NCBI GenBank assembly: GCA_903824505.1
Contig: CAIJXG010000005.1
Span: 1-33,935, forward strand
Reading direction: 5' to 3'
DNA length: 33,935 nt
Source of the DNA: an uncultured Pseudomonadota bacterium
GTDB lineage: Bacteria; Pseudomonadota; Alphaproteobacteria; UBA9219
This document shows positions 1-33,935 of the stretch, one piece after another. Positions within the stretch are counted from its first letter, which is position 1. Every line of letters begins with the position of its first letter. The notes beneath the pieces were generated by a model that was not told the origin of the DNA, made no database searches, and saw nothing but the letters and a program-made list of their open reading frames with translations. A program made the translations under genes and the position numbers.

Positions 1-44
1 GAAATAAGTTCTGACGGTTGGATTTTGTCTGCCGCGCTTGCCAT
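1..44 (-). CDS. Start of an unidentified gene, cut by the window edge
   Basis: An ATG on the minus strand at 44-42 opens a frame of 14 codons (MASAADKIQPSELI) that runs off the left edge. A strong ribosome binding site (GGGGAGG) lies a few bases upstream, which is why I believe the start. Too little is present to identify the product. In many alphaproteobacteria rluC is followed by the heat-shock sigma factor gene rpoH, so that is the obvious candidate by synteny, but the visible residues do not prove it. Confidence 0.5.
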   Translation of the reverse strand, partial: MASAADKIQPSELI

Positions 45-166
45 GACCCCTCCCCAAATTCAAGAATCCTCCCATTTTAACTAAAACTCCTTGCCAAAAA
101 ATTAAGATCCCGGATAAACCACTCGGGTTCCTTCGGTGCTCCACTATACTGTGGCACGGATTTCGC

Positions 167-1108
167 CTAAAGCCCAAACCCGAAATATGTCCATGTTTTC
201 TTTAACGCGGCGCTTAGGGGCGCTGTGACATCGATCACGCCTTTGCGCGGATGGGGGATCACAAGGCGGCTGGCATGGAGATGAAGCCCTTTTCCTATGT
301 CCTCGGCAGGAAAAGAGTCCGGCAACGGTTTTCCATAAAGCCGATCCCCCAGCAACGGCGTGCCGAGATGCGCCATATGAACGCGCAGCTGATGTGTGCG
401 GCCCGTCACAGGCGACAGCTCCACAAAGGCGGCGCGATCCTTCACTTTCTCGACCACATGATAGAGGGAGACGGCTTTTTTCGAATCCGTATCCGCAGGG
501 GTTGCGAGAACCATAATCTCCCCGCGCTTGACTAAAAGAGTCTCGATCTGACCCTTTTCAGGTTTCGCCACGCCTAACGTCACGCCCCAATAGATTTTTT
601 GCGTATCTCGGGCGCGAAAAGCCTCGGCCAAGCGCGTTGCGGCCAAGGGCGTGCGGGCAATCAACAAAACCCCGCTGGTATCCCGATCCAAACGATGCAC
701 AAGCTTCGGTTTGCCGTGCTTGCTATCCGCCAAGGCGTCCAACATCGAATCCACGCTCTCGCGCAGTCCCGTCCCTCCCTGCACCGCAAGCCCTGCGGGT
801 TTGTTCAGTACCAACACATCGGCATCTTCGAACAAGATCAACTTTTTCAGATCCCGCGCATCGCGCTGACTTTTTGGATGCGTTCCCCCCGTTGAATTGT
901 CCTCAAGCTGCGGCGGCACCCGCACGCTTTGTCCCGTGGCGACCCGATCCGAGGCCTCGGCGCGCTTCCCATCCAGCCGGACCTGTCCCGTGCGCAAAAG
1001 CTTTTGCAGCTCTCCATGCGTCAAAGACGGAAAATGCCGCTTGAACCATCGGTCAAGGCGAATCCCGTCTTCGTCGGAGTCAATGAGATGCGGGGGGTGG
1101 TGAGTCAT
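167..1108 (-). CDS. rluC: RluC/RluD-family 23S rRNA pseudouridine synthase
   Basis: Isomerises specific uridines in 23S rRNA to pseudouridine. The 313-residue protein has an N-terminal S4 RNA-binding domain (about residues 16-65, with RLDRWFKRHFP and GQVRLDGKRA), a linker, and the catalytic domain. The signature HRLDRDTSGVLL near residue 138 carries the catalytic Asp; the later GRTHQLRVHMAHLG block is also typical of the family. Length matches RluC/RluD. The ATG at 1108 has a GGGA site before it and lies inside the last codons of the upstream peptidase E fragment (29-nt overlap). RluC versus RluD specificity cannot be settled from the sequence; RluC is the usual assignment for alphaproteobacterial members with this layout. 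Confidence 0.88.
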   Translation of the reverse strand: MTHHPPHLIDSDEDGIRLDRWFKRHFPSLTHGELQKLLRTGQVRLDGKRAEASDRVATGQSVRVPPQLEDNSTGGTHPKSQRDARDLKKLILFEDADVLVLNKPAGLAVQGGTGLRESVDSMLDALADSKHGKPKLVHRLDRDTSGVLLIARTPLAATRLAEAFRARDTQKIYWGVTLGVAKPEKGQIETLLVKRGEIMVLATPADTDSKKAVSLYHVVEKVKDRAAFVELSPVTGRTHQLRVHMAHLGTPLLGDRLYGKPLPDSFPAEDIGKGLHLHASRLVIPHPRKGVIDVTAPLSAALKKTWTYFGFGL

Positions 1109-1376
1109 GTCTGTTCCCGGCTAACAGGCGCATCTCACGGCCATTGATGACAATCACGTCCCCATCACGCAGCTTTTTATTTCGAAGATCAAGCTCCTCA
1201 GCTTGAAAACCAAGAGCGTTCAGAGCCTCAACTTGAGTAACGCGGTAGCGATCTCTTGCCTCTTGCCGATTGTCCAAAGCGTTCAAAATAACCGCCACGC
1301 GCTTGCCCCTTCCCGTTAAAGCGACAAGTTCTTCAGGGTAGTTCCCAAGACGAAAAGATGACAGATAAAGACGCAT
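1080..1376 (-). pseudogene. Peptidase E (S51) fragment with apparent internal deletion
   Basis: The first 65 residues (MRLYLSSFRLGNYPEE, then KRVAVILNALD and LGFQAEELDLR) look like the start of peptidase E / dipeptidase E (family S51). Full proteins are about 200-240 residues; this frame has 98. After LDLR it jumps to KKLRDGDVIVINGREMRLL, which resembles the extreme C-terminus of S51 proteins, so the simplest reading is an in-frame deletion that removed the middle, including the catalytic Ser region. The ATG at 1376 has an AGAGG/AAAGG site upstream, so it may still be translated, and its end overlaps the rluC start, possibly keeping translational coupling. A longer frame starting at 1541 exists but its extra residues come from the neighbouring SDR remnant read out of frame. 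Confidence 0.6.
1335..1363. repeat. 29-bp direct repeat, copy 2 (inside peptidase E fragment)
   Basis: Matches 1512-1540 at 27 of 29 positions in the same orientation. It encodes the LSSFRLGNYP stretch of the peptidase E fragment. Confidence 0.75.
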
Positions 1377-1461
1377 GAAAACCTTTATCCTCTTTCTAAC
1401 ATAGCCATGCAACCCCCGCTTTTGGACGAAAGAGGGGGGGGCGTTAGGCTTTTTGAACCCC

Positions 1462-1587
1462 TTACGGCATCCGTTGGCCGCCATTGACCGACAGAGTCTC
1501 ACCTGTGATGAAGGGTAGTTCCCGAGACAAAAAGATGACAAAATCAGAAGAAAATTTAGGATCTTCGGCGGCCGTTTGGATTACACC
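1462..1587 (-). pseudogene. C-terminal remnant of a short-chain dehydrogenase/reductase
   Basis: Directly downstream of the RNase J stop codon, one minus-strand frame reads VIQTAAEDPKF, then FVIFLSRELPFITGETL and SVNGGQRMP followed by a stop at 1464-1462. FITGETLSVNGG is the conserved C-terminal motif of FabG-like SDR enzymes. No N-terminal half, glycine-rich NAD(P) motif or YxxxK catalytic pair exists upstream, where RNase J occupies the DNA. This is about 40 codons of a gene whose front was replaced by, or deleted against, the RNase J region. It overlaps the RNase J stop by a few bases. Confidence 0.75.
1512..1540. repeat. 29-bp direct repeat, copy 1 (inside SDR remnant)
   Basis: Same 29 bases as 1335-1363 with two mismatches, 177 bp away. 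Here it is read in another frame as part of the SDR tail (VIFLSRELPF). Confidence 0.75.
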
Positions 1588-3281
1588 CTCACCACATGCA
1601 CATCCGTCACGGGTTTTTTGCCTTGGGTCTCTGTCACATAGCGCCGGACGGCTAAAGAAACGGCGTGGCGCACGGCGACAGGATCCAGACGGGCGGATTT
1701 GGGCATCCGATCAACGGCTCCTTGGACGATAGTAGCGAGAGTCTCGCTGAAGCTTTCTTCGTTGGGTCCGTTTTCCACAAGACCGAGCAAAGAAAGACGG
1801 GGCGTGTCGCAGATCCGCCCTTTTTCATCCATCACCACCGTCACAACCACCGCGCCGCTTTCGGCCATTTTCCGGCGATCTTTCGCAGCGGCGTGGTTAA
1901 GAGGACGCATAATCTTTCCATCGAGCGCCCACCGTCCATGCGGGACTTCCGCAATACCTTCATAAGGCTCGGGTGCAAGCCGAAGAATCGTGCCGTCTTT
2001 GGGAACCAACGTATGTCCGACACCACAGTCCCGCGCGAGCTTTGCATGCGCCTCTTGATGCCGCGCCTCACCATGCACAGGCAGAACCAAACGAGGGCGA
2101 GTCAGACTAAAGAGATGCCGCAAATCTTCTTGTGGCGGATGCCCTGAAACATGAATCGGCACATCGCGGCGCGTGAGCACCTTCACCCCTTTGGCACAAA
2201 GAATATTCTGAAGCGCGGCAAGGGGCGCTTGCCGTGAAGGGATGTTGTCCCGTGAAGAAAAGAGAACGGTGTCGCCTTCTCGCAAGCTAACAGAAGGGTG
2301 GCTGCCTGTTGCAATGCGGGAAAGGGCGGCCCGCCTTTCCGCTTGCGATCCTGTAACCACCAGAACGACACGATCCTGCGGCAGATGCCGCACCTCATCC
2401 TCGTCAAGGAAGCTCTCATATTCGGGCAAATAGCCAAAAGAAGCGGCCACGCTGGCATTGCGCCATAAAGAGCGGCCGACAAGCCCGACTTGCCGCCCAC
2501 AGTCTCGGGCAGCAGCCGCAACGGAATGAAGGCGGGCGATTTGGCTGGACACACAAGTCAGGATAATGCGCTGTTTGATCTGGGGAAAAAGCGCAATGAG
2601 TCCCTCTAGAACAGATCGTTCCGGTTTTGAGGCATCCGACACGGTCGCATTTGTTGAATTGCCGACAAGCGCCAAAAGCCCTGCATCGCCTAAGGCCTGA
2701 AGCGCCGCTTCATCGCTCACGGATCCTATCAGAGGATCCGCGTCGAAACGCCAATCGCCCGTATGCAGCACGCGCCCCTGCGGGGTCTCGATCACCAGCA
2801 TCTGGGCTTCGGGAATTGAGTGCGTGACGGGAATATAGCGGCACGCAAAGGGCGCGAGATCGAAAGAACCGCCGGGCGGAATCTCTTGGATCTTAATTTG
2901 GCGTTGCAGATGCGGGGACAATTTACTGCGCACCAGCGCTGCCGTATAGGGCGTCGCATAAATCGGGCATTCCAAAAGCGGCCAGAGATATTCAATCGCG
3001 CCAATATGGTCGTCATGCCCGTGGGTCAGCACAAGCCCCACAAGATCCGCTTTGCGCTCCACAATAAAAGTGGGATCCGGCAGAATAACCTCGACCCCCG
3101 GGGTCGTATCATCGGCAATCATCACGCCGCAATCGACCATCAGCCATTTTCCGGCCGTGCCATAGAGACTGATATTGATTCCAAATTCACCCGTTCCACC
3201 CAAAGGCAAAAACCATAAAGCCCCATCGGGAGGACGGTGAGAGAGGGGGGGAGAAACGTCTTGCACACATTGTCCTTTCAA
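1581..3281 (-). CDS. rnj: Ribonuclease J (metallo-beta-lactamase/beta-CASP RNase)
   Basis: Exo/endoribonuclease of mRNA decay and rRNA maturation, cytoplasmic, replacing part of the RNase E role in many alphaproteobacteria. The 566-residue protein opens with PLGGTGEFGINISLYG and a DCG motif, carries the zinc-binding HGHDDHIG motif at residues 87-94, HSIPEA and HTGDWRFD blocks of the metallo-beta-lactamase fold, a beta-CASP middle (TCVSSQIARL, VVTGSQAERRAALSRIA, FSSRDNIP), then PVHGEARH, and the C-terminal RNase J domain. Length is typical (about 555). The GTG/ATG region at 3281 lies 5 nt after the upstream ABC ATPase stop, so the two are probably cotranscribed. Confidence 0.93.
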   Translation of the reverse strand: MKGQCVQDVSPPLSHRPPDGALWFLPLGGTGEFGINISLYGTAGKWLMVDCGVMIADDTTPGVEVILPDPTFIVERKADLVGLVLTHGHDDHIGAIEYLWPLLECPIYATPYTAALVRSKLSPHLQRQIKIQEIPPGGSFDLAPFACRYIPVTHSIPEAQMLVIETPQGRVLHTGDWRFDADPLIGSVSDEAALQALGDAGLLALVGNSTNATVSDASKPERSVLEGLIALFPQIKQRIILTCVSSQIARLHSVAAAARDCGRQVGLVGRSLWRNASVAASFGYLPEYESFLDEDEVRHLPQDRVVLVVTGSQAERRAALSRIATGSHPSVSLREGDTVLFSSRDNIPSRQAPLAALQNILCAKGVKVLTRRDVPIHVSGHPPQEDLRHLFSLTRPRLVLPVHGEARHQEAHAKLARDCGVGHTLVPKDGTILRLAPEPYEGIAEVPHGRWALDGKIMRPLNHAAAKDRRKMAESGAVVVTVVMDEKGRICDTPRLSLLGLVENGPNEESFSETLATIVQGAVDRMPKSARLDPVAVRHAVSLAVRRYVTETQGKKPVTDVHVVRV

Positions 3282-3286
3282 AGACT

Positions 3287-4882
3287 CTATCCTTCAAGCC
3301 GCAGCGCGGCGGCGAGGAGTTTTTGCGTATAGTCTTGTTGGGGGTTCATAAAAATCTCAGAGGTCATGCCTTGTTCGACTTCTTTTCCTGCTTTCATCAC
3401 CAATACCCGATGCGCGAGCGCACGCACGGTCCTGAGGTCATGGCTGATAAAGATATAGGCAAGCCCGTATTTACGTTGAAGCATCCGCAAAAGGTCGACA
3501 ATTTGAGTCTGCACAGACATATCCAAAGCGGAGGTTGGCTCGTCCAAGATAATTAAACGCGGCTGCAAAATCAGGGCCCGCGCAATAGAGATACGCTGTC
3601 TTTGGCCGCCGGAAAATTCATGGGGATAGCGCCGGTGCATCTCAGGATCCAAGCCGACTTCCTGAAACGCCGCGCAGATTCGCGCATCACGTTCTTCCGG
3701 TGTTTTAGGGATATGGTTGATGTCCAGACCTTCGGCGACAATATCGCCCGCCGAGAAACGGGGGTTTAAACTGCCAAACGGATCTTGAAACACAATTTGA
3801 AGCGACCGACGCATCGCGCGGAGCCGTGCGCGGGGCAGATCCAAAAGAGACTCACCCAGAAATACGACACGTCCCTGCGCCTTTAAAAGACGCAGCAGCC
3901 CAAGTCCCAGAGTCGTTTTTCCGGATCCTGATTCGCCGACGATTCCCAACGTCTCGCCCGCCCGTAACGTGAATGAGATGTCATCGACCGCCCGCACATA
4001 ATCAACCGTGCGCCGCCATAATCCCTTTTTGATGGGGAAATGCACGCTGAGTTTATCAACGCGCAGAATTTCTTCAGTCCCTTCCGGCAAAGGCGGCGCT
4101 TCGCCTTTCGGTTCGGATGCCAAAAGCATTTGCGTATAGGCATGCTGCGGGGCTTTGAACAACTGGGCCGTTGGGGCCTGTTCGACGATTACACCGCGCT
4201 GCATGACACAAACCCGATCCGCGACTTTGCGCACGATCCCCAAATCATGGGTAATCAGTAACAGCGCCATACCCAGCCGTTGCTGAAGATCCTTCAAAAG
4301 CCCAAGGATCTGCGCCTGAATGGTGACATCCAGCGCGGTGGTCGGTTCATCGGCAATCAAAAGATCAGGATTGTTGGCCAGAGCCATCGCGATCATCACC
4401 CGCTGCCTCTGCCCCCCCGACAATTCGTGCGGATAGGCGCTCAGCCGCTTTTCCGGCTCTGGCAGCGCAACGAGGCGCAGCAGCTCGACCACGCGCGTTT
4501 GGGCTTGCTGGCCCTCCATCCCCTTATGGACCCAAAGCATTTCTGCGATTTGCTTGCCGATTGTGTGTAAGGGATTCAGCGAGGTCATGGGTTCCTGAAA
4601 CACCATGCCGATGCGATGACCCCGTATTTTGCGCAGGACAGACTCCGGCGCGCCCACAATCTCTTGCCCATCAAAAGTTATGCACCCCGACGGATGCCAT
4701 GCCTGAGGCGGCAAAAGCTGCAGCAGCGCAAGAGCCGTCAGAGATTTCCCCGATCCGGATTCCCCAACCAGCGCCAGAGTCTCGCCCCGTTCAATCGTGA
4801 AAGAAACCTCGTCCACAACGCGCGACACTTCCGCGCCGCGCCCAAAAGCAATGGAAAGATTTGCAACAGACAGAAGGGGCAT
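3287..4882 (-). CDS. yejF: Double ABC ATPase of a peptide/microcin-type importer (YejF-like)
   Basis: Fused ATP-binding subunit that powers inner-membrane uptake of oligopeptides (YejABEF/Dpp/Opp class). The 531-residue protein has two complete nucleotide-binding domains. The first has Walker A GESGSGKS at residues 40-47, signature LSGGQRQRV and Walker [10 protein letters not shown]; the second has GESGSGKTT near residue 320, FSGGQRQRI and [12 protein letters not shown]. Both end with the oligopeptide-transporter tail typical of OppD/OppF. Start ATG at 4882 has an AGGA site. The membrane and solute-binding partners (yejA, B, E) are not in the window, which is unusual because they are normally adjacent. 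YejF is the nearest fused architecture; a GsiA-like glutathione importer ATPase is the alternative. Confidence 0.85.
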
Positions 4883-4917
4883 CGGGCGTGTCCTACAGAA
4901 TAGTTGATCGCCTGTGC

Positions 4918-7386
4918 CTATTTCGCGCCCACAAGTTTGAGGTCGATGCGATCCATCGGCGTTTGGGTTGTGTTCGCCCCTTGAGCATGAATGTCCAAAC
5001 GGCTTTCGGCGACCCCCTTGTGGGACAGCGCGTCCCGAACAACCAAGGCCCGTCCAAGCGAGAGAATCCGCGCATCGCGAGGGGTTGATCCCTCATTCTC
5101 GGCATAAGCGTAAAGCGCAATCCGAAGCTCGGGATTCTTCAAAAGAAACACCGAAAGTTTTTCAACGCGCGCGGCAGAGTCAAGCCCAAGCGCGGTGGCT
5201 CTTTTCTCAAATACAAGGGTTGATAGGTCGGGCGGAAGAGTCGTCTCGCCCCGTGAGAGGCTCACAGAAACAGATGGTTCTGTCTCCTCCGGCACCGCGT
5301 CGGCTTGAGCGGGTTTTTCATGCAGGGAGGGCGGCGTCAGGGACGCGACAGATTCAGGGAGTTCCGGCGGCGTTTCCGGCGCTTTATCTCCGGACAGGGT
5401 GGCGACAGGGCTGGATGGAATCTCAGGCGTTAAGAGGGTCGGCATATGGGATGTCTCCGCAAAGGTCTTCCCTTGTTTCGGCAGAGCCACGGGAGGGATA
5501 ACAGGCGGCGCAGGCACGCTCATCGGCGGCTTGAGAAAAGAGCTGGTTGTGGAGGGTATTTTCTTATTCGCGGAACAGGCAGCGCTTGTGCCTCCTTTGG
5601 CATCTGCGCAGACCCACGCCCACGGGCCATCCCCTTTAAGGTCTCCCGCCACACCCCATGCACAAAGATTTTGTGTCGGTGTATTGGCAAGAATCTGGCC
5701 GTTGGCAGATCCACAAACGGCATCCCTGATTCTGGGGGCCGCGCAAAGAGTCTGTGCTGTCTTAAATTTACAATGCCATGCCCAATCGGCCTCGCTGCGG
5801 GTGACTTTGGTCGAGGTGCCAACGGCGCAGAGCTGCGCGTCAGGGGCGCTGCGCGTCGGTGTGCCTGAGGCCCCCCCACAAGTGGGGGATGCAGGAGCCT
5901 CAACTTTAGGTGGCGCCTTTAGATGTGGCGTCTCAACCGGATGAGAATCCCCCAGAGCCGTTGCCGCAACCGGCGTTGCGGGATCTGCCGCGGGAGGGGG
6001 AAGGGTATTTTCTGTCGCATGAGAGGAAAGCGAAGAGGCGGAACTCGACTCTCCCTCGCCCACCAAGGAAAGCGTTTGACATGTCGAGCGTTTATCGCCC
6101 TTGTCCGTACAGACCCAGTGCCACGGGCCTTTCCCCTGAACAGGGCTGGCCGTGCCGATGCGGCACAAATCTTTATCAGGGGCCTGATAGGCCAAAGTTT
6201 CAGCCGCAGCGCCGCAGAGATCTTCCTTTTCAGGCAGGGGCGAGGTTTTCTCTTCTGGGGCTTTTTCAGGCGTTTTCACATCAGGCGGCGGAGAATCGGC
6301 TTCCGGTGGAGGCGTCAAAAGAGCGGCTTCACAGGGCATAGCGCTTTCATCCCCTGTTCCCTCACAGATCCAATGCCACGGCCCGCCGCCTGTAACCGAT
6401 GTTGGTGTTCCACGGGCGCATAGATTGTCGATCGGCGCTTTTGCGCTCGCTTGATCGACAGCTGTCCCGCATTGCCCTTTAACGGAAACGGAAACGGGGA
6501 CAGACGTTGGGGCTGGAGTTGGAGTTGGAGTTGGGGCTGGGGTTGACGGGACCGCCCCCACAGGCTGAGGCGGCGCACAGGTATTGGTCACCCAAATATC
6601 ATGCAAAGATCCATCCGCGCAGCTTGTGCGGGTTTCGCCCAGAATATGCCCCGTGAAATCGGCGGGATAGCCAACCTCGCCGCAGCTCTTTTCCCACTTT
6701 TCAGCTTTTTCATGACAGGAGGGGGGCGTCGGCTCAGGCGGAATCGAAACAGGGGCTAAAGAGGGGGGAGCCGGAGGGGGAGATGTCAAACTGGCCGCAG
6801 CAAGGTTCTTAGGCTCCTGCCCTGGTTCATAAGAGACAGGTGAGTGGGGCGTTGGCTCGCTCTGTTTCGATGGCTCAGGGGCCGCTGTCTGGGACGTTGT
6901 TGGAGGAACAGTCTCGGTCGGGAAAACACTGGTCACGCGTTTGATCGGAGGGGGAACGCGGACATGGATAGGAGCAACAGTCACGGCCTCATTTTCCTGA
7001 AGCGCTGTCTTCATCCCCTGCGTAAGCATAAGCCCCGTTGAACTGGACTCGGCTTTTGGATTGGTGGGAATGAGGGGAGGCTGGGCGGTAGACAGCGCCT
7101 TTTCAGGCACAGAAAGCACGGCGCCCGTCACGGGTGCTTTTTGGTTATGCGCGGCCAAAACATCTTCCAGCGTCAGACTGCCCGCCGGAAGGGGGCCGCT
7201 TTCTTTTTCAACAGGGGGCGTAGGAAAAAGATCGGGCGCGTAATTCTGAACCGAAGAATTGGACACAGCAGGGCTTGCCGCCTCCGCAGGGCCGCTCAAG
7301 CCAAGACTGAGGATCAACAGCAACGGGCCAAGCCCGAAACAAAGCCTAGGGAAGCGGCAGCAAGACATGGCAAAAACGCGATCCAT
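4918..7386 (-). CDS. Large secreted proline-rich protein with Cys/Trp repeats and OmpA-like C-terminus
   Basis: 822 residues. A signal peptide is visible (hydrophobic LGPLLLILSLGLSG, cleavage near AEAA). Then comes a long Pro/Thr/Ser-rich region. Four copies of a Cys/Trp repeat of about 50 residues follow, starting near residues 303, 390, 503 and 556, with pattern CG-A...AP...LC..G......GPW.W.C......C. A related but distinct Cys unit (SCHEKAEKW...TSCADGS) starts near 223. The last 105 residues resemble OmpA-type peptidoglycan-binding domains (ILSLGRALVVRDAL, then GVAESRLDIHAQG and DRIDLKLV). I infer a periplasmic or outer-surface protein, probably disulfide-bonded, anchored to the cell wall. 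Start may be the ATG at 7386 or 7368. It lies 35 nt before the ABC ATPase and shares its strand. Function unknown. Confidence 0.75.
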   Translation of the reverse strand: MDRVFAMSCCRFPRLCFGLGPLLLILSLGLSGPAEAASPAVSNSSVQNYAPDLFPTPPVEKESGPLPAGSLTLEDVLAAHNQKAPVTGAVLSVPEKALSTAQPPLIPTNPKAESSSTGLMLTQGMKTALQENEAVTVAPIHVRVPPPIKRVTSVFPTETVPPTTSQTAAPEPSKQSEPTPHSPVSYEPGQEPKNLAAASLTSPPPAPPSLAPVSIPPEPTPPSCHEKAEKWEKSCGEVGYPADFTGHILGETRTSCADGSLHDIWVTNTCAPPQPVGAVPSTPAPTPTPTPAPTSVPVSVSVKGQCGTAVDQASAKAPIDNLCARGTPTSVTGGGPWHWICEGTGDESAMPCEAALLTPPPEADSPPPDVKTPEKAPEEKTSPLPEKEDLCGAAAETLAYQAPDKDLCRIGTASPVQGKGPWHWVCTDKGDKRSTCQTLSLVGEGESSSASSLSSHATENTLPPPAADPATPVAATALGDSHPVETPHLKAPPKVEAPASPTCGGASGTPTRSAPDAQLCAVGTSTKVTRSEADWAWHCKFKTAQTLCAAPRIRDAVCGSANGQILANTPTQNLCAWGVAGDLKGDGPWAWVCADAKGGTSAACSANKKIPSTTSSFLKPPMSVPAPPVIPPVALPKQGKTFAETSHMPTLLTPEIPSSPVATLSGDKAPETPPELPESVASLTPPSLHEKPAQADAVPEETEPSVSVSLSRGETTLPPDLSTLVFEKRATALGLDSAARVEKLSVFLLKNPELRIALYAYAENEGSTPRDARILSLGRALVVRDALSHKGVAESRLDIHAQGANTTQTPMDRIDLKLVGAK
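6509..6545. repeat. Short tandem hexamer tract (coding, Pro-Thr/Ala)
   Basis: GGAGTT/GGGGCT hexamers are repeated in tandem on the plus strand. On the coding strand they give a PTPAPTPTPTPAP linker just before the first Cys/Trp repeat of the OmpA-like protein. Such tracts can change length by slippage in whole hexamers without shifting the frame. Confidence 0.7.
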
Positions 7387-7508
7387 CTTTAAAGAATCTC
7401 TTCTTCTATCTAAAGACTCTGGACGCTGAAGGCAATTCGCAAAATTTGCCCGTTTTCTCCACAGGATGTTTATGACAGACCCCGTTTTTTAAAGCCTCCC
7501 CAAACGGG

Positions 7509-7922
7509 TCAGGATTTATGCGCCTTCCGTTGGGATGCCGGCGCAGGGGTGTCGCGCCATTTTTCTTGCAAATAGCGTTGAACAACCGGAAGAGAGTCGC
7601 GGGTCAGATCATCAAGGTCATCGACACGGGCCGTTTGCTCAACTTCTTCGCGCAGGGCCTCCTCGTCCAGCCCTTTGTGTTGGGCGACATAGAAAAGAAG
7701 CGCGCGGACTTCGAGCTTTTGATAGCGATCCAGAGGTTGCGCGGGTTTATACGAAAATCCCGCCGCCAACGCGCCCCCGCCCATCGCAAGAGTTGCGAGC
7801 AGACACAGAACTTTAAACGTCACGGTCAGGTAAACGGGTTTTTTCTCCACCGTCCCTGCAGGCGGTTCCGCCTCCAGCATCGCTCGTGCTAGAAAAACGA
7901 TCTTCTCGCCCCGATCATCCAT
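7509..7922 (-). CDS. Hypothetical single-helix membrane protein
   Basis: 137 residues, family not recognised. A cytoplasmic-looking N-terminus (MDDRGEKIVFLARAML) is followed by one transmembrane segment at about residues 32-54 (VTFKVLCLLATLAMGGGALAAG), then a charged, probably helical tail rich in Glu, Asp and Arg (GLDEEALREEVEQTARVDDL). The start is well supported by a GGGAGG ribosome binding site 7 nt before the ATG. It sits between the XRE regulator (85 bp upstream, same strand) and the OmpA-like protein (about 120 bp downstream), so it may be transcribed with either. The strong start signal and membrane-segment layout argue it is a real gene. Confidence 0.65.
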   Translation of the reverse strand: MDDRGEKIVFLARAMLEAEPPAGTVEKKPVYLTVTFKVLCLLATLAMGGGALAAGFSYKPAQPLDRYQKLEVRALLFYVAQHKGLDEEALREEVEQTARVDDLDDLTRDSLPVVQRYLQEKWRDTPAPASQRKAHKS

Positions 7923-8006
7923 GCCTTGCCTCCCTTCGTCTAAAGGCGCAATGAGACATCTCGCGGCAGGATCCTCCCCCGCGCCGGTTGCTTTTAAGCG
8001 AGTTTT

Positions 8007-8495
8007 CTAGCGCCCTCGCTTGTGGCGCAGCCCTTCATATTCAAGCAGATCATGGATCTGGGGCTTAATGGAGGGACGGGTTTTTCCGCGCCCCCCCTCA
8101 CCGCCTTCCTGCATGCGGCGGTATAATGTTGCCGACATCGCGGCAAATTCACGCGGCGACAGTTCCCGCCCCATTTCGGCGGCGGTTTCCTGAAGACGCG
8201 CAATAATCTCGGTTAACAGTTCGACATCGCGGCCAAAAACTTCGCCTTGCGCCCCGCCGACCGTCTCCGGCGTGCTCATCAAAAGAGCGGGCGAGGTGCC
8301 CAGAGTCTGCGCCAAGGATTCAACGGTATCGTAACGGGGAAAACGCGACCGACCTTCGATCATGTCGCGGACGGCGGTGGCATTCAACCCCGCGCGTAGG
8401 GACAGGCTGCGGGGATTGAATCCCTGCTCATCCATCAAGCGAAGGAGGTTTTTAACCCACTGTTGGGGCTGAAGGGGCGTTTCTTTTTTTGTCAT
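8007..8495 (-). CDS. XRE-family helix-turn-helix transcriptional regulator
   Basis: DNA-binding regulator of 162 residues. An N-terminal HTH of the Cro/C1 type covers about residues 12-70: WVKNLLRLMDEQGFNPRSLS, then AGLNATAVRDMIEGRSRFPR and VESLAQTLGTSPALLMS. The C-terminal half is helical and charged (LLTEIIARLQETAAEM; REFAAMSATLYRRM) and may dimerise or bind a ligand; it is not a peptidase domain, so this is not a LexA-like repressor. Start is ATG 8495 or the GTG just before it (8498). A well-spaced promoter ends so close to the start that the mRNA may be leaderless. The target genes are unknown; autoregulation or control of the adjacent membrane protein is plausible. Confidence 0.82.
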   Translation of the reverse strand: MTKKETPLQPQQWVKNLLRLMDEQGFNPRSLSLRAGLNATAVRDMIEGRSRFPRYDTVESLAQTLGTSPALLMSTPETVGGAQGEVFGRDVELLTEIIARLQETAAEMGRELSPREFAAMSATLYRRMQEGGEGGRGKTRPSIKPQIHDLLEYEGLRHKRGR

Positions 8496-8505
8496 CACGG
8501 AACCC

Positions 8506-8534
8506 TATCTAGCGCATTGAATCGCAGAGGTCAA
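8506..8534 (-). promoter_or_regulatory. Sigma-70-type promoter of the XRE regulator gene
   Basis: On the minus strand TTGACC (8534-8529), a 17-bp spacer and TAGATA (8511-8506). Transcription would be expected to begin about 7 nt after the -10 box, around 8499, which is only a few bases before the GTG/ATG at 8498/8495. Confidence 0.55.
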
Positions 8535-8628
8535 TGGGAAAAACAACTTTTGTTTGAGTAAAAAATGGTTCTTTTCTTCCCCTTAGTAGAAACTTCCTCT
8601 TTTTGGAGAGGAATTGCGGCTTGAGCCC

Positions 8629-8642
8629 GTGAAGCGCTTCAC
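8629..8642. promoter_or_regulatory. 14-bp perfect palindrome, operator-like
   Basis: GTGAAGCGCTTCAC is a perfect dyad. It lies upstream of the XRE promoter and downstream of rlmE, a position and size suiting a dimeric repressor site. No protein can be assigned from sequence alone. Confidence 0.4.
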
Positions 8643-8660
8643 TTGCGGCATTCAGCAAAG

Positions 8661-8684
8661 TATACTCGGGCCCCTTCGGAACCC
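8661..8684 (+). repeat. Partial copy of the dispersed 118-bp palindromic repeat
   Basis: TATACTCGGGCCCCTTCGG matches the first 19 bases of the repeat found whole at 9479-9596 (reverse orientation). Beyond about 8684 similarity fades, so this is a truncated or decayed copy. Confidence 0.6.
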
Positions 8685-8751
8685 AAACGTTTTGATCAGA
8701 ATAAGGAAAATCATACGGGGGAACAGGCTACCTGCAGGTGTCAATGACTTA

Positions 8752-9453
8752 TCATCGCCGGAACCCCTGTGCGACGAGGTAAGTTTCAGAGGATTCCGCG
8801 CGGGAGGCTGCAGGTTTTGCATGCCGGACCTTGGCAAAGTGCTTTTTCAGGAGTGTGAGAATCTCTTTCTCCGCGCCCCCTTGGAAAAATTTGCACACAA
8901 AGGCTCCGTTGGGCTCCAAAACATCCACGGCGAAATGGGCGGCAAGTTCGGCCATCACCATGATGCGGATATGATCCGTCCCCGCATGACCGGTGGTTGG
9001 GGGGGCCATATCGGACAAAACCAAATTCGCCCCGCCGCCCATCACCGCTTTCAGCCCTGCCGGCGCGTCCTCCAACAGAAAATCCATTTGCAGAATGGAC
9101 ACTCCTTCGATCGGATCCATCGGCAGAATGTCAAGGGCGACCAAAGATCCTCCTTTGGCGCTTCCCATTTTCTCCGCAACAATTTGGCTCCATCCCCCTG
9201 GGGCCGCGCCTAAATCAACGGTGCGAAGGCCCGGGCGCAGAAGGCTGAATTTCTGGTCCAGTTGAAGCAACTTGAACGCCGCGCGGGAACGATAGCCAGA
9301 CTCCTTGGCCGCCGCGACATACGGATCGTTCAATTGACGTTGCAGCCATTGGCGCGAGGATTCGCTTCGTTGTTTTTTCGCGCGTACCCGCACGGCCGCT
9401 GTCCGCCGCGATCCGATCGTTTTGAGATCCGTTGTCTTGCCCGCTTTTGCCAT
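8752..9453 (-). CDS. rlmE: 23S rRNA (uridine-2'-O)-methyltransferase RlmE (FtsJ/RrmJ)
   Basis: Methylates the ribose of U2552 in the 23S rRNA A-loop, a late 50S assembly step, using S-adenosylmethionine. The 233-residue protein has an Arg/Lys-rich start (RRTAAVRVRAKKQRSESSRQ), the YRSRAAFKL block, SAM motif VDLGAAPGGWSQI, LDILPMDPIEGV, the LVLSDMAPPTTGH motif with the catalytic Asp, and the FVCKFFQGG motif with the catalytic Lys, ending in ESSETYLVAQGFR. All four K-D-K-E positions appear present. Length is slightly above the E. coli enzyme (209) because of the basic N-terminal tail. It is divergent from lpxK across the 118-bp repeat. Confidence 0.93.
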   Translation of the reverse strand: MAKAGKTTDLKTIGSRRTAAVRVRAKKQRSESSRQWLQRQLNDPYVAAAKESGYRSRAAFKLLQLDQKFSLLRPGLRTVDLGAAPGGWSQIVAEKMGSAKGGSLVALDILPMDPIEGVSILQMDFLLEDAPAGLKAVMGGGANLVLSDMAPPTTGHAGTDHIRIMVMAELAAHFAVDVLEPNGAFVCKFFQGGAEKEILTLLKKHFAKVRHAKPAASRAESSETYLVAQGFRR

Positions 9454-9478
9454 AACTGTTTGCCCCCTTGTTCAAAAA

Positions 9479-9596
9479 TATACTCGCTTTCCTTGGAAAG
9501 CGGAAGGATGCGATTCCGTGCAAAACACGGACGCAGCGAAGCTGATGCGCCTTTTGCGCGGACAAAAAGGTCGGGGCCCGAAGGGGCCCGAGTATA
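9479..9596 (-). repeat. Dispersed 118-bp palindromic repeat, complete copy A
   Basis: Reverse orientation. It aligns along its whole length with 25922-26040 (clearly above 80% identity by eye). Both ends form hairpins: CGCTTTCC-TT-GGAAAGCG at 9485-9502 and a GGGCC/GGCCC stem near 9573-9592; its outer ends read TATACTCG and CGAGTATA. It fills the gap between divergent rlmE and lpxK, so it may contain or alter their promoters. No ORF of recognisable function lies inside; it resembles a REP/MITE-type element. Confidence 0.8.
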
Positions 9597-9657
9597 AATA
9601 AGCGAGATCGTGAAGAACAAAGCTGACGAAAAGCCGAAAAAAGCCTATGCTTCGCCC

Positions 9658-10644
9658 ATGAAAACACCTGCTTATTGGTATCCGGATCCGCAAAACAAGC
9701 GCAGCCTTTGGATGGCGCGGCTTTTGTCGCCCGCATCTCTTTTGTTTCGCTGGGGCACGCGCCTGAGGCTCCTTGGCATACGGGCTTATGCGTCACGGAT
9801 TCCTCTTTTGTGCATCGGGAATGTTGTGGCGGGTGGAGCTGGAAAAACACCCACTTCCCTCGCCATTGCCCGTCTTTTAATCGATCAGGGGCATCACCCC
9901 GCCTTTGTCACACGCGGTTATGGGGGACGGCTGAGCGGCGTGATCCGCGTGGATCCATCCCGACATACAGTGCAAGAGGTTGGGGACGAAGCGTTGCTTT
10001 TGGCGGCTCTTGCCCCGACATGGATCGGACGCGACCGCGCAGCCGTTGTACGGGAAGCCGAAAAACATGCCGATATCCTGATTATGGATGATGGGCTTCA
10101 AAATCCTTCTTTGCGCCCTTCCGCCTCGCTTCTGGTTTTGGATGGGGAAACAGGGATCGGAAACGGACGGATGATCCCGGCAGGCCCCTTGCGCGAGCCT
10201 TTGTCTCAAGCCATGGCGCGGGCCAAAGCGGCCGTGATTATTGGACAGAAAGATCGTCAGAATCTGGCCCCCCTTTTGGGGATTCCCGTTTTTCGCGCAC
10301 AGCTTGTGCCCGTGCTGCCGTCCAATTTTCCACATGGGGGGTCTTTTATCGCTTTTGCCGGGTTAGCGCGGCCTCAGAAACTCTATACAACCGCTCGGGA
10401 TCTGGGGCTTGATCTGATCGAAACCGTTGATTTTCCGGATCACCATGTTTTTTCTGAGAAAGATCTAAAAAAGATGCAGCATATGGCGCTTGTTCATAAT
10501 GCGCTTTTGCTTACAACCGAAAAAGACGCCGTTCGTTTGCCAGACTCTTTCCGCAAAAATGTTTTTGTCTTGCCCGTGAGGCTTGTGTTTGACGACCCTG
10601 CCGCGCCTACACAGCTCCTTTCCCTTTTGGGTCTTTCTCTATGA
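9658..10644 (+). CDS. lpxK: Tetraacyldisaccharide 4'-kinase LpxK
   Basis: Phosphorylates the 4' position of the lipid A disaccharide precursor at the inner membrane, the sixth step of the Raetz pathway. With the ATG at 9658 the protein is 328 residues, the usual size. It starts MKTPAYWYPDP, has the membrane-proximal N-terminal segment, then the P-loop variant CIGNVVAGGAGKTP, TRGYGG, the GDEALLLA block, IMDDGLQNPSL and FPDHHVFSEKDL, all hallmarks of LpxK. A GTG at 9610 would add 16 non-conserved residues; neither start has a strong ribosome binding site, so the start is uncertain. Its stop overlaps the hemD start by ATGA. The usual partner waaA (Kdo transferase) is absent here. Confidence 0.93.
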   Translation: MKTPAYWYPDPQNKRSLWMARLLSPASLLFRWGTRLRLLGIRAYASRIPLLCIGNVVAGGAGKTPTSLAIARLLIDQGHHPAFVTRGYGGRLSGVIRVDPSRHTVQEVGDEALLLAALAPTWIGRDRAAVVREAEKHADILIMDDGLQNPSLRPSASLLVLDGETGIGNGRMIPAGPLREPLSQAMARAKAAVIIGQKDRQNLAPLLGIPVFRAQLVPVLPSNFPHGGSFIAFAGLARPQKLYTTARDLGLDLIETVDFPDHHVFSEKDLKKMQHMALVHNALLLTTEKDAVRLPDSFRKNVFVLPVRLVFDDPAAPTQLLSLLGLSL

Positions 10645-11363
10645 GGCCCCTTATCCTCCTGACGCGCCCTCTTGTCGCAAGCCAGCGTTGGGCGCAGAGG
10701 CTTGATGCGTGTGGTTTTGACTCGTTGATTGCGCCTCTTTTGACAATTGTGCCGACGGGCGCGCCCCGCCCCTCCGGTAGGTTTCATTTGGTTATGATGA
10801 CCTCGGCCCATGCGTTAAGGGATGAGTCGCTTCCCCTTGAAGATCTAAAGGACTTGCCCTGTTTTTGTGTCGGTCAGGCGACAGCGGAAGCCGCGCGGCG
10901 GCGGAGGTTTAAAAATATCCATGTCGGCACGAGTGGCGGGGCGGCTTTGGTCTCTGCGATCACGCAGTCAGACACGTACACGCCCAATATGTTCCTTCTT
11001 CATCTGGCGGGGACAGAAATCGCCTTTGAAACAGAAGCCGCGTTTGACAGTCACACCATACGAACGGTGCCGTGGGTGACCTATCGCGCCGAAGCTTCTC
11101 TTGACCTTCCTTCAGAAGTTGTGGCCGCATTGGAACAATGCAAGATTGCCGCCGTCCCTGTTTTTTCGCCGCGCAGTGCCCGAATCTTGGTTGAATTGAT
11201 CGCACAGCGGGGCCTCACCTCATCGTGCCGTTCAATCCTCGCCCTTGGGCTTAGCCAAGCGGTTGGAGCTGTGCTAGAAGATATGCCGTGGAACCGCCTT
11301 GTTATTGCGGCGCAGCCCTCAAGCGAATCCATGCTTGCCTATATACAGAGAGAACTCCCATGA
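10641..11363 (+). CDS. hemD: Uroporphyrinogen-III synthase HemD
   Basis: Cyclises hydroxymethylbilane to uroporphyrinogen III with inversion of ring D in heme synthesis. The family is poorly conserved in sequence, but the 240-residue length, the start MRPLILLTRPLVASQRWAQRL, the HLVMMTSAHALR block, CFCVGQATAEAARRRRF, and the second-half FSPRSARILVELIAQ motif are all typical. The call is strengthened by the mitofilin-like gene immediately downstream, the standard partner of hemD in alphaproteobacteria. hemC, usually upstream, is replaced here by lpxK. Both ends overlap neighbours by 4 bp (ATGA), implying translational coupling. Confidence 0.88.
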   Translation: MRPLILLTRPLVASQRWAQRLDACGFDSLIAPLLTIVPTGAPRPSGRFHLVMMTSAHALRDESLPLEDLKDLPCFCVGQATAEAARRRRFKNIHVGTSGGAALVSAITQSDTYTPNMFLLHLAGTEIAFETEAAFDSHTIRTVPWVTYRAEASLDLPSEVVAALEQCKIAAVPVFSPRSARILVELIAQRGLTSSCRSILALGLSQAVGAVLEDMPWNRLVIAAQPSSESMLAYIQRELP

Positions 11364-12169
11364 GCGACTTCCCTGCCCTTTCCGCCCCCAAGAAACGCCT
11401 TGTTTGGCCTTGGGTCATCGTCGGATTTGTCCTATGTGGGGCGGCAGGCGTATTAGCGGCGCACCTTCTTCTGTCAAAAATCACGCAAGATCATGTCGCG
11501 CTGGAATCACGCGTGACACGACTTGAGGCACAGTTTCATACAAGTCAGAACGTGTCTTCCCAACCTGAAACAGCGCAGGAGATTACCGAAATTCAGGGGT
11601 CGATTCACGCGTTAGAAGCTCAACTCGCCCACCTCCAAAGCGATGGAGGATCTCAAGAACAAGCCAACCGCAAAATCTTGGCCGTCGCAATCGCTTTTGA
11701 CGATCTGCGCGCTTCTATCCGCAATGGTGAAGCTTTTACCGCCCCTCTGGCATTACTTCGCGCCAATCTTGGGGCGGATCCCGCCCTTGCCGCTTCTGTT
11801 GAACGGCTTACGCCCTATGCAGAATCGCCGCCTCCGACGCTTGCGCGTTTGCGAGAAAACCTGATGGATCTGGAGCCAACCTTGCCTGTGCCAATCCCTT
11901 CAGACTCTCCTTCTTGGGAACAGCGCGTGCAGAAGCTTTTGACTCCCTTATTGACAATCCGCCCCCTGCGCGATCCCCGGCTGAAGGTGGTGGAAGACTC
12001 ACTCGCCGAAGGGAATGCCCTAGGGGCGCGCGAGGCCTTTCACGCCTTGCCTGAAGAGGTGCGGCAGCGCATGGAGATCTGGCAAAGTGATCTTGAAAAA
12101 CGCATCGCGCTGGATGCCGCTCTTCATGTTTTGACCGATGCGCTTATGCGTGAACAAAAAGAACCCTGA
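11360..12169 (+). CDS. Mitofilin-like (Mic60-type) inner-membrane protein
   Basis: 269 residues beginning at the ATG that overlaps the hemD stop. One N-terminal transmembrane helix (VWPWVIVGFVLCGAAGVLAAHLLL, about residues 15-38) is followed by a coiled-coil segment (VALESRVTRLEAQF; IQGSIHALEAQLAHLQ) and a C-terminal helical region (LAVAIAFDDLRASIRNGEAF, LEDSLAEGNALGAREAF-like spacing) that matches the mitofilin signature. Alphaproteobacterial Mic60 homologues shape inner-membrane invaginations and are encoded after hemD, as here. This copy is at the short end for the family (often 300-450 residues). Role in membrane shaping is inferred from family and position. Confidence 0.75.
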   Translation: MSDFPALSAPKKRLVWPWVIVGFVLCGAAGVLAAHLLLSKITQDHVALESRVTRLEAQFHTSQNVSSQPETAQEITEIQGSIHALEAQLAHLQSDGGSQEQANRKILAVAIAFDDLRASIRNGEAFTAPLALLRANLGADPALAASVERLTPYAESPPPTLARLRENLMDLEPTLPVPIPSDSPSWEQRVQKLLTPLLTIRPLRDPRLKVVEDSLAEGNALGAREAFHALPEEVRQRMEIWQSDLEKRIALDAALHVLTDALMREQKEP

Positions 12170-12182
12170 AACAGGATTCTTT
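12158..12182. terminator. Rho-independent terminator between convergent genes
   Basis: AAAGAA-C-CCTG, loop AAA, CAGG-A-TTCTTT: a 10-bp stem with one mismatch flanked by A and T runs, so it can work in both directions. The stop codon of the mitofilin-like gene lies within it, and gpt ends only 8 bp beyond. Confidence 0.75.
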
Positions 12183-12189
12183 TTACCCC

Positions 12190-12693
12190 TCACGCCTTTT
12201 CTTTTCTCTGCGTCCCGATGGGGGTCGAGAATTGAAGCGCCAGATCCCACGGGAAATAAATCCACGTGCTTTGCCCCACCTCGGTCGCGAAGCTGTCAAC
12301 CAACGGCTTCCCTATGGGCTTGGTAAAAACAGCCCCAAAATGGGCGCGGGGCAAAAGGACGCGCAAGGCTTTGATTGTCTCGCCCGTATCTACCAGATCA
12401 TCGACAACGACCCATCCGTCCCCGTCGCCCGCCTCGGTAGGGAATTTCACAAGCTCAAGCCCCTTCGCTTCGGAAGGCGATCCGTCTCCGGAACCGTACC
12501 TTACGGGAGAGACGGTTTCGATGACGCGGATATTCAGCTCCCGTGCCACAATGGCGGCCGGCACAAGCCCCCCCCGCGTGACGGCGATCAGGCCTTTCCA
12601 TGGCCCTCCCTCGGCCAATTTTCCGGCAAGCACCTTGGCCTCGCGGTGCATTTCATCCCAGCTGACGATAAAAAGTTGGGGGTCACTTGTCAT
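12190..12693 (-). CDS. gpt: Xanthine-guanine phosphoribosyltransferase
   Basis: Purine salvage enzyme that joins guanine or xanthine to PRPP. The 167-residue protein from the ATG at 12693 has the VTRGGLVPAAIVARELNI block, the PRPP-binding VVVDDLVDTGETIKAL motif, the AVFTKPIGKP stretch that includes the base-binding Lys, and a WIYFPWD tail. Length agrees with E. coli Gpt (152) and the alphaproteobacterial versions (about 165). This start is favoured by the AGGAG site just upstream and by conservation from MTSDPQLFIVSWDEMHREA; the longer frame reaching 12795 only adds residues read from the neighbouring gene. Overlaps the stop of the upstream unknown gene, suggesting cotranscription. Confidence 0.9.
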   Translation of the reverse strand: MTSDPQLFIVSWDEMHREAKVLAGKLAEGGPWKGLIAVTRGGLVPAAIVARELNIRVIETVSPVRYGSGDGSPSEAKGLELVKFPTEAGDGDGWVVVDDLVDTGETIKALRVLLPRAHFGAVFTKPIGKPLVDSFATEVGQSTWIYFPWDLALQFSTPIGTQRKEKA

Positions 12694-13549
12694 GGATACG
12701 CTCCTGTTTAAGAAGGGGCTGCGCTTCGGGAAGATCCGCCACCAAGGCCGGAAAAAGCCGCGCATAGGCGACCACAAGACGCTGCCCCCATGCACAGTTC
12801 ATCGGCACATCGCGCGTGAGCACAGCGTGCACAAAATGTTGGGATTCAGGTAAGCGCTGGACGTCTTGGCGCGCAATGGACAGCCCATACGCTTTTTCCA
12901 AAAAGGGATCCGACACGAGCGCCGCTTCTTCTTCAAGCGTGGCGGCCAATACGCCGATCTCGTCCGGAGACAGGCGCAGTAAATGATCCGGATCGTCAAC
13001 GGGCAGCGCAAGCCTATGCAGCGCCTCCCGATTAGCGCGGTCAATGCTGGCGGAAGAGTCAAAGGCGGCAGGAATGGCATAGACTCTGCCCAAGTAAGAC
13101 AGATTTTCATGCCCGCTTGCAAAGGCGCCGATTGCCAAAAGATCAGCCATGATGCGCGGAACACGTGTCGATCCTGTCGATTGAGCCAGACAGAGAGCCG
13201 CTTCCGCGTCCAGCCGCGCGCGATGACGATAAAGGCCGTAAAATTCAGCCAAAGGCGAAGGCAAATCGGTCTGCGCGCTTAGAAAATCGCGGTTGACATG
13301 GTTTTCGGTGCCTCGGTGATTGCGGCGGAAAAAATCGATTTCTCCCGTTGTCAGAGGCGCGATGGGGCCTGTGCCCCTTAGAACAGGCAGCGTATGGCCG
13401 CAAATATAGCTGACGGCTTCCCAATCATCAGGGGATTTCGCTGCTGTGGAAGGGGGAGAGGCCTCTGCCGTAGACGCCGTCTCCACAAGAGAAAGATGAG
13501 ACGAGGCAAAACGCGACAGCCATTTCAGCAAGCGGGGATGGGTGCACAC
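12683..13549 (-). CDS. Hypothetical protein upstream of gpt
   Basis: 288 residues, not recognised. I place the start at the GTG at 13549 because an unusually strong AGGAGGGAGGGGG site sits directly before it; the frame stays open to a GTG at 13606 without a good ribosome binding site. No signal peptide or membrane segment is visible. The protein is mostly helical by composition, with blocks such as EFYGLYRHRARLDAEAALCLAQ, LLAIGAFASGHENLSYLG, LLRLSPDEIGVLAATLEEEAAL and WGQRLVVAYARLFPALVADL. It overlaps gpt by 11 nt, so the two are likely cotranscribed, but nothing ties it to purine metabolism. The upstream region carries a DnaA box and four GANTC sites. Confidence 0.65.
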   Translation of the reverse strand: MCTHPRLLKWLSRFASSHLSLVETASTAEASPPSTAAKSPDDWEAVSYICGHTLPVLRGTGPIAPLTTGEIDFFRRNHRGTENHVNRDFLSAQTDLPSPLAEFYGLYRHRARLDAEAALCLAQSTGSTRVPRIMADLLAIGAFASGHENLSYLGRVYAIPAAFDSSASIDRANREALHRLALPVDDPDHLLRLSPDEIGVLAATLEEEAALVSDPFLEKAYGLSIARQDVQRLPESQHFVHAVLTRDVPMNCAWGQRLVVAYARLFPALVADLPEAQPLLKQERIHDK

Positions 13550-13612
13550 GTCCCCCTCCCTCCTTGAAACGGGTCTGATATTCGCATTGGCAGCTCGGTG
13601 GGTCACGCTGAT

Positions 13613-13698
13613 TTATCCACAGGAGTCACAGGTGGGTTGAACGGGAAGGGAATCAAAACGTTAAGATCGGGAGTCGCGTTCTTGTCCCCAACTGATTC
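13613..13698. promoter_or_regulatory. DnaA box with a cluster of four GANTC sites
   Basis: A perfect DnaA box TTATCCACA (13613-13621) is followed by GANTC at 13623-13627, 13650-13654, 13671-13675 and 13694-13698, i.e. four sites in 76 bp at 21-27 bp spacing. GANTC is the CcrM methylation target in alphaproteobacteria and is read by GcrA, which this window encodes. The segment lies upstream of the unknown gene that precedes gpt. The motifs are seen; the regulatory role is inferred. Confidence 0.45.
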
Positions 13699-13755
13699 GT
13701 TCTTCCTTTGTAGCCGAGCCGCGCGGGCACGTTAAGAGAAAACGGATGGCGTCTT

Positions 13756-15147
13756 CTAGAAAGATCCACCATCTGCCGTGCGCCGCCACCCGCCCCCCAG
13801 AGACTGGATAAGGGAAACACTGGCGGCCCAACGGCTGCTGGTGACGGCAAGGGCCATCTGTTCTGCCGTGAGGCGGGAGATTTGGGCGGAAAGAAGGGTG
13901 CTGAGGGGCGCAACGCCTTCTTCGTACTGGTTGTGCGTGATCTGTTCGATTCGGCGCTGATCGGCGGCCGCTTGCTGTTGAGCTGTTTCTTGCTCCACCA
14001 AGATCCGTTGCGCCGCGAGGCTATCTTCGACTTCCTGAAACGCGGTTAAGACTGTTTGGCGATAGGTGGCAACGCTTTTGTCGTAAAATGCGCGCGCTTC
14101 CTCGGTGGCGGCACCGCGCGCACCAAAATCAAGAACTGTTTCGCTTGCACTGCCCCCCAGAGACCAAAGACTATGCGCCGTGCTGAGCAAGCTGCTGATG
14201 ACGGATCCGCTAAAGCCGTAAGAGGCTGAAAGGGTGATGTTCGGGTAATAGGCCGCTTGAGCGATTCCAATTTGGGCATTGGCCGCCGCCATTTGCCGTT
14301 CGGCGCTCGCGATATCCGGGCGTCGTTCCAAAAGCGTGGCCGGAAGAGACGCAGGGGTGATCGGAATTTGAGAGGGAAGCGCTGCGGGCTCAAGCGTGAA
14401 ATCGGCCGGGGAATGTCCCAAAAGAACCGCAAGCGCATGCTCAAGCTGGGCGCGATTGATCCGTGCGGCCGCGAGAGCCGCCTTGGCATTTTCAGTTTGC
14501 GTTTGGGCGGCCAAAAGATCGGCTTGCGCCGCAACGCCTTCTTGGTACTGAGTCGCCGTCAAACTTTCAATTTTTGCGCGATCCGTTGCGATTTGATCCA
14601 AAATTTGACTCAAAGAATCTTGCGTGCGAAGGGCGAAATAATCGGTCGCCAAAGCCGCCTGCAGCGCCAAACGGACGGAAGCTAGATCGGCTGCGCTCCC
14701 TTGAGCCGAGGCCTCTTGCGAGTCGATGGTGTGGCGCACGCGCCCCCATAGATCAGGGCTCCAACTGGCGTTTGCGCCAATATCATAGAGAGTTGCGGCT
14801 TGATGCGCTCCCGCGCCGCTGCGGATGGCAGATTTGTCCAGTGCAAGCGTCGGAAACAAAGACGCACGCGCAAGATCGACGGCAGCTAACGCCTCTCGAT
14901 AGGTGCTTTCGGCTTGTTTCAGGGTTTGGCTGGACAGATCAATGTGCCCTTCCAAACGATTCAAAACCGGATCGCCATAGAGTGTCCACCACGGGCCGCG
15001 CTGTCCCTCATCTTGCGGTGTGGCCCGCTTCCAGTCTCCGCTCTCCTTAAAGGCTGTTGGCGTGGAAACTGGAGGTTTTTCATAGTCCGGCCCCACCGCG
15101 CAGGCCGCGACGGAGAGCAACAGACAGAATCGAACGGCGCGTTTCAT
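13756..15147 (-). CDS. NodT/OprM-type outer-membrane efflux lipoprotein (TolC family)
   Basis: Outer-membrane channel of a tripartite RND efflux pump. 463 residues, normal for the family. A lipoprotein signal is clear: MKRAVRFCLLLSVAAC with Cys at about residue 16, followed by AVGPDYEKPPV, the classic start of NodT-family proteins. The two internal structural repeats are visible (SYREALAAVDLARASLFPTL and AAYYPNITLSASYGFSG; TQTENAKAALAAARINRAQL and AFQEVEDSLAAQRILVEQE), as is LLERRPDIASAERQMAAANAQIG. No membrane-fusion protein or RND pump gene is adjacent, so it is either an orphan or serves a system elsewhere. Confidence 0.9.
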   Translation of the reverse strand: MKRAVRFCLLLSVAACAVGPDYEKPPVSTPTAFKESGDWKRATPQDEGQRGPWWTLYGDPVLNRLEGHIDLSSQTLKQAESTYREALAAVDLARASLFPTLALDKSAIRSGAGAHQAATLYDIGANASWSPDLWGRVRHTIDSQEASAQGSAADLASVRLALQAALATDYFALRTQDSLSQILDQIATDRAKIESLTATQYQEGVAAQADLLAAQTQTENAKAALAAARINRAQLEHALAVLLGHSPADFTLEPAALPSQIPITPASLPATLLERRPDIASAERQMAAANAQIGIAQAAYYPNITLSASYGFSGSVISSLLSTAHSLWSLGGSASETVLDFGARGAATEEARAFYDKSVATYRQTVLTAFQEVEDSLAAQRILVEQETAQQQAAADQRRIEQITHNQYEEGVAPLSTLLSAQISRLTAEQMALAVTSSRWAASVSLIQSLGGGWRRTADGGSF

Positions 15148-15248
15148 CTTCTCATTCTGACGTGTTTACCCAGAAAAGGGGAGGGGTTTTTAGAAAAAAG
15201 GGGAAGAACCGAGGGGGAACGCCCTGTTTTTCTCCTGCCTTTTTGAAA

Positions 15249-16622
15249 TCATAGATCTTTCGGAAACAGATCCAGAAAACGGCGGGTGAAGCGCCCGTAA
15301 TCAGCGGCTTCCATATCGACTTTCAGATTGATTTTGCTGCGCGCTTCCTTCTGTTCGATGATTTTCCCATGCGCGTGGAGCCAAGAGAGCGCCGCGCCAT
15401 CGGTAACCGAAAGAGTCAGAGAATAAATCTGCCGTCGTGCGGCGAGGCGTTGATCAATAAGGTTTAAAAGCTGCGGAATCCCCTCTCCGGTCAAAGAGGA
15501 AACCCCGATCATCCCCCCTTTGGCTTCTTGCCTTAATCCATCAAGTGGAACGGTTTGGGCGGCCTCTGCCGTCAGACGCGCATCGTAATCCGCATGGATC
15601 ATGCGATCTTCAGGCGGCAATAAATCGATCTTGTTTTGAACCTCGATCAACCGCTCGTCAGATCCCCTAATGCCAAGATCGGCTAAAATCTCCAGCACCG
15701 AATCGCGTTGTGCCCGCGTGTCGGGATGAGCAATGTCGCGCACATGAAGGATCACATCCGCCAGCTGCACTTCCTCTAACGTCGCGCGGAAAGCCTCAAC
15801 CAGATGTGTAGGTAAATCCGAGATAAACCCCACCGTGTCGGAGACAATCGCCTCGCGCCCCGAGGGCAGTTTGATCCCGCGCATGGTGGGATCAAGCGTC
15901 GCGAAGAGCATATCCTTGGCCAAGACTTCCGAACCCGTCAAACGGTTGAAGAGCGTCGATTTTCCGGCATTCGTATAACCGACCAGCGCGAGGGTCGGGT
16001 GGCCTGCGCGGCTTCGGGCGGAACGTTGAAGTCCGCGTGTGCGGCGGACATTTTCAAGCTCCTCTTTCAGCCGCGCGATACGGGCGGTGATCAAACGGCG
16101 GTCGATTTCAAGCTGAGATTCACCCGGGCCTCCCAGAAAGCCGAAACCGCCGCGCTGCCGCTCCAGATGTGTCCATGACCGCACCAGACGCGACTTTTGA
16201 TAAGAGAGCGCCGCCAATTCGACTTGTAGGCGCCCTTCATGCGTGCGGGCGCGGGCACCAAAAATCTCAAGAATTAGCCCCGTTCTGTCAATCACCTTGG
16301 CCTTTAAATCGCGTTCCAGATTGCGCTGTTGAATGGGAGTCAGCGCATGGTTAACGATAACGAGGAGGCTTTCTGTTTCGGCGACAAGGGCCGCCAGATT
16401 TTGCACCTGCCCTTTGCCAAATAAGGTTGCAGAAACTGTTTGAGCGAGCGGCTGCGTCAGAGCTTGAACCACGTGCAGATTAATCGCGCGGGCAAGGCCG
16501 ATGGTTTCTTCAAGCGCACCATCCGTTGCGCGAAACCGCTCAGATTTCAGGACAGGATTGATAACCAGCGCGCGCTCACCCTGTCGCATGCCGTCCAAAT
16601 CGGTGGGGGAGCCTTCTGTCAC
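15249..16622 (-). CDS. hflX: Ribosome-associated GTPase HflX
   Basis: GTPase that binds the 50S subunit and rescues stalled or heat-damaged ribosomes. 457 residues, typical for alphaproteobacteria. The N-terminal HflX domain (LVINPVLKSER, GKGQVQNLAALV, IFGARARTHEGRLQVELA) leads to the HERQRGGFGFLGGPGESQLE block that marks the family, then the G domain: G1 GYTNAGKST, G3 DTVGFISDLP, G4 as NKID in VQNKIDLL, and a final C-terminal segment (GRFTRRFL). Start ATG overlaps the hfq stop by 4 bp, completing the ntrX-HAD-hfq-hflX chain. Confidence 0.95.
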   Translation of the reverse strand: MTEGSPTDLDGMRQGERALVINPVLKSERFRATDGALEETIGLARAINLHVVQALTQPLAQTVSATLFGKGQVQNLAALVAETESLLVIVNHALTPIQQRNLERDLKAKVIDRTGLILEIFGARARTHEGRLQVELAALSYQKSRLVRSWTHLERQRGGFGFLGGPGESQLEIDRRLITARIARLKEELENVRRTRGLQRSARSRAGHPTLALVGYTNAGKSTLFNRLTGSEVLAKDMLFATLDPTMRGIKLPSGREAIVSDTVGFISDLPTHLVEAFRATLEEVQLADVILHVRDIAHPDTRAQRDSVLEILADLGIRGSDERLIEVQNKIDLLPPEDRMIHADYDARLTAEAAQTVPLDGLRQEAKGGMIGVSSLTGEGIPQLLNLIDQRLAARRQIYSLTLSVTDGAALSWLHAHGKIIEQKEARSKINLKVDMEAADYGRFTRRFLDLFPKDL

Positions 16623-16843
16623 GCGGAAACCGTTGGAGCTTGGTCAAAACGAACCGATGCTTGGGGCACGATGGTGGCAATTGCATGCTTATAGACAAGC
16701 TGAACGTGATCTTCACGGCGCAATAAAAGCGCTACGGAATCGAGGCTCGTCAAGATTCCCTGCAGCTTGATGCCGTTCAGAAGAAAAACGGTGACGGGGC
16801 TTTTATCAGCGCAGAGAGTCGCAAGAAAAGAATCTTCGATCAT
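16619..16843 (-). CDS. hfq: RNA chaperone Hfq
   Basis: Hexameric Sm-like chaperone that pairs small RNAs with mRNAs. 74 residues: the Sm1 motif VTVFLLNGIKLQGILTSLDS and the Sm2 motif YKHAIATI are both present, with the conserved LL/RR linker (VALLLRREDHVQLV). The N-terminus is short (MIEDSFLATLCADKSP), as in other alphaproteobacterial Hfq proteins where the start resembles QDLFLN. The C-terminal tail is short (QASVRFDQAPTVSA). It overlaps both neighbours by 4 bp; hfq followed by hflX is an old, conserved pair. Confidence 0.96.
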   Translation of the reverse strand: MIEDSFLATLCADKSPVTVFLLNGIKLQGILTSLDSVALLLRREDHVQLVYKHAIATIVPQASVRFDQAPTVSA

Positions 16844-17493
16844 GGGATACCGTATCCTTTCAAAAGATCAAGGAACACCCGACAATCAGAGGCGAAAAGA
16901 TCTGCGCCGAATTTAGCGGCTTCTTCTTCCGTGCCGATCAGAACGGGGGTGCAGGTGGCATTGCGCGCGCAGGCGATATCCGTTTCGCTGTCGCCGACCA
17001 ACCAGATGCTTGGATCGGCCTCTAACCCCGCCAGCCAGAGCGCATGATCGGCAGGGTCGCGGGCGGGCTTATCGCGCGGCGCATCGTTTGACCCAACCAA
17101 CGAAGCGAAATAAGGATCCCATCCCAAAGCGGCGGATTCGCGACTCAAAGAAAAATTTGTTTTGTTGCTCACCACCATCATGGGGATTTTTTTCCCCTGT
17201 AACCAGCACAGAAGATCTTCCGCGCCGTCTAAGGGCCGGAGATCCTGCATATGAATCTCTCTGTAATAAGAACGGAAGAGGTCCATAGCCTCCTGACACC
17301 GGTCTCCGTACCAGTCAGGAAAAATCTCACGCGCCGAACGGGTGCTGTTGCGGCGGACCTCTTCTGTATTCCATGGGTCCTGTCCGAAATGGCCACGCAC
17401 ACGATTCAACGCAGAGCCAATAGACCCCCAGCTATCCACCAACGTATTATCCCAGTCGAAAATAACCGCGCGAGGAAAACAGAGGGGTTTCAT
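16840..17493 (-). CDS. HAD-superfamily phosphatase (phosphoglycolate phosphatase-like)
   Basis: 217-residue haloacid-dehalogenase hydrolase. Motif I is FDWDNTLVDSW with both catalytic Asp residues, motif II is VVSNKT, motif III Lys lies in RDKPARDP, and motif IV is LVGDSETDIACA. A helical cap between motifs I and II places it in the Gph/CbbY-like subgroup, so a small phosphorylated metabolite such as 2-phosphoglycolate is a reasonable substrate guess, not a proof. It lies within the ntrX-hfq-hflX operon, overlapping ntrX and hfq by ATGA at each side, a position usually occupied by nothing or by trkA/dAT genes in other alphaproteobacteria. Confidence 0.85.
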   Translation of the reverse strand: MKPLCFPRAVIFDWDNTLVDSWGSIGSALNRVRGHFGQDPWNTEEVRRNSTRSAREIFPDWYGDRCQEAMDLFRSYYREIHMQDLRPLDGAEDLLCWLQGKKIPMMVVSNKTNFSLSRESAALGWDPYFASLVGSNDAPRDKPARDPADHALWLAGLEADPSIWLVGDSETDIACARNATCTPVLIGTEEEAAKFGADLFASDCRVFLDLLKGYGIP

Positions 17494-18926
17494 GCTGCGC
17501 CTTCCGTTGGTGTGTTCTCGGTTCCGCTTCCGTGCACGCCAAGCAATTTCAGCTTCCGATGCAAGGCCGAGCGTTCCATACCCACAAAGCCCGCTGTGCG
17601 CGCGACATTGCCGCCGAACCGTGTGACTTGGGCGATCAGATATTCGCGTTCGAACATTTCCCGCGCATCGCGCAGCGGAAGCGACATAATCTCGCCCCCT
17701 TTTTCCCAGCGCAGCACGCCGGGTGCGGCCGAGGTGATTTCCGGCGGCAGCCGATCAGCGCGGATCGTCTCCTCCGATTCCTCGGGCTGCATAATCAGCA
17801 CCCATTCCATCGCGTTCCGCAGCTGCCGCACATTGCCCGGCCAGTCATAGGATTGAAGGGCGGCACGGGCATCCTCGCCCAGCAAACGGGGTGGGACACC
17901 CGCCGCCTCGGCGGCACGGGTGAGAAAATAATTCGCCAGAACAGGGATATCTTCGCGCCTGTCGATCAGCGCGGGCATGCGGATCGGCACAACGCTCAGA
18001 CGGTAGAAAAGATCTTGTCGAACGGTTCCCGCTTGCATCTCGCGCTGCAAATCGCTGCTGCTCCCTGCAATCACGCGCACATCGACTTCGACCCGCACAC
18101 TGCCGCCAACGCGGGTAAAGGCCTGTTCTTGCAAGACGCGCACGACTTTGCCCTGAATGTCCAGCGGCATGTCGGCGATCTCATCGAAATAAAGAGTCCC
18201 CCCATGCGCTTGTTCAAAGAATCCCGTTTTGCGTCCGCCTTCCGGCCCGCCGCGCTCCGCGCCGAATAAGTCCTGTTCAAAAAAGGCCGGATCAATCGCC
18301 CCGCAATTGACAATTACAAAAGGCTCGCCCGCCCGTTTCGACTGACGATGCAAGGCGCGGGCAACGAATTCTTTCCCTGACCCCGACGGGCCGGAAATCA
18401 AAACACGGCTTTGGGTGGGCGCAACGCGTTCCACGACTTGCCGAATTTGAACGAGGGCCGCGCATTGGCCGATGATTTCCGTTTCTGCGCCGATTCGAAA
18501 TTTCAGCTCCGTATTCTCGCGCTTCAACCGCGCCGCGTTTAACGCGTTTTGCACCTGTAAGATCAACCGGTCAGCTTTGAAGGGCTTTTCGATAAAATCA
18601 TAGGCGCCCATTTTGATCGCCGAGACGGCCGTGTCGATATTCCCATGCCCGCTGATCATAATCACGGGGACATCCGGCGTATCGTGACGAATATGCTCCA
18701 AAATTTGCAAGCCATCCAGCGCGCTGTCTTTAAGCCAGATATCCAAAATGACTAGCCCGGGCTTGCGGTGCGCCATGGCTTGAATCGTTTCGTCCGACTG
18801 CGCGGCCTCGCGCACGGACAGGCCTTCATCGTTGAGAATGCCTTTGATGAGGGCGCGGATATCCGCCTCGTCATCCACGACTAAAATATCGCCCGTTAGG
18901 CTTTTGTCTTTCGCTTGCGCGGCCAT
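17490..18926 (-). CDS. ntrX: NtrX-type response regulator with AAA+ domain lacking GAFTGA
   Basis: Regulator of nitrogen, redox and envelope functions in alphaproteobacteria. 478 residues: receiver domain about 12-130 (DILVVDDEADI; phosphoacceptor Asp in VILDIWLKDS; SGHGNIDTAVSAIKMGAYDF; KPF Lys), AAA+ domain with Walker A SGPSGSGKEF and Walker B GGTLYFDEIAD, and a C-terminal Fis-type HTH (GGNVARTAGFVGMERSALHRKL). Where sigma-54 activators carry GAFTGA, this protein reads FGAERGGPEGGRKTGFFEQAH, so the sigma-54 contact loop is missing, as noted for some alphaproteobacterial NtrX/NtrC proteins. The kinase gene ntrY, normally just upstream, is not here; an oxygen-sensor-like pair is upstream instead. 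First gene of the hfq-hflX chain. Confidence 0.88.
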   Translation of the reverse strand: MAAQAKDKSLTGDILVVDDEADIRALIKGILNDEGLSVREAAQSDETIQAMAHRKPGLVILDIWLKDSALDGLQILEHIRHDTPDVPVIMISGHGNIDTAVSAIKMGAYDFIEKPFKADRLILQVQNALNAARLKRENTELKFRIGAETEIIGQCAALVQIRQVVERVAPTQSRVLISGPSGSGKEFVARALHRQSKRAGEPFVIVNCGAIDPAFFEQDLFGAERGGPEGGRKTGFFEQAHGGTLYFDEIADMPLDIQGKVVRVLQEQAFTRVGGSVRVEVDVRVIAGSSSDLQREMQAGTVRQDLFYRLSVVPIRMPALIDRREDIPVLANYFLTRAAEAAGVPPRLLGEDARAALQSYDWPGNVRQLRNAMEWVLIMQPEESEETIRADRLPPEITSAAPGVLRWEKGGEIMSLPLRDAREMFEREYLIAQVTRFGGNVARTAGFVGMERSALHRKLKLLGVHGSGTENTPTEGAA

Positions 18927-18999
18927 TCTGTCCCGACCCTTGGACTCAAAAGAGAACTTCCCTTAACTGATCGGGCGCCAACGGCCATTTGTCAAGCAC

Positions 19000-19022
19000 G
19001 ACAGCGCGGATGACAGCGCGGA
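19000..19022. repeat. Short tandem duplication upstream of ntrX
   Basis: GACAGCGCGGA occurs twice, at 19000-19010 and 19012-19022, in the gap between the diiron protein gene and ntrX. It could be a two-site operator or a chance slippage product. Confidence 0.45.
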
Positions 19023-19103
19023 CAGCTCAATAGCCAAGAGACGAAGCTGTCGAGGCAGAAAGGAATGCCCAACAGAAAAGGATAAAACAGAGCGATACAG
19101 CGC

Positions 19104-19871
19104 TCACGCGGCCCGATCACTTCGCTTGCTTCCTTGAAGCGCACTGGCGAGTCGAAGTCCGCCAAACCAATCCAGAAAACGCTTGGCTTCTTTGCGCCGG
19201 AAGATGGCCCCATGCTGAGGAACCATCAGCTCGATATCCAGATGGGACACGCGCTCGATCCACGCGTCACGGGCGGCTTCGGACGGCATCCAGCGGCGAT
19301 GGAACCCGTCCATATAGCGGGCGTGGGCGTCGAAATCTTCAACGTATAGATCCTGTTTATCAGGCGGCAAGAGCGCGGCACCCACATCGCCTGAAAACAA
19401 AATCTTCGCCTTCGGGTCATAAACGTGGAGATTACCCGACGAATGTAGGTAGTGAGCGGGCACCAGCTCAACCGCATGGGTGGGAGAGACTTCCACGCGC
19501 ATCCCCTCATCCGGAACGGGAACCAGCTGCGAGGTATCGCAGCCGAAATGCGGGATAAAGCTGGACCAGACCCAAGGGACATAGACTCGGGCACGGGGAC
19601 AGGTTCCCAGCCACAGAGAGAGCGAGGAAATAATATCCGGATCTTGGTGCGAGCCAAACAGAGTTGTGATGTTTTCCAAGGGGATATAGTCGCTGATGGC
19701 CGAGACGACTTCGGGAAAAATCTCGACACCGCCGGGATCCAACAACATGCCCTGCTCACCCGAGATAAGAAGATACTCATTCGTGTCGATGACCGAGGCC
19801 GCCTTATCAGGATCCCGCGCAAACACGATCCATTTGACGTCCTTGTCTTCATAAAGGACTTCAGACAGCAT
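19104..19871 (-). CDS. Diiron metallo-beta-lactamase-fold protein resembling oxygen-sensing ODP
   Basis: 255 residues from the ATG at 19871, which overlaps the upstream gene by 11 nt. The fold is the beta-lactamase domain of flavodiiron proteins without the flavodoxin part. All six iron-ligand positions of flavodiiron proteins have a counterpart: H75, D77 and D79 in SHQDPDI, H143 in YLHSSGN, D162 in SGDVGAA and H220 in PQHGAI. The HxD (not HxE) second ligand and the LHSSGN sequence are typical of stand-alone oxygen-binding diiron proteins (ODPs), one of which is an oxygen/iron sensor for chemotaxis in Treponema denticola. Its gene partner here is MCP-like. Catalytic oxygen reduction is less likely because no flavodoxin domain is present. 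The sensor role is inferred. Confidence 0.8.
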   Translation of the reverse strand: MLSEVLYEDKDVKWIVFARDPDKAASVIDTNEYLLISGEQGMLLDPGGVEIFPEVVSAISDYIPLENITTLFGSHQDPDIISSLSLWLGTCPRARVYVPWVWSSFIPHFGCDTSQLVPVPDEGMRVEVSPTHAVELVPAHYLHSSGNLHVYDPKAKILFSGDVGAALLPPDKQDLYVEDFDAHARYMDGFHRRWMPSEAARDAWIERVSHLDIELMVPQHGAIFRRKEAKRFLDWFGGLRLASALQGSKRSDRAA

Positions 19872-20499
19872 GAGCAATCTCCCGATAGGAAAGGGTGTGA
19901 AGTTGAGAAACGACCTCAGTCGCGACCTTACGGATATTGTCTGCCGCGTTTTGCATTTCGAGCGCCAGATGCCGAAAAGACGCGGTTCCCCATTTATCAC
20001 CCTGCAGACGCGAGGTTTCGATCATGAGGCCGGATTTCACATAATTAATGAGGCGCAAAGATTTGCCCATATCTTCGATAATTTGGATCAGATCGGAAAT
20101 AAAATGGGCATTGGTGCGCTCAAACTCCTGAAGGCTGCGAAAGAAAACACCTTCCGCCTGCACAAGAGATTCTTGGTTCTTGTCACCGGATTTCGCTCGC
20201 GCCCGACGCAGCATAGAGAGGCGACTTTCATCCAACAAAGTCTTAGCGATCATGCAGGTCCATTGGCGAGTCAGGGCGCGAATCCGCTCGACCGTCTCTC
20301 CCAGAGAAACCGCGATGACCAAAGTCTCGCTTGTAAAAACCGAGAAAGCCTTGCTCTCGGCCCCAATTCGGGCCGAGGCGATTTGCGCGTTCAACGAGAC
20401 ATGGTTCAGCGCCGCGGCCAACTGCCGAAAGCCGCGGATCCGATGGCGAATGCCTAAAGCCGCGTTAAGGCATTCTTGTGTTTTTGAGAGTTCGCCCAT
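19861..20499 (-). CDS. MCP-like cytoplasmic helical protein, partner of the diiron protein
   Basis: 212 residues, almost entirely helical, no membrane segment and no signal peptide. The stretch at about residues 31-66 (LNHVSLNAQIASARIGAESK, then AFSVFTSETLVIAV) follows the pattern of the kinase-contacting hairpin tip of methyl-accepting chemotaxis proteins (LNAAIEAARAGE..GFAVVA-type), and the C-terminal part (ALEMQNAADNIRKVATEVVSQL) continues as coiled coil. I infer a soluble signalling protein that could take input from the diiron protein encoded next (11-nt overlap, same operon). Family not named with certainty; the resemblance is by motif. The ATG at 20499 has no clear ribosome binding site. 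Confidence 0.65.
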   Translation of the reverse strand: MGELSKTQECLNAALGIRHRIRGFRQLAAALNHVSLNAQIASARIGAESKAFSVFTSETLVIAVSLGETVERIRALTRQWTCMIAKTLLDESRLSMLRRARAKSGDKNQESLVQAEGVFFRSLQEFERTNAHFISDLIQIIEDMGKSLRLINYVKSGLMIETSRLQGDKWGTASFRHLALEMQNAADNIRKVATEVVSQLHTLSYREIAHAV

Positions 20500-20560
20500 A
20501 GGTTGAGTTAGCAGTCAAAAGGTTAAGAAAACCCTTACGGAACATATCGGCGCATGGGGT

Positions 20561-21103
20561 TTAATGCGCGCGCGCGGCTTCTTCCATCAGCGTCGTCTTG
20601 TTGCGCATGCGACGCCCAACGCTTTGATAGGCGATCCGAGCGTGATCGACGCAATAAGGAAGCCCCTCGCTGGCCGTGCAGCCGCAAAAACGGAAATCAG
20701 CCGATCGTGGATCGCCGACAGGCCAGCGGCAATGACGCTCGCCCGCCTTGGTAACCGGGATTCCCTCGATTCGTCCGGTGCCGATTCCCTCCAACGAGCG
20801 GAACATATCGCGGTTTTGGGCTTCGCGCTGCGGCTGGGGCAGAGCCCGAAGGGGCGTGGCAGGAACGGGAACGGAAGGAAGGGGCCGCAACATCATCCGC
20901 TTGCGGCCAATGCCTTTCGACGCGCCGGATGTCCGTGCCATAATGGCAACTGCCTTGTCTTTCTGAGCGGAAAGCTTCATGCGATTGGCCTTGCCGATGA
21001 CCGCATTGCGTGTCAATCCGCCGATCATTTCAGCGATTTCACTGGCGCTGTGTTGTCCCCACAGGTCTTTGAGCATTTCGATTTTCTGGTCGGTCCATGT
21101 CAT
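20561..21103 (-). CDS. gcrA: Cell-cycle regulator GcrA
   Basis: Alphaproteobacterial transcription factor that binds sigma-70 holoenzyme and activates promoters carrying methylated GANTC sites, linking replication to gene expression. 180 residues. The N-terminal DNA-binding domain is nearly canonical: MTWTDQKIEMLKDLWGQHS, SEIAEMIGGLTRNAVIGKA and NRMKLSAQ. A basic, proline-containing linker follows, and the C-terminal sigma-interacting domain has CRWPVGDP, FRFCGC, and YCVDHARIAYQ. I start at the ATG at 21103 because it begins the conserved motif; the longer frame has only unconserved residues. A GANTC site lies 4 bp upstream of the start and an 8-bp inverted repeat about 33 bp upstream. Confidence 0.96.
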   Translation of the reverse strand: MTWTDQKIEMLKDLWGQHSASEIAEMIGGLTRNAVIGKANRMKLSAQKDKAVAIMARTSGASKGIGRKRMMLRPLPSVPVPATPLRALPQPQREAQNRDMFRSLEGIGTGRIEGIPVTKAGERHCRWPVGDPRSADFRFCGCTASEGLPYCVDHARIAYQSVGRRMRNKTTLMEEAARAH

Positions 21104-21135
21104 GCGGAGTCCTCTGGGCTGATGATGGGGGCGGC

Positions 21136-21158
21136 GACATACCCAAAATAGGTATGTC
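21136..21158. promoter_or_regulatory. 8-bp inverted repeat upstream of gcrA
   Basis: GACATACC, 7-nt spacer CAAAATA, GGTATGTC: perfect arms. At 33 bp before the gcrA start it could be an operator or a hairpin in the gcrA 5' leader. Confidence 0.55.
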
Positions 21159-21192
21159 ACAAGGGGGTGGGAAGGCAAGACAATCACTAAAA

Positions 21193-21208
21193 CCACTATA
21201 TCTAGTGG
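21193..21208. promoter_or_regulatory. Hairpin/dyad CCACTA-TATC-TAGTGG
   Basis: Perfect 6-bp arms around a 4-base centre, in the gcrA upstream region. Confidence 0.45.
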
Positions 21209-21227
21209 CTTATCTTCAGCATATGTA

Positions 21228-21240
21228 CCACAGGCTGTGG
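21228..21240. promoter_or_regulatory. Dyad CCACAGGCTGTGG, DnaA-like halves
   Basis: Perfect 6-bp arms around one base. Each arm contains TGTGG/CCACA as in DnaA boxes, but neither fits the full 9-mer consensus. Confidence 0.4.
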
Positions 21241-21379
21241 AAAGAGGCTAGCCCTCTCTTCTCTTGTGGACAAATTGTGGGTAGGGACAACGGATTGATT
21301 CTTAACCTTATGAAAAAGGTAAAGAATTCGTTAACCAAACAGGGACTCAAGACATGCTTTTTTGGTTCACTGGATTCGC

Positions 21380-21388
21380 TTATCCACA
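21380..21388 (+). promoter_or_regulatory. Perfect DnaA box TTATCCACA
   Basis: Exact match to the high-affinity consensus, 53 bp before the lipoprotein start and 2 bp after a GANTC site. Confidence 0.5.
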
Positions 21389-21440
21389 ACTTTCTGTGCT
21401 AAGACTTCTTCGTGTTTGCCCCCAAAGAGGAGAAACTCTT

Positions 21441-21950
21441 ATGAATAAAATAAAGGCGGCTCTGATGACTGGCCTTCTTTGTTTGCTGGCAGGGTGTGTT
21501 TCGCTACCGCCCCCCATGCCGCCCGAGCTTATCTACAGCAAGACGGAGCAATCTATTCAAAATCCTGCGGTTCTTATTGGGGTTAAGGAGGATACGTCCT
21601 TTTTCCTTGCAGATGAGCTGTGCTACGTTGAGAACATTGATGGGCGTGTGGTCAATGATCGTCACAAGAATCCAACGGACCCTGTGTTCCTTGACCCGGG
21701 ATCGCATGTTCTGGGGATAAAATTTGAACAGGGCCATACCTATGCCCACATCACGCTGCCTTTTGTCGCGGCACCCAAAGGGCAATACACGATAGGCCAC
21801 CGGACTGTTTCAAGCTTTTGGGATCCTCCGGGCCATCTGCAACTTTGGATTCAAGATGCCTCAACAGGGCAAGAGGCTTCCAGCACAGCGGTAACCCCCA
21901 TTTCCGTTCAGCAAAGCTCTCCAATCTTTATCCCTATCATGACGAAGTAG
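21441..21950 (+). CDS. Small hypothetical lipoprotein
   Basis: 169 residues from the ATG at 21441, chosen because AGGAG lies 8-9 nt upstream and because a lipoprotein signal follows immediately: MNKIKAALMTGLLCLLAGCVS, lipobox LAGC with the Cys at about residue 19. The longer frame from 21354 adds no conserved sequence. The mature part is beta-rich in appearance (VLIGVKEDTSFFLADELCYV, FLDPGSHVLGIKFEQGHTY, GHLQLWIQDASTG), reminiscent of small periplasmic lipoproteins of unknown role. Residue after Cys is Val, so outer-membrane sorting is likely. Gene is divergent from gcrA and convergent with addB, whose stop is only 7 bp away. Confidence 0.8.
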   Translation: MNKIKAALMTGLLCLLAGCVSLPPPMPPELIYSKTEQSIQNPAVLIGVKEDTSFFLADELCYVENIDGRVVNDRHKNPTDPVFLDPGSHVLGIKFEQGHTYAHITLPFVAAPKGQYTIGHRTVSSFWDPPGHLQLWIQDASTGQEASSTAVTPISVQQSSPIFIPIMTK

Positions 21951-21957
21951 GAGAAAT

Positions 21958-24798
21958 TCAGCTCTCGCTTTGCCCCCATTCTGCCAGACGGGCGAGGTGG
22001 GCGTAATCGTCGAAATCAGGCGCAAAGCGGGCTCGGGGAATCGCCGTGTAGGGAATATGGGGATTGTTAAAAGTAGCGATTAAATTTTCGAGCCCCGCTT
22101 CAGCCTGCGCGACAAGGGAGTCAAGATTTTGAGTTTCTGTTTGAATTTTACAGCCGCTCGCGCCGCCTTTCAGAATCCAATATTCTAAAGAGCCGCTCGG
22201 CGTCGCTGGAAATTCTCCAAAGCCGCCTTGCTGCGCGATCAAGGCCAAAAGCTGGAGTTGAGGCTCGAGACCCGCGCGCATTTCTCCCTTGGCTGGCACA
22301 CCGCCGGTTTTGTAATCCACAACAGCAAGCCCACCCTCTTCTAAAAAGTCGATCCGATCCGCACGGCCTTTCAGTCTAAAATCGCCGTTTAACGTGATGA
22401 TCCCCTCCAGCTCCGCGCCCGCCAACCGGATGCCGCTTGCATATCTTTTGCGCTGTGTTTCAAGAAACCATGCGGCCATATCCGTAAAGCGTGCCCACCA
22501 AAAAACCCGCGCGCGGGGGTTTGGCTCCGCCTGATTAAAAACATCCCGCCCATAGGTCAGCAGAGTCTCCATCGCATCCGACCCGCAGGGATTGGGAAAC
22601 GCTTTGGTAAATTTCTCAAAAGCCAGATGGATGATGTCGCCTTTGTCTCCTGCGTCCAATTCCGCATCCAGAGGATCCAGCTTGCGGAGTTTCAACACAT
22701 GCTTGGCATAGATAGCGTAGGGGTTGCGCAGCCATGTCGTGATTTCGGTTACCGACAGGGCTTTCGGACGCAACGCAACGGGCGGCAGAGGGGCCGGCCT
22801 TGCGCAAGGCATGAGAGATGGGGGGCGATCCAAGGCCTGCGCCCAAGCCTGCCACTGTTGATCCGAGGTCAAGGTATCCGAGAGACCCGCCGCGCTCAGA
22901 ACGGCCTCAAGCCGCAACCAAAAGCGCGAGGGTACGGTGGGGGTGCCCCCCGCGCGAAGGGCGCGAGTCATCATCACTTCTTTGGCGCAGGCCATTTGCG
23001 CAAAATCATGCGCCGAAAGCCCGATCCGATATTCGGGAGCGGGCAGACTGAATTTCTCGCGCATCGCGCGGGACATCCATGGATCAAAGCCGGGATCGGG
23101 GGGCCATAGACCTTCATTAAGCCCTCCCAGAATCACAAGATCGGCGGCGCAAAGCCGTGCCTCCATCGCGCCCAAGATGGTCAAGCGGGGATGCGTTGGC
23201 AGAGGAGGCCGTATCGTTTCAAGCCCTATCAGAAAATGGAACAAAGCCGCGTAATCTTGGCCCTTCAAAAGGGGAAAGGAGGGAGCTGTTTCGCGCCATG
23301 TGGTCAACCATTCCGCCAGAGCCTCGCCCGCCGCACCGCACCACAAACGCACCGCCCCCGTTTCAAGGTCTGTCGCGGCGATGGTTTCCGCGACACGGAT
23401 ATGGGTGGCAATCCAGACTTCCAGAGTCTGTTCCGTTGACCAGATCTCGCTCAGAGGTTTCAAAAGATCCTGCAGAAAAGCGAAATCTTCGGTTTCTTTT
23501 CCTTTTCGGGCGCGGAGTTCCGCCTTGCGGGCTTGAACGCGGCAAGCGGCAGGACTCTGCCCACACGCAGCGAGCGGATGTTTCAAGAGGGCAAGCGCAT
23601 CGACGGCTCCGGCATGAGGCGCAGCCGCCTTCAAAAGAAGCGCGCAGAACGCGCCTATCGGCAGGAAAGAAAGAGGGGTCCCGCCCGAATCATCGGCTTC
23701 GATCCCCCAGCGGCGCAGCAAAGACGCCACGCGCATGGCCAAGCCCCTGTCGGGCGTGACAAAGGTGGCGGTCTTGTCGGGCGTTTCCAGACAGGCGCGG
23801 AGTCGCAGGGCGATAACTTGGGCTTCCTCTTGCGGATGCGCGAGCGTCAAGCGGCTCAGCCCCGCAACCGAAGCCCTATCTAACTTGCCCCGTAAATTCC
23901 GCCAGCTCTCGGTTACAGAAGCTGGCCGCATGGTTTCAGTCAAAAGCTGCGCGCGGGGAGAAAGAGGCTGCGCTTCCCCCCAATCTCGCACAGCGTTTCT
24001 TGAAACACCCATACGCGCCAAGAGGCGCTTCATGCCATATTGCGGATGTGTGTCATCTACGGCATCCCACGCGTCTTCTTCCATCGCGCGGTCAAGGCCT
24101 GGCAGGATGACAGCCCCCCAATCCAACCCTGCGATGACATCCAACAAGGCTGCCGTTGCCGGAACCGATCCGGTTGATCCAGCGGCGATCACGGGGAAAT
24201 CAGGCGGCGTTTCGCGCCATAAACGCGCTTGTTCATTCAGGATTAAATTGCGGCGCAGGGCGGGATCCAGACAGCCCTCTTCCTTCAAAACTAAGGGCCA
24301 TGTGCGCGTCACAATATCCAGAAAGGCAATGATTTCTTGCCAATGGGCGGCGAGTTCGCGCTCTTCAACCAAAGTCGGAAGGGCACTGACATCGCATTGC
24401 TCAATCTGAACTTGATCCAGAAACCGCGCGAGCGCAGCGGCGCCTTCGGCGGCCTGATCCCATGATAAACTCGGGTCGCGTTTGCGCACCAGCTGAGCCA
24501 AAAGCATGAGCCGTTTCAAGGGCGCGATGGCGTGGGGGAGATCAAACGCGCCCTCAGCGGCAAAACCTATTTCCTCCTCGTCTATATCGCCTAAAGGGCG
24601 CAGACGGGGCAAAAGCACAGGCTTTCCTTTAGCAACGCGGGCGAAGGCCAGCCCTAACTGCCGACACGCCCGGCGCGTCGGCAGGAACACAAGCGTGCGG
24701 GACAAACGAAACCCATCGCCCTCTGCCTGCCGCCACATCTCGGCCGCCAAGACATCCAGAAAAGGGGCGTCAGGGTTGATTGTAAAGAGATTTTTCAT
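21958..24798 (-). CDS. addB: Double-strand break repair protein AddB (alphaproteobacterial type)
   Basis: Subunit of the AddAB helicase-nuclease that resects broken DNA ends for RecA recombination. 946 residues, typical of the alphaproteobacterial AddB family. The N-terminus (FLPTRRACRQLGLAFARV) corresponds to an inactive helicase domain without a normal Walker A. The middle has the conserved LILGGLNEGLWP-type block (VILGGLNEGLWPPDPGFDPW, MSRAMREKFSL). A RecB-like nuclease domain occupies the C-terminus, with GRADRIDF and VVDYKTGG near residues 810-832. It follows flhB by 14 nt. addA, almost always the next gene, is absent: a convergent lipoprotein gene begins 7 bp beyond the stop. Confidence 0.92.
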   Translation of the reverse strand: MKNLFTINPDAPFLDVLAAEMWRQAEGDGFRLSRTLVFLPTRRACRQLGLAFARVAKGKPVLLPRLRPLGDIDEEEIGFAAEGAFDLPHAIAPLKRLMLLAQLVRKRDPSLSWDQAAEGAAALARFLDQVQIEQCDVSALPTLVEERELAAHWQEIIAFLDIVTRTWPLVLKEEGCLDPALRRNLILNEQARLWRETPPDFPVIAAGSTGSVPATAALLDVIAGLDWGAVILPGLDRAMEEDAWDAVDDTHPQYGMKRLLARMGVSRNAVRDWGEAQPLSPRAQLLTETMRPASVTESWRNLRGKLDRASVAGLSRLTLAHPQEEAQVIALRLRACLETPDKTATFVTPDRGLAMRVASLLRRWGIEADDSGGTPLSFLPIGAFCALLLKAAAPHAGAVDALALLKHPLAACGQSPAACRVQARKAELRARKGKETEDFAFLQDLLKPLSEIWSTEQTLEVWIATHIRVAETIAATDLETGAVRLWCGAAGEALAEWLTTWRETAPSFPLLKGQDYAALFHFLIGLETIRPPLPTHPRLTILGAMEARLCAADLVILGGLNEGLWPPDPGFDPWMSRAMREKFSLPAPEYRIGLSAHDFAQMACAKEVMMTRALRAGGTPTVPSRFWLRLEAVLSAAGLSDTLTSDQQWQAWAQALDRPPSLMPCARPAPLPPVALRPKALSVTEITTWLRNPYAIYAKHVLKLRKLDPLDAELDAGDKGDIIHLAFEKFTKAFPNPCGSDAMETLLTYGRDVFNQAEPNPRARVFWWARFTDMAAWFLETQRKRYASGIRLAGAELEGIITLNGDFRLKGRADRIDFLEEGGLAVVDYKTGGVPAKGEMRAGLEPQLQLLALIAQQGGFGEFPATPSGSLEYWILKGGASGCKIQTETQNLDSLVAQAEAGLENLIATFNNPHIPYTAIPRARFAPDFDDYAHLARLAEWGQSES

Positions 24799-24812
24799 GC
24801 CGTTCTTTATCG

Positions 24813-25886
24813 TTATATCCCGCCTCTCTTCTTTCGAAGCTTATAGACATAGGAAATCACTTCCGCCACCGCGCGGTAATGCTGCGCGGGGATGGGCGTG
24901 TCGATCTCCACAGACTCATACAGTGCGCGCGCCAAAGGTGGGTTACTGACCAGCGGAATCTTGTTTTCCTCCGCCACCGCGCGGATGCGTTCGGCGATCA
25001 AATTAATCCCTTTGGCCAGAACGACCGGCGCGGCCATCTGGCCGCTGTCATAACGGAGCGCAACAGCATAATGGGTTGGGTTGGTGATGACGACATCGGC
25101 TTTGGGCACCTGCGCCATCATGCGCTTGCGCGCGCGATCAAGCCGCATTTGCCGCACCCGCGCCTTGATCATCGGGTCGCCTTCTTGCTGCTTATGCTCG
25201 TCCTTAATTTCCGCCTTCGTCATACGCAGATTTTTGATGTACTGATAGCGTTGAAAGAATAAATCCGCCGCTGCGATCAATGTGAAAGGCAGGATCAGAA
25301 TCGTGATCAGATGCACCGTTTGGTGATTGAGATAAGACAAAAGGATCGGCAGAGGCTGTCCTGCCAGATGGGGCACTTCAAGCCCCACGGGCACCAGCAC
25401 CACAAGCGCAACACCGCCCAGAAAGCAAAGCTTTAGGAATCCTTTGCCCAGTTCCTCCAACGCGGTGATCGAGAACAGGCGCTTCAATCCGCGCGAGGGA
25501 TCCAGACGCATCAGATCGATTTTCAAAAGATCCAATGCGAAGAAAAACCCCGTTTGAAGCATGACGCCGCCAACAATCGCGCCCAGCATCAGCGCGAAAA
25601 TCAACCCGGTTGCGCGGGCGACATGGAGGTAGATCGAGAAAAACAGGGGGTGCAAAGCGGCTTCGTCAATCCGTATGGCATCCGGTGTTTCTAAAAAACC
25701 GCGCAAAAAACTCAAAAGATCCCGCATCGCGGAAGGCAGAACCCATGCCACGATGACCAAAAGCCCGAGCATTGAAACCCATAAGGACGCCTCGCGGCTG
25801 ACAGGAATTTGTCCTTGCTCACGCGCTTCGTCTAACCGCTTGCCGGTCGGTTGTTCGGTTTTTTGGTCTTGTTCCTGTTCGGCCAT
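24813..25886 (-). CDS. flhB: Flagellar export apparatus protein FlhB
   Basis: Inner-membrane switch of the flagellar type III secretion gate. 357 residues from the ATG at 25886 (MAEQEQDQKTEQPTGKRLDEAREQGQ); a GTG 12 nt earlier is an alternative. Four transmembrane helices are visible (LGLLVIVAWVLPS; GLIFALMLGAIVGGVML; LCFLGGVALVVLVPVGL; LITILILPFTLIAAADL). The cytoplasmic domain has the NLRMTKAEIKDEHKQQEGDP linker and the self-cleavage motif NPTH near residue 268, so substrate switching should be intact. EQPTGKRL at the N-terminus marks FlhB; flagellar versus virulence-type T3SS identity is supported by similarity to FlhB and the absence of other T3SS genes. It is isolated from fliP/Q/R and flhA. 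Confidence 0.93.
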   Translation of the reverse strand: MAEQEQDQKTEQPTGKRLDEAREQGQIPVSREASLWVSMLGLLVIVAWVLPSAMRDLLSFLRGFLETPDAIRIDEAALHPLFFSIYLHVARATGLIFALMLGAIVGGVMLQTGFFFALDLLKIDLMRLDPSRGLKRLFSITALEELGKGFLKLCFLGGVALVVLVPVGLEVPHLAGQPLPILLSYLNHQTVHLITILILPFTLIAAADLFFQRYQYIKNLRMTKAEIKDEHKQQEGDPMIKARVRQMRLDRARKRMMAQVPKADVVITNPTHYAVALRYDSGQMAAPVVLAKGINLIAERIRAVAEENKIPLVSNPPLARALYESVEIDTPIPAQHYRAVAEVISYVYKLRKKRGGI

Positions 25887-25921
25887 GCCGATGTCCACGA
25901 TGGATGGATGGAAACCATATA

Positions 25922-26040
25922 TATAATCGGGCCCCTTCGGGCCCCCTCACGTTTTATCCGGGCAAAAGGCGCATCAGCTTCGCCCTCGCGCGTGTTTTGC
26001 ACGGAATCGAATACTCGGCTTTCCAAGGAAACCGAGTATA
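25922..26040 (+). repeat. Dispersed palindromic repeat, complete copy B1
   Basis: Forward orientation, aligned end to end with copy A (9479-9596, reverse). It begins TATAATCGGGCCCCTTCGGG and ends in a hairpin, ATACTCGG-C-TTTCC-AA-GGAAA-CCGAGTAT (26011-26039). Located between divergent flhB and lptF. Confidence 0.8.
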
Positions 26041-26130
26041 CGCGGCTTCTTTGGAAAGAGGAAGGATTCTGCGCCGCGCGAAACATACGCGCAGACGCGG
26101 AGCTGATTTGCCTTTCCCTGCCGGAAAAGC
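26041..26130 (-). repeat. Diverged inverted copy B2 of the dispersed repeat
   Basis: Immediately follows B1 in the opposite orientation. TTGGAAAG.GGAAGGAT and GAGCTGAT segments align with copy A read on the plus strand; overall similarity is lower (about 70% by eye). Together B1 and B2 form an imperfect palindrome of about 210 bp. Confidence 0.6.
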
Positions 26131-26162
26131 TAGAGGAAAGAGAGACGGCGGGGGCTTAAGGT

Positions 26163-27290
26163 ATGGGCAGAGTGCTCACTTTTTATTTGTTGCGGCAATT
26201 GGCCGGGGCCTTTGCCTTTGCCACGGGAGCCGTGACTTTTGTCGTGCTTTTCGCGCAGTCTTTTCGGCTCCTCTCCTTGGTGGTCGAAAATGCCGCGACA
26301 TTGCTCGTTTTCTTTCAGCTTATGGGCCTGTCGGGACTTACGGTTCTGCCCCTTATTATGCCGCTTGGCGTTGGAGTCGCTGTCCTTTTTGTTTATCACA
26401 GACTTGGAACCGACAGCGAATTGACGGTGATGCGCGCGGCGGGGCTTAACGCGCGGCAGCTGATCAAGCCGGTTTTGATTCTGGCGGGGGTGGTGACGGT
26501 GCTCGGCTTTGGGTTGACTTTGTGGGTTGCGCCCATGGCCAACCGCATGTTGGCCGACATTCAGGGCGCAATCCGCAACAGCACGGCCGTCTTTTTGTCG
26601 CACCCCGGCAGTTTCAATGATTTGGCGGAAGGACTAACCTTTTACGCTGACAAACGGGGCGCAAACGGCTCGTTGCAGGGGATTTTAATTCAAGATGCGC
26701 GTGAGCCTGACCGTCCCGTTACGACGATGGCGGAATCAGGACAGGTGGGCGTAGACAAAGGGCAGCCGAATTTGGTCATTTTCAACGGGCGGCGGCAAGA
26801 GTTAGACCCTGCCACGGGGCAAGTGTCTGAATTGCTGTTTGATCAGTATGTGCTGGATTTAGAGTCGTTGCGTGCGACGCACGCGGCCCGTTGGCCGGAT
26901 CCGCGTGAACAGTCTCTGTCCGAATTGCGGCATCCGTCCGAGGCTTTGGTGCACGCGCGCGGGCCCTTATCCCGTTTTGTGGGGGAATTCCACGCGCGAC
27001 TCTCAGCCCCGCTTCTTTCCTTTGCCTATGGATTGATCGGTGTAACCGCTATTTTGGTTGGCTCTTTCAGACGTCGGGGGATGAGCGGCCGTGTAGGGCT
27101 GGGCGCAGGAGCGATGCTCGGCCTTCAAGCCGCTTTTATGACTCTCACCGGCGCGGCGGCTCAAGATAACACACTGATTCCTTTGCTTTACCTTATTTCT
27201 CTCTTTTCCGGTACCGCATCTTTGGCTCTGTTGAATGAAGATCTCGCACCGGATCAGTCCATCCGAAAACCGTGGAGCGTTCGCCCATGA
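26163..27290 (+). CDS. lptF: LPS export ABC transporter permease LptF
   Basis: Half of the LptF/LptG inner-membrane pair that, with LptB2 and LptC, extracts lipopolysaccharide for transport to the outer membrane. 375 residues. The layout is that of the YjgP/YjgQ family: two or three N-terminal helices (LTFYLLRQLAGAFAFATGAV; LTVLPLIMPLGVGVAVLFVY), the conserved DSELTVMRAAGLNARQLIKP cytoplasmic coupling segment, a large periplasmic jellyroll domain (about residues 110-260), and C-terminal helices (LLSFAYGLIGVTAILVG and YLISLFSGTASLALL). SD-like AAGG precedes the ATG. lptG follows with an ATGA overlap. Confidence 0.92.
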   Translation: MGRVLTFYLLRQLAGAFAFATGAVTFVVLFAQSFRLLSLVVENAATLLVFFQLMGLSGLTVLPLIMPLGVGVAVLFVYHRLGTDSELTVMRAAGLNARQLIKPVLILAGVVTVLGFGLTLWVAPMANRMLADIQGAIRNSTAVFLSHPGSFNDLAEGLTFYADKRGANGSLQGILIQDAREPDRPVTTMAESGQVGVDKGQPNLVIFNGRRQELDPATGQVSELLFDQYVLDLESLRATHAARWPDPREQSLSELRHPSEALVHARGPLSRFVGEFHARLSAPLLSFAYGLIGVTAILVGSFRRRGMSGRVGLGAGAMLGLQAAFMTLTGAAAQDNTLIPLLYLISLFSGTASLALLNEDLAPDQSIRKPWSVRP

Positions 27291-28378
27291 CGAAACGTTT
27301 GGTGATGCCTTTTTATTTCGGGCGGCAGTACGGGCTATGGCTTCTGGTGTTTCTGTTCGGCCTCTCGGGCATCGTGTTTCTATTTGAAATCGCCGAATTG
27401 ATGCGCCGCGCTGCCGGACATCACGATGTCGGCTTTGCAATCGTCCTTGAAATGGGGCTGACGAAACTGCCCGAGACGATTGAGCATATTCTGCCCTTTG
27501 TTGTCCTTTTTGCGGGGCTTTTTACCTTTTGGCGCCTGACACGCTCTCAGGAGCTGATCGTCGCGCGATCGGTTGGCGTTTCGGCTTGGCAATTCATGGC
27601 CCCGGCTTTGGTCGTGACGTTCGCTTTTGGGCTTTTGAACCTTTTTTGCCTCAATCCGTTGGGCGCGACGCTGAATGGGCGGTACAAGGCTTTGGAGGCG
27701 CGGTATCTAGATCATATGCCAACGCTGGAATTGACGGGGGCGGGGCTGTGGCTGCGGCAAAGCGACGGGAAAAACCGCTATCTGCTGCATGCCGATCATA
27801 TCGCGATGAATCCGCTGACGCTTTCTCCTGCCATGATTTTAATTTATGACTCCCAAGGGAAGTATCAGGGTCGATTGGACGCCCCGCAAGCCGTTTTGAC
27901 CAACGGCGCGTGGGATGTGCCGAACGCGTGGCAGAATGAGGACAAAAAACAAGCGTCCTTTCTGCCGGACTGGAAATTGCCGACGCATCTGACCTTGAAT
28001 AAGATTCAGGAAAGCATGGCCCCTCCGGATACGATCTCTTTTTGGGAATTGCCGCGCTTCATCCGCGCCCTACGCGCCATCGGACTGCCCGAGACGCGGC
28101 ACGCCTTGGAATTCCAGAGCCAGCTTGCGCAGCCCTTTCTTTTGGCTTCCATGGTCTTTTTCGCCGCGAGTTTCGCGTTACGGATGAACAGAAACGGCGG
28201 CGTCGCGCGGATGATTGTCTCGGGCGGTTTGCTGGGGAGCGGATTTTATCTGCTGAACAATTTGATCAAGGCACTGGGCAGCAACCAAACTCTGCCTGTG
28301 GTGCTGGCGGCATGGGCGATTCCCGTTATCGCGCTGGCGCTGAGTAATACGGTCTTACTGCATATGGAGGAGGGGTGA
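27287..28378 (+). CDS. lptG: LPS export ABC transporter permease LptG
   Basis: Partner permease of LptF. 363 residues from the ATG at 27287, which overlaps the lptF stop as ATGA; a GTG 15 nt earlier is less likely. N-terminal helices (YGLWLLVFLFGLSGIVFLFEI; LPFVVLFAGLFTFWRLTRSQ), the coupling segment RSQELIVARSVGVSAWQFM, a periplasmic beta domain with LELTGAGLWLRQ and RYLLHADHIAMNP, and C-terminal helices (PFLLASMVFFAASFALRM; LLGSGFYLLNNLIKALG; AAWAIPVIALALSNTVLL) all match LptG. It is the last gene of its transcription unit, facing dxr. Confidence 0.92.
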   Translation: MTKRLVMPFYFGRQYGLWLLVFLFGLSGIVFLFEIAELMRRAAGHHDVGFAIVLEMGLTKLPETIEHILPFVVLFAGLFTFWRLTRSQELIVARSVGVSAWQFMAPALVVTFAFGLLNLFCLNPLGATLNGRYKALEARYLDHMPTLELTGAGLWLRQSDGKNRYLLHADHIAMNPLTLSPAMILIYDSQGKYQGRLDAPQAVLTNGAWDVPNAWQNEDKKQASFLPDWKLPTHLTLNKIQESMAPPDTISFWELPRFIRALRAIGLPETRHALEFQSQLAQPFLLASMVFFAASFALRMNRNGGVARMIVSGGLLGSGFYLLNNLIKALGSNQTLPVVLAAWAIPVIALALSNTVLLHMEEG

Positions 28379-28585
28379 GGCGTGGTGTTCCCCCTCTCCC
28401 AGAAGGACAGTCTCGACAAAGACTATACTGCGAGACGTTACAGGTTGACCTTTTTGCTTAACAACACGCGCTCTGCGTCCTGAGGACCGCTGGCCGGACT
28501 GAGGCGTTTTTTTGCTTCATCTTTTCCTGTCCGGCACGATGCGACAATCCGGCTTATTAATCCATCTTTTAGAGTCAGCCGGCTC
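28379..28585. other. Intergenic region between convergent lptG and dxr with terminator-like elements
   Basis: 207 bp without a convincing gene. GTCC-TGA-GGAC hairpin at 28477-28487; a T7 run at 28507-28513; and a perfect 7-bp inverted repeat GCCGGAC/GTCCGGC at 28493-28499 and 28529-28535 with the T run inside its loop. Probably carries the transcription stops of both genes; the exact terminator hairpin is not clear-cut. Confidence 0.4.
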
Positions 28586-29770
28586 TCATACAATCAGCTC
28601 TCCTGCCTTCGTGCGGGCTGCGGCATCGGCTTCGGCCAGAACGTCCAGATCCGTCAAAGCTGAAACGGGAATCGCGTTCAAAACAGTTTCGTTGATGCGT
28701 TCAATATCCAAAAAGCCAATCCGCTTATCAAGGAAGGCTTGGACGGCGACCTCGTTTGCGGCCGACAGAACGGCGGGCGCTGTACCGCCTTTGATCATCG
28801 CTTCTTGCGCGAAACGCAGAGCAGGAAATTTTACGGGGTCCGGACTTTCAAAGGTCAATTGCCCGATTTTTGCTAAATCCAACCTCTGAACGGGCGTTTC
28901 CATACGCTCGGGCCATGCCAGACAATAGCCGATAGGCGTGCGCATATCGGGCGAGCCAAGCTGCGCCAGCACAGAGCCGTCTTTATATTCCACCATACTG
29001 TGAATGACGGATTGCGGATGAACCAGAACATCGATTTTCTCGCGCGGCATTTGGAAAAGAAAGTGGGCTTCGATGACTTCTAATGCCTTGTTCATCAGAC
29101 TCGCGCTATCGACCGAGATTTTGGCTCCCATACTCCAAACGGGATGCTTGACAGCTTGTTCCGCTGTCATTTTTTCCATTTCCGCGCGCGACAAGGTGCG
29201 GAATGGCCCGCCCGAGGCGGTCAAGATCAACCGCGCGATCCCCTCGCGATGATCAAAGTCAAAGACCTGATAAATCGCGTTATGCTCGCTGTCCACAGGC
29301 AACAGCGTCGCGCCACATTCGGCAACGAGACGCATCATCAAAGGCCCCGCGCAAACAAGGGTTTCTTTGTTCGCAAAAGCAATCGTTGCCCCGCGCCTTG
29401 CAGCCGCCAGAGTCCCGGGCAAGCCTGCTGCACCAACGATCGCCGACATGACCCAGTCGCTGTCCATCTGCGCGGCCTCAACCACCGCCTGAGCGCCAGC
29501 AGCGGCTTGAATGCCCGTTCCAGCCAAAGCCTCTTTCAACGCTGCGTATTGCGTGTCATCTCCAACGACGGCCAATCGAGGCTTTAGGAGCTTCGCCTGC
29601 CGCACCAGCTCGTCGATATTGCGGTTTGCGGTCAGGGCGACAACGTCGAAAGAGTCCCGCGCGCGGTCGATCAAATCAAAGGTTTGACGTCCTACCGATC
29701 CGGTCGAACCAAGAATGGTGATTCGGCGTGGATTTGCGACAGGTTTAGAAGACAAAGCGGGACGAGACAT
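28586..29770 (-). CDS. dxr: 1-deoxy-D-xylulose 5-phosphate reductoisomerase
   Basis: Converts DXP to MEP with NADPH, second step of the non-mevalonate isoprenoid pathway. 394 residues from the ATG at 29770 (MSRPALSSK). NADPH site ILGSTGSVGRQTFDLI; AFANKETLVCAG; the metal and substrate site LLPVDSEHNAIYQVF; LTASGGPFRTL; the HPVWSMGAKISVDSASLMNK block with catalytic His and Ser; and the C-terminal AANEVAVQAFLDKRIGF helix are all present and intact. Length is standard (about 395). It begins 5 bp after the cdsA stop, so both are in one operon. The usual next gene, rseP, and the usual upstream gene, uppS, are not here. Confidence 0.96.
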   Translation of the reverse strand: MSRPALSSKPVANPRRITILGSTGSVGRQTFDLIDRARDSFDVVALTANRNIDELVRQAKLLKPRLAVVGDDTQYAALKEALAGTGIQAAAGAQAVVEAAQMDSDWVMSAIVGAAGLPGTLAAARRGATIAFANKETLVCAGPLMMRLVAECGATLLPVDSEHNAIYQVFDFDHREGIARLILTASGGPFRTLSRAEMEKMTAEQAVKHPVWSMGAKISVDSASLMNKALEVIEAHFLFQMPREKIDVLVHPQSVIHSMVEYKDGSVLAQLGSPDMRTPIGYCLAWPERMETPVQRLDLAKIGQLTFESPDPVKFPALRFAQEAMIKGGTAPAVLSAANEVAVQAFLDKRIGFLDIERINETVLNAIPVSALTDLDVLAEADAAARTKAGELIV

Positions 29771-29775
29771 GGAGA

Positions 29776-30618
29776 TTAGCCTTTCCAGAACCAGAGGATA
29801 AGAGAGGGGACGGCGCCTTGAACAAGCGCGGCGCAAACAGCGGCGAAAATCAACCCGTCAACACGATCTAAAACGCCGCCATGGCCCGGGATGACGTCAC
29901 CGCTTTCCTTGACCCCTGCCTGACGTTTGAAGAAAGATTCGAATAAATCGCCCGCTTGCGCGACGACTCCCAGCACAGGGGCAAAAAGCAGCGTAACGCA
30001 CGGGTGTTTTGCCCCCAAGAAAGACGCTACATAGAAACCAACAAGAGCCGCCCCGCCAATGCCGCCGACAAGACCCGCCCATGTTTTGTTTGGGCTGATC
30101 GCAGGGGCCAGTCGCGGGCCCCCAATGCCGCGCCCCACAAAGAAGGCTCCGATATCAATCGCCCAGACCGTCAAAAGCAGATAAAAAGTCACGCCCATGC
30201 CGATATCCGGCGTTTCCCGCAAAAAGAGAAGCGCAAGACCAAAGCCGCCCATATAGGGGAAGCTTGAAACGATCCAGCCGGGCTTTTCCTCGCCCTCGCG
30301 TCGCGCAAGGATATAAAGGAAGAAGGCCGAAAAACACCCTGTGGACAGGCCAATATCCATCGACCCCAACGTCGCGGCAATCAACGTCGCGGCCACAAAG
30401 ACGCACGCAAACCCGACCGTGCGCGGCCGCGTTTGAGGCGCGACAAGCCGCAACCATTCATAGGTGCCAAAAGTCGCAGCAGCCACGACCAACGCGCCAT
30501 AGACGACGCTGCCGAGGAAAACGGCCAAGAGGATCACGGGCGCGATCAAGGCCACCGAAAGGCAGCGAAGACGCAACTGCGTGCCGTTGAAGCAACCCAT
30601 CTTAACGGGACAAAGCAT
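29776..30618 (-). CDS. cdsA: Phosphatidate cytidylyltransferase CdsA
   Basis: Makes CDP-diacylglycerol from phosphatidate and CTP at the inner membrane, feeding phospholipid synthesis. 280 residues from the ATG at 30618, which has GGGAG 9 nt upstream. Several transmembrane helices are evident (LSVALIAPVILLAVFLGSVV; VGFACVFVAATLIAATLG; YLLLTVWAIDIGAFFVG). Signature blocks: GRGIGGPRLAPAISPNKTWAG and the C-terminal ESFFKRQAGVKESGDVIPGH with GGVLDRVDGL. The last block normally reads VKDSG and LDRxDS; the E and G here are mild variants. First gene of the cdsA-dxr pair, divergent from gyrB, with a good promoter 57 bp upstream of the start. Confidence 0.94.
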   Translation of the reverse strand: MLCPVKMGCFNGTQLRLRCLSVALIAPVILLAVFLGSVVYGALVVAAATFGTYEWLRLVAPQTRPRTVGFACVFVAATLIAATLGSMDIGLSTGCFSAFFLYILARREGEEKPGWIVSSFPYMGGFGLALLFLRETPDIGMGVTFYLLLTVWAIDIGAFFVGRGIGGPRLAPAISPNKTWAGLVGGIGGAALVGFYVASFLGAKHPCVTLLFAPVLGVVAQAGDLFESFFKRQAGVKESGDVIPGHGGVLDRVDGLIFAAVCAALVQGAVPSLILWFWKG

Positions 30619-30674
30619 CGGAAAAATCTCCCGAACAAAAAAGCAGCCCCGATCATAGGGGGAGATGTTTAAAA

Positions 30675-30703
30675 ATTCTATGTCAAAAACACAGAGCTGA
30701 CAA
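30675..30703 (-). promoter_or_regulatory. Sigma-70-type promoter of cdsA-dxr
   Basis: On the minus strand TTGTCA (30703-30698), 17-bp spacer, TAGAAT (30680-30675). Transcription start expected near 30668, giving a leader of about 50 nt. Confidence 0.55.
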
Positions 30704-30760
30704 AGAGCGCGAATCAATTTGCGCTTCCCCCCCCTTTTGGCTAGGCTCACCCCATGCTAA

Positions 30761-33259
<2,499 letters not shown>

Positions 33260-33273
33260 AGAAGGAGAGTTTT

Positions 33274-33828
33274 ATGCCCCCAGAAATCCATGCTTTGTTG
33301 GCTTCTGTTGACCCCGAAGCCGTCGTTGCCCTTATGCGCGAAGTCGCGGTTCAGGAGATTCTGAGCCGTTTTCGCCACTTGAAAGAGGGCGATATCGCGA
33401 TCAAAAGCTACGCACAGGATTTCGTGACCAAGGCGGATACGGAAGCCGAGCGGGTTTTGACCGAAAGGCTCCCTCTTTTAGTGCCAAACTCTTTGGTTTT
33501 GGGTGAAGAGTCCGTCTATCGGGATTCCAAAGTTTTAGATTTGTTGGATAGCGATTCCTTGGTTTGGGTTCTTGATCCCTTGGATGGGACTCGCCGTTTC
33601 AAAGAAAGCATCGAAGGTTTTTCGATGCTTGTGGCGTTGGTTTATCAACGCACGCCGATCATGGGTTTTCTTCTGGAACCTGATTTGACCGCGCTCGACA
33701 GTCCCGAAAGCCAAAAGGTCTATGTGGCGGTTCTTGGACAGGGGCTGCATCTGAACAGCTTAAAGAATGATCCGATCCGTGTATCTCCGTGTCTTAGAGC
33801 GCACGAGGAAATAACCGCGTCTGTTTAA
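33274..33828 (+). pseudogene. Inositol monophosphatase-family gene truncated by an insertion sequence
   Basis: The 184-residue frame starts with a GGAG ribosome binding site 14 nt after gyrB. Recognisable family motifs are FVTKADTEAERVLTERL, LVLGEESVY (metal Glu) and VWVLDPLDGTRRF (metal-binding DPLDGT). Family members (HisN, CysQ, SuhB) are about 260-275 residues and need a second WDxA-type motif near the C-terminus, which is missing. The frame stops exactly where the transposase reading frame of the neighbouring insertion sequence ends, and the last residues (about LRAHEEITASV) may already be foreign. Most likely a disrupted gene; which substrate (histidinol-phosphate, PAP or inositol phosphate) cannot be told. 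Confidence 0.75.
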
Positions 33829-33935
33829 GCGGCGAGGGACGGAGAGATAGTGTAGTTCCATTCGCCGTGGAAGTCATGCTTTTTGATGTTGACGGCACGG
33901 AGTTCTTGGTTCGAGATTTTGATGCCTTTTTCGTA
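33825..33935 (-). mobile_element. C-terminal end of an ISAzo13-like transposase, cut by the window edge
   Basis: On the minus strand the last 36 codons before a TAA at 33827-33825 read YEKGIKISNQELRAVNIKKH, then DFHGEWNYTISPSLAA. The KGIKIS...NI...FH.EWNYTI pattern is the C-terminus of ISAzo13-family transposases. The gene runs off the right edge, so the rest of the insertion sequence, its far inverted repeat and any target duplication are outside the window. The near terminus must lie around 33800-33825, inside the phosphatase gene. Confidence 0.8.

Follow-up and report, generated by a model that had tools for sequence, protein, structure and literature searches.

A lineage-restricted, probably IS630-type MITE with mosaic copies in the genome of an uncultured alphaproteobacterium

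The window analysed here, a stretch of 33,935 nucleotides from an uncultured alphaproteobacterium, contains two full copies of a short repeat, hereafter family A, each of them separating a divergent gene pair. According to Pfam, the genes flanking these copies encode FtsJ/RlmE and LpxK in one case, and FlhB and LptF in the other. Pieces of family A and of two further repeat families, B and C, are also present in the window:

9479-9596 (+): full copy of family A, occupying 118 of the 156 bp that separate rlmE from lpxK, with a hairpin-bearing left end TATACTCG, a central stem of TTCCGTGCAAAA paired with TTTTGCGCGGA, and a right part made of the hairpin GGGCCC-GAAG-GGGCCC and the terminus CGAGTATA
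9479-9482 (strand not given): left TATA terminus, whose first TA (TA-[TACTCG...) is the putative target duplication, as judged from nested copies
9593-9596 (strand not given): right TATA terminus, whose last TA (...CGAGTA]-TA) is the putative target duplication on the same grounds
25922-26040 (-): full copy of family A, with a perfect left hairpin; the far end (CCATATATATAATCGG) has an additional TA
26037-26115 (+): left two thirds of a decayed A copy, 74% identity, having TATA 26037-26040 in common with the copy at 25922
8661-8694 (-): right end of family A standing alone (34 bp, query positions 85-118)
28422-28550 (+): truncated copy of family B
1547-1572 (+): fragment of family C, with the end TATACCAAGG...

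The copies at 9479-9596 (+) and 25922-26040 (-) share 86% identity over their full length, which bears out the end-to-end match in opposite orientation reported in the first-pass annotation. The fragment that it had placed at 8661-8684 is likewise real, reaches 8694 and represents the right 34 bp of the unit. The decayed copy at 26037-26115 (+), which abuts the one at 25922, had been missed. Folding of both full copies beats that of shuffled sequences (z -3.9 and -3.7), and an Rfam scan of the window returned no family matches.

The genome is a draft of 1.897 Mb in 141 contigs. A 26-bp core of the unit occurs 105 times in it at up to three mismatches (52 forward, 53 reverse) as against no occurrence of a reversed-pattern control, and the repeat is therefore not a product of chance. 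A set of 112 places was compiled from stretches of the genome, of which 75 have both ends. Family A is a short non-coding unit of 118-119 bp with terminal inverted repeats (TIRs); its termini, TATACTCGG...CCGAGTATA, are sharp in nearly all of the 75 full copies, and the flanks are unrelated. Variants include 104-bp copies that have lost one GGGGCCCGAA unit, copies with internal deletions, hairpins standing alone, and copies truncated at the left, some of which stop at IS-like sequence that is found again elsewhere in the genome.

Gene context was assigned from gene calls made with a home-made hexamer model. On this basis, 41 of the 112 places are tandem, 34 divergent and 15 convergent, while 14 overlap an ORF and 8 are undetermined. 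The ORF overlaps are mostly at gene starts and look like over-extended start sites. The earlier association of the repeat with divergent junctions holds for the two full window copies but not genome-wide: copies occupy tandem, divergent and convergent gaps, and divergent junctions are therefore not special. Certain divergent gaps are nearly filled by the unit, that between rlmE and lpxK being an example. Three copies (L012 1630-1703; L002 1291-1377; L061 1679-1753) have the 3′ end of a tRNA gene, for Cys, Leu and Gly respectively, at a distance of 13-18 bp.

At one of the window junctions the gene order differs from that of relatives. In seven of eight congeners (L144-L151) lptF is divergent from pepA, recognised there by a sequence motif, as against flhB in the window genome, where A copies sit at the junction. 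A rearrangement mediated by family A at lptF was considered and rejected, since the 528 bp that the contig retains upstream of pepA in this genome are free of A copies. A synteny comparison with the genome G002 was uninformative, none of 12 gene pairs with an A copy and 2 of 14 non-adjacent other pairs being conserved.

Families B and C nest with family A and have TATAC-type ends in common with it. Family B measures 178 bp, is TATAC-ended (CTATACTGCG...CGGTATAG), occurs at least 25 times in this genome (for example at L085 1659-1835 and L010 1118-1295) and is essentially absent from the order. Family C, which ends TATACCAAGG and has an inner palindrome, is present at three other sites (L049 1475-1548; L070 1478-1547; L118 460-506), at the last of which it runs directly into a broken IS630 transposase fragment. 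Beside the C fragment of the window there is a 29-bp direct repeat (93%) at 1335-1363 and 1512-1540, 177 bp apart. In addition, an IS-like repeat ending CCAGCAATTCTAAAAGTA interrupts A copies and is also seen at contig ends (L098 1-143; L099 1285-1513; L069 1-138; L097 2148-2285), and another repeat, ending TAAGGTGGCCCCACTTTGTGAGACAG, lies near or abuts A copies (L037 1252-1498; L020 1629-1874; L095 1489-1580; L055 3172-3201).

Some A copies have their TATA in common with the terminus of another element; if such a copy had inserted into a TA target, a further TA should be present at its far end. All four nested copies of this kind (in L049, L070 and L085, and at 25922 in the window) carry it, compared to about 9% of other ends, a result expected by chance with a probability of ~6e-5. 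The extra TA of the 25922 copy fits an insertion of this copy into the TA that terminates the adjoining decayed copy. From these four nested sites, a small number, the TA target appears to be duplicated upon insertion of family A; the congeners are too diverged for a comparison of orthologous empty sites. No flank duplications longer than TA/TATA were detected in family A copies. Insertion into TA, with duplication of this target, is a property of IS630/Tc1-mariner elements (PMC2170065).

The genome contains three matches to the DDE_3 (IS630-type) transposase, two in C100 and one in C92. The IS at L109, whose product is a 373-aa DDE_3/HTH transposase, is bounded by TA-TACTCC and GGGTA-TA and interrupts an ATPase-like gene; when the IS is removed and the flanks are joined with a single TA, the frame reads through, as judged by eye from the sequence. 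The TIR of this IS agrees with family A only in TACYC, and it is therefore taken as a model of the presumed mover, not as the proven one. A second IS, at L114, has the TIR GTGGCTCGTATT. The draft genome, which is broken at repeats, yielded no autonomous element bearing TACTCGG ends. Y1_Tnp is absent from this genome and present in three other genomes of the genus.

Family A was not found in nine congeners, nor, save for two matches of ~25 nt, in 32 genomes of the order, nor in any of 384 sampled other genomes of the class at E<=1e-4; plasmid, phage and viral collections gave no match either. The first-pass annotation had named few copies in conserved positions among relatives as the finding that would speak against a dispersed family; at least 105 copies are present here and none was found in the relatives sampled. 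Among the genomes sampled, family A is thus, on sequence matching, apparently confined to one species. A hairpin scan of wider genome contigs gave five matches, close to chance expectation. One of these, in the same-family genome G021 (L038 1495-1526, on the same contig as L130), is an isolated hairpin similar to the left end of family A.

The number of copies, their sharp ends, TIRs and hairpins, the TA duplicated at nested sites and the absence from relatives, together with the presence of IS630-type transposases and the lack of a Y1 enzyme, indicate that family A is very probably a miniature inverted-repeat transposable element (MITE), presumably spread in trans by a transposase of the IS630/Tc1-mariner type. 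The earlier suggestion of a non-autonomous mobile element gains support from the high copy number, the ends and TIRs, the TA duplication and the restriction to one species. According to this model, a non-coding unit, TA-[TACTCGG...CCGAGTA]-TA, would owe its multiplication in a single alphaproteobacterial lineage to a trans-acting transposase that cuts at the TAC ends, inserts into TA and duplicates it. Such chemistry would be that of IS630/Tc1-mariner, with an IS630-type enzyme as the presumed mover. The scarcity of copies inside genes would reflect purifying selection, and after insertion the copies probably exchange sequence among themselves, because alleles within the unit are at linkage equilibrium.

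Other identities can be proposed for the unit. An element of the REP/REPIN type moved by a RAYT (a Y1 HUH transposase), a route named as an example in the first-pass annotation, would likewise consist of palindromic, abundant extragenic hairpins in ~100 copies, and solo hairpins and truncated ends are indeed present. However, the genome has no Y1_Tnp, although three congeners do, the 118-bp unit bears no GTAG/CGTC foot, and TIRs with a TA duplication do not correspond to RAYT/IS200 chemistry, which makes this origin very improbable. Equally improbable is a unit spreading in frame through genes in the manner of Rickettsia palindromic elements. These are also palindromic, of ~100-150 bp and alphaproteobacterial, and one reading frame is open in 70 of the 75 full copies of family A; nevertheless, the copies are overwhelmingly intergenic, are not found spreading inside genes, and show few ORF overlaps, mostly at gene ends.

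A regulatory element (promoter, terminator or RNA processing site), retained site by site by selection, would account for the way in which the unit takes up most of several short divergent gaps, and for the covariation of the right-hairpin arms, which occur as GGGGCCC/GGGGCCC, GGGTTCC/GGAACCC and GGGGACC/GGTGCCC and match each other in 40 out of 67 copies (p 8e-4 for the association). Terminator-like matches, one or two per window copy, point in the same direction. For the whole-unit fold, RNAalifold on an automatic alignment of copies gave a weak consensus only. The promoter idea receives no support from sigma-70 consensus scans of the copies, where no enrichment over shuffles was detected, and the terminator idea suits some variants and not others. 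Given the lack of preference for any gene context and the relatives devoid of family A, we regard site-by-site retention as improbable, and the IS630-type MITE as the best reading.

Variation among the copies is mosaic. For variants 1-5 bp apart in the 75 full A copies r2 is 0.35; it drops to 0.06-0.09 at 6-30 bp and, past 30 bp, to 0.02, as against a 1/n of 0.013. With allele blocks picked by eye, left-arm alleles occur with mid-block alleles in each of the six combinations, and 48 fully typed copies comprise 42 haplotypes; alleles present in at least six copies account for 80% of minor-allele instances. A few pairs of blocks more than 30 bp apart remain weakly associated (left arm versus right 3′ arm, p 0.006). 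Linkage decays in the same manner in 21 copies of family B. Frequent short-tract exchange between copies fits the mosaic best, and it is tentatively proposed that the dispersed copies of A and B behave as a freely recombining population, in which frequent inter-copy gene conversion over short tracts would bring variants 30 bp apart to equilibrium.

The mosaic could instead be an artefact of metagenome assembly, or the result of recurrent hairpin-templated mutation, an account that we consider rather unlikely. The genome is a draft in 141 contigs, its flhB/lptF join differs from the pepA/lptF arrangement of most congeners, and hairpin-arm alleles restore pairing, as in quasi-palindrome correction. 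On the other hand, linkage is low already at 6-30 bp, a range lying within single reads and k-mers, unpaired blocks also reassort, and the nested TA pairs show that flanks were rightly joined in those copies. Assembly error is thus unlikely to explain the mosaic at 6-30 bp and might still contribute beyond 30 bp, and templated mutation may contribute in the arms. The quantified decay of linkage within one genome offers a simple test of the extent to which dispersed repeats in bacteria evolve by exchange as opposed to copying and drift.

The present analysis adds a lineage-restricted MITE, probably of IS630 type, from a poorly known alphaproteobacterial order, plus two nesting TATAC-ended families. 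Among alphaproteobacterial repeats, the CcrM-associated intergenic repeats (CIR) of Caulobacter and Brucella resemble family A in being ~110 bp long, TA-ended and intergenic, and 58 of the 75 full A copies contain one or two GANTC (expected mean 0.5 per copy). CIR have been described as lacking TIRs and as conserved between species (PMC2229807), a description that sets them apart from family A, with its TIRs, its restriction to one species and its 17 copies without GANTC. The Correia elements, or NEMIS, of Neisseria are TA-ended TIR MITEs that are also intergenic and have internal-deletion variants; family A differs from them in its unrelated sequence and in having no IHF site and no detected promoter signal. 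The accepted parallel is the pneumococcal RUP, 107 bp long and present in about 108-110 copies (PMC2229807, PMC3049150), for which IS630-Spn1 is the proposed mover. In contrast to RUP, family A is unrelated in sequence, GC-rich, built of three hairpins, unaccompanied by any matching-TIR IS found here, and located in a different phylum. Both have similar length, ~100 copies, TIRs, a TA target, an intergenic location and an IS630-type transposase in the genome. Family A is best read as a new lineage-restricted IS630-type MITE whose anatomy appears closest to that of RUP and the Correia elements (PMC2229807, PMC3049150). To a kind of element known from pneumococcus and Neisseria it adds the twist of a mosaic in which the copies seem to have been thoroughly reshuffled with one another.
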